Assembly: GCA_902557655.1 (NCBI GenBank)
Contig: CACEAZ010000011.1
Coordinates: 1-54,855 of the forward strand
From: an uncultured Bacteroidota bacterium
GTDB taxonomy: Bacteria; Bacteroidota; Bacteroidia; Flavobacteriales; Flavobacteriaceae
Direction: 5' to 3'
DNA: 54,855 nucleotides
A model generated the notes under the pieces. It was not told the DNA's origin, ran no database searches, and saw only the letters and a list, made by a program, of their open reading frames with translations. The position numbers and the translations under genes are program-made. Shown piece after piece: positions 1-54,855 of this stretch (its first letter is position 1; each line of letters begins with the position of its first letter).

Positions 1-3000
1 CTCCATAAAGCATCTCTAAGATCTGAACATCTGTACTATCTGCATTACCAGACATTACTACTGCGCCGTCAGCGTCTTGGATTTCCCAAGTAATCTCTGA
101 TGGCCAAGATCCAGGTGCTGCCATGAATACTTCAAATGAACAATCAGGATCAACTGGATCAGCACATACTCCGTCTGTACATACAGCAAATACATAACAG
201 AACTCAGCATCTCCAGAGAATTCTGGTACTATTCTATCATTGTAGTTGTCTGCATCTGCACAGTCTTGACCGGATATGTCTTCCTTAGTACCCCAGTCTC
301 CACCGTCATTCGGACTATTTAAGAATGTATAGTTTCCACCGATTTGGTCTGTAGAAATTGGGATTGTTGCTGTCCATACTCCGTCGCCGTCATCATCTGA
401 CATCGCAACTCCGTCAGCTCCACCTAAGATTCCACCACCCATGTACATTCCATTAGCACCTACTTCAATTGCTGTAGCGTCTAAGTTGAATGTTACATTG
501 TAAACTACGCCTGGTGTTTCACCTGCACATAAGTTCCAGAAAACAGTTGGTAAGACGATGTCTTCACCAGCAACCGTTAAGGATCTGTTTGTATAAGTTC
601 CATCAGTAACTGTACATCCTTCTATTGCTTCTGAGAATTCCTCTTGAGCAGACCATCCGTTAATAGTGAACTTGTATTCGTAGTCTCCGTCTGCAAGCTC
701 CATTGTAAGTGTCCAGATTCCGTCTCCGTCATCGTCAGACATTGGGTTACATTCACCACACCATCCGACAAAGTTTCCGTTTAAGTAAACTATATCAGTC
801 TCTGCTAATCCTCCAGGATAGTTACTCGTGTCTACACTAAATGTAACATCAGAAGTAGTCGCTGGAGCAGGACAAGTTCCGTCTGATTCACAGCTTCCAA
901 AACAATGTTGTATTGTCATAGCATCACCTGTAATTTCAGGTAATATTCTATCATCATAGTTGGCTGGATCTGCACACTCTTGTCCATTTAAGACTTCTTT
1001 TGTACCCCAGTCATTTTCGTTAGTCGGGCTATTTAAGAATATGTAGTTACCTGTTGTGCCTTGGTCTAAGTTAACTGTTACTTCCCATGTACCGTCACCA
1101 TCAGCATCTGACATCATGTAAGCCATAGCATTACCTAAAACACCACCACCAGCATACATACCGTTAGGACCAACTTCGATGTTCGCAGTATTTACCGTAA
1201 AGGTAACAGCTGTTGTAGCTGGACCACAAGAGGCAGTAACCTCAACTTCACTACCTGTAGCAGATGAAGCAACTACATTGCCTTCTGAGTCTAAGATATC
1301 GTAAGAGGTTTCAGAATCGTATGAGCCTGATGTCCATGAAGATGTAATAACATCACCTGAATTTATACCAAATGAAACAACCTGAGCTTCACCGGCACCA
1401 GCGGCAGAAGTATTTGCAAATGAACCTATTGAAATGCCGTTAGCAAATAATTCAACTGAAGCACCATTCCATCCATCACCATAGGAGTCAACCATGGATA
1501 TTGAGTAATTACATTCTGTTACCGTAAAAGTAACTGAAGATTCAACAGCAGGATCTAAGGGTTGGTGATTTGCATCAACCAACGAGAATACAATAGTATG
1601 TGTACCCACCGGCAAATCAGTTAATGTAAGAGGATCAGCAGAGTAAACCATTACAGTGTCTCCACCATTCAATGAATAGTGAATGTGTCCGTCTACACCA
1701 TCTCCTTGGCCAACGGTGAAGTTAGTAATATCAAATGAGAATGTTGCTGAATTATCAGTTACAGAACCAGTAGCAGCAAAAGAAATTGCATTTGCATCAA
1801 TACATTCAATGGATGTAGAAGCTACACTTCCGCCTTCCATAGTATATAAATTACCACCTACACTGATTCCTCCAGAATTCCATCCATCTCCAAAAGAATC
1901 GATCAAAAATAATGTGTAAGTATCACCATATGACATTTCTAAAACCTGAACAGTATCACTAGATCCAGTACCTGACATTACTACTGCGCCGTCAGCGTCT
2001 TGGATTTCCCATGTAATTTCCTCTGGGTAATTTCCTGGATATGCCATGAATACCTCAAATGAACAGTCGGCTGACGTAGGATTAATAGATTCTGAAGCAA
2101 ATAAAATCTGTTGTATATCCATTTCACCTGCAGAAGCAGTAGCTCCATCGCCTGGATTTTCTACTAGCTGGAACCACCAACTAGACTGAGTTTCTGACCA
2201 ATTTGTAAAAGCTGATAAATCAACTTCTACAGTTTGAGCTTCAGAGGAATTAGGAGTAATATCTGATGTTGAGAATTCGTTTCCGCCACTTGGTGAAACA
2301 AATGTCAATTTGTTTTTAGGAGAATTATTGACAAGTGTAACTTGTACATACTTATAAGTGTCTGCATCAACACTGTACAAGCCAGATTGTTCTAATTTTG
2401 GATATGGGCTTTGATCGGCTATGTCTAAATGCAATTCACCAGCAACTGGCTGAGACATAGTAACTCCATTTGCACTAACAAATCCTTCAGGATCAGAAGT
2501 ATCATCAAAAGTATAATCTATTCTTGGTGTAGCTGGAATAGATTCTACTATTTCTATGTTATCAAATAAAATATCACCAGAATAAACATTATTATTTACA
2601 CCACCTCCTTGCTTAAATCTAAAGTTAATGGTGCCTAGAGTTCCATTCCAATTCCCATTACTTGACATATTAATGTAGTGAGTAACAAAATCTGCATCAT
2701 TTGCAGAAATTCCATCAAAATTTGTAAAAGAATTTGAACCATTTGTAGTAGTAATCACCTGAACCCTAGTGTTTCCTGTTGTGTTCTTGATTGTTAATGC
2801 AATGTAGTTGCCAACAGACGTGTCTATCATTGCATCCTCGTTTTTCATATTAGGGTTTGCAGAGCCGCCGTTACCATCTTCATTAGGTGAATTGATTGTG
2901 TAAGTTGCATAAGAATCTCCAGCTGTTACACTTGAGTAATTTGATCCAACAAAGTTTTCGTCAGTACCATTAAAATCCCAAGGCGGGGCAGTCTGAGAAA

Positions 3001-3058
3001 ACATTGTAAAATTAAAAAATAGCAACAAAGCTATAACGATTGAGTAAAGTTTGTTCAT
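1..3058 (-). CDS. Multimodular secreted carbohydrate-binding-like protein, 3' end beyond window
   Basis: The frame is open from the ATG at 3058 to the left edge, giving at least 1,019 residues with no stop, so the C-terminus is missing. It starts with a signal peptide (MNKLYSIVIALLLFF, ending near FSQ). Two jelly-roll-like segments follow (about residues 23-165 and 170-320). Next come modules with DSFGDGWNS (about 387) and SYGDGWNG (about 526). Two related modules containing NGMYxGGG and DGDGxW then flank one segment with VYLNGNFVGW, which looks like an E-set/CBM48-type fold. A repeat of the module seen near residue 350 begins at the cut edge. No catalytic motif is visible. It is the last gene seen in the minus-strand polysaccharide locus, 33 bp after a small binding protein. 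A cell-surface glycan-binding or T9SS-exported protein is likely, but the missing end could hold an enzyme or sorting domain. Confidence 0.8.
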   Translation of the reverse strand, partial: MNKLYSIVIALLLFFNFTMFSQTAPPWDFNGTDENFVGSNYSSVTAGDSYATYTINSPNEDGNGGSANPNMKNEDAMIDTSVGNYIALTIKNTTGNTRVQVITTTNGSNSFTNFDGISANDADFVTHYINMSSNGNWNGTLGTINFRFKQGGGVNNNVYSGDILFDNIEIVESIPATPRIDYTFDDTSDPEGFVSANGVTMSQPVAGELHLDIADQSPYPKLEQSGLYSVDADTYKYVQVTLVNNSPKNKLTFVSPSGGNEFSTSDITPNSSEAQTVEVDLSAFTNWSETQSSWWFQLVENPGDGATASAGEMDIQQILFASESINPTSADCSFEVFMAYPGNYPEEITWEIQDADGAVVMSGTGSSDTVQVLEMSYGDTYTLFLIDSFGDGWNSGGISVGGNLYTMEGGSVASTSIECIDANAISFAATGSVTDNSATFSFDITNFTVGQGDGVDGHIHYSLNGGDTVMVYSADPLTLTDLPVGTHTIVFSLVDANHQPLDPAVESSVTFTVTECNYSISMVDSYGDGWNGASVELFANGISIGSFANTSAAGAGEAQVVSFGINSGDVITSSWTSGSYDSETSYDILDSEGNVVASSATGSEVEVTASCGPATTAVTFTVNTANIEVGPNGMYAGGGVLGNAMAYMMSDADGDGTWEVTVNLDQGTTGNYIFLNSPTNENDWGTKEVLNGQECADPANYDDRILPEITGDAMTIQHCFGSCESDGTCPAPATTSDVTFSVDTSNYPGGLAETDIVYLNGNFVGWCGECNPMSDDDGDGIWTLTMELADGDYEYKFTINGWSAQEEFSEAIEGCTVTDGTYTNRSLTVAGEDIVLPTVFWNLCAGETPGVVYNVTFNLDATAIEVGANGMYMGGGILGGADGVAMSDDDGDGVWTATIPISTDQIGGNYTFLNSPNDGGDWGTKEDISGQDCADADNYNDRIVPEFSGDAEFCYVFAVCTDGVCADPVDPDCSFEVFMAAPGSWPSEITWEIQDADGAVVMSGNADSTDVQILEMLYG
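51..88. repeat. 38-nt exact intragenic repeat, copy A
   Basis: Identical over 38 bases to 1974-2011. The offset is 1,923 bp, which is 641 codons, so both copies are read in the same frame and encode the same WEIQDADGAVVMSG stretch of a repeated protein module. This indicates a fairly recent in-frame module duplication. Confidence 0.85.
1974..2011. repeat. 38-nt exact intragenic repeat, copy B
   Basis: Second copy of the 38-base exact repeat at 51-88. The surrounding protein similarity is longer (DCSFEVFMA.PG..P.EITWEI...), so this is the best-conserved core of a duplicated module. Confidence 0.85.
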
Positions 3059-3091
3059 AATAAATAGTTTTTTGTAATTTAATTTAATGAT

Positions 3092-3628
3092 TTATTTTGA
3101 AATAGTTAAGTCGTCTAAGTAAAATTCTGTTCCTTTAGTCATGTACCAGAATTTTACAGCCTGATTATTACTATTTGATTTTAGATTGAAGGTATGAGAA
3201 TATTTAGTCCAATCTTCTGTCAATATAAAATCCTTGCCTTGATAACTGCCTTGAACATCAGACTGAATTACTACTTTCATTTTTCCATTTCCACCTTTAT
3301 TCTTAGCGTGAAAAGTAACTGTAACTGCATCCCCTTCTTTCCCCTTAAACTTTTGATTGAATTGTGAGCTTAGATGATAACCCTTATCACCTAGCTGATG
3401 AGTTTCCACTTTAAGAGCCCTTTGACTACCAGGGTTTGTATCAAAATCCTCTACCGAAAATGTAGCATCGGCTCCTTTACGTGTTACGTTATTCCACCAC
3501 CAAAACTTTCCCTCAGGACTAACGCCTTCTAAATTAGAATTCTTTAATTCTAATGTTTTTTGAGAAAATGAATCGGTGTAAAAAAATACCGCTATTAGAA
3601 CTAAAGTAAATTTTGTTGAATTTTTCAT
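3092..3628 (-). CDS. Small secreted carbohydrate-binding-like module protein
   Basis: The product is 178 residues: a signal peptide (FTLVLIAVFFYTDSFSQ) and one jelly-roll domain of the CBM4/9/22 type, with no T9SS tail and no catalytic region. The domain is clearly homologous to residues about 30-174 of the GH30-like enzyme in the same locus. Both share GSxxALK, a YTVTFxAK-like strand, QSxVxGSYQG, KYSHTF/RYSHTF, FWYM and YFLDxxxIS. It lies between the beta-helix gene (21 bp gap) and the large modular gene (33 bp gap), so it is probably co-transcribed with them. A role in binding the same glycan as the enzyme is inferred from the homology. Without an anchor it may be periplasmic or released. 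Confidence 0.8.
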   Translation of the reverse strand: MKNSTKFTLVLIAVFFYTDSFSQKTLELKNSNLEGVSPEGKFWWWNNVTRKGADATFSVEDFDTNPGSQRALKVETHQLGDKGYHLSSQFNQKFKGKEGDAVTVTFHAKNKGGNGKMKVVIQSDVQGSYQGKDFILTEDWTKYSHTFNLKSNSNNQAVKFWYMTKGTEFYLDDLTISK

Positions 3629-3649
3629 AATTGATTGTTTTATTAATTA

Positions 3650-6379
3650 TTATTGTTGTTTTATTAATCTTAAAATTTTTAATTGTCCTGAGTTTATGTC
3701 TTGAATTCTTATAAAGTAGATACCCGTGTCAAGGGATGAAATATTGATTGAGATTGAGTTATTTTCAAGACTATTTATTTTATTTAATCTATAATGTTTT
3801 CCTAAAATATCATAAACTGAAATATTAGCATCTGAATAAATATTGTTAATCGTCACCATGTTTTCAGCAGGGTTTGGAAAAAGATAAACCTCCTTAAGTG
3901 AATTGTCAATCAATGAAAGGCCTTGTTCCACTGTCACAATAGCCTCACATACTGACTGATTGCCATTTTGATCAGTAACTATCATGCTGATTGAATTTTC
4001 ACCCAAATCTTGTTCAGTAAATTCAGTTTGTGATAACTCATATGTTTCAATCCCACAAGCATCTAAACTACCGTTATTAATTTGTTCAATCGAAATATTT
4101 GCAACTCCACTTTCAAGTGTAATTGTAACATTAGAACATGCTACATATGGGGACTGCTCATCAATAACAGTCACTGTTGAGTTGCATTGAGAAATATTTC
4201 CAAGGTTGTCAGTTGCTGTAATTATCACTTCATTTTCTCCTATTGTCGAACAATCAAAGTTTTCTAATGAAATAGAAATTTCTGCAATACCAGAAACATC
4301 GTTAATACTTTGTATTAAGTCATCCGAAACTATTCCAGCTCCGCCCTCTTCATCTAGAAAAATTGAAATGTTATTACATTGTATTTCAGGACCTGTTGTA
4401 TCAGAAATTTCGGCAACATATTCGTAAGCACCGATATCTACAATATCACCCGAATTTTCAAAATTAACAGCGGGATAGCCTTGTGGAACAAAAGAAAAAT
4501 CATCGATGTAATAATCAATCCCTGTGCCCCCTTGAACTGGCGGTCCTTTCACATATAAGAATAAGTTATTAGCTGGGCTATATGTGTAATCTGCTGAAAG
4601 CAATGTCCATTGCTGACTAGTTATTTCCACAGGGTCATTTAAGTTATAATATTCGTTTTCATCAGTGTCTTTTATTGTTAATTGTGAAGTCCCAGTGGCT
4701 CCAGCCTCTAATTTTACCCAAACATATATAGTGTATGTTTCTCCTTCTGTTAATAAATTATTTAGTACTATTCTAGGGCTATGCCAATTTGCAGTTCTAT
4801 CAGTTGTTAAAAGGCTCCTTTCACCTGAATAAGATTCTAAATTAGTGGTCTCAATCGTTGATCCAAATGCGGTCCATCCCCCGGTAGCATTTTCAAAACT
4901 TGTCGAAGTGACAGCTTCTGTAGCTGATGGTCTAGGATTTCCTAAAATATCATATGTAGGGCTATAGCTTGGGTTTCCAGAATCAATTGCGGGTGAATCC
5001 TCACTTAAAGAAAAATCTGTTCCGTTAATTTCTAGAGGTCCATTAACTATTTCAGGAGCAGAAATAAAAAGAGGATCAATATTGATCATATTATTGGTTT
5101 CATTAGCCGGGTATGCATAGGTTCCGTTTACAATAATATTATCAACTGCAACTCTTGAGCCCGTCACATTATTTAGTTGAAGAGCAGAAAACTCATTGTC
5201 TCTAGTAACTATAATATTATTTACAACTGTAGCGTTTTTAACATTATTAGCTTTAATGCCTCCAACCTTTTGACCTCTGTGGGCTGGATTACCTTCAGAA
5301 ACAGAAATGTCCTGAATGATCTCATGAACACCATTAAAATACAGGGTATTATTTTGATATATCGCAGATGCAGATTGAGAATGGTCAAAATTAATTCCAT
5401 TCTTTCCATTGTTTAAACACAAGTTGTTTTCAAACAAAAAGGTACCGTTATATCCAGGGTCACTTCTAGTAACGTAAATACCTTGTCCATCCCAAATCGA
5501 TTGGAAATTTGCAGTCCCATAATTTGGATTATTATTCCCCGAGTTATCGGGTAGCTGTGTAACATAGAAGCGAATTCTGTTCCAATTATTGTAAACTATA
5601 TTACCCCTGATAATCATTTTAATATCGTTGGTGTTGTCCCCGCTTTGAGAAATTGACTCAGCCAATACAATGGCGCTTGATGCAGACGAAGTCCACCAAT
5701 TTGAATTATAAACAATATTATTTTCTATGGTTATGTAATCACTATCATTAAATCGAATAGCTGATCCACAGGTGTCGTGAACAATATTATTTCTGATAAT
5801 AACATGATGATGCGCTCCATAGCCACCCCAAATTCCTTTACCTCCAAAATAGGAATTATTATAGTTTGTAGAATCATCTTCATCTTCAGCCATTTCGATT
5901 TTATAATTTCTATCGGCTTCAGCCATTTCATAATTGATGTCCTGTGCTGGGCCTTCAACCTCAAAGCCTTCAACAATTATATAATTCATATTGTTTGAAA
6001 TAACAATACCTCCTCTTCCGTCGAATTGAATTTTAGGGGTATGTCCAGGATAATTCCTTAATGTAATATATGCATCCTCGGTTCCAGATTTATTTATAGT
6101 AACGACATGTTGGTTATTCATGTTTGTATTGGTTGAAGGTTCAACATTACCGTAATTATTGTTTTGATAAACTCCATCCATAACATAAACTGTACCGCCT
6201 GGATTTACCATGGAAATCCCTTTATTTATTGTTTTATAAGGAGAATCAATTGTTCCTGAATTATTGTCTGAGCCGTTTGAATCAGAAACATAATAATCTT
6301 GTGCGGTTACCATTTGTAAGCTAAACAGTATTACAGCAGTCAAAAAATAATTTTTGAGTATTGGTTTTCTTATTATCAT
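3650..6379 (-). CDS. Right-handed beta-helix protein with inserted CBM-like domain, HYR-like repeats and T9SS tail
   Basis: The 909-residue protein has a signal peptide (to about TAQ, residue 27) and a parallel beta-helix (about 28-460) rich in NNI/ENN turns. A C-terminal cap is recognisable by NPRPS (481-485) and DIGAYEY (648-654). Between these cap motifs sits a jelly-roll CBM-like domain (about 491-631). Two HYR/Ig-like repeats follow (about 662-820, each with GENxI/S and a TDxxGN motif), then a T9SS type A sorting domain (YLFPNPAENMV to the end). Beta-helix proteins of this type in polysaccharide loci are often lyases or hydrolases, but I see no diagnostic catalytic set, so the family stays open. 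It follows the first sulfatase gene with a 12 bp gap and is probably exported to the cell surface. Confidence 0.85.
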   Translation of the reverse strand: MIIRKPILKNYFLTAVILFSLQMVTAQDYYVSDSNGSDNNSGTIDSPYKTINKGISMVNPGGTVYVMDGVYQNNNYGNVEPSTNTNMNNQHVVTINKSGTEDAYITLRNYPGHTPKIQFDGRGGIVISNNMNYIIVEGFEVEGPAQDINYEMAEADRNYKIEMAEDEDDSTNYNNSYFGGKGIWGGYGAHHHVIIRNNIVHDTCGSAIRFNDSDYITIENNIVYNSNWWTSSASSAIVLAESISQSGDNTNDIKMIIRGNIVYNNWNRIRFYVTQLPDNSGNNNPNYGTANFQSIWDGQGIYVTRSDPGYNGTFLFENNLCLNNGKNGINFDHSQSASAIYQNNTLYFNGVHEIIQDISVSEGNPAHRGQKVGGIKANNVKNATVVNNIIVTRDNEFSALQLNNVTGSRVAVDNIIVNGTYAYPANETNNMINIDPLFISAPEIVNGPLEINGTDFSLSEDSPAIDSGNPSYSPTYDILGNPRPSATEAVTSTSFENATGGWTAFGSTIETTNLESYSGERSLLTTDRTANWHSPRIVLNNLLTEGETYTIYVWVKLEAGATGTSQLTIKDTDENEYYNLNDPVEITSQQWTLLSADYTYSPANNLFLYVKGPPVQGGTGIDYYIDDFSFVPQGYPAVNFENSGDIVDIGAYEYVAEISDTTGPEIQCNNISIFLDEEGGAGIVSDDLIQSINDVSGIAEISISLENFDCSTIGENEVIITATDNLGNISQCNSTVTVIDEQSPYVACSNVTITLESGVANISIEQINNGSLDACGIETYELSQTEFTEQDLGENSISMIVTDQNGNQSVCEAIVTVEQGLSLIDNSLKEVYLFPNPAENMVTINNIYSDANISVYDILGKHYRLNKINSLENNSISINISSLDTGIYFIRIQDINSGQLKILRLIKQQ

Positions 6380-6391
6380 GTTGTTATAAAT

Positions 6392-7825
6392 TTAGTCATT
6401 TTCAAAAGGATCTTCGTTAACAAAATCCCTCATTTCCTTTAATTTAACTCTATAGCTATTTACTAATTCTGCATTTTCAGGAACTTTTGAAATATCTTTG
6501 TTTTGTTTTTTATCATTCTTCATGTCATATAACATATTACCTAAATATTTTTTCCCTTGAAAAAACTCAGTATATGAATAGCTTTCATCTATCACGGCCT
6601 CCCCTTGTTTGTATCTAGTATAGATTTCATTTTTTATTATTGTATTTGGATTTTCAAGAACAGGCGTCAAGCTTTTACCCTGAATATATGTTGGAGGATC
6701 AATTCCTACAAGCTCACACAAGGTTGGATAGATATCTACCAATTCCGTAAACGAATCTGAATTATCTGTTGTACTATATTTTGGGGAAGATATAATGAGT
6801 GGAATTTGAACTGCCTCATAAAATGTACTGTGCTTACACCAAAATCCGTGTTCTCCTAAAAAATATCCGTGGTCACTCCACAAAACAATGGTTGTATTTT
6901 TTCTCAAGCCTGACTCTTCTAAGCCTTTGATTAAATCACCAATCATTGCATCCATATAACTTACACTAGCGTAATAACCATGAATTAAATCTCTAGAAAG
7001 ATTATCATCTAGCAAACCATTTTCTGGAATTCCCAAATAATTTTTTCTCAATTCTGCTGAATTATGTTGAGCCTCGATTGCGATTTCTGGTGAATTTATA
7101 GGTTGGTATGTATTGTCTGCAAGTTTAATCTCATTATGATCATACATGTCCCAATATTTTTTTGGTTGAATAAAAGGAAGGTGTGGAGAGACATATCCGA
7201 TTGCCATAAAAAATGGTTTTCCATTTTGACTAAACTCTTTAAATTTATCAATAGCATTTAATGTAATTTTCCCGTCATTATAGACATAGTCGTCTACGTC
7301 TGGGTACTCAACAATTGGATTTTTTTTGCCGTATTCACCAGTCTCGGCGTTATCTCTGAGTTTTATAGATTCAGGATCTTGAAAATCTGCCTGTTGAGCT
7401 CCATTGTCTTTTTCTGTCCAGTGCTCTTGAAAATCATCTTTATGATGATATATTTTTCCGTATGAAATGGTTTCATAACCGTTCTCTTTAAATATTTGGT
7501 TTAATGGAATAGCATTCGGAGCATCTACTGAGGCTCTTGTAGAAAAATCATTAAACCGTTTTTCACTTGGTCTTATGCCGGTCATAATACTTGCTCTACT
7601 TGCTCCACATACAGCTATGTTTGTAAAAGCATTATTGAATTGAACGCCCTCTGATGCGAGCTTATCCATGTAAGGGGTAATCATTGTTTCATTTTCATAA
7701 TTGTATGAATTCATGGTTGGTCTTAAGTCATCAATTGAAATAAATAATATGTTATGTTTTTTCTCAACTTGATCATTACATGACACAATAAATATTCCTA
7801 AAAAGATTACTAAAATTTTTTTCAT
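6392..7825 (-). CDS. S1-family sulfatase lipoprotein, iduronate-2-sulfatase-like
   Basis: The 477-residue protein starts with a lipoprotein signal (IFIVSC, Cys16). The alkaline-phosphatase-type sulfatase core shows the metal-binding ISIDDLRP near residue 30 and the formylglycine site AVCGASRASIMTG (Cys73). The site is C-x-A-S-R, with Ala in the common Pro position. GIRPSEKRFNDF after the site, GKIYHH, and WSDHGYFLGEHG are typical of the iduronate-2-sulfatase-like group (SulfAtlas S1_7 by resemblance). It would remove sulfate esters from a glycan after Cys is matured to formylglycine, probably at the outer membrane or in the periplasm. It is the third of three consecutive sulfatase genes and starts 7 bp after the stop of the second. 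Confidence 0.92.
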   Translation of the reverse strand: MKKILVIFLGIFIVSCNDQVEKKHNILFISIDDLRPTMNSYNYENETMITPYMDKLASEGVQFNNAFTNIAVCGASRASIMTGIRPSEKRFNDFSTRASVDAPNAIPLNQIFKENGYETISYGKIYHHKDDFQEHWTEKDNGAQQADFQDPESIKLRDNAETGEYGKKNPIVEYPDVDDYVYNDGKITLNAIDKFKEFSQNGKPFFMAIGYVSPHLPFIQPKKYWDMYDHNEIKLADNTYQPINSPEIAIEAQHNSAELRKNYLGIPENGLLDDNLSRDLIHGYYASVSYMDAMIGDLIKGLEESGLRKNTTIVLWSDHGYFLGEHGFWCKHSTFYEAVQIPLIISSPKYSTTDNSDSFTELVDIYPTLCELVGIDPPTYIQGKSLTPVLENPNTIIKNEIYTRYKQGEAVIDESYSYTEFFQGKKYLGNMLYDMKNDKKQNKDISKVPENAELVNSYRVKLKEMRDFVNEDPFEND

Positions 7826-7832
7826 TTTTAAT

Positions 7833-9488
7833 TTAATTTGAGGTTATTTCTGATGCTTTGTAACCAATCCTTATTGCCCTAGCAACAATTTTTTGTTTAT
7901 CGCCAAGCTCAATAGGCTTGTGATATAAATCCCAACTATTCGTTCCAATTTTTTCATCAATTTGATATCCAATCGAGGCTCCTTTTGTAGTTGATTTGAG
8001 TTCATAAAAACCATTAGGATCAATTTTAAATTCGACATTTTCTGTAACTGGCTGAATCATATTTGGCCAGAAAGATTTTACAATTTCGTTTTCAGGGATA
8101 AACCCCTGATCATCAATTTCTTTTTGCCAATTTTCTAATGCAACTCTAAATTCATTTATCTTTTTAGTATACTGTGGGTCATCAATTATATTGTTAACCT
8201 CATAGGGGTCATTAGCTAAATCATAAAACTCCTCCATGGGCTTTGTTTTCATAAATATATATTTAGCATCACCTTCTAACATGTTTAAACTATCCATTTG
8301 AATAAGTTTAGAGTTCATGGTTATTCGCTCTCTATATTTATTGCGATAAATCAAAGGTAATTCTGGCATAAAATTTTTAATATAAACATACCTTCCGTCC
8401 AATACTGATCTCTGCATGTCTGTACTCTCATCAAACCTATCAGCCGTTCCAAAAGCGTGTTTCCGTGCTTCTTCTTCATATCGCCCAGCTATTGCTTTAC
8501 CATCGTAATGATTGGGTGGTTTGATGTTTAATAAGGACAAAACTGTTGGGCCTAAATCCATAAGTGATACGATTCTATCATCAACTTTTCCTGCATTTTT
8601 TTTGTTAGGATACCTGATAATTAGTGGCACATTAAGCCCACTATTTCCTACTGCTCTTTTTTGCCTCAATAAATTACCCCCATGATCACTCCAAAACATA
8701 ATGATAGTATTTTCTAGAAGACCATCTGACTCTAATTGATTAATTAGTTCGCCAACCTTTTTATCCATTGCCTCAATATTAGAATACTTTCTTGCAATAT
8801 CATTTCTGACCTCAGGAATATCTGGAAAATACGACGGTATTTTAATGTCTTCGGGGCTAACTGTGAGGGGCTTATTACCTCTTTCCCATATTCTTGACTC
8901 GTGCGTTAGCAAAGTATTCCACACATAAAAAAATGGTCTATCTTTTGGAGCATCTCTAAAGGAAACGGTTGAAGATACTTCATCCCACGCGGTAAAGGGT
9001 GCGTTAAACTGATAATCACATTTAAAATTATTTACACAATAATAACCTTCTTTCCTTAACATTTCAGTGAATGGCTTAACATGGGGAGGGGTAACAACCT
9101 CATATTCTGGTATGTTAAATCCAGCTTTGTCAATAACTCCAATATTATTTTTGTGCGAAACTTGTTCTGGAGTTTTGTAATTATGGTAGTCTCCGGTTCT
9201 CATATTATGTGCTCCAAGTCTTGCAGAATACATTCCCGTAATAATTGAGAATCTGCTTGGTGCACAAACCCCAACAGTTGAGTATGCATTGGTATATCTA
9301 ACTCCTTCAGATGCAAGCTTATCAAGATTTGGTGTTTTAACTATGTCATTACCATAAGATCCTAAAATGGGGCCCATATCCTCACAACTTATCCATACTA
9401 CATTAACTGGTTTTTGTTTTGTTTTTATATTTTCAAAACATGAAAAAAACAGAGGAATAATTAATAATATAAGTTTTGACTTAAACAT
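7833..9488 (-). CDS. S1-family sulfatase lipoprotein, N-sulfoglucosamine sulfohydrolase-like
   Basis: An upstream ATG at 9518 would overlap the previous gene by 29 bp. The ATG at 9488 lies just after that gene's stop and begins a good lipoprotein signal (MFKSKLILLIIPLFFSC), so I choose it, giving 551 residues. The core contains WISCEDMGP (metal site), GVCAPSRFSIITG (formylglycine Cys near residue 75, canonical C-x-P-S-R) and MFWSDHGGN. The ISCEDM and YSARLGAHNMR signatures resemble the SGSH-like group (S1_8 by resemblance). The true substrate is probably an algal sulfated sugar rather than heparan. The C-terminal 80 residues form an extra beta-rich segment. It is co-directional with two other sulfatase genes. 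Confidence 0.92.
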   Translation of the reverse strand: MFKSKLILLIIPLFFSCFENIKTKQKPVNVVWISCEDMGPILGSYGNDIVKTPNLDKLASEGVRYTNAYSTVGVCAPSRFSIITGMYSARLGAHNMRTGDYHNYKTPEQVSHKNNIGVIDKAGFNIPEYEVVTPPHVKPFTEMLRKEGYYCVNNFKCDYQFNAPFTAWDEVSSTVSFRDAPKDRPFFYVWNTLLTHESRIWERGNKPLTVSPEDIKIPSYFPDIPEVRNDIARKYSNIEAMDKKVGELINQLESDGLLENTIIMFWSDHGGNLLRQKRAVGNSGLNVPLIIRYPNKKNAGKVDDRIVSLMDLGPTVLSLLNIKPPNHYDGKAIAGRYEEEARKHAFGTADRFDESTDMQRSVLDGRYVYIKNFMPELPLIYRNKYRERITMNSKLIQMDSLNMLEGDAKYIFMKTKPMEEFYDLANDPYEVNNIIDDPQYTKKINEFRVALENWQKEIDDQGFIPENEIVKSFWPNMIQPVTENVEFKIDPNGFYELKSTTKGASIGYQIDEKIGTNSWDLYHKPIELGDKQKIVARAIRIGYKASEITSN

Positions 9489-9489
9489 A

Positions 9490-10887
9490 TTAATAGTGGA
9501 GTTTAACATAGTCCTCATTTTTTAATTTACCCGTCAAATTTTGAGGTACTTTATTCCATTTTGAGTTTTTATCCAAAGGGTGAAGGGTCGGTTTTAATAT
9601 TGAGATTGGATCTTCCAAAAGAAAATCTTCTTGACTTTTCATCCAATTTTCTAAAGCGATTGATAATCTGTTTCTTATTTTTTTGTATTTAATATTCTTT
9701 ATCAAATTTACTTTTTGATATGGGTCTTTTTCTAAATCGTATAATTCTTCATAGGGAACATTCGGAAAAGATTCTGCTCCAATTTTGGCAAATTCGTTTA
9801 TAATGAGATTGTCACCCAAATTTGAATTGACAACCTCAATAGAATTAAAATTTCTTATTAATTTAAATCTCTTTCCCCTTACCATTCTTGACGGAAATAT
9901 TTTACATTCCCTAATATTTTGTCTAGTCGCTACACCATATATATATTCATTAATTTGTTTGTCGTCACCATTTAATGACTTTACAAAACTTTTCCCATCA
10001 ATTTCTCTTGGGATTTTGGTTTTTGATACTTCTAAAATTGTAGGTAAAACATCTACAAGAGTCAATAATGCTTCAGAAGTTGTGTTAGGCTTGATTTTGC
10101 CAGGCCATCTAACAATAAATGGAAGACGAATTCCTTGTTCTTGTAAACTCCACTTACCACTCAAGCCATGGTCCGAAGCATATATAAACATAGAGTTTTC
10201 ATCATGACCATGCTTGTCAACCATTTCTAAAACTTTTCCAAGCTGATCATTATCATCTTGAATGTTTTGATAATAACCAGGTTTGTGATTGCCTACATAA
10301 GATGGGTCATATGGCAATTTATATATGTCCTGTTTGCTATAATTAGATGTTTTTGGAAAGGGGCCATGAGGATAGTCTGAAGCAATAATTAAACAAAATG
10401 GTTTATTTACGTTTTTTAAATAATCATCAATTTTTTCTAGCGGTAAATATCTGTTGTTAACTTTTGGGAAATAATGTGTCCAGTCAAATACTTTGTTTGG
10501 TTTGACATGGCTCTTGCCAGCTAAGACTACTTCATATCCAGATTCCTTTAACAATGATGTAATACTTTTAATATTAGGCTTCACACCAATATGATTTGCC
10601 ATACACCCGTTTTTCACTGGATACATTCCTGTAAAAATTTGCGATCTACTAGGGGCACAAATAGCCTGACCGGTATAAAAATTGCTAAATTTAATTCCTT
10701 GGGTTGCTAGAAGATCTGCATTACTAGTTTCAACTTTTGGGTTGCCATAAATTCCGTAATCTAAAAGATCCTGATCATCTGAAAGATAAAAGATTACATT
10801 TGTAGGTTTTTCTTTTTGAGCGTAAAAACTGTTAAAAAATAATAAAAATATTAGCACCAAATAATAAGTAGATCTGTTTATTTTCAT
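9490..10887 (-). CDS. S1-family sulfatase, secreted
   Basis: The 465-residue protein has a cleavable signal peptide (YYLVLIFLLFFNSFYAQ) and no lipobox, unlike its two neighbours. The sulfatase core shows FYLSDDQDLLDYG (metal ligands), AICAPSRSQIFTGMYP (Cys77, canonical C-x-P-S-R) and YASDHGLSG. The C-terminus has EELYDLEKDPYQKVNL, the usual sulfatase ending. Its start overlaps the GH30 gene's stop by 4 bp, so the two are translationally coupled, and its stop is next to the start of the following sulfatase. It resembles SGSH/arylsulfatase-like groups; the exact subfamily and substrate cannot be fixed from reading alone. Soluble, periplasmic action on sulfated oligosaccharides is inferred. Confidence 0.92.
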   Translation of the reverse strand: MKINRSTYYLVLIFLLFFNSFYAQKEKPTNVIFYLSDDQDLLDYGIYGNPKVETSNADLLATQGIKFSNFYTGQAICAPSRSQIFTGMYPVKNGCMANHIGVKPNIKSITSLLKESGYEVVLAGKSHVKPNKVFDWTHYFPKVNNRYLPLEKIDDYLKNVNKPFCLIIASDYPHGPFPKTSNYSKQDIYKLPYDPSYVGNHKPGYYQNIQDDNDQLGKVLEMVDKHGHDENSMFIYASDHGLSGKWSLQEQGIRLPFIVRWPGKIKPNTTSEALLTLVDVLPTILEVSKTKIPREIDGKSFVKSLNGDDKQINEYIYGVATRQNIRECKIFPSRMVRGKRFKLIRNFNSIEVVNSNLGDNLIINEFAKIGAESFPNVPYEELYDLEKDPYQKVNLIKNIKYKKIRNRLSIALENWMKSQEDFLLEDPISILKPTLHPLDKNSKWNKVPQNLTGKLKNEDYVKLHY

Positions 10888-13037
10888 TGTTTGATTATCT
10901 TTTTTGTTATAGTTTTTTCATCACTCATAGAGCTTATCTTTAGCAAGTAAGTTCCTTTTTGAAACTCGGATATATCGATAGAAGCCTCATTATCAAAAAT
11001 GGTTTTTTGCATAATTTTTTGCCCTTTTAAATCAAAAATATTTAGTGAGTATTTAGAATAGTCAGTGAATAATATATTGATTTTATCTTCAGATGGATTC
11101 GGATATAATCTAACCTCAAGTAAATTATTATTTGCAAGGTAATTGGACGAGTTAGATAAAGATTCGTCGATGTTAAAAACAAAAGATGTTAAAGAAAGTT
11201 CAGGTAAGGTTGTTGTAAAATATCTGTCATAATAATTGATTTCTTGTGTTCCAAGGGATGTGAATTCTTCTGAGGCGTTATTAGTAGTTAGAATTCGCTC
11301 TACCGAAATTGCTCCAATTGGAATGTCCATCGAAAAGTCTTTTTCTTCTCCTTCGTTAAATACTTGCAAAATGATTTTAGATTCATCTTCTGAAATAAAT
11401 CCCCCAACATAAACTCCATTTTCATTAGTAGAATTTGAAGTTATCAAACTATAACCCTTTTTAACAAGGTTAGTGAAATGCTTAAATGAATAGTATCTTT
11501 TTGGTAAAATTATTTCACCTGCAGGATTCCATGCAACTAAACTAGAATAACCATTACTATCAGCTTCCTCATAAAATAAGTGTAGCATATAAGCAGTTAC
11601 TCCCCCTTCGTTAAAACCTCTTAATATCCACTTAATATAATTAGCTGCATCATTCATTGATTGATCTGTACTGTTAAGGTTTGCCGACTCGGTTACCCAA
11701 ACGGGTTTACCATTAGCAGCTACTTTTAACGCATTCCAATTAGCATTGTGATTGGGATCTGCATATGTATGAGTGCCAACAATATCAACAGCTTCCTCAG
11801 CTGCAGAATTTTGAAACATTGCATTAATATAATTTGTTGCAGAGGTTCCTGCATTTTGAGATTCAACTCTAAAACATTCAGGGGAAACTATTTTAATATG
11901 GTCTAATCCAGAGTTTGCTAACCTTGAATTTAAATTGATTAAAATACTAGATAGCTCTGAAGGTGTAGTGTTCATGGATTCGTATGAAACCTCATAGTCA
12001 GGCTCATTGGTAGGTGAAATTGCAGTAACTTCTATTCCATACCTTGACTCCATGCCACTTAAAAAAGCAACAAGAAGCTCGCTAAATTCAGATTCTCCTC
12101 CGCTGATTAAAGTACCTCCTCCATTATGTTGGCCGTTGGTTTTAAGCCACCCTGGAGCACTATTACTGTTTCCAATTACATGGTCAAAACCATTAATACT
12201 TAAATTAAAAGCATTTTGTAGCGCTTCACCAACATATCTAGTTCTCCAATTATTAGGGTCACTATCATATCTTGTCCAGTCAAGTTGTGATTCGTCTAAG
12301 CTGTATGGGTCATTATTGTCATTTTCAGGCTCTAAATCATGATACACAAAAAAACGAATCATATTAACTTCAAGATCTTCAAAACAATATTCCTCTATCT
12401 GTTCTCTAAATGAATCGTTTAAGACATATAGGTGTTCTGTTCTTCTTTTAATTCCTGCACCAAAACCATCGACAACTTGTAATTTTTCATTAGGTTCAAA
12501 AGTGATTCTGTCTCCGGGAGAAATACTTACTTCATCTAAAAAATAAGTTACATCAGACTGCATATACCAAAACCTTACCCTATTGTTATCGCTAGAATGT
12601 TCAACAGTGAAGGTATGGCTATATCTTTTCCATTCATTAGTTATCCAAATATTTTGACCCTGATAACTTCCAGACACTTCAGACTGAAATACAAGTTTCA
12701 TTTGTCGCGAGTCTGCTCCCTCAACTTTAGCATAAAAAGTCACTGTATACTTTTGGCCAGCATTAACTTGAAATGGATATTCACTTTTTGAACTAACATG
12801 CCATCCGTTTGCCCCTAATGAATGTACTTCGCACTTCAAAGCTTTTGTACTACCCTGAATTAAATTGTCTGTTTCAATTGAGTATATTGCATCCCCACCC
12901 TCATTAGCTTGATGGCTCCAATATTCAAATTCATTGTTTTCAATATCCTCTAAAATACCATTAGCAAGTGGAAGTTGATTCTGGGAAGCAATTGAAAGTA
13001 TAGAAATACTCCAAAAAAATACTATTTTTTTAATCAT
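10884..13037 (-). CDS. GH30-like glycoside hydrolase with N-terminal CBM-like domain and T9SS tail
   Basis: The 717-residue protein has a signal peptide (to about SQN, residue 20), a jelly-roll binding domain (about 30-174), a clan GH-A (beta/alpha)8 barrel with a GH30-type side beta-domain (about 178-630), and a T9SS type A sorting domain (YPNPSEDKINI to the end). The likely acid/base is Glu345 in ISPTNEP and the likely nucleophile Glu450 in VWVTESAN. The two Glu are 105 residues apart, as expected for the family. VDGFGAGI near 189 is the usual GH30 opening strand. The binding domain is homologous to the stand-alone protein at 3092-3628. The subfamily is not resolved: beta-1,6-galactanase, xylanase and glucanase groups all share these motifs. 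It is the first enzyme gene after susD, separated by a hairpin. Confidence 0.88.
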   Translation of the reverse strand: MIKKIVFFWSISILSIASQNQLPLANGILEDIENNEFEYWSHQANEGGDAIYSIETDNLIQGSTKALKCEVHSLGANGWHVSSKSEYPFQVNAGQKYTVTFYAKVEGADSRQMKLVFQSEVSGSYQGQNIWITNEWKRYSHTFTVEHSSDNNRVRFWYMQSDVTYFLDEVSISPGDRITFEPNEKLQVVDGFGAGIKRRTEHLYVLNDSFREQIEEYCFEDLEVNMIRFFVYHDLEPENDNNDPYSLDESQLDWTRYDSDPNNWRTRYVGEALQNAFNLSINGFDHVIGNSNSAPGWLKTNGQHNGGGTLISGGESEFSELLVAFLSGMESRYGIEVTAISPTNEPDYEVSYESMNTTPSELSSILINLNSRLANSGLDHIKIVSPECFRVESQNAGTSATNYINAMFQNSAAEEAVDIVGTHTYADPNHNANWNALKVAANGKPVWVTESANLNSTDQSMNDAANYIKWILRGFNEGGVTAYMLHLFYEEADSNGYSSLVAWNPAGEIILPKRYYSFKHFTNLVKKGYSLITSNSTNENGVYVGGFISEDESKIILQVFNEGEEKDFSMDIPIGAISVERILTTNNASEEFTSLGTQEINYYDRYFTTTLPELSLTSFVFNIDESLSNSSNYLANNNLLEVRLYPNPSEDKINILFTDYSKYSLNIFDLKGQKIMQKTIFDNEASIDISEFQKGTYLLKISSMSDEKTITKKIIKQ

Positions 13038-13059
13038 CCTCAGTGAATATATAAAAACC

Positions 13060-13090
13060 TAACCCGCATTTAGAAATAGTATGCGGGTTA
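13060..13090 (-). terminator. Hairpin between susD and the enzyme genes (attenuator or partial terminator)
   Basis: A perfect 10-bp stem, TAACCCGCAT paired with ATGCGGGTTA, encloses an 11-nt loop. On the minus strand it is followed by GGTTTTTATAT, a short T-tract. It sits in the 61-bp gap after the susD stop and before the GH30 start. It could terminate part of the transcripts or protect the susCD mRNA 3' end, making susCD more abundant than the downstream genes. Confidence 0.6.
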
Positions 13091-13098
13091 AATTAAAA

Positions 13099-14628
13099 TT
13101 AATCTAAATCTATTAATTCATTTGTGTTAATCTCTATCAAAGGAATTGGCAAAGACATAACTTGTGAAGGATCCGTGCTTAAAGTCAAGTCCACAGCTGG
13201 ATTATGAATAGGATTGTTATTGTGAAATAGGATTGTTCTATTTAAAAAATTATCAAAACCTCTTCTTCTATTATTGTGTGCATCTTCTCCTTCTCCCAAT
13301 ACTTCAAATCTGTATTCATACATAATTGCTTGTCTAAACTCATCCTGAGTTCCAAAGTAAGCTCCTTGAGGACTCATCCCAACTCTACTCAGAAGCTCAG
13401 TAACAAAACCTAATTGTTGTCCATTATCTAGTTCATTTGAAATTTCAGCTAACATAATCAATAGCTCACCATATCTATAAATTATTAAATTCTGATCGCC
13501 ATACTGATTGCTGTGCTGCGTGTCCTTTTCAGTGAATTTGAAAAAGTAAGGGTGAGCTTTTGAAAAATTAGGTCTGTTAGGGTTTGAGGGGTATACCGTC
13601 ACAGTATTACCATTATCAGCTCTTTGATAAGAGTGTAAGTAAGTTCCTTCTAATCTAGGGTCATTTGGATAGACAGATTCGTGGTGATTATACACATCGG
13701 CATGTACACGTAACCAACCAAAATGCTGCCCCAACTTATACTTAAATGGTGTAAAATTTCTTCCCATTTGTGAGTTTGCTGCATCCTGACTAATCTGTAG
13801 TTCCCAAATTGATTCGGAAGAATTTTCGTTAGTATCAGTGAATAAACTTCCATAATCTGCAACAAGACTATATTGTCCGTAAACTTCAATTGCTTGCTCA
13901 TATGCTAATTGCCAATAATCCATTTCACTAATTCCATCCGCTCTTAAATCTGGGTTTGTAGCCAATGTCATATATACTTTAGCTAATAACATATTTGCTG
14001 CATATTGCTCAGGATATCCAATGCCACTTGAGCCGTTCATTAAAGTTAATGCCATTTGAGCATCGGCAATAATTTGAGCATAAACATCTTTAGATGAAGT
14101 AGTAGCTAAATGTAAATTTTCATTATTTGGAAGAGACAGCCAAAGCGGTACATCTCCCCAAAGCCTCGTTAATGAAAAATATGACCATGCTCTCACAAAA
14201 TATGCCTGACCAGCTATATCATTAAATCCGGATTCATCTGAAGATGTCGGTTCATTCACAGTTACTATGTTGTGTATTGCGCCATTACATCTCGCTATGG
14301 CAGAATATACTCCACCCCACATAGCCTCTGTGTCTGCATCATAAGTAGGTTTCAAAGAAAATAGATTGGCGTTATTTATATTATTTACATTATTTCCGCC
14401 ATTTTTTCCAGCCGTGAATAAACCTGAAAATCCATTTATAGCAAATATTCTTCTTTCCTGAGCATTGTAGCTTGTTAGGGCTTGATATATGCCATCAAGC
14501 GCTCCCTTAGCTACATTTATATCTGAGTATACCGCGTTAGAGTCTAAAAATATTGGGTCTTCGTCTAAATCACAGGATGTGAAAAAAAGACCAATTATTG
14601 ATAATAATATTATTTTAAAATTTTTCAT
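13099..14628 (-). CDS. susD: SusD/RagB-family glycan-binding outer membrane lipoprotein
   Basis: The 509-residue protein has a lipoprotein signal (IIGLFFTSC, Cys19). It shows family features: an N-terminal YSDINVAKGALDGIYQAL helix, the helical TPR-like region with GQAYFVRAWSYFSLTRLWGD near residue 140, and the C-terminal segment with RYGELLIMLAEISNE and RRGFDNFLNR. SusD proteins sit on the outer face of the outer membrane as a lid over the SusC channel and bind glycan. The gene lies 29 bp after the susC stop in the usual order, and is followed by a hairpin and the enzyme genes. Glycan specificity cannot be read from the sequence. Confidence 0.96.
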   Translation of the reverse strand: MKNFKIILLSIIGLFFTSCDLDEDPIFLDSNAVYSDINVAKGALDGIYQALTSYNAQERRIFAINGFSGLFTAGKNGGNNVNNINNANLFSLKPTYDADTEAMWGGVYSAIARCNGAIHNIVTVNEPTSSDESGFNDIAGQAYFVRAWSYFSLTRLWGDVPLWLSLPNNENLHLATTSSKDVYAQIIADAQMALTLMNGSSGIGYPEQYAANMLLAKVYMTLATNPDLRADGISEMDYWQLAYEQAIEVYGQYSLVADYGSLFTDTNENSSESIWELQISQDAANSQMGRNFTPFKYKLGQHFGWLRVHADVYNHHESVYPNDPRLEGTYLHSYQRADNGNTVTVYPSNPNRPNFSKAHPYFFKFTEKDTQHSNQYGDQNLIIYRYGELLIMLAEISNELDNGQQLGFVTELLSRVGMSPQGAYFGTQDEFRQAIMYEYRFEVLGEGEDAHNNRRRGFDNFLNRTILFHNNNPIHNPAVDLTLSTDPSQVMSLPIPLIEINTNELIDLD

Positions 14629-14657
14629 ATTTAAAGAATTTAGTTTTTTTAGTTTAT

Positions 14658-17600
14658 TTAAAATCCAACATTAAGTCCCACAACAAAGGTTCTAGCATTC
14701 GCTCTTCCATTCCAATCCACTCCATTTATAAGGCCATTATATAAAAAGCTCGAAATTTCAGGATCGTATCCACTATAGTTTGTCCAGGTTATCAGATTTT
14801 GTCCTGCGATAAATAATTTTAAATTACTTATAGAGTCTATATTGTTAACATCAAAGTCGTATGCAATCGTTAAATTACTCAACCTCAAATAACTTCCATC
14901 CTCAATGATTCTGTCAGTCATAGCTGGTTGACCATTTGTAGAATATCCAATCCTAGGATAAATATTTGTTTGAGCATCGGGTCTCCACGCATTAAAATAC
15001 GCATCTGGCGCAATATTTAAATAGGTTAATCCTTCAGCATTATTTAATTGTAATAAATTTCCATTTGCTATATCATTACCATAAACTCCGTTAAAAAGAA
15101 TATTAGCTGAAAGCCTCTTATAGGTTAAATTAAAATTAAAACCATATATAAAATCTGGATTTGGATTTCCAATAAATGTTCTATCGCTTAGGTCAATGAT
15201 TCCATCTCCATTTTGATCAACAATCTTTACATCACCAGGTACTGCAAGATTTCCAAAAACCTCTGGAAGAGCATCTCCAGTTTGATAAATTCCGTCAGTT
15301 TCCAATCCATAAAATAAACTTGTCTCCTCTCCTTCAACAAATACGTTTGCAGGATATCTAAATAAATTACTTCTTGTTACTTCTGAACCAAAATAAAATC
15401 TTCTTTCCTCAGCAATTCCATCAACAAAAAATTCGTCCAATGGTTGAGAAGAAAGATCTGTAATTTTGGTTTTATTAATTCCTATGTTTCCTCCGAATGA
15501 CAAGGTCAAATCCTGATTTGAAATTAGGTCTGTATTTAATGAAAGTTCAACACCTTTATTGGTGATTTCACCTTTGTTAACCAAAATGCTTTGAAACCCA
15601 GAAGACGTTGGAATACTAGCTCTTTGAAGTAGATCCTTGGTAGTCTTTTCATAAACATCAAAGGTTCCTGTAATTTTTTGATTCTTTGTGGAAAAGTCAG
15701 CACCGAAATTTAATTGCTCTGTTGTTTCCCAAGTCAAGTCTGGGTTTGCTATATTCTGCAGTGCAATTGGAACATTTGTACCTCCATCAGCATTTCCATA
15801 TAAATTAGCTGAAGCTCCATAATTTGAAAGTGTTCCGTAAGAACCAATTCCGTGATTTCCTATTTGACCCCATCCACCTCTCAGCTTAAGTTCTTCAAAT
15901 AATTTTAAGTCATTATTCTGATGAACATTCCATGCCAGGGCAAAAGAGGGGAAAAAACCATACCTGTTATTTTGAGCAAATTTTGACACTCCATCCCGCC
16001 TAAAAGTTGCAGTTAAAATATATGTATTATCATAAGTGTAATTAAATCTTCCCAAAAGAGAAAAAATTTGTTGATCCCCTTTGATAAAAGTTAACGGCCT
16101 GGTTACAACTTGACCAAAGGCTGGATTTTGAGTTGTAAACTGGGTGGTCACAAAATCCTCAACTGCATAAATATTATTATTAACTTTTCTTACATCGTAT
16201 GTTACCCCTAACACACTGTTTATTCTATGCTTTCTTTTCAGTGTTCTGTTAAATCTTAAAAAGTTATTAACTTGAAATGAGGAATTATTTAGACCTGTGA
16301 TTTGCAGAGAACCATTTGCATTATTCCCTTGCCAAGTAGTTGTTCCAAAAAATCTTCTTCTTTCTTTTGTTCTGATATTCCCTCCGATTTTTACCTGATA
16401 TCTTAATCCTTGAACTGGCAGCTTATAGGTTAATGCTAGATTTCCAATATATCTACTTTCTTTTGAGATGTCTTCAAAATCATTAATCCATGAAAAGGGG
16501 TTAGAAATATCCAAGTCTTCACCAAAATCCTCAAATTCTTCGGTTATTATAGGTCTAAAAGAAATTACCTGTTTGATAAAACTTTGATTTGATCCTCCCA
16601 GTAAATCTCCGCTTTCAGCAAAATTAGTAGAGCTCAAATATCCACTCATTCTAGCCTCTAAGATTAGCTTGTCATTAAGGTCTTGATTAAAATTGATTCT
16701 CATATCACCGCTTTTAAATGATGAAGTAGGAACAATTCCTTGTTGATCATCAAAGCCCGCAGAGATATAATAATTACCATTGTCTGTTCCGCCTGAAACT
16801 GATCCGCCTACTTTTCTGCTTATTCCACTTCTGTAGATCTCATCTTGCCAATGATAGGATCTAGCTGGAATATCTGAAATAGCTCCAGTTGTAATATCAA
16901 CTCCGTATATTGTATAATCGTCAATGATATATCCAGGAACGACACCGTTACCCGCATTTACTTCATTTACATAAGCTGCATAACCATAGGGATCAAGAAC
17001 ATCGTATTTTTTAGAGATAACTCTGACCGATGTGTTGGAGAATGCCTCAATATTAACTTTACCACTCTTTCCTTTTTTGGTTGTAATAACAACAACTCCA
17101 TTTGCTCCTCTTGAACCATAAATAGCTGTAGCTGATGCGTCTTTTAAAACTTGAATACTTTCTATATCTCTAGGATTAATTCCGTTTAAACCATTTTGAC
17201 TTTCTTGACCAAAGTTACCAACACCAGCAGGCAAAACATCTTCACCGGCAGAAGAAATTATGACTCCGTCCACTACATACAAGGGTTCGTTATTTCCCCT
17301 AAGACTATTAGTTCCTCTAATTTTTACACTTATACCTGAACCTGGATTACCTCCGTTTTGAACAACTTGAACTCCAGCAGCCCTACCTTGAAGAAGTTGA
17401 TCTATAGAATTAGACTGGTTTGCGACTTCTTCTTCAACTTTGACGGATGATAAAGATCCTGTCAAATCCTTTTTCAAGACGGATCCATAACCAATTACAA
17501 CTACTTCTTCAAGCTGCTCTAAATCAGGAAGCATCATAATACTGATATTATCGTTAGAAGAAGCGTCTACCTCCTGAGATGAATATCCAAGATATGAGAA

Positions 17601-17807
17601 AATTAAAACTTTTGGTTTTCCAGAAGGTATTGTTATTGAATAGTTCCCGTCAAAGTCAGTCAATGCGCCAATATTAGAGTTTTGAACTGTAATATTTACC
17701 CCAATAAGTGGCATATTATTTTCATCATTCACTACACCCGAAATCGTTTTCGTTTGTGAGAAAACAAAAATCGGAAACAAAATAAATACTAAAAGTAAGT
17801 TTTTCAT
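14658..17807 (-). CDS. susC: SusC/RagA-family TonB-linked outer membrane transporter
   Basis: The 1,049-residue protein has, in order: a signal peptide (LLLVFILFPIFVFSQ); a carboxypeptidase-like regulatory domain (about 20-95, ISGVVNDENNMPLIGVNI to SYLGYSSQEV); a TonB-box-like LEEVVVIGYGS near 100; a plug domain with GxAAGVQVVQNGG, IRGTNSLRGNNEPLYVVDG and IQVLKDASATAIYGSRGANGVV; and a beta-barrel ending in FVVGLNVGF. It imports oligosaccharides in a TonB-dependent way together with SusD. It is the first gene of the minus-strand locus, with a 240-bp region shared with a divergent gene upstream. No anti-sigma interacting (STN) domain is visible at the N-terminus, so it is unlikely to be a FecA-type signalling receptor. 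Confidence 0.97.
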   Translation of the reverse strand: MKNLLLVFILFPIFVFSQTKTISGVVNDENNMPLIGVNITVQNSNIGALTDFDGNYSITIPSGKPKVLIFSYLGYSSQEVDASSNDNISIMMLPDLEQLEEVVVIGYGSVLKKDLTGSLSSVKVEEEVANQSNSIDQLLQGRAAGVQVVQNGGNPGSGISVKIRGTNSLRGNNEPLYVVDGVIISSAGEDVLPAGVGNFGQESQNGLNGINPRDIESIQVLKDASATAIYGSRGANGVVVITTKKGKSGKVNIEAFSNTSVRVISKKYDVLDPYGYAAYVNEVNAGNGVVPGYIIDDYTIYGVDITTGAISDIPARSYHWQDEIYRSGISRKVGGSVSGGTDNGNYYISAGFDDQQGIVPTSSFKSGDMRINFNQDLNDKLILEARMSGYLSSTNFAESGDLLGGSNQSFIKQVISFRPIITEEFEDFGEDLDISNPFSWINDFEDISKESRYIGNLALTYKLPVQGLRYQVKIGGNIRTKERRRFFGTTTWQGNNANGSLQITGLNNSSFQVNNFLRFNRTLKRKHRINSVLGVTYDVRKVNNNIYAVEDFVTTQFTTQNPAFGQVVTRPLTFIKGDQQIFSLLGRFNYTYDNTYILTATFRRDGVSKFAQNNRYGFFPSFALAWNVHQNNDLKLFEELKLRGGWGQIGNHGIGSYGTLSNYGASANLYGNADGGTNVPIALQNIANPDLTWETTEQLNFGADFSTKNQKITGTFDVYEKTTKDLLQRASIPTSSGFQSILVNKGEITNKGVELSLNTDLISNQDLTLSFGGNIGINKTKITDLSSQPLDEFFVDGIAEERRFYFGSEVTRSNLFRYPANVFVEGEETSLFYGLETDGIYQTGDALPEVFGNLAVPGDVKIVDQNGDGIIDLSDRTFIGNPNPDFIYGFNFNLTYKRLSANILFNGVYGNDIANGNLLQLNNAEGLTYLNIAPDAYFNAWRPDAQTNIYPRIGYSTNGQPAMTDRIIEDGSYLRLSNLTIAYDFDVNNIDSISNLKLFIAGQNLITWTNYSGYDPEISSFLYNGLINGVDWNGRANARTFVVGLNVGF

Positions 17808-18001
17808 GATTAGCTGGTTTCAGTTTATTAATTTAAAAATTTAATAATAATAAATATAGTATTAAACAATAGTTTAAAAAATAATTGTCTAAAAAATTAG
17901 ATACATTTTTATTAAAAGTATAGAGTTATTGATTAAATAATGTGAAATTCTTAAAATTTATAGAATTACTTTGATATTAAACTAATTATTTGATTGAGTG
18001 T

Positions 18002-18033
18002 TTTGCTATGTATGCATAGTATATCTATATTTG
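18002..18033 (+). promoter_or_regulatory. Bacteroidota-type promoter (TTTG-N20-TAnnTTTG)
   Basis: A -33 box TTTG (18002-18005) and an exact -7 box TATATTTG (18026-18033) are separated by 20 nt, the optimal spacing. Transcription would begin near 18040, a few bases before the ATG at 18048. This rules out the longer start at 17994, which lies upstream of the promoter. It serves the T9SS protein that diverges from susC. The rest of the 17808-18047 spacer is AT-rich. A weaker TATATTTA at 17851-17858 on the minus strand could serve susC. Confidence 0.75.
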
Positions 18034-18047
18034 TAAAAAATTATAAA

Positions 18048-19331
18048 ATGAAAAATTTATTCGCACTTTTATCCCTTTTTTGTATAACTTCTATAAATGC
18101 TCAAATATCACTTCCAATAGATTTTGAAAATGACCAAGTTCTAAATGAAGATATCGTTAATTTTAACGGAGGATCAGGTTATGTAGTTTATAACCCTCAA
18201 ATTGACGATAACAATCCAAGTGAGCATGTAGGTGTTATTATTCGGGATGGCGGAGATATATGGGCCGGCAGTTATATCGAACTTGACAGTTATTTAGATT
18301 TTTCAACCGACACTCACATTTCAATGAGTGTTTACACTCCAATCTCTGGACTAACAGTTAAATTTAAATTAGAAGGTGATAATGGTGCACAAACCGAGCG
18401 TGATGCATCCACGGACCTATCAAATGAATGGGAAACCCTTTCTTGGAATTTTACAGGAGAGCCTTCAAACACTTATAACAAACTAGTTTTGATGTTTGAT
18501 TTTGGAAATGTTGGCGATGGTAGTGTTAATTCAACTTTTTATTTTGACAATATTACTACATTTGATCCGTCAGGGGGCTTAAATCAAATTGATTTACCGG
18601 TTACATTTGAGGATCCAGAAGTTTATTATTCGCTAATTGACTTTGAAGGTAATGGACCTTCTACAATTGTTGAGGAAGGAGGCAATCATTATGTTCAGGT
18701 TATAAAAACCGATGAATCAGGCACATCCGCTGGGGTAACTATTGGAACTGAAGAAGGATTTGCAACTGATATTCCAATTACAAGTAGTGATACTAAAATG
18801 TATGCTCATGTATACGTGGAAGGAACTACACAAACTGGCATTCCGGTCCGGTTTAAAATTGAAAACTCAAATGACCCAACTCAGTCTGTTGAAACTGAAA
18901 CATTTACAACAGTTGCGGGTGAATGGGAAGTTCTAGAATTTGATTTTAGTAATGAAGCAACGGGGACTGCGGCTCTAAATACAAGTTATCCTTTTAATAT
19001 GGCTTCTATCTTTTTTAATTTTGGCTCCGTTGGTGATAATGAAACTATTTATCGTTTTGATAATGTTTCATTTGGATCGCCAATATCTTTAAGTGTCGAT
19101 GATAATATTTCTTCATCATATATGATTTATCCTAATCCGTTTGTTGATAAAATAAATGTTTTTGGAATTGAAGGAGATGAGATCATTTTTATCAATGATA
19201 TTGTTGGTAAAGAAATCTTTAGAGGGGTTGGACTAGAAGAAATTAACCTCTCAAGTTTTGAAAAAGGAACATACTTTTTGACTCTTTCAAAAGGCAGTCA
19301 AAGCAGTACATTTAAAGTCATAAAAAAATAA
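18048..19331 (+). CDS. Secreted two-module carbohydrate-binding-like protein with T9SS tail
   Basis: The frame opens further upstream, but the ATG at 18048 begins a proper signal peptide (MKNLFALLSLFCITSINAQ) and lies just after a matching promoter, giving 427 residues. Two tandem jelly-roll modules follow, each starting LPIDFE/LPVTFE and ending FYFDNITTF/YRFDNVSF, with FGNVGD/FGSVGD near the end of each. The C-terminus is a T9SS type A sorting domain (YMIYPNPFVDKINV onward). No catalytic residues are evident. Such proteins near susCD are usually surface glycan-binding proteins; this role is inferred. It is divergent from susC, so it could be co-regulated with the locus from the shared spacer. 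Confidence 0.85.
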   Translation: MKNLFALLSLFCITSINAQISLPIDFENDQVLNEDIVNFNGGSGYVVYNPQIDDNNPSEHVGVIIRDGGDIWAGSYIELDSYLDFSTDTHISMSVYTPISGLTVKFKLEGDNGAQTERDASTDLSNEWETLSWNFTGEPSNTYNKLVLMFDFGNVGDGSVNSTFYFDNITTFDPSGGLNQIDLPVTFEDPEVYYSLIDFEGNGPSTIVEEGGNHYVQVIKTDESGTSAGVTIGTEEGFATDIPITSSDTKMYAHVYVEGTTQTGIPVRFKIENSNDPTQSVETETFTTVAGEWEVLEFDFSNEATGTAALNTSYPFNMASIFFNFGSVGDNETIYRFDNVSFGSPISLSVDDNISSSYMIYPNPFVDKINVFGIEGDEIIFINDIVGKEIFRGVGLEEINLSSFEKGTYFLTLSKGSQSSTFKVIKK

Positions 19332-19335
19332 TCAA

Positions 19336-19515
19336 ATGAATGGTTTCTGGAATCCAAATAATTATAATAAGCTGTTTAGTATTGCTGTTTTTTTGACTAT
19401 TCTTGGCGGAATACTTTCGATTATCGAATTACTAACCGAAAACAGCAGTTCGATATTTATGGCAGGTATTATTACGCTTGCTATATTAGTTATTTTTAAA
19501 TCTCGGTTTCACTAA
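19336..19515 (+). CDS. Small two-helix membrane protein, unknown function
   Basis: An ATG four bases after the upstream stop opens a 59-codon frame starting MNGFWNPNNYNKLF and ending FKSRFH. It contains two hydrophobic segments (about residues 14-32, SIAVFLTILGGILSIIELL, and 40-54, IFMAGIITLAILVIF) separated by a short polar TENSSS turn. This is the pattern of a small integral membrane protein with both ends on the same side. It would be read through from the upstream T9SS gene. It ends one base before the convergent UPF0316 gene's stop. I do not recognise the family. The clean hydrophobic pattern and tight spacing argue that it is real. Confidence 0.55.
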   Translation: MNGFWNPNNYNKLFSIAVFLTILGGILSIIELLTENSSSIFMAGIITLAILVIFKSRFH

Positions 19516-19516
19516 A

Positions 19517-20014
19517 TTATTTTCTTAGTGAAGTTGGATTTGCCAAATCAGTTGTGACATAAGCATCTGGGTTTACAGATCTTATTATTGACAGAACCTT
19601 ACTAAGTTTTCTTCTAGGCACAATACACCATGAAATAGTAACAGCCCCATCTCTTCCTTTTGCTTTAATGTCAGTAACCATGAATCCTTTTTCTCTAAGT
19701 GGTTTACTAATATTTGCTGATTTAGACGGAGTAAATACCCTAACCACTGCGCTTCCAAGACCAATAAATTTTTCTAATTGTATTCCCAAAAGAGTGCCTG
19801 CTGCAAAACCAAATGCATACGCGGCAATTAAAAATGGATCGTTGATGTCTTTGATTACTTGTGATACTGCAAGTATCCAAATTGCTGACTCAATTAGTCC
19901 AATGAATGCGCCAAGTACAGGTTTCTTTGTTACCACTAATGCCCTAACCGTGGTTAACGATTGGTCAATAAGTCTCAGAACAAAAATTAATAGTGCAGAT
20001 AAAAAAAGATTCAT
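19517..20014 (-). CDS. UPF0316 family membrane protein (DUF5698/DUF2179)
   Basis: The 165-residue protein has three N-terminal membrane segments (LFLSALLIFVLRLID, LGAFIGLIESAIWILAVSQVI, PFLIAAYAFGFAAGTLLGIQLE) matching DUF5698. A small cytosolic DUF2179 domain follows (about 90-160, GAVVRVFTPSKS-like start, GRDGAVTISWCIVPRRKL). DUF2179 occurs in several membrane protein families and is thought to bind small ligands or nucleotides. The role of UPF0316 proteins is not established. It converges with the small membrane ORF, with one base between the stop codons, and is transcribed away from the GNAT gene. Confidence 0.88.
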   Translation of the reverse strand: MNLFLSALLIFVLRLIDQSLTTVRALVVTKKPVLGAFIGLIESAIWILAVSQVIKDINDPFLIAAYAFGFAAGTLLGIQLEKFIGLGSAVVRVFTPSKSANISKPLREKGFMVTDIKAKGRDGAVTISWCIVPRRKLSKVLSIIRSVNPDAYVTTDLANPTSLRK

Positions 20015-20073
20015 TTTTTAAATTTCTAAATTTTATTATCTAAAATTAGATGATTTTGTAAAGCTTTTAATTT

Positions 20074-20081
20074 TAAATTTG
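20074..20081 (+). promoter_or_regulatory. Candidate -7 box for the GNAT-MATE pair
   Basis: An exact TAAATTTG lies 19 bp before the GNAT start codon. A TTTG at 20055-20058 is only 15 nt upstream, shorter than the usual 19-21, so the -33 match is poor. Confidence 0.35.
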
Positions 20082-20100
20082 TTTTTTTATTCACTTAGTT

Positions 20101-20601
20101 ATGATAAGGGCTGGAACTATTTCTGACATTGATTCCATTTTAAATATCACAAAATCATGTGCAGCTCACATGATTCAAAATGGAATCTATCAATGGAATG
20201 AAAATTATCCAGATAAAGGCTCATTTATCAATGACGTAGAAAATAACGAGCTGTATGTTTATGTTGAAAACGAAAAAGTGATAGCTTGTATTTCGCTTTG
20301 TAATGAAATGGATGAGGTTTATATTCCTGTAACTTGGAAAACCAAAAATCAGAACAATTTATACATTCATCGACTAGCAGTTCGTCCTGATTTTCAAAAA
20401 AAAGGAGTCGGAAGAGATTTGATGAATTTTGCAGAAAACTTCGCTAGAAAAAAAGAGTATAAATCTATAAGGTTGGATACATTTTCAAAGAATAAAAGAA
20501 ATTTAAAATTTTATAAATCTAGGGGCTATCATCAATTGGAAAGTATATATTTTCCAAAGCAAAGTGAATTTCCTTTTTATTGCTATGAATTAATAATTTG
20601 A
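20101..20601 (+). CDS. GNAT family N-acetyltransferase
   Basis: The 166-residue protein has the GNAT fold: an N-terminal IRAGTISDIDSIL strand/helix, a central strand pair, motif A LAVRPDFQKKGVGRDLM (about 99-115) that binds the acetyl-CoA pyrophosphate, and motif B with NLKFYKSRGYH. It transfers an acetyl group from acetyl-CoA to an amine; the substrate is unknown. The segment between ELYVYVENEKVIACISL and IHRLAVRP is typical of the RimI-like group, but no specific assignment is safe. Its stop codon overlaps the TTG start of the MATE gene by 4 bp, so the two are translationally coupled. Confidence 0.9.
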   Translation: MIRAGTISDIDSILNITKSCAAHMIQNGIYQWNENYPDKGSFINDVENNELYVYVENEKVIACISLCNEMDEVYIPVTWKTKNQNNLYIHRLAVRPDFQKKGVGRDLMNFAENFARKKEYKSIRLDTFSKNKRNLKFYKSRGYHQLESIYFPKQSEFPFYCYELII

Positions 20602-21923
20602 TAAAATCGGTTAAAATTTCTGACATACAAAAGCTAGCAATACCTGCTTTAATTTCTGGTATCGCAGAACCAATATTGTCTATTACGGATACTATTATTG
20701 TTGGGAATATTCCTGAAAATGCAACTATATCACTTGGTGCTGTTGGTATTGTGGGAAGTTTTATTTCTATGCTAATATGGGTTTTTGGTCAAACAAGAAG
20801 CGTTATTGCTTCCATAATTGCTCAGGCAGTTGGAAAAAATAACTTAAAAGAGGTTCAAACCCTACCAGCTCAAGGAATTTTAATTATTATCTCAAGTAGC
20901 ATATTAATTATACTTCTTACGTACTTTAACTCAGAAGGTTTATTTAGATTCTACAATGCAAGTGGAAAACTTCTACAATTTTGCGTTGATTATTTTAATA
21001 TTAGGGTTTGGGGGCTTCCATTTACCCTGTTAACAATCGGGGTTTTTGGAATATTTAGAGGGCTTCAGAACACCTATTATCCAATGATAATTGCAATTGT
21101 AGGAACTTTATTAAACATTGTACTAGATATTATTTTTGTTTACGGAATTGATGGGTTTATCAACCCTATGTATATTAAAGGTGCGGCTTATGCAAGTTTG
21201 ATTGCACAAATAACAATGGCAATCCTTGCGATAATATTATTATATAAAAAGACCGAAATTAAACTTTCTGTCGAACTTCCTTTTCACCCTAAAATAAAGT
21301 CTTTTCTTTCCATGTTTGGAAATCTAGTTATTAGAACTGCTTCTTTAAATGTGACCTTGTATTTCTGTAATGCTTTTTCAACAAAGTATGGAGATGAATT
21401 TATAGCAGCTTATACAATAGCAATAAATCTTTGGTTTCTAGTTGCGTTTATTATCGATGGGTATTCTAGTGCAGGAACAATTTTATCAGGAAAGTTGTAC
21501 GGAGAAAAATCATATGGTGTGCTTATGAAATTTGGAAATGATCTAACAAAAATTGGAGTCAAGATTGGTTTTTTAATGACCTTCATTGGATTAGTTTTTT
21601 ATTATCCCCTTGGGAAAATATTCAACAACGATCCAATTGTTCTAAGTGAATTTTATAGTGTCTTTTGGATTGTATTAGCAATGCTACCTCTGTGCTCTAT
21701 TGCATTTATTTTTGACGGAATATATAAAGGTTTGGGGTGGATGAAGGACCTTAGAAATGTTTTGTTGTTTTCAACTTTTATTGTATTTGTTCCATTTGTT
21801 ATGTTATTCGACCATTATGAATTTGGATTGCATGGAATATTTTATGCATTCACTCTTTGGATTTTAGCAAGGTCAATTCCATTGATTATTAAATTCAAAA
21901 AAACATTTAATAAGCTATCATAA
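20598..21923 (+). CDS. MATE family efflux transporter
   Basis: The 441-residue polytopic protein has about 12 hydrophobic segments in two homologous halves and no signal peptide. Typical MATE features are the N-terminal IPALISGIAEPILSITDTIIVG segment, the GQTRSVIASIIAQAVGKN stretch near residue 65, the mid-protein FGIFRGLQNTYYPM, and AxxxEGxA-like residues in the second half (VAFIIDGYSSAGTILSGKLYGE). These proteins export cationic drugs or metabolites with Na+ or H+ influx. The start is a TTG overlapping the GNAT stop in a 4-bp overlap. The substrate is not predictable. Coupling to an acetyltransferase hints at modify-and-export of one compound, but this is speculative. Confidence 0.93.
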   Translation: MIKSVKISDIQKLAIPALISGIAEPILSITDTIIVGNIPENATISLGAVGIVGSFISMLIWVFGQTRSVIASIIAQAVGKNNLKEVQTLPAQGILIIISSSILIILLTYFNSEGLFRFYNASGKLLQFCVDYFNIRVWGLPFTLLTIGVFGIFRGLQNTYYPMIIAIVGTLLNIVLDIIFVYGIDGFINPMYIKGAAYASLIAQITMAILAIILLYKKTEIKLSVELPFHPKIKSFLSMFGNLVIRTASLNVTLYFCNAFSTKYGDEFIAAYTIAINLWFLVAFIIDGYSSAGTILSGKLYGEKSYGVLMKFGNDLTKIGVKIGFLMTFIGLVFYYPLGKIFNNDPIVLSEFYSVFWIVLAMLPLCSIAFIFDGIYKGLGWMKDLRNVLLFSTFIVFVPFVMLFDHYEFGLHGIFYAFTLWILARSIPLIIKFKKTFNKLS

Positions 21924-21929
21924 AAAATG

Positions 21930-21937
21930 TACATTTG
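21930..21937 (+). promoter_or_regulatory. Candidate -7 box for queD
   Basis: An exact TACATTTG lies 19 bp before the queD ATG. A TTTA at 21906-21909 is exactly 20 nt upstream and may act as a degenerate -33 box. Confidence 0.5.
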
Positions 21938-21956
21938 GAGCTCAATAATTAGCTAA

Positions 21957-22406
21957 ATGTCAAAAATTAGAATTACGAAAAAATTTAGATTTGAAGCTGC
22001 TCATGCACTTTATGGCTATGACGGAAAATGCAAAAATATTCATGGGCATAACTATAATCTTTTTGTTACCATAATTGGATCTCCTGTAAAAGATGATTCT
22101 AATGTAAAGTATGGAATGGTCATGGATTTTGGTGATCTAAAAAAAATTGTCAACTCTGAAATTGTCGATAAATTTGATCACTCTGTAATATTTAATAAAA
22201 ATTCACCTCATAAAGAATTGGCTGACGAATTAATCAAAAATGGTCACAAAGTAATTTTAGCTGATTATCAGCCAACCATTGAGGAAATGGTAATAGACTT
22301 TGCCAATAGAATCTCTTCAAAACTTCCTTCTGAAATTAAACTCCATTGCTTAAAGTTAGAAGAAACGGAAACTTCGTATTCTGAGTGGTTTGCTGCTGAC
22401 AATTAA
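21957..22406 (+). CDS. queD: 6-carboxy-5,6,7,8-tetrahydropterin synthase (QueD/PTPS family)
   Basis: The 149-residue protein shows the PTPS/QueD zinc site (His16 in FEAAHAL, His29 and His31 in IHGHNY), a catalytic Cys25 in GKCKNIHGH, the Asp-His pair in KFDHSVIF, and the ligand-binding Glu in LEETETSYSEW. It converts 7,8-dihydroneopterin triphosphate to 6-carboxytetrahydropterin in the queuosine/7-deazaguanine pathway in the cytosol. Cys before the HGH motif favours QueD, but a sepiapterin-pathway PTPS role cannot be excluded. No other queuosine genes are nearby. It has its own candidate promoter and precedes lpxH by 29 bp. Confidence 0.93.
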   Translation: MSKIRITKKFRFEAAHALYGYDGKCKNIHGHNYNLFVTIIGSPVKDDSNVKYGMVMDFGDLKKIVNSEIVDKFDHSVIFNKNSPHKELADELIKNGHKVILADYQPTIEEMVIDFANRISSKLPSEIKLHCLKLEETETSYSEWFAADN

Positions 22407-22415
22407 TCTTTTGTA

Positions 22416-22423
22416 TATCTTTG
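22416..22423 (+). promoter_or_regulatory. Candidate -7 box for lpxH
   Basis: An exact TATCTTTG lies 12 bp before the lpxH ATG. A TTTG at 22389-22392 is 23 nt upstream, slightly longer than the usual spacing. Confidence 0.45.
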
Positions 22424-22435
22424 ATCTTATAAGTC

Positions 22436-23188
22436 ATGAAAGTAGAACAAGGAAAAAAAATATATTTTGCATCTGACAACCATTTAGGAATTCCTGATTC
22501 CAGATCAAGCCTGGTTCGTGAAAAGAAGTTTGTGAAATGGTTAGATACAATTAAAACTGATGCCCACTCAATTTATCTTCTAGGTGATTTATTTGACTTT
22601 TGGTTTGAATACAAAACAGTTGTGCCAAAAGGCTTCGTCAGGGTTTTGGGAAAAGTTGCTGAGATAGCAGACTCAGGTATACCTATATATTTCTTTGCCG
22701 GCAATCACGATATGTGGGTCAGAGACTATTTTCAATTAGAACTTGGCGTGAAGGTAATCACAGAACCTCAACAGTTTATAATCAATGAAAAAACTTTTTT
22801 AATTGGGCATGGTGACGGATTAGGGCCTGGCGACAAATCATACAAGTTGATGAAAAAGTATGTTACCGGTAACGGATTATTTAGGTGGTTATTTGGATGG
22901 ATTCATCCTGATATTGGTGTAAAGCTTGGCCAATTTCTTTCAAAGGAAAAGAAAATAATGTCAGCAAAAAAAGATCTAGGTGATGTTGAAAATCAATGGC
23001 TAACCCAATATTGTAGAAAAAAGCTAGACGCAAACCATTACGATTATTTTATTTTTGGCCACTCGCACATTCCAGTTGATATTGAATTATCAGCAGAGTC
23101 GAAATACATAAATCTTGGGGATTGGATTACAAATTTTACCTATGCTGAATTCGATGGAGAAAACTTATCTCTTAAAAAGTTTGATTAG
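22436..23188 (+). CDS. lpxH: UDP-2,3-diacylglucosamine diphosphatase (LpxH-type)
   Basis: The 250-residue calcineurin-like phosphoesterase has all five metal motifs in order: ASDNHLG (DxH), LLGDLFDFW (GD), FAGNHDMW (GNHD), IGHGDGLG (GH) and FGHSHIP (GHxH). The DFWFEYK segment and the helical insert after GPGDKSYKLMKKY are LpxH-like. It hydrolyses UDP-2,3-diacylglucosamine to lipid X and UMP in lipid A synthesis at the inner membrane. It is convergent with the TonB receptor gene and overlaps its 3' end by 4 bp. Confidence 0.9.
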   Translation: MKVEQGKKIYFASDNHLGIPDSRSSLVREKKFVKWLDTIKTDAHSIYLLGDLFDFWFEYKTVVPKGFVRVLGKVAEIADSGIPIYFFAGNHDMWVRDYFQLELGVKVITEPQQFIINEKTFLIGHGDGLGPGDKSYKLMKKYVTGNGLFRWLFGWIHPDIGVKLGQFLSKEKKIMSAKKDLGDVENQWLTQYCRKKLDANHYDYFIFGHSHIPVDIELSAESKYINLGDWITNFTYAEFDGENLSLKKFD

Positions 23189-25161
23189 AAATTAGTTGAT
23201 ACGCTAAATATATATGATCTCAAACTTGCAGGCTCATAAAACCTGTTTCCAAAAGCATTCAGACGAATATTGTCATAATATTTTTCATCAAACAAATTTC
23301 GTATTTGAAATCCTGCTGTAATATGTAAATCTTTTATTCTGTAAGTGTTCTTCAAAGCAAAGTTTGATAAAAAGAATGACGGGACTTTAAATTGATTCAT
23401 GTTGTCTGCAAATAATGAATGTGCATACTTAAGGTCAAGCTTTGCATAAAAGGTGTCTTTATTTAAAATCCATTCAATCGAAAAATTTGATTTTGGTACA
23501 CCAGGTAGCTGTCCGTTAATAAGTTGATTTGTAAACTCATAATTTGCCTGAGTATATGAAGCATTAAAAGTATTTAGCTTGTTTGGTCTATAAGATCCCT
23601 CTAGTTCAATTCCATATCTTTTTGAAGTTCCCAGGTTTCTGTAATAATTCATTCCCCAAATTTCATAACTCACAATTTCATCTTCAGTGTTGATATAAAA
23701 AGCTGTTACATTATAAGAAACATCTTTAAGAGGTTTTCTAAAACCTATGTCTACCCCTTTTGAAATCATTGGTGATAGTTCTTCGTTAAAACCTGTTCCG
23801 TTTGGGTTTGCTGATAGCTCACTTAGTGAGGGTGTTTCATAGGATTGTCCATAGTTGATATAGACTTCTCCTTTATTACTTGCTCGGAATATTAATCCAA
23901 GGTTGGGTGACAAGGCATTTAATGATTTTGAGTAATCAATATATTGTTGGTCTATCCCAATATTTTCATCCAAAGAGATTTCATGTCCGTCATATCTAAG
24001 CCCAGCTTGTATGCTGTATTTAGGTTTATTGAATGAACCCAAAATAAATGCTCCATAAGACTTGAAAGATTCTATTTGATCCATTACTTTAATTCCTTTT
24101 TCACCCTCATTATTTTCAAATCTTTTTCTATCATCTTTTTGATCTTGAATTGACGTGCCGACCATCCATTCAAAATTTTGAGATTTATCTTTAATGCTTA
24201 TTTCTACGCCGGAAAAATCTCTATTTAATTCAACATAGCCTCCATTTGTAAAGGGTAATAATCCAACAAAATTTCTATTACTGTAATATACGTTTGAATT
24301 AACCTGACCTAGTTTTGTGTCCCAGTCTAAAACTACTCCTGTCTGAATTTGTTTGATTGATTCTTGGGAATTAAAAAGCAAATTTCTATCTCTAGCTTGT
24401 GATCTATTTTCTTCAACTGATTCAATATTTAATCCTCCAGGATCATAAGCATATGGGCTTTCAAAATAAAGCAAATTAAATTTCAAATTCATGTTTTGAA
24501 ATTTTCTTATGTGCTTAAAAAATAATGACTTATTCAAGTAACTGCTATGATCTCTATATCCATCACTCTCAGCTTGAGAGATGTTTAAAATAGTGGATGA
24601 CTTTTCACTATTTGTTGAATATGTTCCTTTAATATTTTTATAACCATAACTTCCATAACCAGCCTCTACAATATACTTGTCATTAAGATTAGAAAAGGTA
24701 TTTATGCTTACTACCCCTCCTGATGAGTTCCCATATCTTGTGGATGATAAACTTTTTATTATCTCAACATTCTCAATCAGCTGAAAAGGAATATTGTCTA
24801 CTTGTGATTGACCATCTGGTGTTGTAAGTGGTATTCCATCTAAAATAATTTTTAACCCTCTAATTCCGAAAGCGGAGCGGGCACCAAAACCTCTTATTGA
24901 CATTCTATTATCCTGTGCTTGATTTTCACTATTTGTAATCCAAAGACCTGAAGAAAAATCAATTGCGTCTTGAAAATTCACAGGCTTAATTTCATATTCG
25001 TCATATGAAATTTCTGAAACAGTTAGAGCTGGATTATTCTGATTAATAAGTGGGGTCTTTAAAAGAATTTGATCCAGGCTTAGAGTGTCTGATTTAAATG
25101 CAAATGCATTTAAAAAAAACATTGAAATGACTAATAAAACAGCCAACTTATTTGTTTTCAT
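23185..25161 (-). CDS. TonB-dependent outer membrane receptor
   Basis: The 658-residue protein has a signal peptide (LAVLLVISMFFLNAFAF). A plug domain (about 35-165) contains ALTVSEISYDEYEIKP, RMSIRGFGARSAFGIRGLKI, DGIPLTTPDGQSQ and RYGNSSGGVVSI. A beta-barrel follows, ending in RSYIFSVSTNF. Unlike SusC it is short and lacks the carboxypeptidase-like N-terminal domain, and no SusD partner follows. That pattern fits uptake of iron complexes, vitamins or other small ligands rather than glycans. Its start overlaps the end of the MFS gene by 14 bp, making it the last gene of a tightly packed five-gene minus-strand run. Pairing with an EntS-like exporter could suggest a siderophore link, but there is no biosynthesis gene here. 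Confidence 0.93.
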   Translation of the reverse strand: MKTNKLAVLLVISMFFLNAFAFKSDTLSLDQILLKTPLINQNNPALTVSEISYDEYEIKPVNFQDAIDFSSGLWITNSENQAQDNRMSIRGFGARSAFGIRGLKIILDGIPLTTPDGQSQVDNIPFQLIENVEIIKSLSSTRYGNSSGGVVSINTFSNLNDKYIVEAGYGSYGYKNIKGTYSTNSEKSSTILNISQAESDGYRDHSSYLNKSLFFKHIRKFQNMNLKFNLLYFESPYAYDPGGLNIESVEENRSQARDRNLLFNSQESIKQIQTGVVLDWDTKLGQVNSNVYYSNRNFVGLLPFTNGGYVELNRDFSGVEISIKDKSQNFEWMVGTSIQDQKDDRKRFENNEGEKGIKVMDQIESFKSYGAFILGSFNKPKYSIQAGLRYDGHEISLDENIGIDQQYIDYSKSLNALSPNLGLIFRASNKGEVYINYGQSYETPSLSELSANPNGTGFNEELSPMISKGVDIGFRKPLKDVSYNVTAFYINTEDEIVSYEIWGMNYYRNLGTSKRYGIELEGSYRPNKLNTFNASYTQANYEFTNQLINGQLPGVPKSNFSIEWILNKDTFYAKLDLKYAHSLFADNMNQFKVPSFFLSNFALKNTYRIKDLHITAGFQIRNLFDEKYYDNIRLNAFGNRFYEPASLRSYIFSVSTNF

Positions 25162-26410
25162 TCATGTCTTTTGTTAAGTCTAAACTTCTAAATTTTGGAA
25201 ACTTAATTGCAGTAAATCCTACGGTTAGTATTGTCATCACTCCGCCGAAAACTACTGCAGGAACAGTACCCATTAATTTGGCTGTAGCTCCACTTTCAAA
25301 GGCCCCAAGCTCATTTGATGAACCAACAAAAATAGAATTTACCGAAGCCACCCTTCCTCTAAACTCATCCGGAGTTTTAAGTTGTAAAATAGTTTGTCTA
25401 ATAATCATTGAAACCCCATCCGTTAATCCATACATAAATAATGCAAATACCGATAGCCAAAATATGTCAGAAACTCCAAAGACAATTATTGAAATTCCAA
25501 AACAGAAGATGGCAAGGAGTAATTTCTTACCTGCATTTACTGTAAGCGGAATGTGTGCAGAAGCAACCATCATTAGAACTGAACCAACTGCTGGTGCAGC
25601 ACGTAAAATCCCAAATCCCTCTGAACCCACATTTAATATGTCTTGTGCGTAAATTGGTAGCAGTGCAATGGCTCCTCCAAATAATACTGCAACCATGTCA
25701 AGAGTCAATGCAACTAAAATAGCCTTTGTTTTGTACACAAAGTTTAATCCTGCTTTTAAACTTTGAAATATTGGTTCGCCAATTTTAGGATTTAAAATGG
25801 GTTTCTTTTTTATAAACCCGATCAATAAAAGCCCAATTACAATTGTAGCAAGCACAATTCCCATCGAATTATGAACGCCAATCCAAGCAATAGAAAAACC
25901 TGCAAAAGCTGGACCTAGAACAACTGCTAATTGCCAAGTTGAACTACTCCAAGTTGCTGCGTTTGGATAGACACGTTTTGGCACAATTAAAGCAACCAAA
26001 GAAAAAATTGTTGGGCCAATAAAAGCTCTTATAAAACCGCCTAAAAAAACCAATATATATATCCCTATTAAAATTTGGGAGTTTTCATAATTATCATAAA
26101 CATATGGACTTGTAATAAAATAGTAGCCTATGGCAACCAATAAAAACGCCGTAATACACTGAACAAATAGCATCTTTTTTTCCCGTTGATCCACAATATG
26201 TCCCGCAAAGAGTGCTGTTGATATGGCAGGGATAACCTCAACCAAACCAATTAGACCTAGTGATAAGGGGTCTTTTGTAAGACTATAGACTTCCCACTCA
26301 ACAATGATAAACTGCATTGACCAACCGAAGACCAAAATAAATCTTATAATAAGGAAAAAATTAAATTCCTTAAATCTTAAAGCTGCGTACGGATCTAATT
26401 TCTCCTTCAA
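25148..26410 (-). CDS. MFS transporter, EntS/MFS_3-like
   Basis: The 420-residue protein has about 12 membrane segments. The N-terminal half has SLTKDPLSLGLIGLVEVIP and the loop GHIVDQREKKMLF, the MFS_3 form of the GxxxDRxxR loop. The second half contains LDMVAVLFGGAIALLPIYAQDIL and RGRVASVNSIFVGSSNELGAFESG, both typical of the enterobactin-exporter (EntS)-like subgroup. It probably exports a small molecule; the substrate is unknown. It starts one base after the nuclease gene's stop, and its 3' end overlaps the TonB receptor start by 14 bp, so an outer membrane receptor and an exporter are translated from one message. Confidence 0.92.
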   Translation of the reverse strand: MKEKLDPYAALRFKEFNFFLIIRFILVFGWSMQFIIVEWEVYSLTKDPLSLGLIGLVEVIPAISTALFAGHIVDQREKKMLFVQCITAFLLVAIGYYFITSPYVYDNYENSQILIGIYILVFLGGFIRAFIGPTIFSLVALIVPKRVYPNAATWSSSTWQLAVVLGPAFAGFSIAWIGVHNSMGIVLATIVIGLLLIGFIKKKPILNPKIGEPIFQSLKAGLNFVYKTKAILVALTLDMVAVLFGGAIALLPIYAQDILNVGSEGFGILRAAPAVGSVLMMVASAHIPLTVNAGKKLLLAIFCFGISIIVFGVSDIFWLSVFALFMYGLTDGVSMIIRQTILQLKTPDEFRGRVASVNSIFVGSSNELGAFESGATAKLMGTVPAVVFGGVMTILTVGFTAIKFPKFRSLDLTKDMNENK

Positions 26411-26411
26411 T

Positions 26412-27191
26412 TTACTTACTTATTTCTTTAGCTTGATCTATCAAAAATTTTGCCTCTTTTTTCATCTCCGGTAATTTTAAATGAACATAGTTATTGTAGT
26501 TTGGGTGTAGCACCAGTAAATTCATCGAGCTAATTTTCTTGTCATAATAATTTTCAAGAATGAATTTGTAAACATTTTGTTGAAGAGCGTACCTGTTAAA
26601 ACTATTGTCTGCTATGTGTGATAGACCGTTACGCCCATAATTGAAATCCTTGAGAATCGGATGATTATTTTTATCTATTAATTTTGAAGTTCTTTTCCAA
26701 TCAAAAATAAATAGCTCTCCATTTTCTTTTTTGTAAACCATGTCTACTGTACCTGCTAAAGACAGGCTTTGATCAAATATTCTCCACTCTGTTCTGTATG
26801 CTTCAAGCTTTTTATATTTATTGTGAAAATTTTTGAAGTACTCAAATTCAGGGGGGTAATCCTTATGAAATCTTTCATTATAAAAGTCTTCAATTTTTTC
26901 GTGAAGAATGGTACCTTTTGAAGCTGCTTCAATTCTCTTGTTTTCCCAGCCATCTAATATCTTTTTTATAGTAGCTTTTAATATTTCAGAATCATAATGA
27001 ACATGGTCTTGATTTAATTTTTCTATTGCTTTGCGCTCTGCCCAATAGGCTGAATCAAATTCAGGAAAAAATTTAGCTATAATTTCTGTAACCGAAAATT
27101 TAGCTTTTTTTCCGTCAATAAAATAATTATGCTGAGCTTCGTCAAAACTTATTCTACTGTCATTAATATGTTTATGAATTTGGGATAACAA
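26412..27191 (-). CDS. PD-(D/E)XK superfamily nuclease (RecB C-domain-like)
   Basis: The 259-residue protein shows the RecB-like active site in order: GTILHEKIEDF (His97, Glu101), a Glu in YRTEWRIF (Glu135), AGTVDMV (Asp150), FIFDWKR (Asp164, Lys166) and the QxxxY motif (Gln204, Tyr208). The motif set is complete, so it should be catalytically competent as a metal-dependent DNA nuclease. It has no helicase domain and no CRISPR, toxin or phage neighbours. It is embedded between OsmC and an MFS transporter with gaps of 2 and 1 bp. Possible roles are DNA repair or processing; nothing here decides between them. An N-terminal segment (HNYFIDGKKAKFSVTEIIAK) resembles the entry region of small exonucleases of this type. 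Confidence 0.85.
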   Translation of the reverse strand: MLSQIHKHINDSRISFDEAQHNYFIDGKKAKFSVTEIIAKFFPEFDSAYWAERKAIEKLNQDHVHYDSEILKATIKKILDGWENKRIEAASKGTILHEKIEDFYNERFHKDYPPEFEYFKNFHNKYKKLEAYRTEWRIFDQSLSLAGTVDMVYKKENGELFIFDWKRTSKLIDKNNHPILKDFNYGRNGLSHIADNSFNRYALQQNVYKFILENYYDKKISSMNLLVLHPNYNNYVHLKLPEMKKEAKFLIDQAKEISK

Positions 27192-27193
27192 GT

Positions 27194-27610
27194 CTAATTG
27201 TATTTTATTTCTATTTTTACCCCTGAGAATCCTCTAAACATTTCCATTACTCCGCAATATCTTGTTACAGATAAATCAACAGCTTTCTCTATTTTTTCCT
27301 TATCTAATTCTTGTCCAAAAAAGTGATATTCAACTGTGACTTTATTATAAAATCTTGGATGCTCATCTGTTAAAGAGGCTAATGTGTTAATCTTAAAGTC
27401 TTCAAGCTCAACTCTCATTTTTTTAAGTATTGCAACGACATCAAGGCCCGAGCAAACAGCAAGTGAACCAAGCATTATTGCTTTTGGAGAAGCTATCTTT
27501 TCTTCACCCTCAGCACTTGTTCCGAGAATAGTTGAAACCCCGTTGGGGTTAATGCATTCAAACTCTGTTGTTCCCTTTTTCCAATTTGTAATTACTGTAT
27601 TTGTATCCAT
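27194..27610 (-). CDS. OsmC family peroxiredoxin-like protein
   Basis: An upstream ATG at 27634 would overlap rsmI by 20 bp. The ATG at 27610 (MDTNTVITNWKKGTTEF) is the usual OsmC start and lies 4 bp after the rsmI stop, so it is preferred, giving 138 residues. Two conserved cysteines are present, in SLAVCSGLDVVAILKK and SVTRYCGVMEMFRG, the redox pair of OsmC/Ohr proteins that reduce organic peroxides. KKMRVELEDFKI and the GFSGVKIEIKY ending are typical. It is probably cytosolic, in an operon-like run with rsmI and a nuclease. YhfA-type OsmC paralogues with sulfur-transfer roles are an alternative. Confidence 0.9.
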   Translation of the reverse strand: MDTNTVITNWKKGTTEFECINPNGVSTILGTSAEGEEKIASPKAIMLGSLAVCSGLDVVAILKKMRVELEDFKINTLASLTDEHPRFYNKVTVEYHFFGQELDKEKIEKAVDLSVTRYCGVMEMFRGFSGVKIEIKYN

Positions 27611-27614
27611 GTTT

Positions 27615-28283
27615 TTAATTTGGTGAAAGAACAATTACAAATTCTCCTTTCGGTTTATTTTTTTCAAAATGTTTGATTGATTCTTTAATTGTACCTCTAA
27701 ATGTTTCTTCAAATAGTTTTGTCAACTCCCTAGATACACTTATTAAACTTTCGTCATTAAAGTAATTTGAAAAATCATTTAATGTTTTTAATAGCCTGTG
27801 AGGGGACTCATAAAATACCATTGTCTTTTTTTCTTCTGCTATTTGTTTTAGTCTTTTAGTTCTTCCCTTTTTAACAGGTAAAAAGCCCTCAAAAGAAAAT
27901 CTATCTATAGGTAATCCTGAGCAAACTAAAGCTGGTACAAAAGCTGTTGGGCCAGGTAAACATTCAATATCAACTTCATGCTTTACACATTCACGAACCA
28001 ACAAAAAACCAGGGTCTGAAATACCCGGTGTACCTGCATCAGAAATTAAGGCAATTTCAATATTATCATTAAGCTTATTAATTATATATTCTAATTTTTT
28101 ATGCTCATTATGCATGTGAAAAGATTCAACAGCTGTTTTAATATTATAGTGTTTTAATAATTTTAATGAAGTTCTTGTATCCTCTGCTAAAATAAGATCT
28201 GCCGATTTCAGCACTTCGATAGACCGCAAAGTAATATCTCCTAAATTTCCAATTGGGGTTGACACAATGAATAGCTTGCTCAT
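27615..28283 (-). CDS. rsmI: 16S rRNA (cytidine(1402)-2'-O)-methyltransferase
   Basis: The 222-residue protein belongs to the tetrapyrrole-methylase fold. It has the RsmI signatures VSTPIGNLGDITLRSIEVL, AEDTRTSLKLLKHY, LISDAGTPGISDPG, CLPGPTAFVPALVCSGLP and VFYESPHRL. It methylates the 2'-OH of C1402 in the ribosomal P-site region using S-adenosylmethionine. The length is at the short end of the family because the C-terminal extension is absent. It is the first gene of the five-gene minus-strand run and is divergent from tdk, with a 113-bp AT-rich spacer. Confidence 0.96.
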   Translation of the reverse strand: MSKLFIVSTPIGNLGDITLRSIEVLKSADLILAEDTRTSLKLLKHYNIKTAVESFHMHNEHKKLEYIINKLNDNIEIALISDAGTPGISDPGFLLVRECVKHEVDIECLPGPTAFVPALVCSGLPIDRFSFEGFLPVKKGRTKRLKQIAEEKKTMVFYESPHRLLKTLNDFSNYFNDESLISVSRELTKLFEETFRGTIKESIKHFEKNKPKGEFVIVLSPN

Positions 28284-28396
28284 AAAAAAATCTTTAAATT
28301 AAATTTAAGTTGGGTTAATATAAGCTTGTTTTTTACTAAATTTATTCGATTCAATTTTGAGAATCAATTAAGCTATCAACTTTTTAAATTTACAAA

Positions 28397-29008
28397 ATGT
28401 TTCTTGAAAATACCTTAAAATTTGACAAACAAACCGGATGGATCGAAGTTGTTTGTGGCTCTATGTTTTCAGGAAAAACTGAGGAGCTAATTAGGAGGGT
28501 GCGCAGAGCTAAATATGCGAATTTGGATGTAATTATTTTTAAGCCTAAAATTGATACAAGAGACAAAAAAGACACCGTAGTTTCACATGATGATACGACC
28601 ATTGATTGTATTACAATTAAAAGTGCCTCCGAAATCTATAAAAACCTAAAGGGGACTAGGGTGATTGGAATAGATGAGGCGCAGTTTTTTGATGAAAAAA
28701 TCGTTGAGGTTTGTAATAGTCTAGCGAATGACGGAATAAGGGTAATTGTTGCTGGTCTTGACATGGATTACAAGGGTGTTCCATTTAAAAATATGGCTAA
28801 TCTTATGGCTACTGCAGAATATGTCACAAAAGTTCATGCAATATGTCCAAAGACGGGTGGGCTTGCACAATACAGTTACAGAAAGGCGAAAAGTAAAAAA
28901 AGAATTCTACTAGGAAAGGGAGGTGAATATATGCCTTTAAGTAGAGCGGCATATGTTAAAAAATCTATTAAAAAGAAAAAAAAGACATCAGAAAAAAATA
29001 AAGATTGA
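28397..29008 (+). CDS. tdk: Thymidine kinase
   Basis: The 203-residue type II thymidine kinase has a P-loop GSMFSGKTEELIRR, a Walker B-like VIGIDEAQFFDE with the catalytic Glu, and the lasso loop region HAICPKTGGLAQYSYRK. It phosphorylates thymidine to dTMP in salvage. In many homologues the lasso is held by a zinc ion bound by four Cys (two CxxC). Here only the first Cys remains (CPKT) and the later pair is absent, so the structural zinc is probably not bound. The C-terminus carries a lysine-rich tail (SIKKKKKTSEKNKD). Its stop overlaps the TTG start of alr. Confidence 0.95.
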   Translation: MFLENTLKFDKQTGWIEVVCGSMFSGKTEELIRRVRRAKYANLDVIIFKPKIDTRDKKDTVVSHDDTTIDCITIKSASEIYKNLKGTRVIGIDEAQFFDEKIVEVCNSLANDGIRVIVAGLDMDYKGVPFKNMANLMATAEYVTKVHAICPKTGGLAQYSYRKAKSKKRILLGKGGEYMPLSRAAYVKKSIKKKKKTSEKNKD

Positions 29009-30090
29009 AAAAAACTGTACTAGAAATTGACCTCAAAGCTCTTGAGCACAACTTCAATGTTATCTCTTCTAAACTAAGGCCTAAAACAAAATTCATGGCT
29101 GTAGTCAAAGCTAATGGATACGGGTCAAATGATATAGAAATTGCAAAAAAACTAGAATCCTTAAGTATAGATTATTTTGCTGTTGCATTTTCTAGTGAAG
29201 GTGTTTCTCTAAGGAAAGCCGGAATTGAAACTCCAATACTGGTCTTGCTGCCTCAAGTCGAATCAATGACGGAAATCATAAAATATAAATTAGAGCCTAG
29301 CCTCTATTCATTCTATTTTCTAGACAATTTTCTAAATTTTTTAGTCTCTAAAAAAATTGAAAAATATCCCTGTCATTTTAAAATTAATAGCGGTTTAAAT
29401 AGGGTTGGGTTTAACGAGGAAGAATCCAAGAAAGCAATGGCCAAGATTCAAAATTGTGAGTGTATTAAATTAATAAGCCTGTACTCTCATTTAGCTGCAA
29501 CTGACGATTTACAGGAATCAAAATTTACATTATCTCAAATAAATTTATTTAAAAAAATATCCTCAAATCTAATATCTAAGCTTTCTAATAAGCCTATGCT
29601 TCACATGTCAAATACATCTGGAATTTTTAATTTCCCTGAATGTGAGTTTGATATGGTAAGATCAGGTATTGGATTGTATGGATACAATAACCATTTGAAT
29701 AATGAGCTCGTACCAGTCCATACATTAAAGTCTATTATTTCTCAAATAGTTGAAGCACAAAAAGGAGATTCAATAGGTTATAATCGGGCCTTTATCTGTG
29801 AAGAAAAAATGAAAATTGGAATTATTCCTCTAGGTCATGCCGACGGGATTTCAAGGTGTTTTTCAAAAAATGCATATGTGATTGTCAACGGTAAAAAATG
29901 TAGCATTATCGGAAATATATGTATGGATGTATTTATGGTAAATCTTAATGATATTGATGTTGATGAAGGAGGCCAGGTGGTAATATTTGATAAGGAAAAT
30001 AACGCAGAGTCTTTTGCGCTATCTGTGGGAACAATTTCTTATGAAATTCTTACAAATTTGTCTGAGAGGATAGAAAGGGTGATTGTGTAG
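29005..30090 (+). CDS. alr: Alanine racemase
   Basis: The 361-residue fold-type III PLP enzyme has the PLP lysine in AVVKANGYG (Lys35), the second catalytic Tyr in SIGYNRAF, SGLNRVGF near 130, the phosphate-binding HMSNTSG and the C-terminal NICMDVFMVN. It interconverts L- and D-alanine for peptidoglycan synthesis in the cytosol. The start is TTG, overlapping the tdk stop by 4 bp, so translation is coupled. It converges with the large secreted dikinase-like gene, with a 28-bp gap and no clear terminator hairpin. Confidence 0.96.
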   Translation: MKKTVLEIDLKALEHNFNVISSKLRPKTKFMAVVKANGYGSNDIEIAKKLESLSIDYFAVAFSSEGVSLRKAGIETPILVLLPQVESMTEIIKYKLEPSLYSFYFLDNFLNFLVSKKIEKYPCHFKINSGLNRVGFNEEESKKAMAKIQNCECIKLISLYSHLAATDDLQESKFTLSQINLFKKISSNLISKLSNKPMLHMSNTSGIFNFPECEFDMVRSGIGLYGYNNHLNNELVPVHTLKSIISQIVEAQKGDSIGYNRAFICEEKMKIGIIPLGHADGISRCFSKNAYVIVNGKKCSIIGNICMDVFMVNLNDIDVDEGGQVVIFDKENNAESFALSVGTISYEILTNLSERIERVIV

Positions 30091-30118
30091 TTTTTTGGAT
30101 TTTTAATCTTACAATAAA

Positions 30119-33100
30119 TTAGTTAATCTTAATTACACGCTTTGTTGAGATTGAGCTTTTGTCAAATATTTTTATCAAATATACCCCATCGTCATATAGA
30201 CTCATATCAATTGTTGATACGTTGAAATATCTGTACAGCCTTTGACCAGTCAAAGTATAAATTTCAATATCATATTTTTGTGATTGTCCACTAATGTACA
30301 AAATGTCATTTACCGGATTAGGGTAAATTTTAACCTGATTAAAGTCTGTTGACGATACAACAGAAAGATTTTCATTGTTATGTGCATTGGGGCTCCCAAA
30401 TTCATTTAGACAATCCCAATTTTCTGCAACAGAATTATCCAGCTCAGGGTTTATTAGCTCTAAGGTGTAGCCTGTACCGTCAGCACACAAAGGCCAATCT
30501 GAAGAGCTGGCAGGGCAAAATGCAAATATATTTTCACCTTCCAAAGTATCTCCATAGTCTCCTGAGGAAATTATATTTCCATCACCATCGATTATTTCAA
30601 ACGAAACTTCTTCTGACCAATCGCCATCTATCCAAATTAATTCAATGGAATCACCCAGGGTTGCTTCAAATAGAATGCTGTCAAAATCTCCATTTTCAAA
30701 GGTTGCCTGCTCAACAACAACCTCTCCGTTTAAAAGAACACTCACTGCATTTCCATTCCATCCGTCTCCGTAAGAGTCAATCATGTTAAGAGTATGATTA
30801 CAAATAGGATCAGAATCATCAATATCGTAGTAAACTTCGTCAATTAGTTTAGTTTCTGAATTAAATAGTCTTACAGCATCAGAACCACCAAGACCAAACC
30901 CTAATTCCCCTATAAACGGAATTCCAGGGAAGGAGTTGCTAAAATCAGACTCATCTCGAACAATTACCAAAAAGCCCTCTGCATCAATTTGCGTTGATTC
31001 TGGAATTTGATAAATATGATTGTTATTATCATCCCTAATTTGCCAATCTGATAAGTCTATCGAAAATGGCTTAGGGTTGTACAATTCTATCCAATCATTT
31101 GAGCTAAATTCTTCACCAGATCTATAATTAATCTCATTTATTATTACCGATTCAATTTCAACCCGCGCCGAATCTTCGAATGAGCAAATGTTTTGCGAGT
31201 CAAGTACAACGACATTGTAAAGTCCTGATGGTAATCCAGGAAAATAATTATCATCGAAAAAAGTCTGCCCTCCGTCAATACTGTATTGGTAGGGGCCAAT
31301 ACCTGAATTTGGAGTTATTGTAATGCTTCCCTCAGTGGATGTGCTTGATGGAACCCCAGTAACTTGTATATCTACATTTGTTAAGCTGCAAAATTCTATT
31401 GTAACGTGTTGTTCGAACTCACATGTACCAGCAGATCCAATAACCAAAATATCATATTCTCCAGGTGATAAATCTGTGAAACTATTTGTTTCAAAAAATG
31501 TTAGCCCTCCATCAATACTGTACTGAAATGGACCAACACCAGACGACACTATAATTGAGATCAATCCATCATTGGTCTCCTCAGAGCTTGTGTTTGTAAC
31601 ATTGACATCGGCTGTAATTTCACATCCGCCATCACCTAAACAAAATGTTTCCTGTGTAAAATTGTCAAACACTCCATTGTTCTCAAAAATTACACTTCCG
31701 CTTGAATTTAGCATCATGAAATTACCTTCACCATATCCACAACATATTCCATCACCATACGAGTCAAACATATCTAAAGTAAAACAAGATTCATAGTTAA
31801 CACAAATGTCTTCAGAGTAATAATCTGTATTTGAATCTAAAGATCCTGTAGATATAACTTCATTTGAAATGTTATCATATAATTTCCAAGAAGTTTCTTC
31901 CGGGTAATTATCAGCATTTATGATTAAGGTAACAATATCATAGTTGGAATCAAGCGATGTCGTTGTTGTAACAGTGTCGTTAAGAGAATTCTCATCACTT
32001 TGAGAGTTAATTGAAAATATATCTATTGTAACCTCATTTGATTGCTGAAGGTTTTCATCTAAGATTAAAGTTATAATTTCTTGCTCAGAGAATGAGATAT
32101 CAAGCAAGTCGAAATTTACAAAAGATGAAATGCCATTTACCTCAGTCTGGATTTCAACTTCGTTAATAACAGAATCTCCAAGGTTTGAAATAATCAAATC
32201 AATTTCAACAATTTCGTCACATAGAACTTGAAGGCTATTTATTTCTAAAGCCGCATCATGCTGAAGTATATTGCTTACAGTAGTTGTTAATGAATCATTA
32301 TTCTCATATACATCATCAGGATGGCTAATATTTACCGTAATGTCATAATCACCACTCTCGGATAAATCTATTGGAGCTGTAAATTGAAAATCTGATTCTT
32401 CAAAAGGCTCAATAGTTTCGGTAATTGTAAGTGTTTCAACTATTTCATCGTTAAATATGAGCTCAATAACAAAGTCACTCATTTCGTTTAATCCGTAATT
32501 TGCAATTGTTACCAAAACAAGCTCGTCATCACCCAAGCTTGATGATGTCTCGGGATTTATTATCGCCTCAACTGCTAGGTCATAGTCTCCGTTTATATCT
32601 GCCCAAAAGGAGACCCATGGTCTGGCTTGTTTTATAGCTAGTTGGTTTTGAGCTGTAACTTTGTATTCAATATCCATTGCGAAATCGTCTTGTCCAACAA
32701 CATCGTAAAGAATTGCAAATTCTTCGTGAATCACGGTCAAATAATCTCGCATTTGATTCAGATATTCCTCATCCATGATAAGCTCTCCTGCGTTAACTAA
32801 ATTAGAGAGCCTAAGAACCAAATAGCCTCCAGATTGTGTTGGATCTCTATACAATAAAATTTCCTCTGGGACAGAATTTGGATCAGGATTAGTTATCAGT
32901 GATTCACCAACTTGAGTGTTCAGATAAAATGTATCCTCTGTTTCGTAAATTGGATCAATGCTTATTCCGACGCCATTAGATTGCTCTTCTTGAAAATTTG
33001 GATGACAGAGTAGTCCCATGGCTGCTGTAAAGTGATCGATTCTATAAAAATCTCTTTCTTCATAAGCCCTAAAGTTCCACATACTTGCATAAACTTGTTT

Positions 33101-34810
33101 TACAGATTTTGAAATATGGCCCTCGTCAGGATATTGTGTCTTAGATGTATATAAACCTGCCCCACTAAATCCAGGAAGATCCTCGTTATTCGTACTAGAC
33201 CTAACTCTAACTGCTGTACCCTCAGGGAAAGCGTCATGCATCGCTTGAAGATCGTCTAGCATCCACTGAGGCATTGGTGCGTCTTTAATTGCCGTTCTTA
33301 ATGTTTCTAGACGACTAACCCTGAAGTTAATATCGTTTTGAAAACTTGGATTCTCAATTATTGTTTCAACTTCCTCATAAAAGTTATTGAACTGCATAAA
33401 CTCGTCATAATAATAAAACGGAATTCCAAATCCGTCAGGAATTGTGCCCTCTGGAAATTCGAATGTTCTCATTGTTGAGACATTTGAGCATTTTGCACCA
33501 AATGCAGTAGACATTTCAAAATCAATCTCCTCAAGAGGCAGTATCTCAGTGATGCTCAAATCACGAATCGGGAACTGTGGTTCAGACGGTCTTATGTTTT
33601 CATACCATTCGTTAACCTCAGCAAGAGTTGCTTCTCTGATTTCATAGCTATCATTTTCAACCTTATAATATATATATCCATTCAGAAGGCTTGCAATTTC
33701 ATTTATTGAAAGTGGGTCTGCTATATATGCGTTGGGAACATTGTCTTGAATTGCCCTTAGATTTACATGAGAAAGCGGGGTTTGAACAACTGATGTGATT
33801 ATCCCCCCAACTCTTGGTAACGAATTTGGTAGCGCATCATAAAGTACTATATCCCTACTTCCGGGTGTTTCACTTAGATCTTGCATGTGTCTGAAATACC
33901 CAAATCCTTCAGCTAAATGAAATGGTATGTAGTTTATTTCTGCAAAAACATCAGTTTCTAAAACTACATCAAATCTTGAATCAACAAATTCGTCGGCATA
34001 ATTGTTTAGGTGATTGTTTTCGTCTGCTTGGCCTATAAAATGATTCATATTATTTTGTAGAAAAGGCATACTTGCGACCAATAATTCGTAGGTTCTTTGA
34101 GTTTCTTCAAAATTGTATGCATCACCAAATGAAAAATTAAAAGAATATGTGCCTATAATTCCATTTGGTAATATGGCGTTGGGATTAAAGACAATTTCAC
34201 CCGATCCGTCATCCCCAGTAACCGAGGCGTCAATTCCATTCCAAAAACTAGCGTGGATTGTATAAGTGTTACTGTTAATAAAATAAACCTTTGGCTCAGG
34301 TGTATCCCTGTCTAGTATTCCAAACTTAACGTACAATTGATCGTCTAAAAACGGGGCCCAGCTAACATTATTAATTGTTGCCAGCTGCATGAAAGTATCA
34401 GCATCTGGAATTGACGTTGAGCCGTCAATAATATCAATTGCAGGTGCATTATTAAAAGGAGAATCAACTGGCATATTATTAAACTCTGTCATGTCGTCGA
34501 TTCCATCACCATCGTAATCGTCTGGGTCATTAACATCATGCTCAGTTATAGAATACTTTTCCAGTGGATAAGCCTGTGATGGCTCTGAAATAATCATAGT
34601 TCCGTTCAGCCCCACAGTAAGAGATGTAGCCCAGTTAAAGTCTGGGTTGTGCTGTGCGTGGAGAATATAATATTTGCCCTGCTCACCTTGTATGGATAAT
34701 TGAACTTGGCCAAGATTATTGACTGAATAATTATCTATTGTAACAAATTGAGCAAAACAAAAGGTTTGAAAAAAAAGAAAAAAAAAGATTGAAGATATAT
34801 GCTTGCTCAT
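30119..34810 (-). CDS. Secreted dikinase-like protein (His domain, ATP-grasp, CARDB-like, SprB repeats, lamin tail, T9SS)
   Basis: The 1,563-residue protein has a signal peptide (to FCFAQ, about 21) and a DYDGDGIDD calcium-loop near 98. A phosphohistidine-like domain follows, with TPLSHVNLRA (His348) similar to the PEP-utiliser/glucan water dikinase His motif. An ATP-grasp domain (about 430-740) has FGAKCSN (Lys440), VRVRSSTNNEDLPGFSGAGL (Arg537, Glu543), DIEY (Glu715) and IKQARP (Gln728, Arg730). Then come two CARDB-like domains (about 745-960), a DSYGDGICCGYG module, two SprB-type repeats, a lamin-tail domain (IINEINYRSGEEF onward), a SYGDGWNG module and a T9SS type A domain (IYPNPVNDILYI). 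The His-then-ATP-grasp order is that of glucan water dikinases. The key residues appear intact, which would make this an extracellular phosphotransferase or a reused ATP-binding fold. The substrate is unknown. Confidence 0.88.
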   Translation of the reverse strand: MSKHISSIFFFLFFQTFCFAQFVTIDNYSVNNLGQVQLSIQGEQGKYYILHAQHNPDFNWATSLTVGLNGTMIISEPSQAYPLEKYSITEHDVNDPDDYDGDGIDDMTEFNNMPVDSPFNNAPAIDIIDGSTSIPDADTFMQLATINNVSWAPFLDDQLYVKFGILDRDTPEPKVYFINSNTYTIHASFWNGIDASVTGDDGSGEIVFNPNAILPNGIIGTYSFNFSFGDAYNFEETQRTYELLVASMPFLQNNMNHFIGQADENNHLNNYADEFVDSRFDVVLETDVFAEINYIPFHLAEGFGYFRHMQDLSETPGSRDIVLYDALPNSLPRVGGIITSVVQTPLSHVNLRAIQDNVPNAYIADPLSINEIASLLNGYIYYKVENDSYEIREATLAEVNEWYENIRPSEPQFPIRDLSITEILPLEEIDFEMSTAFGAKCSNVSTMRTFEFPEGTIPDGFGIPFYYYDEFMQFNNFYEEVETIIENPSFQNDINFRVSRLETLRTAIKDAPMPQWMLDDLQAMHDAFPEGTAVRVRSSTNNEDLPGFSGAGLYTSKTQYPDEGHISKSVKQVYASMWNFRAYEERDFYRIDHFTAAMGLLCHPNFQEEQSNGVGISIDPIYETEDTFYLNTQVGESLITNPDPNSVPEEILLYRDPTQSGGYLVLRLSNLVNAGELIMDEEYLNQMRDYLTVIHEEFAILYDVVGQDDFAMDIEYKVTAQNQLAIKQARPWVSFWADINGDYDLAVEAIINPETSSSLGDDELVLVTIANYGLNEMSDFVIELIFNDEIVETLTITETIEPFEESDFQFTAPIDLSESGDYDITVNISHPDDVYENNDSLTTTVSNILQHDAALEINSLQVLCDEIVEIDLIISNLGDSVINEVEIQTEVNGISSFVNFDLLDISFSEQEIITLILDENLQQSNEVTIDIFSINSQSDENSLNDTVTTTTSLDSNYDIVTLIINADNYPEETSWKLYDNISNEVISTGSLDSNTDYYSEDICVNYESCFTLDMFDSYGDGICCGYGEGNFMMLNSSGSVIFENNGVFDNFTQETFCLGDGGCEITADVNVTNTSSEETNDGLISIIVSSGVGPFQYSIDGGLTFFETNSFTDLSPGEYDILVIGSAGTCEFEQHVTIEFCSLTNVDIQVTGVPSSTSTEGSITITPNSGIGPYQYSIDGGQTFFDDNYFPGLPSGLYNVVVLDSQNICSFEDSARVEIESVIINEINYRSGEEFSSNDWIELYNPKPFSIDLSDWQIRDDNNNHIYQIPESTQIDAEGFLVIVRDESDFSNSFPGIPFIGELGFGLGGSDAVRLFNSETKLIDEVYYDIDDSDPICNHTLNMIDSYGDGWNGNAVSVLLNGEVVVEQATFENGDFDSILFEATLGDSIELIWIDGDWSEEVSFEIIDGDGNIISSGDYGDTLEGENIFAFCPASSSDWPLCADGTGYTLELINPELDNSVAENWDCLNEFGSPNAHNNENLSVVSSTDFNQVKIYPNPVNDILYISGQSQKYDIEIYTLTGQRLYRYFNVSTIDMSLYDDGVYLIKIFDKSSISTKRVIKIN

Positions 34811-34880
34811 TATTAATCTAAACTGTCTACAATATATTGTAATTTAGAGTTAAAAGATGTAATAATCACAAAAAGTTTAT

Positions 34881-35996
34881 TTAACATTCTCTTTTTGATA
34901 CCTTATATAAAACATCTCTTTTGTTTAAATATTTCTTCACAAAGTCAAAGTGTTCGCCAAGAAACTCTGGAGGAGAAATTCCGATTTTATTAAATTTATT
35001 ATTTAAAACCAGATTTGCAACTGCTGTACAAGTATAACCTGTTGTTCTAGCCATTGATATGGTATCTTTTTGAAATCTATCAAGAAGTGTATAAGTATAC
35101 TGAACCTCTTTATTTTTCTCAATTCCTGTAATTTTAATTCTCATTATTGTGAAATCCTCATCACCCTCTTTCATTTGCCATTTTGGAAATAGTAGTTTTG
35201 CTGTTAAATCAATCGGTCTAACTTTTGTTCCATTAACATCGATGGTATCATAGGAGAAATATCCACATTCGCGTAACACTTTAAGATATTCAACACAACC
35301 AGGGTACCTTAAGGTTTTTTCAATCATATTGGGTACATGACTCATGGTTTCGATCAGTGTTCTTAGTCCATCTGAATTCCAGCTTTCAAGCGTGCCAATT
35401 TCATCAAAATGAATAAGTTCAGTGTCAGAAAGGGCTTCTTTGGTAATCAGAGATTTGTTTTGCACATATCTTGCAGGTCTTATGTACTCTTCAATTACAT
35501 CGATTGGAGAAAACACAGCCTGATATTCAAAAGGCCATTCTCTTTTTTTTGGTAATCCACCTACCAAACATTCATAATCAGTTATTTTCATGGTTTTATC
35601 ATGATGCGAAAAAATTATATTTCCCATTCCAGGAGCTACGCCGCAATCCATAACGGCAATCACATTATTTTCTTTTGCAAGTTTATCTAACCCAAAAGGA
35701 TCTTCAGCATAAAAAGAAATATCTACTATATTTTTTTTTGCTTTGATCACTCTTTTCATTGTCTCATAGCCCATAAATCCAGGAAGTGCTCCAACAACCA
35801 AATCACAATCTTTGATTACTTCATTTAACACGGAAATGTCCGAAACGTCCTTGCAGAGTTTAAGGACATCAGAGGCGGTTATTTTCTCTAGGTTTTGTTT
35901 TGAAATGTCTACCGAAGTGACTTCGTGATCTTTTGACAAATCTTCAGCCATTACCCTACCAACAAGACCGCAGCCTAAAACAACTATTTTTTTCAT
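34881..35996 (-). CDS. Saccharopine dehydrogenase family protein
   Basis: The 371-residue protein has an N-terminal Rossmann fold (VVLGCGLVGRVMAEDL, with the acidic SVDIS after strand 2), GALPGFMGYETMKRVIKAKKNIVDIS, and the CGVAPGMGN segment. The C-terminal saccharopine dehydrogenase domain contains GGLPKKREWPFEY and GTLESWNSDGLRTLI. It fits the LYS9-like group that interconverts saccharopine with aminoadipate semialdehyde and glutamate, as in lysine degradation, but carboxynorspermidine dehydrogenase-like paralogues share much of this. It starts one base after the accC stop, so it is co-transcribed with acetyl-CoA carboxylase genes. Confidence 0.9.
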   Translation of the reverse strand: MKKIVVLGCGLVGRVMAEDLSKDHEVTSVDISKQNLEKITASDVLKLCKDVSDISVLNEVIKDCDLVVGALPGFMGYETMKRVIKAKKNIVDISFYAEDPFGLDKLAKENNVIAVMDCGVAPGMGNIIFSHHDKTMKITDYECLVGGLPKKREWPFEYQAVFSPIDVIEEYIRPARYVQNKSLITKEALSDTELIHFDEIGTLESWNSDGLRTLIETMSHVPNMIEKTLRYPGCVEYLKVLRECGYFSYDTIDVNGTKVRPIDLTAKLLFPKWQMKEGDEDFTIMRIKITGIEKNKEVQYTYTLLDRFQKDTISMARTTGYTCTAVANLVLNNKFNKIGISPPEFLGEHFDFVKKYLNKRDVLYKVSKREC

Positions 35997-35997
35997 G

Positions 35998-37338
35998 TTA
36001 ATCTTCCATTGAAAAGTCTTCCATAAACTTCGTAGTATAATTTCCCTCTAAATAATCTTTACTATCCATAAGTTTCCTGTGAAAAGGTATTGTTGTTTTA
36101 ATTCCTTCAATTACAAACTCATCCAAAGCTCTTTTCATTTTGTCAATTGCCTCTTGTCTAGTTTGAGCAGTAGTAATGAGTTTTGCTATCATTGAATCGT
36201 AATTAGGAGGAATTGTGTATCCAGAATAAACGTGTGTATCGATTCTAATTCCATGGCCGCCTGGTAAATGTAGGTTTGTGATTTTTCCAGGTGAAGGTCT
36301 AAAATTATTATAAGGATCCTCTGCATTAATTCTACACTCTACTGAATGTAATTGAGGCATGTAATTTTTTCCAGAAATTTTTTGACCTGCAGCAACTAAA
36401 ATTTGTTCTCTGATTAAGTCATAATCTATGACCTGTTCAGTGATTGGGTGTTCAACCTGAATTCTTGTATTCATTTCCATGAAATAAAAATTTCTGTTTT
36501 TATCTACAAGAAATTCTACCGTTCCTACACCCTCATATTTAATATATTCTGCTGCTTTAACTGCTGCTTTTCCCATTTTTTCTCTCAGCTTATCAGTCAT
36601 AAAAGGAGAAGGAACTTCTTCGGTAAGCTTTTGGTGCCTCCTTTGTATTGAACAATCTCTTTCGGACAAGTGACATGCTCTTCCTTTTGAATCTCCAATG
36701 ATTTGAATTTCGATATGTCTTGGTTCTTCAATTAGTTTTTCCATATACATGTCATCATTGGCAAATGCTGCCTTAGACTCTACCCTGGCAGAGTTCCAAG
36801 CATCCTCCAATTGACTTTCTTCCCAAACTGCTCTCATTCCCTTTCCTCCTCCTCCAGCACTGGCTTTCAACATAACTGGATAGCCTACTTTCTTAGCTAG
36901 TTTTTTACAATGATCGAATGATTCAATAATCCCTTCACTTCCAGGAACACAGGGGACCCCCGCTTCAATCATTGTAGCTTTTGCAGTAGCTTTGTCTCCC
37001 ATTTTGTTTATCATTTCAGGGGATGCACCGATGAATTTTATTCCATGCTCTTCACATATTTTAGAAAACTTGGCGTTTTCAGAAAGAAATCCATAACCAG
37101 GATGTATGGCATCAGCATTCGTAATTTCTGCAGCAGCAATTATATTGGATATTCTTAGATAGGAGTCACTACTTGGTGCAGGTCCAATACATACAGCTTC
37201 ATCAGCAAACTTAACGTGTATACTTTCGGCATCGGCGGTAGAATATACCGCAACAGTACTAATACCCATTTCTTTACAGGTTCTTATAACGCGCAAAGCA
37301 ATTTCGCCTCTATTGGCAATTAATATCTTTTTAAACAT
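35998..37338 (-). CDS. accC: Acetyl-CoA carboxylase, biotin carboxylase subunit
   Basis: The 446-residue protein has an N-terminal biotin carboxylase domain ([23 protein letters not shown]), an ATP-grasp region ([45 protein letters not shown]) and a C-terminal domain with [21 protein letters not shown]. It carboxylates biotin on AccB using ATP and bicarbonate, the first step of fatty acid synthesis. The length is normal for AccC, with no fused BCCP or transferase domain, as in the separate-subunit enzyme. accB lies 13 bp upstream and a saccharopine dehydrogenase-family gene one base downstream. Confidence 0.97.
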
Positions 37339-37351
37339 AACTGTAAATTAT

Positions 37352-37825
37352 TTAAGATGGGTCTACTAGAAATAAAGGTTGGTCAAACTCAACAGGACTT
37401 GAGTCATCAACTAAAATTTTTACAATTTTACCAGACACCTCCGATTCTATATCATTGAATAATTTCATCGCTTCAATAACACACAAGACTGAACCTTCAC
37501 TTATTGTATCTCCGAGTTCAACAAAAGAAGGTTTATCGGGTGATGGTTTTCTATAGAAAGTACCAATGATAGGGGACTTAATAGTAATAAGATTAGATTC
37601 TTCATCAGACGAATCAGAAACCGGAACTGGCATGGCGGCTTCAGGCTGAGGGACTTGTTGAATTATCGGTTGTTGTGGAGCAACAAAAGAATCATGAACA
37701 ACAACTGGTGAGGGGCCATCGTTCGTTTTGATAGTAATCTTAACATCTTCCATTTCTAATTTAACTTCGCTAGCTCCAGATTTAGCAACAAACTTAATTA
37801 GGTTTTGAATTTCTTTTAGTTTCAT
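37352..37825 (-). CDS. accB: Acetyl-CoA carboxylase, biotin carboxyl carrier protein
   Basis: The 157-residue protein has an N-terminal helix (KLKEIQNLIKFVAKSGASEVKLE), a Pro/Gln-rich linker (about 38-75) and a C-terminal biotinyl domain (about 79-157) with SPIIGTFYRKPSPDKPSFVE. The biotinylation motif is EAMKLF, modified at Lys121; Leu replaces the common Met after the Lys. It carries carboxybiotin between AccC and the carboxyltransferase. It is followed by accC after 13 bp. Upstream is a 519-bp gene-free AT-rich stretch where many related genomes have fabH, so it probably has its own promoter there. Confidence 0.97.
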   Translation of the reverse strand: MKLKEIQNLIKFVAKSGASEVKLEMEDVKITIKTNDGPSPVVVHDSFVAPQQPIIQQVPQPEAAMPVPVSDSSDEESNLITIKSPIIGTFYRKPSPDKPSFVELGDTISEGSVLCVIEAMKLFNDIESEVSGKIVKILVDDSSPVEFDQPLFLVDPS

Positions 37826-38344
37826 ATATAAAAGTTTAATAGGGCAAAATTGGGCACTTTTTGATCAAAAACCAATAAAAAGCGTATAAAATTTAAAAAA
37901 AAGGATCAAAATCAGCAAAAAAACAACGATTTATAGCAAAGAAAGTACACGTATAAAGTTATTATATTCATAATTTTGTTAAATCGAGTATAAAAACAAT
38001 ATAAAACATCATTTATTGATTATTTTAAAGATATTTTAAGCATAAAATCAATTTTTTTAACATTTTTTGTAAAAAAGATACATACAATATGAAATTATAT
38101 TATTACGAATAATTTATTAATTAATTTATGACTAAAAAGTCAAAAAAAACCCAAAAATTAAGATAAATAGTCTCTTTTTTAAATAAATTATTCATTTATG
38201 AGCCATAAATGAATAAAAATGATTAAAATATTAATCAAGATTATAGCATATAATTTTACGAATAATGTAAAATTTTAACAATTATGTAAGGTTTTCACAA
38301 AAAATTACGGAGTTTTTATATATATGACAGAGTTATTATCTTAA
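37826..38344. other. AT-rich gene-free region upstream of accB
   Basis: These 519 bases hold no credible coding frame on either strand and are strikingly AT-rich, with poly-A runs. They contain a perfect 13-bp inverted repeat (38188-38216) and a 7-bp inverted repeat ATTTTAC/GTAAAAT near 38253-38273. They must contain the accB-accC promoter on the minus strand, but no exact TTTG/TAnnTTTG pair was found. The right end meets the truncated S74 gene. This looks like a degraded or replaced segment. Confidence 0.7.
38188..38216. repeat. Perfect 13-bp inverted repeat with 3-nt spacer
   Basis: TTATTCATTTATG and CATAAATGAATAA are exact reverse complements separated by AGC. The arms are AT-rich, so as RNA it would be a weak hairpin. 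The symmetry also fits a dimeric regulator site upstream of accB-accC. Confidence 0.6.
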
Positions 38345-38767
38345 TGTAAAATAATTGGAAATGGAACTTTTGGAAGTTTATCAGATGCTTTTAAGGTGAT
38401 GTTTAATGGTGATGCTACAGTAAGCAATGATCTTACAGTAAGTGGAGATGTAGTGATTTCATCAGATGCAAGATTAAAGTCAAACATCGTATCTCTTGGT
38501 TCTACACTTCCTAAACTATTACAAATAGATGGCAAGTCCTATGAGATGAAAGGCAAACAAAAGATAGGAGTACTTGCACAAGAGATTCAAGAAGTATTTC
38601 CTGAGCTTGTAAGTGAGGATGACAATGAAATGTTGGCAGCAAACTATCAAGGATTAGTGCCTGTACTTATTAATGCATTGAAAGAGCAGCAAGGCGAAAT
38701 AAACAGATTGAAAGACCAGGAAAAAAGATTAGAAAGATTAGAAAAGTTGGTTGCTCAATTAGATTAA
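38345..38767 (+). pseudogene. Truncated S74 intramolecular chaperone (tail-fibre/endosialidase-type) gene remnant
   Basis: A frame starting right after a stop (38342-38344) encodes an S74 chaperone tail. Possible starts are GTG 38396 or ATG 38399, the latter giving 122 residues. The recognisable homology (IIGNGTFGSLSDAFKVMFNG, SSDARLKSNI, the IGVLAQEIQEVFPELV core and a C-terminal coiled coil LKDQEKRLERLEKLV) begins upstream of either start codon, so the fragment has lost its N-terminal part. In flavobacteria such domains end large surface or tail-fibre-like proteins and cleave themselves off after folding. Alone it has nothing to chaperone. It is the only plus-strand gene in a minus-strand block, and its stop overlaps the rpmF stop by 4 bp (TTAA). 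It could still be expressed as a small protein. Confidence 0.7.
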
Positions 38768-38961
38768 GCTTCAGTTTCGGCTGCGTTATCTAATAAAACT
38801 TTTCCTCTATAATAAAGCTTGCCTTCATGCCAGTAAGCTCTGTGATATAAGTGGCTTTCTCCTGTTTTTGAACAAACAGCGACCTGAGGCATTTCAGCCT
38901 TATAGTGAGTTCTTCTTTTGTCTCTTCTAGTTTTTGACGTTTTTCTTTTTGGATGTGCCAT
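38764..38961 (-). CDS. rpmF: 50S ribosomal protein L32
   Basis: The 65-residue protein has the typical start [22 protein letters not shown] and the flavobacterial [24 protein letters not shown] segment. It is complete and of normal length. L32 belongs to the large ribosomal subunit. It lies 11 bp after yceD in the conserved yceD-rpmF arrangement. The usual next gene in this order, fabH, is missing; a truncated S74 gene on the other strand meets its stop codon. Confidence 0.97.
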
Positions 38962-38972
38962 TGTAAACTATT

Positions 38973-39491
38973 TTATTTTTTTAAACTTTTTAACTGCTCC
39001 CATCTAGGGTCGGCTAAATTACTATTTTCTTTTGGTTTAAGATCTTCCAATATATCTAATATTTCTGACTTTAAGCTTCCGTCTTCAACACCAGGATGAA
39101 TTCTCTTAGGCGGCAAAGATAATACAATCAATTCAAATATGTACTGATCAACAAAAAGCTTATGCTCCCCATGAGGTAAAACAAGGATTTCATCGTCCTC
39201 ATCATTGTATTCTTGTCCAAACTTTACTACTAAAGCTGCCTTATGCTTTACAATGCAATCAAATGGCTCGTTGGTCAAATCACAGTTCACGTTTGCTTTT
39301 CCCTTAAGGCTAAAATTTAACTCAAGAAGTGTTGATTTTTTAATTAAATCAATATCGATGTCCACAGAGACATCATTAAAATCAGAAAAATTAAATTTAT
39401 CAAAGAACTTTTTATCTGCATTAAAATTAAACTGATGGTTTCCAATCTTTAAACCTGCAAATTCGATTTTATATTTGCTGTTGGGCTTCAT
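38973..39491 (-). CDS. YceD/DUF177 family protein
   Basis: The 172-residue acidic protein has the DUF177 core: YKIEFAGLKIGNHQFNF at the start, LKGKANVNCDLTNEPFDC in the middle and a KLFVDQYIFELIVLSLPPKRIHPG segment. YceD proteins are encoded next to rpmF in most bacteria and are linked to 23S rRNA accumulation or ribosome assembly; the mechanism is not settled. The CxxTxEPF-like motif (CDLTNEPFDC) is conserved. It precedes rpmF by 11 bp and follows pdxA by 84 bp. Confidence 0.93.
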   Translation of the reverse strand: MKPNSKYKIEFAGLKIGNHQFNFNADKKFFDKFNFSDFNDVSVDIDIDLIKKSTLLELNFSLKGKANVNCDLTNEPFDCIVKHKAALVVKFGQEYNDEDDEILVLPHGEHKLFVDQYIFELIVLSLPPKRIHPGVEDGSLKSEILDILEDLKPKENSNLADPRWEQLKSLKK

Positions 39492-39575
39492 CTTTAAAAA
39501 TTTAAGGCGAGCAAATATATAAATTTTCTTGAAAAGTAAACAGATTTGCAGAATTGAATTAAGCTGTTTTTGCTT

Positions 39576-40604
39576 TTAAAGTTTGTCTTTAGAATACTCA
39601 TCGTGAGTTTTTCTCATTTTATATATGTCTAAGGCCAAAAAAACAGAAGTTAAAAAGGAGTCTTTTGAAGCCTCTCCTTTCCCTGCGATTCTATAAGCTG
39701 TACCGTGGTCTGGCGATGTTCTAATTCTCTCCAGGCCTGATGAATAGTTAACGCCCTTACCAAATGAAAGCGTTTTAAATGGAATCAGTCCTTGGTCATG
39801 AAATGAGGCTACCGTTATGTCGTATTTTTTATATTCTAAACTCCCAAAAAAACTATCAGATGAGAATGGGCCATAAACGAGAAATCCATTGTCATTCATC
39901 TCTTTTATAACGGGTACAGTTACCTCCTGATCATTTTTTGCAATGACACCGCCGTCTCCTGCATGAGGGTCAATAGATAAAATTGCAATTTTTGGTTTTT
40001 CAATCTGAAAATCTCTAATCAATGTATTGTGTAAGTTTTTTATTTTGGCCCTAACTAAATCCTTAGTGATTGTTTCTGTAACTTTTGAAATTGGTATGTG
40101 CTCGGTTAGCAGTGCAACTTTTAATTCATCTGAAACCATCATCATCACAGCACTTCCATCAATTTGACTGTCTAAATAATCTGTGTGGCCCATAAAATTA
40201 AAACTATCAGAGTGAATAGCCTCTTTATTAATAGGTGTTGTAACCAAAACATCAATTTTCTTATCCTTTAAATCCTGAACTGAATTTTTTATTGACTGGT
40301 AGGCTGTTTTACCCATTTCTTTATTCATCTGGCCAAAAGAAACATCTGCGAATGTTTTAAAATTATCGATTACATTGATTTTGTTTTCTTGGGATTCTTT
40401 AGGTGAATTAATTTTGTTAAAAGAAAGAACTAACCCAATGTGGCTTGAAATATATTCTAAGTTCTTTATGGGGGCATATATTATTGGAGTAATTAGGCTA
40501 AGTAGTTTATTGTCAGCCAATAAACTCAAAAGAATTTCTGCACCAACGCCATTCATGTCGCCAGAGGTAAAACCAACTTTAATTTTAATTTTTTGTTCTT
40601 CCAA
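39576..40604 (-). CDS. pdxA: 4-hydroxythreonine-4-phosphate dehydrogenase
   Basis: The 342-residue protein has the PdxA signatures: GFTSGDMNGVGAEI at the N-terminus, VTTPINKEA, the metal-site NFMGHTDYL with its His, LSIDPHAGDGGVI, SFHDQGLIPFK and RTSPDHGTAYRIAGKGEA. It oxidises 4-phospho-hydroxy-L-threonine with NAD in the DXP-dependent pyridoxal phosphate pathway. It is divergent from ribE across a 56-bp spacer, and yceD-rpmF follow on the same strand. Both divergent genes belong to cofactor biosynthesis. Confidence 0.96.
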   Translation of the reverse strand: MEEQKIKIKVGFTSGDMNGVGAEILLSLLADNKLLSLITPIIYAPIKNLEYISSHIGLVLSFNKINSPKESQENKINVIDNFKTFADVSFGQMNKEMGKTAYQSIKNSVQDLKDKKIDVLVTTPINKEAIHSDSFNFMGHTDYLDSQIDGSAVMMMVSDELKVALLTEHIPISKVTETITKDLVRAKIKNLHNTLIRDFQIEKPKIAILSIDPHAGDGGVIAKNDQEVTVPVIKEMNDNGFLVYGPFSSDSFFGSLEYKKYDITVASFHDQGLIPFKTLSFGKGVNYSSGLERIRTSPDHGTAYRIAGKGEASKDSFLTSVFLALDIYKMRKTHDEYSKDKL

Positions 40605-40660
40605 GGGAATTATAATTATCTAGTAATATTTCTGTAAATTTATCAAATTAACGAGAGATT

Positions 40661-41251
40661 ATGTTTACCGGAATCGTAGAAAGTTTAGGAAAAATCACAA
40701 ATATTAATGTCAGCCAGGGTAATGTTGATTTTACAGTAAAAAGCAATATTAGCAAAGAGCTTAAAATAGACCAAAGCGTTTCGCACAACGGGGTATGTTT
40801 AACGGTTGTTGATTTAAAAAACGACGCGCATACCGTAACGGCTGTGAAAGAGACTCTTGACAAATCATCTTTAAACAACTTTAATGTGGGAGATCATATA
40901 AATCTTGAGCGAGCAATGAAACTTGGAGAAAGATTGGATGGGCACCTGGTTCAGGGTCATGTTGATGGAACTGCAGTTTGTACAGACAAAGCTTTAAACG
41001 AAGGAAGCTGGATTTTTAAGTTTGAGTTTGAAAAAGAAATGGCAAAACTTGTTATTGAAAAGGGGTCAATATGTATTGATGGGGTTAGCTTAACTTTGTT
41101 TGGCATAAAAGAAAACTCCTTTAGTGTGACAATTATACCCTATACCTATGAAAACACAACGTTTAAATCTTTAGAGCCCGGAAACATAGTAAATATCGAA
41201 TACGACATGATTGGCAAGTATCTTGCTAGATTTAATAACCTAAAACTATAA
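40661..41251 (+). CDS. ribE: Riboflavin synthase, alpha subunit
   Basis: The 196-residue protein consists of two lumazine-binding repeats. The first starts MFTGIVESLGKI with SVSHNGVCLTVVD, and the second has GHLVQGHVDGTAV and GSICIDGVSLTLFGI. It dismutates two 6,7-dimethyl-8-ribityllumazine molecules into riboflavin. The conserved N-terminal MFTGIVE confirms the start. It is the first of four plus-strand genes with gaps of 3, 4 and 0 bp, so it is the likely promoter-proximal gene. It is divergent from pdxA. Confidence 0.97.
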   Translation: MFTGIVESLGKITNINVSQGNVDFTVKSNISKELKIDQSVSHNGVCLTVVDLKNDAHTVTAVKETLDKSSLNNFNVGDHINLERAMKLGERLDGHLVQGHVDGTAVCTDKALNEGSWIFKFEFEKEMAKLVIEKGSICIDGVSLTLFGIKENSFSVTIIPYTYENTTFKSLEPGNIVNIEYDMIGKYLARFNNLKL

Positions 41252-41254
41252 ATA

Positions 41255-41794
41255 ATGAAAACCTTTTTAAAAATATTTGGAGCCTTGTTTTTGGCTTTTG
41301 TTCTATACATATCTTACATGATCGCTTTTCCGGTTAGCCCGAAAGAAACTGTTAACTATAGCGCTGACAATTCAGACTTTGAGGTAATTTACAGCCGTCC
41401 ATATAAAAACGGTCGTTTGATATTTGGTTCTAAAGACGAGGGCGCTCTTGTACCTTTTCGGGATTATTGGAGAACGGGTGCAAATGCTGCTACTACATTT
41501 GAAACCTCTAATGATATTGTTTTTAATGACCAAAAACTAAAAGCTGGAAAATACAGGTTGTACACAACGCCAAATGTTGAAACCTGGAAAGTCATGTTAA
41601 ACTCAGAGGCTGATAAGTTTTTTGCAATTTCAGAACCAGACTACTCAAAGGATATCTTATCAACTAAGGTTCCTTCGAGATCGGATCTTGAGATTCCGGT
41701 GGAGCAATTTACTATAAATTTTTCTCAGGACTCAACAGGGTATAAAATGAATCTTGTTTGGGACAAAACTATGGTGTCAATCCCTTTAAAATAA
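41255..41794 (+). CDS. DUF2911 domain protein, membrane-anchored
   Basis: The 179-residue protein has one N-terminal hydrophobic segment (FGALFLAFVLYISYMIAFPV), probably an uncleaved anchor. The DUF2911 domain contains VIYSRPYKNGRLIFG, ALVPFRDYWRTGANAATTFE, LKAGKYRLYTTPN and a beta-strand ending MNLVWDKTMVSIPLK. The domain is common in Bacteroidota and its function is not known. The fold is expected to be all-beta and periplasmic. It lies 3 bp after ribE and 4 bp before an amidohydrolase-like gene, so it is co-transcribed with both. Confidence 0.9.
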   Translation: MKTFLKIFGALFLAFVLYISYMIAFPVSPKETVNYSADNSDFEVIYSRPYKNGRLIFGSKDEGALVPFRDYWRTGANAATTFETSNDIVFNDQKLKAGKYRLYTTPNVETWKVMLNSEADKFFAISEPDYSKDILSTKVPSRSDLEIPVEQFTINFSQDSTGYKMNLVWDKTMVSIPLK

Positions 41795-41798
41795 AAAC

Positions 41799-42941
41799 AT
41801 GTTTAGCTTAAAGAACTTATTCAAAACACTGGGTTTTATTTTTGTTATTACACTATCGATTTATTATGCTATTGACACAGTTCAATACAAAAACAACATA
41901 ATGAGCTTTGAGGATTACGATCCTCCATCATCTTTAAAAGTTAAGGGGGAAGTAATAAAAAAGGCTAAATTCACATTTATTGACGTACACAGTCATTTAT
42001 GGAATATGCCCCTAATGGATCTTGACGAGCTTGTTGCAGAGATGGATGAAATAAACATGGGATACATTGTTAATCTTAGTGGTTCTGGTTTTGGTCCTCA
42101 AGCCGCTAAAGACGCATATTTTGACAAATCAACAGAGAATATAAAAGAAAATCAACCTGGAAGAATTGGTTTATTTGTAAATGTTGATTTTAACTCCATT
42201 GACGTTGAAAATCATGTTGAAAATCAAGTAAATGTAATAAGGGGTGCTGTTGCCAAAGGAGCAATTGGACTGAAAGTATATAAAGGGTTGGGGTTGACAA
42301 ACAAAGACTCCAAAGGAAATCGGGTTGCGGTTGATGATGAAAGGCTTGGGCCTATATGGGATGTTTGTGGAGAGTTGGGCATTCCTGTTTTAATCCACTC
42401 TGCTGATCCTTTCCAGTTTTGGCAGGACAAAGATGATCAAAATGAAAGGTGGTTTGAATTAAAGGAAAAGCCAAACAGGTATTACGGCGACTCAGACTTT
42501 ATTCCCCCTTTTGAAGATATTATCAAAGAGCAGCATACAGTTTTTGACCGACATAAAAACACAACTTTTATCAATGCTCACCTTGGCTGGATGGGTAATG
42601 ATTTAAAGAGACTTGGCGAACATCTTGACAAGTATCCAAATGTTGTTACAGAGTTTGGAGCAGTGATTGCTGAGCTTGGAAGACAACCCAAAACTGCGAG
42701 ACAATTTTTTATTGATTATCAAGACAGAATTATGTTTGGAAAGGACTCGTATAACAAAGAGGAGTTTTATACTTATTTTAGGGTATTAGAATCTGACGAT
42801 GAATACTTTAGTTATTTTAGAAAAAGGCATGCTTTTTGGAAGATGTATGGTCTAAACCTCCCTGACGAGGTTTTAAAAAAGGTATACTATAAAAACGCTC
42901 TTAAACTATTTCCGTCAATAGATAAAAAATTATTTGAATAA
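41799..42941 (+). CDS. Amidohydrolase family protein (Amidohydro_2-type TIM barrel), membrane-anchored
   Basis: The 380-residue protein has an N-terminal hydrophobic anchor (TLGFIFVITLSIYYAI). A metal-dependent hydrolase barrel follows, with FIDVHSHLW (His64, His66), a His in VLIHSADP, a His in TTFINAHLGWMG, and an Asp in RIMFGKDSY. The metal-ligand set looks complete, so it should be an active hydrolase or decarboxylase. Members of this superfamily act on many substrates, and I cannot name one. Export across the inner membrane is unusual for the Amidohydro_2 group and is repeatedly seen in Bacteroidota. It sits in the ribE operon-like run and overlaps nothing; the next gene begins immediately after its stop. 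Confidence 0.88.
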   Translation: MFSLKNLFKTLGFIFVITLSIYYAIDTVQYKNNIMSFEDYDPPSSLKVKGEVIKKAKFTFIDVHSHLWNMPLMDLDELVAEMDEINMGYIVNLSGSGFGPQAAKDAYFDKSTENIKENQPGRIGLFVNVDFNSIDVENHVENQVNVIRGAVAKGAIGLKVYKGLGLTNKDSKGNRVAVDDERLGPIWDVCGELGIPVLIHSADPFQFWQDKDDQNERWFELKEKPNRYYGDSDFIPPFEDIIKEQHTVFDRHKNTTFINAHLGWMGNDLKRLGEHLDKYPNVVTEFGAVIAELGRQPKTARQFFIDYQDRIMFGKDSYNKEEFYTYFRVLESDDEYFSYFRKRHAFWKMYGLNLPDEVLKKVYYKNALKLFPSIDKKLFE

Positions 42942-43964
42942 ATGAAAAAAATTATATTAGTAATCATAATGCTAAGTTTTCAGGTCAAGAACTCACAAAA
43001 TATTAGTGGGGTAGAAAACTTCTTGTTAGCATCAGAAGAAGATAAAAATCTTTTAGTAAATAATTATTTTAGCCCTTTGTTTAAATCTCTTCAAGTTTCT
43101 ATGAATGAAGGGTGGTCTAGGAGTGCCAAAACACACAAAAAATTTGGTTTTGACCTTACTTTTTTTGCCTCTGCAGTGGAAATTCCTGAAAGTGAAAAAA
43201 GCTTTGAAATTCTTGGGTTTAATAACTTAACCTCCAGCTCAAACAGTATACCCACAATCTTCGGAGAAGAAACCAATGAAAGCCTAAGTGTTAGTTTTCA
43301 ACCAGCGGGTGAAGATTATACAATTTCAGCTAGTTTTCCTGCAGCTAACGGATATGGTTCTATTTTAAAAGAGGGGCGAATGATTCTTCCCAACATACAG
43401 TTCTCAATAGGCTTGCCGTTTAAAACCGATTTAATTTTAAGGTATATTCCCGAATCGAGATTTAGAGGAGCTGAACTCAGCTCACTTGGAGTAGGTATCA
43501 AGCACAATTTGATGCAATATTTTAAACCTGGCAAAGTTTTACCCGTGAATATTGCTGTTCTAGCGACTCATTCGTCAACTGACGGGTCTTACAATTTTGG
43601 AGATAATTCACAAATCGAAGGAAATAATCAAGGAATGTATTTAGACATAAATAGCTATACCTACGGCCTTGTAGGGTCTTTAGACCTAAAAGTTCTTAGT
43701 ATTTATTCCTCTATCTCTAAGGTGAATACAAAAAGCCAGTTTGAAGTTAATGGAGATTATGTGTTAAACTACAACTCATCACTTACTGGAAGTCAAAATA
43801 TTCAGATTGCAGTGAGTGATCCCGTATCAATAGAGAATAAGCTCGATTATTTGAAAAAAAATGTAGGTGTTTCTCTAAACTTTCCTGGTATTAAATTTTT
43901 CTTGGACTATACAATTCATGACTACAACTCTATAAATGCAGGAATTTCAATAGGCTTAAGATAA
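42942..43964 (+). CDS. DUF6588 family outer membrane-like protein
   Basis: The 340-residue protein has a signal peptide (IILVIIMLSFQVKNSQ). It is beta-strand rich, with alternating patterns such as SIGLPFKTDLILRYIP, GVGIKHNLMQYF, YGLVGSLDLKVLSIYSSIS and GINAGISIGLR-like C-terminal strands, which suggests an outer membrane barrel. It resembles the DUF6588 family of Bacteroidota, whose function is not known. LLVNNYFSPLFKSLQVSMNEGW near the start is the recognisable family opening. It starts the base after the amidohydrolase stop and ends the four-gene ribE run. Confidence 0.82.
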   Translation: MKKIILVIIMLSFQVKNSQNISGVENFLLASEEDKNLLVNNYFSPLFKSLQVSMNEGWSRSAKTHKKFGFDLTFFASAVEIPESEKSFEILGFNNLTSSSNSIPTIFGEETNESLSVSFQPAGEDYTISASFPAANGYGSILKEGRMILPNIQFSIGLPFKTDLILRYIPESRFRGAELSSLGVGIKHNLMQYFKPGKVLPVNIAVLATHSSTDGSYNFGDNSQIEGNNQGMYLDINSYTYGLVGSLDLKVLSIYSSISKVNTKSQFEVNGDYVLNYNSSLTGSQNIQIAVSDPVSIENKLDYLKKNVGVSLNFPGIKFFLDYTIHDYNSINAGISIGLR

Positions 43965-44048
43965 TTGCAATTTAAAAAATTTTGTATTTTAGCAAACCGT
44001 TTTGCATTCTAAGCAGGACGATTGGACTGAAACAAAAAAATAAATTGT

Positions 44049-47000
44049 ATGAAATCATTGAAGCTATTATTAGTTTCCTTAGCTATCCTTTTCTCCCATA
44101 ATCTTGTAGTGGGACAAAGCTCTAAGGAGTCAAAAAAATCGAAAGATCCTGTTAAATCTGCACTTAATGGGTTTAAATTTAGAAGTATTGGGCCTGCTTT
44201 TATGTCAGGTAGAATCGCTGATATTGCAATTGATCCTAAAAATGAAAATGTTTGGTATGTTGCTGTGGGTTCAGGTGGTGTTTGGAAAACCGAAAATTCA
44301 GGAACAACTTGGGTGCCACTAACTGATAATATGCCTTTTTATTCTACTGGCTGTATAACGATTGATCCCCATAACAATTCTTCTATTTGGCTTGGTACAG
44401 GTGAAAATGTTGGTGGAAGACATGTTGGTATTGGACACGGAGTTTATCACAGTACAGATGGTGGTAAGTCTTGGAAAGATATGGGTTTAAAAAAATCTGA
44501 ACACATATCTAAAATTATTGTTCATCCAGAAGACCCTAACACGCTTTGGGTAGCATCTCAAGGTCCGCTATGGAGTCCGGGAGGTGAAAGAGGATTGTTC
44601 AAAACAACTGATGGTGGTAAAACATGGAAAAATACATTAGAAATTAACGAATGGACAGGTGTTACTGATTTAGTAATCGATCCAACAAACCCAGATATTC
44701 TCTACGCTGCCAGCTGGCAAAAACATAGAAATGTTGCTGCTCTTATTGGTGGTGGGCCTGGGACTTCATTATACAAAAGTATTGACGGGGGAGACAGTTG
44801 GTCTAAAATTGATAAAGGCCTTCCAGGATCAAACAAAGGAAAAATCGGTTTAGCTATTTCTCCTATGCAACCGAATGTATTGTATGCCGCTGTTGAGCTT
44901 GACAAAAGAGCTGGAGCTGTATATCGATCTGAAAATAGCGGTGGTAGTTGGTCAAAAATGTCAGATACAGTTTCTGGTGGTACAGGGCCTCACTATTACC
45001 AAGAGCTAGTTGCTTCGCCGCATGTTTTTGATAAAATTTATTTAATGAATGTAAGAGTTTTGGTTTCAGATAATGGAGGTAAGACTTTCTACACTATGAC
45101 CGAAAGAAAAAAACATTCTGACAACCATTCATTGACATTTAAAGCAAATGATCCAAATTACATGCTAATTGGAACAGACGGTGGTATTTATGAATCTTTT
45201 GACGACTCTGCAAGCTGGAAGTTTGTAGGAAACCTTCCTTTGACACAGTTTTATAAACTTGCTGTTGATGACGCAGAACCATTCTATAATATTTATGGCG
45301 GAACACAAGACAACAACACGCAAGGAGGGCCTTCAAGAACATTCAAAAGGAGCGGTATTTCAAACGCTGATTGGTATGTTGTGTTGGGTGGTGATGGTCA
45401 CCAACCTGCCACGGAGCCTGGAAATCCAGATATTATTTACGCTCAGTCACAGCAAGGATATATTAATAGAATTGATATGACTAATGGAGAGGCTGTTAGT
45501 GTTAGGCCTCAAGAAGATATAGACGAGCCTTATGAAAGATTTAATTGGGATTCTCCAATTCTTGTAAGCTACCACGACCCCAAAAGATTGTATTTTGGAA
45601 CACAAAGAGTTTGGAGGTCTGAAAATAGAGGGGACAGTTGGGCTGCAGTTTCTGGGGATTTAACCAAAGACGAAGAAAGGCTTGCGCTTCCAATTATGGG
45701 AAGGACTCAAAGTTTTGACAATGCATGGGATGTCTATGCCATGTCTACGTACAATACTATTACATCATTGTCTGAATCTAGAATAGATGAAAATATTCTA
45801 TATGCAGGTACAGATGATGGAATAATTCAATACACTAAAGATGGAGGTGCTAGCTGGTCAAAAATGACAGTTGATAATCTTCCTGGCACACCCTCAAGTG
45901 CTTTTGTAAATGACATAAAAGCGGATCTTCATGACACTGAAACCGCTTATGTGCTGTTAGACAACCACAAGTTTGGAGACTACAAGCCGTATATATTTAA
46001 AACATCAAATGGTGGAAAAAAATGGACTTCTATTTCCAATGGAATTCCTGATGGAACTTTAGTTTGGAGAATTGTACAAGACCATGTGAATCCAAATTTA
46101 CTTTTTCTTGGAACCGAATATGGTGTATATATAAGCTTGAATCAAGGGGAAAAATGGCATAAGTTTTCTAACGGGCTTCCAACAATCCCTGTTAGAGATT
46201 TAGCTGTTCAAAAAAGAGAAAATGACCTAGTATTAGCAACTTTTGGTAGAAGTTTTTATATTCTTGATGACTATAGTGCCTTAAGAGATTTAAGTGAGGA
46301 GACTTTGAGTAAAGACGGTGTGATTTTTAAGCCAAGAAAAGCGCTTCAGTTTAATCAAATTCCTGGTGGAACGAGTAGTGATGGTGGTCAAACATATTAT
46401 GCTAAAAACCCAGAATATGGTGCGAGCATAACTTATTTTGTTAAAGACGCTCCCTCTTCAATGAAATCAGAAAGAAAAAAATCTGAAAAGTCTAAAAAAG
46501 ATGGGGATATTCCTTTTCCTGGCTGGGAGACGCTAGATAAAGAAAATTCTGAACAAAAAAATCAGGTTATTCTTGTTGTAAAGGACAAAGCTGGGGAAAT
46601 TGTTACTAAAATTTCTGGCCCCCTTAAAAAAGGTATGTCAAGAGTAAACTGGAATTTAACAAGTTCAATTCCTACAACTATAAATGCATCGTCAAGGGGA
46701 TGGAGAGGTTCTGGTGGCGGAATAAGAACACAGGTAGATCCTGGAGCCTATGACTTATTTTTAAACAAGAGAGTTAACGGGGTGGTAACTGAAATTGCTG
46801 GGCCTGTTGAGTTAGAAGTTGAAAAAATTAGGTCTGGAACTTTAACTAACCCTATGAAAGATGAACATGATCAATATTATAAAAATCTTGCAGATTTTTC
46901 ATCAGTGGTAAATACATATCAACACAAGTTTGAAAAAGCAAATACAAGGGTTTCAACCTACCAAAGAATGCTTATGCAAATAACAACCAATATTCCTGAA

Positions 47001-47303
47001 GCTAGCAAATCTTTATATGAGCTAACAGAAACTATGAATATGCTTGAAAGAAAGGTTGGTGGAAGTGAAGCTAAAGCTGAAGTTGGGGAGAAAGACTTTT
47101 TAACAATTAGTGATAGGCTTTGGGCTGCGAGAGGCGGTTGGTATCCAAATTCTTATGGGCCAACACAGCAGCATATGAAAAGCTTTGATATTGCAAAAGA
47201 AATGTTCAATAGGGTAAAACCTGAAATGGACGCCTACTTTGAGAGAGTCAAAGAAGTAGGGAAAATCTTGGAGGAGGCCGGTGCTCCAATTGTGCTGGAC
47301 TAA
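44049..47303 (+). CDS. VPS10/sortilin-like BNR-repeat protein, secreted
   Basis: The 1,084-residue protein has a signal peptide (LLLVSLAILFSHNLVVG). A large beta-propeller follows with many BNR/Asp-box repeats (TDGGKSWKDM, TDGGKTWKN, IDGGDSWSKI, KDGGASWSKM, NGGKKWTSI) to about residue 720, then a Lys/Ser-rich segment (SERKKSEKSKKDG) and a C-terminal beta/helical region with a coiled-coil part (RVSTYQRMLMQ to LERKVGG). It belongs to the WD40/YVTN/BNR-like proteins common in Bacteroidota and labelled as glycosyl hydrolases by propeller resemblance; no glycosidase active site is evident. A binding or sorting role outside the cytoplasm is more likely. A strong terminator follows, and the next gene has its own promoter. 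Confidence 0.88.
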   Translation: MKSLKLLLVSLAILFSHNLVVGQSSKESKKSKDPVKSALNGFKFRSIGPAFMSGRIADIAIDPKNENVWYVAVGSGGVWKTENSGTTWVPLTDNMPFYSTGCITIDPHNNSSIWLGTGENVGGRHVGIGHGVYHSTDGGKSWKDMGLKKSEHISKIIVHPEDPNTLWVASQGPLWSPGGERGLFKTTDGGKTWKNTLEINEWTGVTDLVIDPTNPDILYAASWQKHRNVAALIGGGPGTSLYKSIDGGDSWSKIDKGLPGSNKGKIGLAISPMQPNVLYAAVELDKRAGAVYRSENSGGSWSKMSDTVSGGTGPHYYQELVASPHVFDKIYLMNVRVLVSDNGGKTFYTMTERKKHSDNHSLTFKANDPNYMLIGTDGGIYESFDDSASWKFVGNLPLTQFYKLAVDDAEPFYNIYGGTQDNNTQGGPSRTFKRSGISNADWYVVLGGDGHQPATEPGNPDIIYAQSQQGYINRIDMTNGEAVSVRPQEDIDEPYERFNWDSPILVSYHDPKRLYFGTQRVWRSENRGDSWAAVSGDLTKDEERLALPIMGRTQSFDNAWDVYAMSTYNTITSLSESRIDENILYAGTDDGIIQYTKDGGASWSKMTVDNLPGTPSSAFVNDIKADLHDTETAYVLLDNHKFGDYKPYIFKTSNGGKKWTSISNGIPDGTLVWRIVQDHVNPNLLFLGTEYGVYISLNQGEKWHKFSNGLPTIPVRDLAVQKRENDLVLATFGRSFYILDDYSALRDLSEETLSKDGVIFKPRKALQFNQIPGGTSSDGGQTYYAKNPEYGASITYFVKDAPSSMKSERKKSEKSKKDGDIPFPGWETLDKENSEQKNQVILVVKDKAGEIVTKISGPLKKGMSRVNWNLTSSIPTTINASSRGWRGSGGGIRTQVDPGAYDLFLNKRVNGVVTEIAGPVELEVEKIRSGTLTNPMKDEHDQYYKNLADFSSVVNTYQHKFEKANTRVSTYQRMLMQITTNIPEASKSLYELTETMNMLERKVGGSEAKAEVGEKDFLTISDRLWAARGGWYPNSYGPTQQHMKSFDIAKEMFNRVKPEMDAYFERVKEVGKILEEAGAPIVLD

Positions 47304-47322
47304 ATCAAGTTTTAGTTAATAG

Positions 47323-47356
47323 AAAACCCCCAGCTTTAATCAGGCTGGGGGTTTTT
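47323..47356 (+). terminator. Intrinsic terminator after the BNR-repeat gene
   Basis: Stem CCCCCAGC/GCTGGGGG with a 9-nt loop, flanked by AAAA upstream and GTTTTT downstream, begins about 20 bp after the stop codon. The 8-bp GC-rich stem and following T-run make it a strong plus-strand terminator. Its T-run overlaps the next promoter. Confidence 0.9.
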
Positions 47357-47386
47357 GTTTTTATAGACTTAAGTTTTGTAAATTTG
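47354..47386 (+). promoter_or_regulatory. Bacteroidota-type promoter (TTTG-N21-TAnnTTTG) for the M1 peptidase gene
   Basis: TTTG (47354-47357) and exact TAAATTTG (47379-47386) are 21 nt apart. The -33 TTTG lies inside the terminator's T-run. Transcription would start near 47393, about 35 bases before the ATG at 47428. Confidence 0.75.
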
Positions 47387-47427
47387 CCAACCATTATTGC
47401 TTCATTTAGCTTAAAAAACCTTAAAAA

Positions 47428-49413
47428 ATGAAAAAGACACTTTTACTTACATTAGCCTTTTTAATCTCCTTCGCTGAAGGAAACTCTCAAAAACTAAAGG
47501 AATCAACATATGATTATGTTAAGGCTTTTAAAACATCGTTCTATAACTCCCCTTCAACGGAAACAAGGTCTGCTAGTGGTAAGCCCGGAAGCGGCTATTG
47601 GCAAAATGAGGCTGATTATAATATAAATGTTGAGTTAGATACACTTTCCGACATAGTAATGGGAAAAGAGATTATCAGGTATACCAATAATAGCCCTGAC
47701 GAATTAGATTTTTTGTGGTTACATATGGATCAAAATATATTCAAAGAGGACTCAAGAGGAAATGCTATTATCCCATTAGATGGGAGTAGAAACGGATCAA
47801 GGGGTCAAAAACTTGACGGTGGTTTTAAAATCTCTGCTGTTCAGGTTATCCCCGAAAGAGGAAGTAAAAATCGTGCAATAATTGATTTGGAATATGAAAT
47901 TTATGACACGCGGATGAAGGTTGTTTTGCCCGAACCATTGAAGGCAAATGGGGGTAAGCTCTCGTTAAAAATTGATTTTTCATTTATTTCCCCTGATTAT
48001 GGCTCAGATAGAATGGGTATCCTTAGAACAGATAATGGAAAAGTTTATACCGTAGCACAATGGTATCCAAGAATGTGTGTTTATGACGATTTAAGAGGTT
48101 GGAATATTTTACCTTATACAGGTCAAGGCGAGTTCTATCTAGAATATGGTGATTTCAATGTTAATATAACTGCGCCTTCAGACCATATTGTTGTTTGCTC
48201 TGGAGAGTTGTTAAACCCTCTTGAAACCTATACTTTAGATCAGCTTGACAGATGGGCTAAAGCGGAAGCAAGTGACGAAACGGTGATGATAAGATCAGCT
48301 GAAGAAATAAATGATTCTAGCTCAAGGCCAGCTGGAAGAGAAATGATAACCTGGAAATTTAGAATTGAGAATGCTAGAGATGTTGCTTGGGCTTCATCAT
48401 CAGCATTCATTCTTGATGCTGCTAGAATTAATTTGCCTAGTGGAAAAAAATCAATGGCTATTTCTGCATATCCAATAGAAAGTTATGGTGGAAATGCTTG
48501 GGAAAGATCAACAGAATATACCAAAGCATCTGTAGAGCATTATTCAGAAAGGTGGTTTGAATACCCCTACCCAACAGCTATAAACGTTGCGGGAAATGTA
48601 AAAGGAATGGAGTACCCCGGTGTCTCTTTTTGTTATTATGCATCAAAGGGTCAGAGCTTGTGGGGTGTAACGGATCATGAATTTGGACACAATTGGTTTC
48701 CGATGATTGTTGGATCAAATGAGAGGTTGTATGGGTGGATGGATGAAGGTTTTAACTCTTTTGTAAATGATATTTGCACTGAAGAATTTAATGAAGGGGA
48801 ATATTATCCCGGAAAGCCAAATCAACATATGATGGTGTTTACTTATGGTTTTTACTCTGATAAAGTTGAGCCAACTATTACCGCTCCTGATAATCTAATT
48901 GAGGACAATATGGGGTTACAATACAGAAAAACTGCAATGGTTTTGTGGTTGTTAAGAGATAATGTTTTAGGCGCTAAGAGATTTGATGATGCTTTTAAAG
49001 AATATATCAATCGCTGGGCTTATAAGCACCCTGCTCCCGATGATTTTTTTAGAACCATGGAAGATGTTTCAGGTGAAGATCTTGGTTGGTTTTGGAGATC
49101 TTGGGTGTTAAATAACTGGGCGCTTGATCAAGCGATTACAGATGTTCAATACATCCTAGGGGACCCTAGTAAAGGGGCTTATATCACGGTTAAAAATATG
49201 AGAGAAATTCCAATGCCAGTAAAATTAGAAATTACTACCGTAAGCGGTAAAAAGATAAGAAAAACTCTCCCTGTTGAAGTCTGGAAAAACAATGTCGAGT
49301 GGAAGTTCTTGGTGGAAAGCACAGAGGCTTTTGAAAAGGTAATGATTGATCCGGATTTTGAGTATCCTGACATAGATGCAAAAAACAACTATTGGTATCC
49401 GAGCTCTGAATAA
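47428..49413 (+). CDS. M1 family metallopeptidase
   Basis: The 661-residue protein has a signal peptide (LLLTLAFLISFAEGNS), an M1-type N-terminal beta domain with YNINVELDTLSDIVMGKEI, and a thermolysin-like catalytic domain. The zinc site is HEFGHNW followed after 18 residues by E (in MDEGF). The exopeptidase-type GxMEN motif is replaced by GNVKGMEYPG, as often seen in this Bacteroidota group. It is probably a periplasmic or secreted aminopeptidase or endopeptidase-like zinc enzyme. A strong promoter precedes it, and its stop directly abuts the convergent DoxX-like gene. Confidence 0.93.
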   Translation: MKKTLLLTLAFLISFAEGNSQKLKESTYDYVKAFKTSFYNSPSTETRSASGKPGSGYWQNEADYNINVELDTLSDIVMGKEIIRYTNNSPDELDFLWLHMDQNIFKEDSRGNAIIPLDGSRNGSRGQKLDGGFKISAVQVIPERGSKNRAIIDLEYEIYDTRMKVVLPEPLKANGGKLSLKIDFSFISPDYGSDRMGILRTDNGKVYTVAQWYPRMCVYDDLRGWNILPYTGQGEFYLEYGDFNVNITAPSDHIVVCSGELLNPLETYTLDQLDRWAKAEASDETVMIRSAEEINDSSSRPAGREMITWKFRIENARDVAWASSSAFILDAARINLPSGKKSMAISAYPIESYGGNAWERSTEYTKASVEHYSERWFEYPYPTAINVAGNVKGMEYPGVSFCYYASKGQSLWGVTDHEFGHNWFPMIVGSNERLYGWMDEGFNSFVNDICTEEFNEGEYYPGKPNQHMMVFTYGFYSDKVEPTITAPDNLIEDNMGLQYRKTAMVLWLLRDNVLGAKRFDDAFKEYINRWAYKHPAPDDFFRTMEDVSGEDLGWFWRSWVLNNWALDQAITDVQYILGDPSKGAYITVKNMREIPMPVKLEITTVSGKKIRKTLPVEVWKNNVEWKFLVESTEAFEKVMIDPDFEYPDIDAKNNYWYPSSE

Positions 49414-49857
49414 TTATATAGTAGCAAAATAAATAATTGTAGGAATAAAAACTACAGAAGAGAAATAAACCATCCACTTAGGGTGGTTTTCTTTTGAATG
49501 CCAATAAGCCAAAATAATCAAAGGGATTTGAAAAGGCATCCGAACAAGAGCTTGTGTTTTACTAATCCCTATGAGGTTTTGAGCTGCCTCAGAAACATAT
49601 AGATATATGTTTGCAGGAAACACAATAATTAAAAGAAAGATAAGTGTATATGCCCCAAACTTTCTTGTTTTATTAAAAAGCAGAAAAAAGCCTCCTAAAA
49701 TCTCTAGCAGACCTGTAAAATAAACTGAAAATAGTTTATATGGAATTTGTGGGGGTGTTATGTTTAAAAAATACTGAGGTGATGTAAAGTGTTTAATTCC
49801 GATATAAACATACATGCCGCTCATCACAAAAATGGAAACCCTTTTAAATAAAGACAT
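49414..49857 (-). CDS. DoxX-like integral membrane protein
   Basis: The 147-residue protein has four hydrophobic segments (ISIFVMSGMYVYIGIKHF; FSVYFTGLLEILGGFFLLF; GAYTLIFLLIIVFPANIYLYV; MPFQIPLIILAYWH). The YIGIKHFTSPQYFLNITPP loop and the GLLEILGGFFLL helix resemble DoxX/DoxD-like proteins. The function of this group varies and is mostly unknown. Its stop codon lies immediately next to that of the M1 peptidase gene on the other strand, with no spacer, so transcripts must overlap or end inside the genes. Confidence 0.85.
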   Translation of the reverse strand: MSLFKRVSIFVMSGMYVYIGIKHFTSPQYFLNITPPQIPYKLFSVYFTGLLEILGGFFLLFNKTRKFGAYTLIFLLIIVFPANIYLYVSEAAQNLIGISKTQALVRMPFQIPLIILAYWHSKENHPKWMVYFSSVVFIPTIIYFATI

Positions 49858-49902
49858 AGAATTAAATTTAATAAAACAAACAGGTTTTGCTATAGTTTTA
49901 GC

Positions 49903-50649
49903 TTAAAAAACTCTTTCAATAAACCAAAATAAGCCTACAGCTGCAATTATTAGTGAGGCAGGAATTTTAATTTCATTACTATACCAGTCTTTCTTTAATA
50001 TTATCCTAATTAAAACGAATGCAATAAGCAGAACAGCTAATTGTCCAAATTCTACCCCTAAATTAAATGCTAACAACAATGAAATAAAATTCTCTTTGGG
50101 CAGCCCATACTGAGTTAAAAGTGCTGCAAAGCCTAAGCCGTGTAATAGACCAAAGGCAAAAACAACCCAATATCTCGACTTACTTGTTTCTTTATATAAA
50201 CAGTTTTCAACAGCAACCCAAACAATTGATAGTGCAATTATGGCTTCAACGATATCCCCCCTAAGCTGAACTAATCCTTGTGCTGCAAGAACTAAAGTAA
50301 TGCTGTGCGCAACAGTGAAGGCTGTTACTTGCCAAAGCAATGAACGAAAAGTAATGCATGAAAAAAATAACCCCAACACAAAAAGAATATGGTCAACGCC
50401 TTCGGGAATAATATGCTCAAAACCTGCCTTTACAAAAATGTAAAACTTTTTATAAAAAGGCATAGCTGCCAAACGACGAGCTCTTTGTCTTTTTAAGGCT
50501 GCCCCATATTCTGCTGCAATTTGTTCGTTTTCAAAATTCATTTGTCCACGCTCTATTTCAGCGATGACAAAGTCTTCTGGATTATGAGAATATAAACTTG
50601 AGCTTACGAAGAAAAGGGTAAAAAATAAAATAGCTCTGAAACAACTCAT
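49903..50649 (-). CDS. HupE/UreJ family membrane protein
   Basis: The 248-residue protein has a signal peptide (ILFFTLFFVSSSLYS), a short extracytoplasmic segment (residues 22-65), and then six or so membrane helices with GFEHIIPEGVDHILFVLGLFF, TAFTVAHSITLVLAA, ALSIVWVAVEN and FGLLHGLGFAALL. The His/Glu/Asp-containing motifs GxxHIxxGxDH and HSxTL are typical of HupE/UreJ_2 proteins, which are suggested to be metal (nickel or cobalt) permeases. In this lineage no urease or hydrogenase gene is next to it, so its metal role is uncertain. It lies 41 bp after the M3 peptidase gene on the same strand. Confidence 0.9.
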   Translation of the reverse strand: MSCFRAILFFTLFFVSSSLYSHNPEDFVIAEIERGQMNFENEQIAAEYGAALKRQRARRLAAMPFYKKFYIFVKAGFEHIIPEGVDHILFVLGLFFSCITFRSLLWQVTAFTVAHSITLVLAAQGLVQLRGDIVEAIIALSIVWVAVENCLYKETSKSRYWVVFAFGLLHGLGFAALLTQYGLPKENFISLLLAFNLGVEFGQLAVLLIAFVLIRIILKKDWYSNEIKIPASLIIAAVGLFWFIERVF

Positions 50650-50690
50650 AAAGACTAAAGGAATATTTCTGACAGGTTCTTTTAAATTTA

Positions 50691-52838
50691 TTATTCCGAA
50701 CCGTCTAGACCTCTAACTTTTAAGAGCGGTCCTATGTCCGCTTTTCTTCCTCTAAATTGAACAAACAAGTCCATTGCTTCTTCTGTTGATCCTTTTGAAT
50801 ATATTGTAGCTCTAAGTTTTGAAGAAAGATTTGGGTCAAAAACATCTCCAGCTTCTTTAAAAGCCTCAAAGGCATCGGAATCAAGTACTGCCGCGTGAAC
50901 ATAGCTGTAATAACCTGAAGAGTATCCTCCTGAAAAAATATGAGCAAAATAAGTAGTTCGGTATCTTGGTGCAATTTCATCAATTAAACCAACTTTTTTC
51001 ATAGATTCAGATTCAAATCTGTTTGCATCTTTGAGGTCTTCTTCTGCAGAAATTGTATGCCAATCCATATCCAATAGAGAAGCTGCTAAATATTCTGTGT
51101 TAATAAAGCCTTGATTAAACTTAGACGCATTTAATAATTTTTCGATTAAATCGTCTGGGATAGGCTCTCCGGTTTCATAGTGAGTAGCAAAAGATTTTAA
51201 CACTTCGGGTTCGCTTGCCCAGTGCTCAAGCAACTGTGATGGAAGTTCGATAAAATCTCTTGGTCCAGATGTTCCTGCCATACTTCCATAAGTAACATCC
51301 GTAAGTGTTCCATGCATGGCGTGGCCAAATTCATGAAAAAGAGTAACTACATTGTCAAAACTTAGCAGTGCTGGATTATCACCTACAGGCGCTGGAAAGT
51401 TACATACATTTACAACTATAGGGCGCTCTCTTCCGTCAAGATTTGACTGACCTTTGAAGCTGCTCATCCAAGCTCCTCCACGTTTATTAGAACGGGTAAA
51501 ATAATCTCCAATGAAAACTCCTAGATGGCTACCGTCTTTATCCGTTACTTCCCAAACTCTTGCGTCTGGATGATATAAATCAATGTCAAATATTTCCGTG
51601 AAATTTAATCCCCATAATTTGTTTGTTGTGCTAAACACACCCTTTAAAACATTGTCTAGGGAAAGGTATGGTTTGATTGCAGATTCATCAAGATTATATT
51701 TTTCTTTACGCACTTTTTCAGAATAGTGCCACCAGTCCCATGCTGCAATTTTAAAGTTTTGGCCTTCAGCATCAGCAACATCTTGCATGTCTGCAACCTC
51801 TACTTTGGCTCTTTTTACAGCTGGCTTCCACAACTTAGTTAAAAGATCATAAACCTCCTCTGGAGTTTTAAGCATGTTATCGTCTAATACAAAGTGAGCG
51901 TGGGTTTTATATCCCATTATTTGTGCTCTTTCAGCTCTTAGCTTCGCAATTTGTGCAGCAATTTCTTTGTTGTCTGTTTCATTGTTATTATCTCCGCGCA
52001 TGACATAAGATTTGTAAAGTTTTTCTCTTAAGTCTCGGCGTGTAGATTCGGTTAAAAATGGATACATACTACTTCTGTGGGGGGTAAATACATATTTATC
52101 TTTATACCTTTCCTTTTCTTCCTCTGTTTCTGCTTTCTCCATTTTTTGAGAGGCTGCGTCCAATGCTGCAGCAATTACTCCGTCAGATAGCCCATCCAAA
52201 TCTGAAAGGTTAAGAATTAGTTCAAATCCGTTAGTCTCAGCTAAAAGGTTCTGGCCAAAAGAAGTTGAGAGTCCTGAAATCTTGGAGTTAATCTCTGTGA
52301 TTTGCTTTTTTTGTTCTTCACTCATTAATGCTCCACTTCTAACAAACTGCTTTCTTGTGTCCTCTAATAGTTTTCGCTGTTCACTTGTAAGGTCAAGAGA
52401 TTCTTTTTCTTGCCATATAGCCTCAACACGATTAAACAGCCCTTCGTTTAATGAGATTTTGTCATAGTGAGCGGAAAGCATTGGGCTTAGCTCTCTTTGT
52501 AATTCCTGAAGCTTGGGGTTTGTATTAGAGCTTGCCAAATTAGAAAACACGCGAGCTACTTTTGTAAGAAGCTTTCCTGTTCTTTCTAGCTCTTCAATTG
52601 TATTGGCAAAAGTTGGTGCTTCTGGATTATTCACAATTAAATCAATTTCAGATAAATTTTCTTCCATTCCTTTTTGATAGGCTGGCATATAATGCTCGTC
52701 TTTTATGTCCATAAATGGGGGAACCTCATATGTTGTGTTCCACTCTTGGAAAAACGGATTAATGTTTGGGTCCATGTTAGATTGTTGTTGGCAGCCAACT
52801 ATAAGTGATAGTGCTGAAATTAAAAATAATTTTTTCAT
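50691..52838 (-). CDS. dcp: M3 family metallopeptidase lipoprotein (peptidyl-dipeptidase Dcp-like)
   Basis: The 715-residue protein has a lipoprotein signal (LFLISALSLIVGCQQQ, Cys16) and the M3 thimet-type fold. The zinc site is LFHEFGHAMHG, with the third ligand Glu 25 residues after HEFGH, in DFIELPSQ. The N-terminal helical lobe contains PFMDIKDEHYMPAYQKGM, typical of the Dcp/oligopeptidase group, and the C-terminus has YTYxxAxxxxxDAFEAF-like YSYVHAAVLDSDAFEAF. It cleaves dipeptides or short peptides in the periplasm. Dcp is preferred over oligopeptidase A because of the DxHYMPAY start and the lipoprotein anchor found in Bacteroidota homologues. Confidence 0.92.
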   Translation of the reverse strand: MKKLFLISALSLIVGCQQQSNMDPNINPFFQEWNTTYEVPPFMDIKDEHYMPAYQKGMEENLSEIDLIVNNPEAPTFANTIEELERTGKLLTKVARVFSNLASSNTNPKLQELQRELSPMLSAHYDKISLNEGLFNRVEAIWQEKESLDLTSEQRKLLEDTRKQFVRSGALMSEEQKKQITEINSKISGLSTSFGQNLLAETNGFELILNLSDLDGLSDGVIAAALDAASQKMEKAETEEEKERYKDKYVFTPHRSSMYPFLTESTRRDLREKLYKSYVMRGDNNNETDNKEIAAQIAKLRAERAQIMGYKTHAHFVLDDNMLKTPEEVYDLLTKLWKPAVKRAKVEVADMQDVADAEGQNFKIAAWDWWHYSEKVRKEKYNLDESAIKPYLSLDNVLKGVFSTTNKLWGLNFTEIFDIDLYHPDARVWEVTDKDGSHLGVFIGDYFTRSNKRGGAWMSSFKGQSNLDGRERPIVVNVCNFPAPVGDNPALLSFDNVVTLFHEFGHAMHGTLTDVTYGSMAGTSGPRDFIELPSQLLEHWASEPEVLKSFATHYETGEPIPDDLIEKLLNASKFNQGFINTEYLAASLLDMDWHTISAEEDLKDANRFESESMKKVGLIDEIAPRYRTTYFAHIFSGGYSSGYYSYVHAAVLDSDAFEAFKEAGDVFDPNLSSKLRATIYSKGSTEEAMDLFVQFRGRKADIGPLLKVRGLDGSE

Positions 52839-52905
52839 TTTGTAGATCTTGAATTGATTGGTAAATATAGGCTTTTTTGGCCTTCCTGCTAAAAGAACTT
52901 TAATA

Positions 52906-52930
52906 AAAACCCCTCAAGAAGAGGGGTTTT
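52906..52930 (-). terminator. Bidirectional intrinsic terminator after the tRNA
   Basis: AAAACCCCTC and GAGGGGTTTT form a perfect 10-bp stem around a 5-nt loop, with T-runs on both strands. It begins 2 bp after the 3' end of the minus-strand tRNA. Confidence 0.85.
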
Positions 52931-52932
52931 GT

Positions 52933-53009
52933 TGGTGGTCCCACCTGGGCTCGAACCAGGGACCAAATGATTATGAGTCATCTACTCTAACCAACTGAGC
53001 TATAGGACC
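52933..53009 (-). tRNA. tRNA with CAT anticodon (tRNA-Met, possibly tRNA-Ile2)
   Basis: The minus strand folds into a complete cloverleaf of 77 nt with an encoded CCA. The acceptor is GGTCCTA/TGGGACC with discriminator A, the D-arm is GCTCAGTTGGTTAGAGT, and the T-arm is CCTGGTTCGAGCCCAGG. The anticodon arm is GATGA-CTCATAA-TCATT, with CAT at the centre. The paired 1-72 G-C end and normal D-arm exclude an initiator tRNA. The arrangement CTCATAATC fits both elongator tRNA-Met and the lysidine-modified tRNA-Ile2, and the sequence alone does not settle it. A terminator follows. Confidence 0.93.
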
Positions 53010-53055
53010 AAATGGTTTGCAATATTAATGAATGTTTTGCTAATGACAAAACATC

Positions 53056-53457
53056 TTAAATATCTTCACAAAGCTCTACAAGAACCCCGTTTGTTGTTTT
53101 TGGGTTTAAGAAAACAATCATCTTATTGTCTGCGCCTTTTTTCGGTGTTGTTGAAATAAATTCAAACCCCAAATTTTCAAGCCTTTCTACTTCTTTTTGA
53201 ATACTATCTACGTGTAGGGCAATATGGTGAACACCTTCCTTTCTTTTTTCAATAAATTTTTGGATAGGCGATCCAGAATTGTTTCCTTTTAATAATTCAA
53301 TTTTTTGATTTCCAATTTTAAAAAAAGAAGTTACAACTCCTTCTGAGGCAACCTCTTCTTTTTTGTATGGTTTTTTTCCAAGTAATTTTTCGAAAAGATC
53401 TTCAGATTTTTTTAAATCTGTAACAGCGATTCCAATATGTTCAATTTTGTTTATCAC
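53056..53457 (-). CDS. mce: Methylmalonyl-CoA epimerase
   Basis: The 133-residue protein is a vicinal oxygen chelate (glyoxalase-fold) protein with the epimerase signatures NKIEHIGIAV (metal His), KKEEVASEGV, GVHHIALHV (metal His) and ELCED at the end (metal Glu). It interconverts (R)- and (S)-methylmalonyl-CoA in propionate/succinate metabolism. The start is GTG at 53457; no in-frame ATG lies nearby. An exact -7-type TAAATTTG on the minus strand (53462-53469) ends only 4 bp before the GTG, so the message may have almost no leader. It is divergent from rbfA. Confidence 0.94.
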   Translation of the reverse strand: MINKIEHIGIAVTDLKKSEDLFEKLLGKKPYKKEEVASEGVVTSFFKIGNQKIELLKGNNSGSPIQKFIEKRKEGVHHIALHVDSIQKEVERLENLGFEFISTTPKKGADNKMIVFLNPKTTNGVLVELCEDI

Positions 53458-53461
53458 ATTA

Positions 53462-53469
53462 CAAATTTA
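53462..53469 (-). promoter_or_regulatory. Candidate -7 box immediately before mce
   Basis: TAAATTTG on the minus strand matches the -7 consensus exactly. Four bases separate it from the GTG start of mce, which would place transcription start at or next to the start codon. No clear -33 TTTG is found 19-21 nt upstream. Confidence 0.4.
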
Positions 53470-53522
53470 GCTTAAATTTATTTTTATTTAGTTTAAACCG
53501 GTAAATGTCCTAATTTTACGAA

Positions 53523-53885
53523 ATGGAAACAACTAGACAAAAAAAGGTTTCAAAGCTTCTTCAAAAGGATATTGCAGAGATATTGCAAAAAAGAATAAAA
53601 AAAGAGGGTAACTACGGAATTCTATTGTCCGTAACAAAGGTTTCTGTTACTGTAGATTTTTCTGCGGCCAAAATACACCTGAGTATCTTTCCTTCTGAAA
53701 TGTCAACTCAAATTCTAGCGGAGGTTTCAAAAATTTCAAGTAGAATAAGGCATGAAGTTGCTCAAAAAGCAAAGAAACAACTGAGAAAGGTTCCTGAGTT
53801 GATTTTTTTCTTGGACGACTCTTTGGATTATATAGAAAAAATCGAAAGCTCACTAAAGGGGTTAGACAACCCGTTGAAGAATTAA
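53523..53885 (+). CDS. rbfA: Ribosome-binding factor A
   Basis: The 120-residue protein has the RbfA KH-like fold: an N-terminal TTRQKKVSKLLQKDIAEILQKR helix, VTKVSVTVDFSAAKIHLSIFPS and the C-terminal RHEVAQKAKKQLRKVPELIFFLDDSLDYIEKIE. It binds the 30S subunit and helps mature the 16S rRNA 5' end, important in cold. It is followed after 3 bp by an ABC permease gene, a common neighbour in flavobacteria. It is divergent from mce. Confidence 0.96.
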   Translation: METTRQKKVSKLLQKDIAEILQKRIKKEGNYGILLSVTKVSVTVDFSAAKIHLSIFPSEMSTQILAEVSKISSRIRHEVAQKAKKQLRKVPELIFFLDDSLDYIEKIESSLKGLDNPLKN

Positions 53886-53888
53886 TTT

Positions 53889-54855
53889 TTGAGTATTGCT
53901 CGATACATATCGTTTAGATACTTTTTAACCAAAAGCAAAAACACAGCAGTAAACTACATGTCTATTCTTGCAATATTGGGGGTGATTGTGAGTTCTGCCG
54001 CAATGATTATTGTTTTGTCTGGCTTTGGTGGGCTAAAAAATTATAGTCTTGAGTTCATTTCAAGTGTGTCTCCTGATTATAAAATTTCTTCAAAAAAAGG
54101 AAAGACTTTTATTTTCACTCAAGAAATGCAAGACTATTTAGCTGAAAATGATTTCTATTATTACACGTCTATTGAAGATAAAGCACTTTTTTCTGTAAAG
54201 AACAATAGTCAAATTGTTGAGGTTAGGGCTGTGGATGAAAAATTTCCAAGAAAAAACATAGACTCTGTTTTAACTGATGGGGGTTGGGTTAATGAAGGTG
54301 GTGTTGTCATTGGCTGGGGGCTTGCTTATGATTTGGGTGTTGCTGTAAACGACGCTTTAAACCCTGTGACTTTTTATTCTCCAAAACCAGGAAAAGGACA
54401 AGTTTTCTCTGAAAAAGATATTTTAAGATCAAGAAAATCTGTTGTTTCCGGTGTTTTTAATTTAAATGAGGACCTTAACTCAAATTTAGTGTTTACAGAT
54501 TTTGATTTTGGGAAAAATCTTTTTGACCTTAAAAAGGATGTGATTAGCTACATAGGTCTTTATGAAAACTCTTTAAATCGGTCTAAAATAAATGACCTTA
54601 GTAGTTTTTTGGGTAAAAACTTTAGGGTTGAGGATAAAATTCAACAAAACAGTAGTTTGTATAAAATGCTAAGAACTGAAGAAGTTGCTATATATTTTAT
54701 TTTTTCATTGATTGTTGTTGTCGCGCTTTTTAATATGTTTGGAGCGCTAATAATGATGGTTTTAGAAAAAAGAAAAAATCTTAAAACAATGATGGTGTTA
54801 GGACTAACCAAAAAGGAAATTGGTAAAATATTTCTTTATCAAGGCTGGATAATAT
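53889..54855 (+). CDS. FtsX/LolC-E-family ABC transporter permease, 3' end beyond window
   Basis: The frame starts at a TTG three bases after the rbfA stop and runs 322 codons to the right edge without a stop. It begins with SIARYISFRYFLTKSKNT. The first membrane helix (YMSILAILGVIVSSAAMIIVLSGFGG) is followed by a large MacB-PCD-like periplasmic domain (about 52-260), then TEEVAIYFIFSLIVVVALFNMFGALIMMVLEKRKNLKTMMVLG, the start of the FtsX domain. This is the LolC/E type permease that releases lipoproteins from the inner membrane for transport to the outer membrane. The remaining helices lie beyond the window. A general FtsX-like permease role is the cautious reading. Confidence 0.92.
   Translation, partial: MSIARYISFRYFLTKSKNTAVNYMSILAILGVIVSSAAMIIVLSGFGGLKNYSLEFISSVSPDYKISSKKGKTFIFTQEMQDYLAENDFYYYTSIEDKALFSVKNNSQIVEVRAVDEKFPRKNIDSVLTDGGWVNEGGVVIGWGLAYDLGVAVNDALNPVTFYSPKPGKGQVFSEKDILRSRKSVVSGVFNLNEDLNSNLVFTDFDFGKNLFDLKKDVISYIGLYENSLNRSKINDLSSFLGKNFRVEDKIQQNSSLYKMLRTEEVAIYFIFSLIVVVALFNMFGALIMMVLEKRKNLKTMMVLGLTKKEIGKIFLYQGWII

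Follow-up and report, generated by a model that had tools for sequence, protein, structure and literature searches.

A putative exported, T9SS-tailed dikinase with a His-first domain order in an uncultured member of the Flavobacteriaceae

The dikinases known to us act in the cytosol or in plastids, and the bacterial envelope is not known to contain ATP. The stretch of DNA analysed here, 54,855 nucleotides from an uncultured member of the Flavobacteriaceae and referred to below as the window, encodes a 1563-amino-acid protein that joins a dikinase-like module to export signals (Table 1; the coordinates of the open reading frame, which has an ATG start, are exact), and it raises the question of whether such an enzyme could work outside the cell. 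Comparison with related proteins shows a predicted ATP-grasp domain of the PEP-synthase type with a swivelling His domain ahead of it, an invariant active site, and export signals. On balance, these sequence features make it probable in our view that the Sec system and T9SS deliver the protein to the cell surface and that it is active there as a dikinase; since the active site is kept in the relatives, the enzyme probably works. An exported dikinase was also the main inference of an initial sequence-only reading of this gene, and it is still the best one. No exported dikinase was found in the open-licence literature, the best 10 to 20 matches being considered where result sets were large.

Table 1. 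Features of the dikinase gene and of the adjoining DNA, in window coordinates
Feature	Position	Strand	Basis
Exported His-first dikinase, group A, 1563 aa	30119..34810	-	Open reading frame and Pfam
Signal peptide, approximately residues 1-20 (FCFA|Q)	34751..34810	-	Read by eye; hydrophobic N-terminus in relatives
N-domain, approximately residues 22-290, candidate acceptor-binding part	33941..34747	-	Conserved in group A; role inferred
Asp-rich motif D98.D100.D102...D106..E109, calcium-binding type by appearance	34484..34519	-	Invariant columns
Swivelling phospho-histidine domain, approximately residues 291-400	33611..33940	-	Profile-profile alignment; weak family matches
His348, predicted phospho-carrier	33767..33769	-	79/79 rows; aligned with PEP-synthase His
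ATP-grasp domain, PEP-synthase type, approximately residues 422-732 (Lys440, Arg537, Glu543, Glu715, Gln728, Arg730)	32615..33547	-	Pfam, alignment, fold matches
CARDB domain, residues 744-839	32294..32581	-	Pfam
SprB repeat, best stretch, residues 1159-1183	31262..31336	-	Pfam
Lamin tail domain (LTD), residues 1221-1328	30827..31150	-	Pfam
T9SS type A sorting tail	30131..30328	-	Por_Secre_tail 1495-1560 (Pfam), TIGR04183 1495-1561; SprA in same genome
Site of the upstream histidine-phosphatase gene of relatives, absent here	34811..34880	.	Comparison of loci

Relatives were collected in one scan of genome contigs, which returned 128 stretches, and the best 80 of these 128 were kept as loci L031 to L110. 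Their titles name Flavobacteriales, Saprospiraceae, Chitinophagales, Crocinitomicaceae, and one 'Euryarchaeota' MAG, and the identity of their best segments ranges from 66 to 93%. In the window protein, the matches to PF01326 (PPDK_N), CARDB, SprB, LTD, and Por_Secre_tail all exceed the Pfam cut-offs, the TIGR04183 T9SS tail scores 41 bits against an NCBIfam cut-off of 23, and SprA of T9SS is encoded in the same genome (G000; 1.39 Mb, 81.7% complete), where the kinase gene is present as a single copy and, as far as the genome is assembled, encodes the only PPDK_N protein, with no PEP synthase or PPDK found. The protein thus has the hallmarks of T9SS cargo, namely, a signal peptide (by eye), a C-terminal sorting domain, and a host with T9SS. 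A hydrophobic N-terminus (at least 6 of 10 residues) is found in all 79 rows of the alignment described below, and a strict A-x-A signal-peptide pattern is matched in 40 of these rows and fails in 39, the window protein being among the latter. A T9SS-type tail motif pattern is present in 66 of the 80 relatives; of the remaining 14, a contig end truncates the open reading frame in 13, and one (L074) is complete yet patternless. The host is probably a marine bacterium. We also noticed that a second large open frame in the window (2-3091, minus strand) contains a segment (1241-1516) that resembles kinase residues 1336-1424 with 36% identity, the common stretch surrounding the DSYGDGWNG motif of the kinase. 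The relative on the contig labelled Euryarchaeota (L084), 78% identical in its best segment, probably reflects mis-binning of that contig.

The ATP-grasp domain is the more readily recognized half of the module. PF01326 matches residues 437-731 with an E value of 2.5e-22, and the match over the cut-off, together with the ATP-site residues, places the domain in the PPDK_N ATP-grasp superfamily. The motifs are TPLSHVNLRA (His348), FGAK (Lys440), RSSTNNED (Arg537 and Glu543), DIEY (Glu715), and QARP (Gln728 and Arg730), and all seven of these residues are invariant in 79/79 rows of an alignment of the window protein with 78 of the 80 loci (L089, which is cut, and L091, which has one in-frame stop, were omitted), a degree of conservation that, judged from the aligned rows, is far beyond chance. 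Further comparisons drew on 31 (A1) or 74 (A2 and A4) of the 80 loci plus the window. The module is also under strong constraint, with dN/dS values of 0.013 to 0.051 across 11 pairs, 4 with dS <0.4 and 7 with dS >1.6, for which the values are rough; of 15 planned pairs, 3 were saturated and 1 was skipped. Compared with L031, 57 relatives have median identities of 81% (module), 48% (tail), and 46% (adjoining phosphatase, described below), and the 830-amino-acid relative from genome G104 consists of a signal peptide, the module, and the T9SS tail and nothing else. Judged by its better conservation and by this minimal relative, the module seems to do the work, with CARDB, SprB, and LTD seeming to form a variable stalk.

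Recognition of the His domain relies on profile-profile comparison, as PF00391 gave no Pfam match at an E value of ≤1 in the window protein. When 40 His-first relatives (18 from group A, to which the window protein belongs, and 11 each from groups B and C, introduced below) were compared with nine PEP synthases, the His domains aligned with a probability of 83.3% and an E value of 8.5e-6, His on His, and three mismatched controls gave 0.1 to 1.0%. The single groups (hhalign) gave 1.8% for A, 6.7% for B, and 73.5% for C; since A and B are weak alone, the assignment rests on the combined set and group C. The two structure models are of middling quality (pLDDT values of 68.7 and 61.2), with most of the His domain below 50; much of it stays below 50 in the second model, which comprises the His and ATP-grasp domains. 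The fold-search match lists for both models are filled by ATP-grasp proteins, and, apart from PEP synthase, RPH and HpeI are the solved structures with the closest folds; a search of BFVD gave no match at an E value of ≤0.001. The sequence-only reading had named these motifs and residues, all of which were found where it placed them, and had proposed an exported, T9SS-tailed protein with a His domain ahead of an ATP-grasp domain, which the results bear out; the ATP-grasp domain is of the PEP-synthase/RPH type. Of the two profiles it suggested searching for, PF01326 was recovered and PF00391 was not. It held that a lack of any profile or structural match, or loss of His348 and the ATP-site residues in homologues, would speak against it; matches of both kinds were obtained, and none of the residues is lost in the 79 rows.

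Two further groups of His-first proteins with signal peptides (by eye), B (approximately 625 amino acids) and C (approximately 968 amino acids), emerged from a 60-genome family survey and a phylum survey of 296 genomes. The ATP-grasp motif reads RSSTNNEDLPxFSGAGLYxS in group A, RSSTNAED..xFxGAGLYxS in group B, RSDTNMEDL..FxGAGLNLT in group C, and RSSATAEDLPxASFAG in PEP synthase, which sets the three groups apart from the last. Each of A, B, C, and PEP synthase can be divided from the rest by a single branch in a tree of 41 ATP-grasp segments, where A joins B at 95/95. A 670-amino-acid His-first protein (WP_331760287.1, annotated as a PEP/pyruvate-binding domain-containing protein) is encoded on a plasmid of Streptomyces sp. 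NBC_01471. It resembles group A in its order of N-domain, TPLSH His domain, and ATP-grasp domain but differs from the window protein in that, by eye, it lacks both a signal peptide and a tail, at 25.7% identity; it forms a long branch whose placement in the tree is unsure. Its His domain matches those of A (97.5%) and B (94.2%) in profile-profile comparison and scores 0.6% with PEP synthase. Group B had no relative among plasmids, and viral contigs had no relative; PADLOC gave no match. As a separate observation, the group B gene adjoins a DUF4956-type membrane protein gene in 4/6 loci read, assigned by Pfam match in L141 and L145 and by likeness in L142 and L147.

The N-domain is strongly conserved within group A, which suggests an acceptor, and this domain may be the part that holds it. 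The idea of one N-domain common to all groups was dropped: by profile-profile comparison, the N-domains of A and C, of B and C, and of A and the Streptomyces protein (0.1%) are unrelated. That of group B matches the Streptomyces N-domain (82.1%, E value of 1e-5), and the comparison of A with B (24.9%, E value of 0.00078) is at most suggestive of kinship.

How does the protein relate to known dikinases? In GWD, the phospho-His domain precedes the ATP-grasp domain, and it was this order that led the sequence-only reading toward glucan water dikinases. GWD and PWD are indeed like the window protein in this respect (here, approximately residues 291-400 and then 422-732), but the order is not unique to them, being present in groups B and C and the Streptomyces protein as well. 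Published work describes a PPDK_N ATP-grasp domain at the C-terminal end (PMC11986951), a phospho-His domain (PMC12892837), and dikinase chemistry (PMC7569903) for GWD and PWD, the structures of both being called still missing (PMC12892837). The window protein differs from them in being, by its signals, exported and surface anchored, and its match to the GWD1_pHisD profile (PF22973) is below the cut-off (11.3 bits versus 27, E value of 0.23 in G000); the match is co-linear in several relatives, yet no stronger than background, and is not listed at an E value of ≤1 by hmmscan of the whole window protein. A starch-binding CBM45 or CBM20 would be expected of a GWD, and no carbohydrate-binding Pfam family was matched at an E value of ≤1 in the window protein. 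The protein therefore appears GWD-like in domain order but is not thereby identified as a GWD, two GWD features looked for not having been found, and the glucan or algal substrate that had been proposed finds no support.

PEP synthase and PPDK share with the window protein the ATP-grasp fold and residues and the swivelling His, but the domain order is reversed and they lack its export signals. The PEP-synthase consensus GGxT[SC]HAA, as quoted in PMC12167813, is replaced by TPLSHVNLRA, and no PEP/pyruvate barrel was matched by Pfam in the window protein, in which CARDB, SprB, LTD, and the tail follow residue 740. The same source names the domains of RPH and describes the ATP-grasp domain of HpeHI as a separate chain; in the window protein it lies in the same chain as the His domain, and the acceptor domain differs from those of both RPH and HpeHI-type two-component dikinases. 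The window protein also has the opposite domain order to RPH. In RPH, the ATP-grasp domain is followed by the RIF domain and then the His domain, and both RPH and HpeHI are cytosolic. Bacterial CotH extracellular kinases resemble the window protein in their LTD and surface fate but have an unrelated protein-kinase-like fold and transfer the gamma-phosphate.

A possible partner is encoded next door. Among the best 80 of the 128 relatives, an exported protein of approximately 175 amino acids of the histidine phosphatase superfamily adjoins the kinase gene in 60 loci, upstream on the same strand in 56 and downstream in 4 (L093, L097, L098, and L099). The upstream gene lies within 344 bases of the kinase gene or overlaps it in 55/56 cases and 1010 bases away in L091, where the kinase frame is broken. 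Fewer than 570 bases are available upstream in five of the 20 remaining loci (L060, L067, L074, L075, and L078), and no adjoining phosphatase is present in the available DNA of L033, L070, L092, L094, and L100 to L110 (only 290 bases upstream in L101); setting aside L100 to L110 and the five short loci, the count is 60/64. The next real recurring neighbours are common to just nine loci. PF00300 exceeds its cut-off in 3/3 phosphatases tested (35.9 to 52.1 bits versus 21.7), the catalytic RHxE, RTxxT, and GHS residues do not vary across the 60, and 22/60 are lipoprotein-like by a simple rule. Matches to SixA (TIGR00249) are weak in two of the three tested (E values of 2.1e-5 and 3.4e-5, far below the cut-off), and the best subfamily matches, CobC and phosphoserine phosphatase, are equally weak. 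As general partners, tdk, alr, accB/C, and the TP_methylase gene at 27615-28283 were rejected, being near the kinase in 8 to 9 of the 80 relatives; recurring-neighbour clusters of 27, 23, 16, 12, and 10 loci proved to be other-frame open reading frames inside the kinase gene.

The window gene has no phosphatase beside it, so that the partner was out of sight of the sequence-only reading, and neither the rest of G000 nor the genome of L033 yielded a copy. Aligned to L032, the window matches through the saccharopine dehydrogenase gene, skips approximately 570 bases, and picks up again just before the phosphatase gene ends; L033 has the same short form. Because 60/80 relatives carry the gene, its absence from the window suggests loss rather than gain in the others. 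Phosphatases 54 to 55% identical are encoded elsewhere in the genomes of L092 and L094, more distant ones (29 to 48%) occur in those of L070, L102, L103, L106, and L107, and none was found in that of L104. Its absence from the genomes of the window and L033, and its separate location in others, means that the phosphatase is not essential. Within genus g1, the kinase gene is patchy, with a clear match in 10/21 genomes; the phosphatase occurs in 7/21, every one of them also carrying the kinase gene (Fisher P = 0.001; a G365 match with an E value of 9.7e-4 was excluded and a G379 fragment was included, and none of the 21 genomes is >90% complete).

We propose that the beta-phosphate of ATP is transferred by the ATP-grasp domain to His348, with release of AMP and Pi, and that the His domain then swings and hands the phosphate on to an acceptor, which the conserved N-domain would hold. 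The acceptor would most likely be a surface or environmental glycan, which is a guess, and a small molecule is also possible. In most relatives, the exported histidine phosphatase from the neighbouring gene would remove the phosphate again, and ATP would come from outside the cell, from lysing algae and bacteria. Several points count against this reading: extracellular ATP is scarce, the group A genomes searched gave no carrier match over the cut-off, PF00391 is not matched, the His domain of group A scores low by itself, the models are of middling quality, the phosphatase is dispensable, the gene is patchy within the genus, and no match points to an acceptor. A surface dikinase under strong constraint and with a phosphatase partner would mean that reversible phosphorylation takes place outside the cell.

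The same two proteins could instead act as a two-protein apyrase that feeds phosphate-poor cells, ATP being converted outside the cell to AMP, Pi, and phospho-His, from which the phosphatase frees a second phosphate. Phosphate is low in the open sea, to which the names of some relatives (ALOHA_ZT, TMED16) point, and the adjoining exported phosphatase is short and in 2/3 cases has weak SixA matches; however, CobC and phosphoserine phosphatase match as weakly, the phosphatase is missing from the window genome, and the strongly conserved N-domain suggests an acceptor. Scavenging thus seems unlikely to us. A slightly lower weight is given to phosphorylation of a small molecule as by RPH and HpeHI, for example, to inactivate or trap a target. 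That RPH and HpeI are the nearest solved folds besides PEP synthase fits this proposal, but the NCBIfam match to RPH (40.4 bits of 999) covers the ATP-grasp part only, no other RPH part being matched, and trapping would seem pointless for a surface-anchored protein.

A little less probable again is a catalytically dead sensor of ATP or nucleotides, or an adhesin built from the dikinase fold. A surface location without a known ATP supply and a multi-domain, adhesin-like tail would suit such a protein; the 79/79 invariance of His348 and the ATP-site residues and the low dN/dS of the module argue against it, and a pure sensor would have no need of His348. Finally, an ordinary PEP synthase or PPDK, mis-annotated or with a chance signal peptide, is very improbable. 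PEP synthase is the best NCBIfam match, yet at 66.5 bits of the required 598 it covers N-terminal parts and falls far under the equivalog cut-offs. The architecture refutes this reading: the PEP/pyruvate domain is not matched, the domain order is opposite, the motif is TPLSHVN and not of the TSHAA type, and 66/80 relatives (best 80 of 128) have the T9SS-type tail motif.

An active dikinase at the surface raises the question of its ATP source, which a link between group C and a carrier makes directly testable. All six group C loci read have the dikinase gene, then a class-A serine-hydrolase-like gene (PF13354 in L182 and L187, the two tested), and then a convergent gene for a 940-amino-acid TLC ATP/ADP-transporter-like protein with HEAT repeats, with one more gene before the carrier in L183 and L184. 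PF03219 (TLC) is found in 9/10 group C genomes versus 0/50 other genomes of the family; G008, the one without a match, has the whole cluster, its carrier sharing 66% identity with the one in L182. When 77 genomes were searched with the protein, full-length carrier relatives turned up in 10/10 group C genomes versus 0/50 others (Fisher P = 1.3e-11; counting G017, which has a 441-amino-acid, 22% identical relative and no group C dikinase, gives 1.5e-10). The carrier could therefore feed the group C dikinase. Among 16 group A genomes, including G000, there was no TLC match over the cut-off (one under it, in G361), nor did the protein search yield a relative of group C's carrier, so group A must use outside ATP or work otherwise. 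We consider it possible, if doubtful, that Bacteroidota run ATP-driven phosphorylation outside the cytoplasm through at least three groups of exported His-first dikinases, with A on the cell surface, where the phosphatase would reverse the reaction in most relatives, and C behind an NTT-HEAT carrier delivering ATP to the periplasm. PMC5381601 reports that free-living bacteria have NTT-HEAT proteins and states that what NTT fusions do is unknown; if our proposal is true, these carriers gain a role. Across L182 to L187 and L195 (genomes G014, G024, G049, G056, G039, G045, and G008), the group C cluster contains two Beta-lactamase2-type serine-hydrolase-like genes in addition to the carrier gene.
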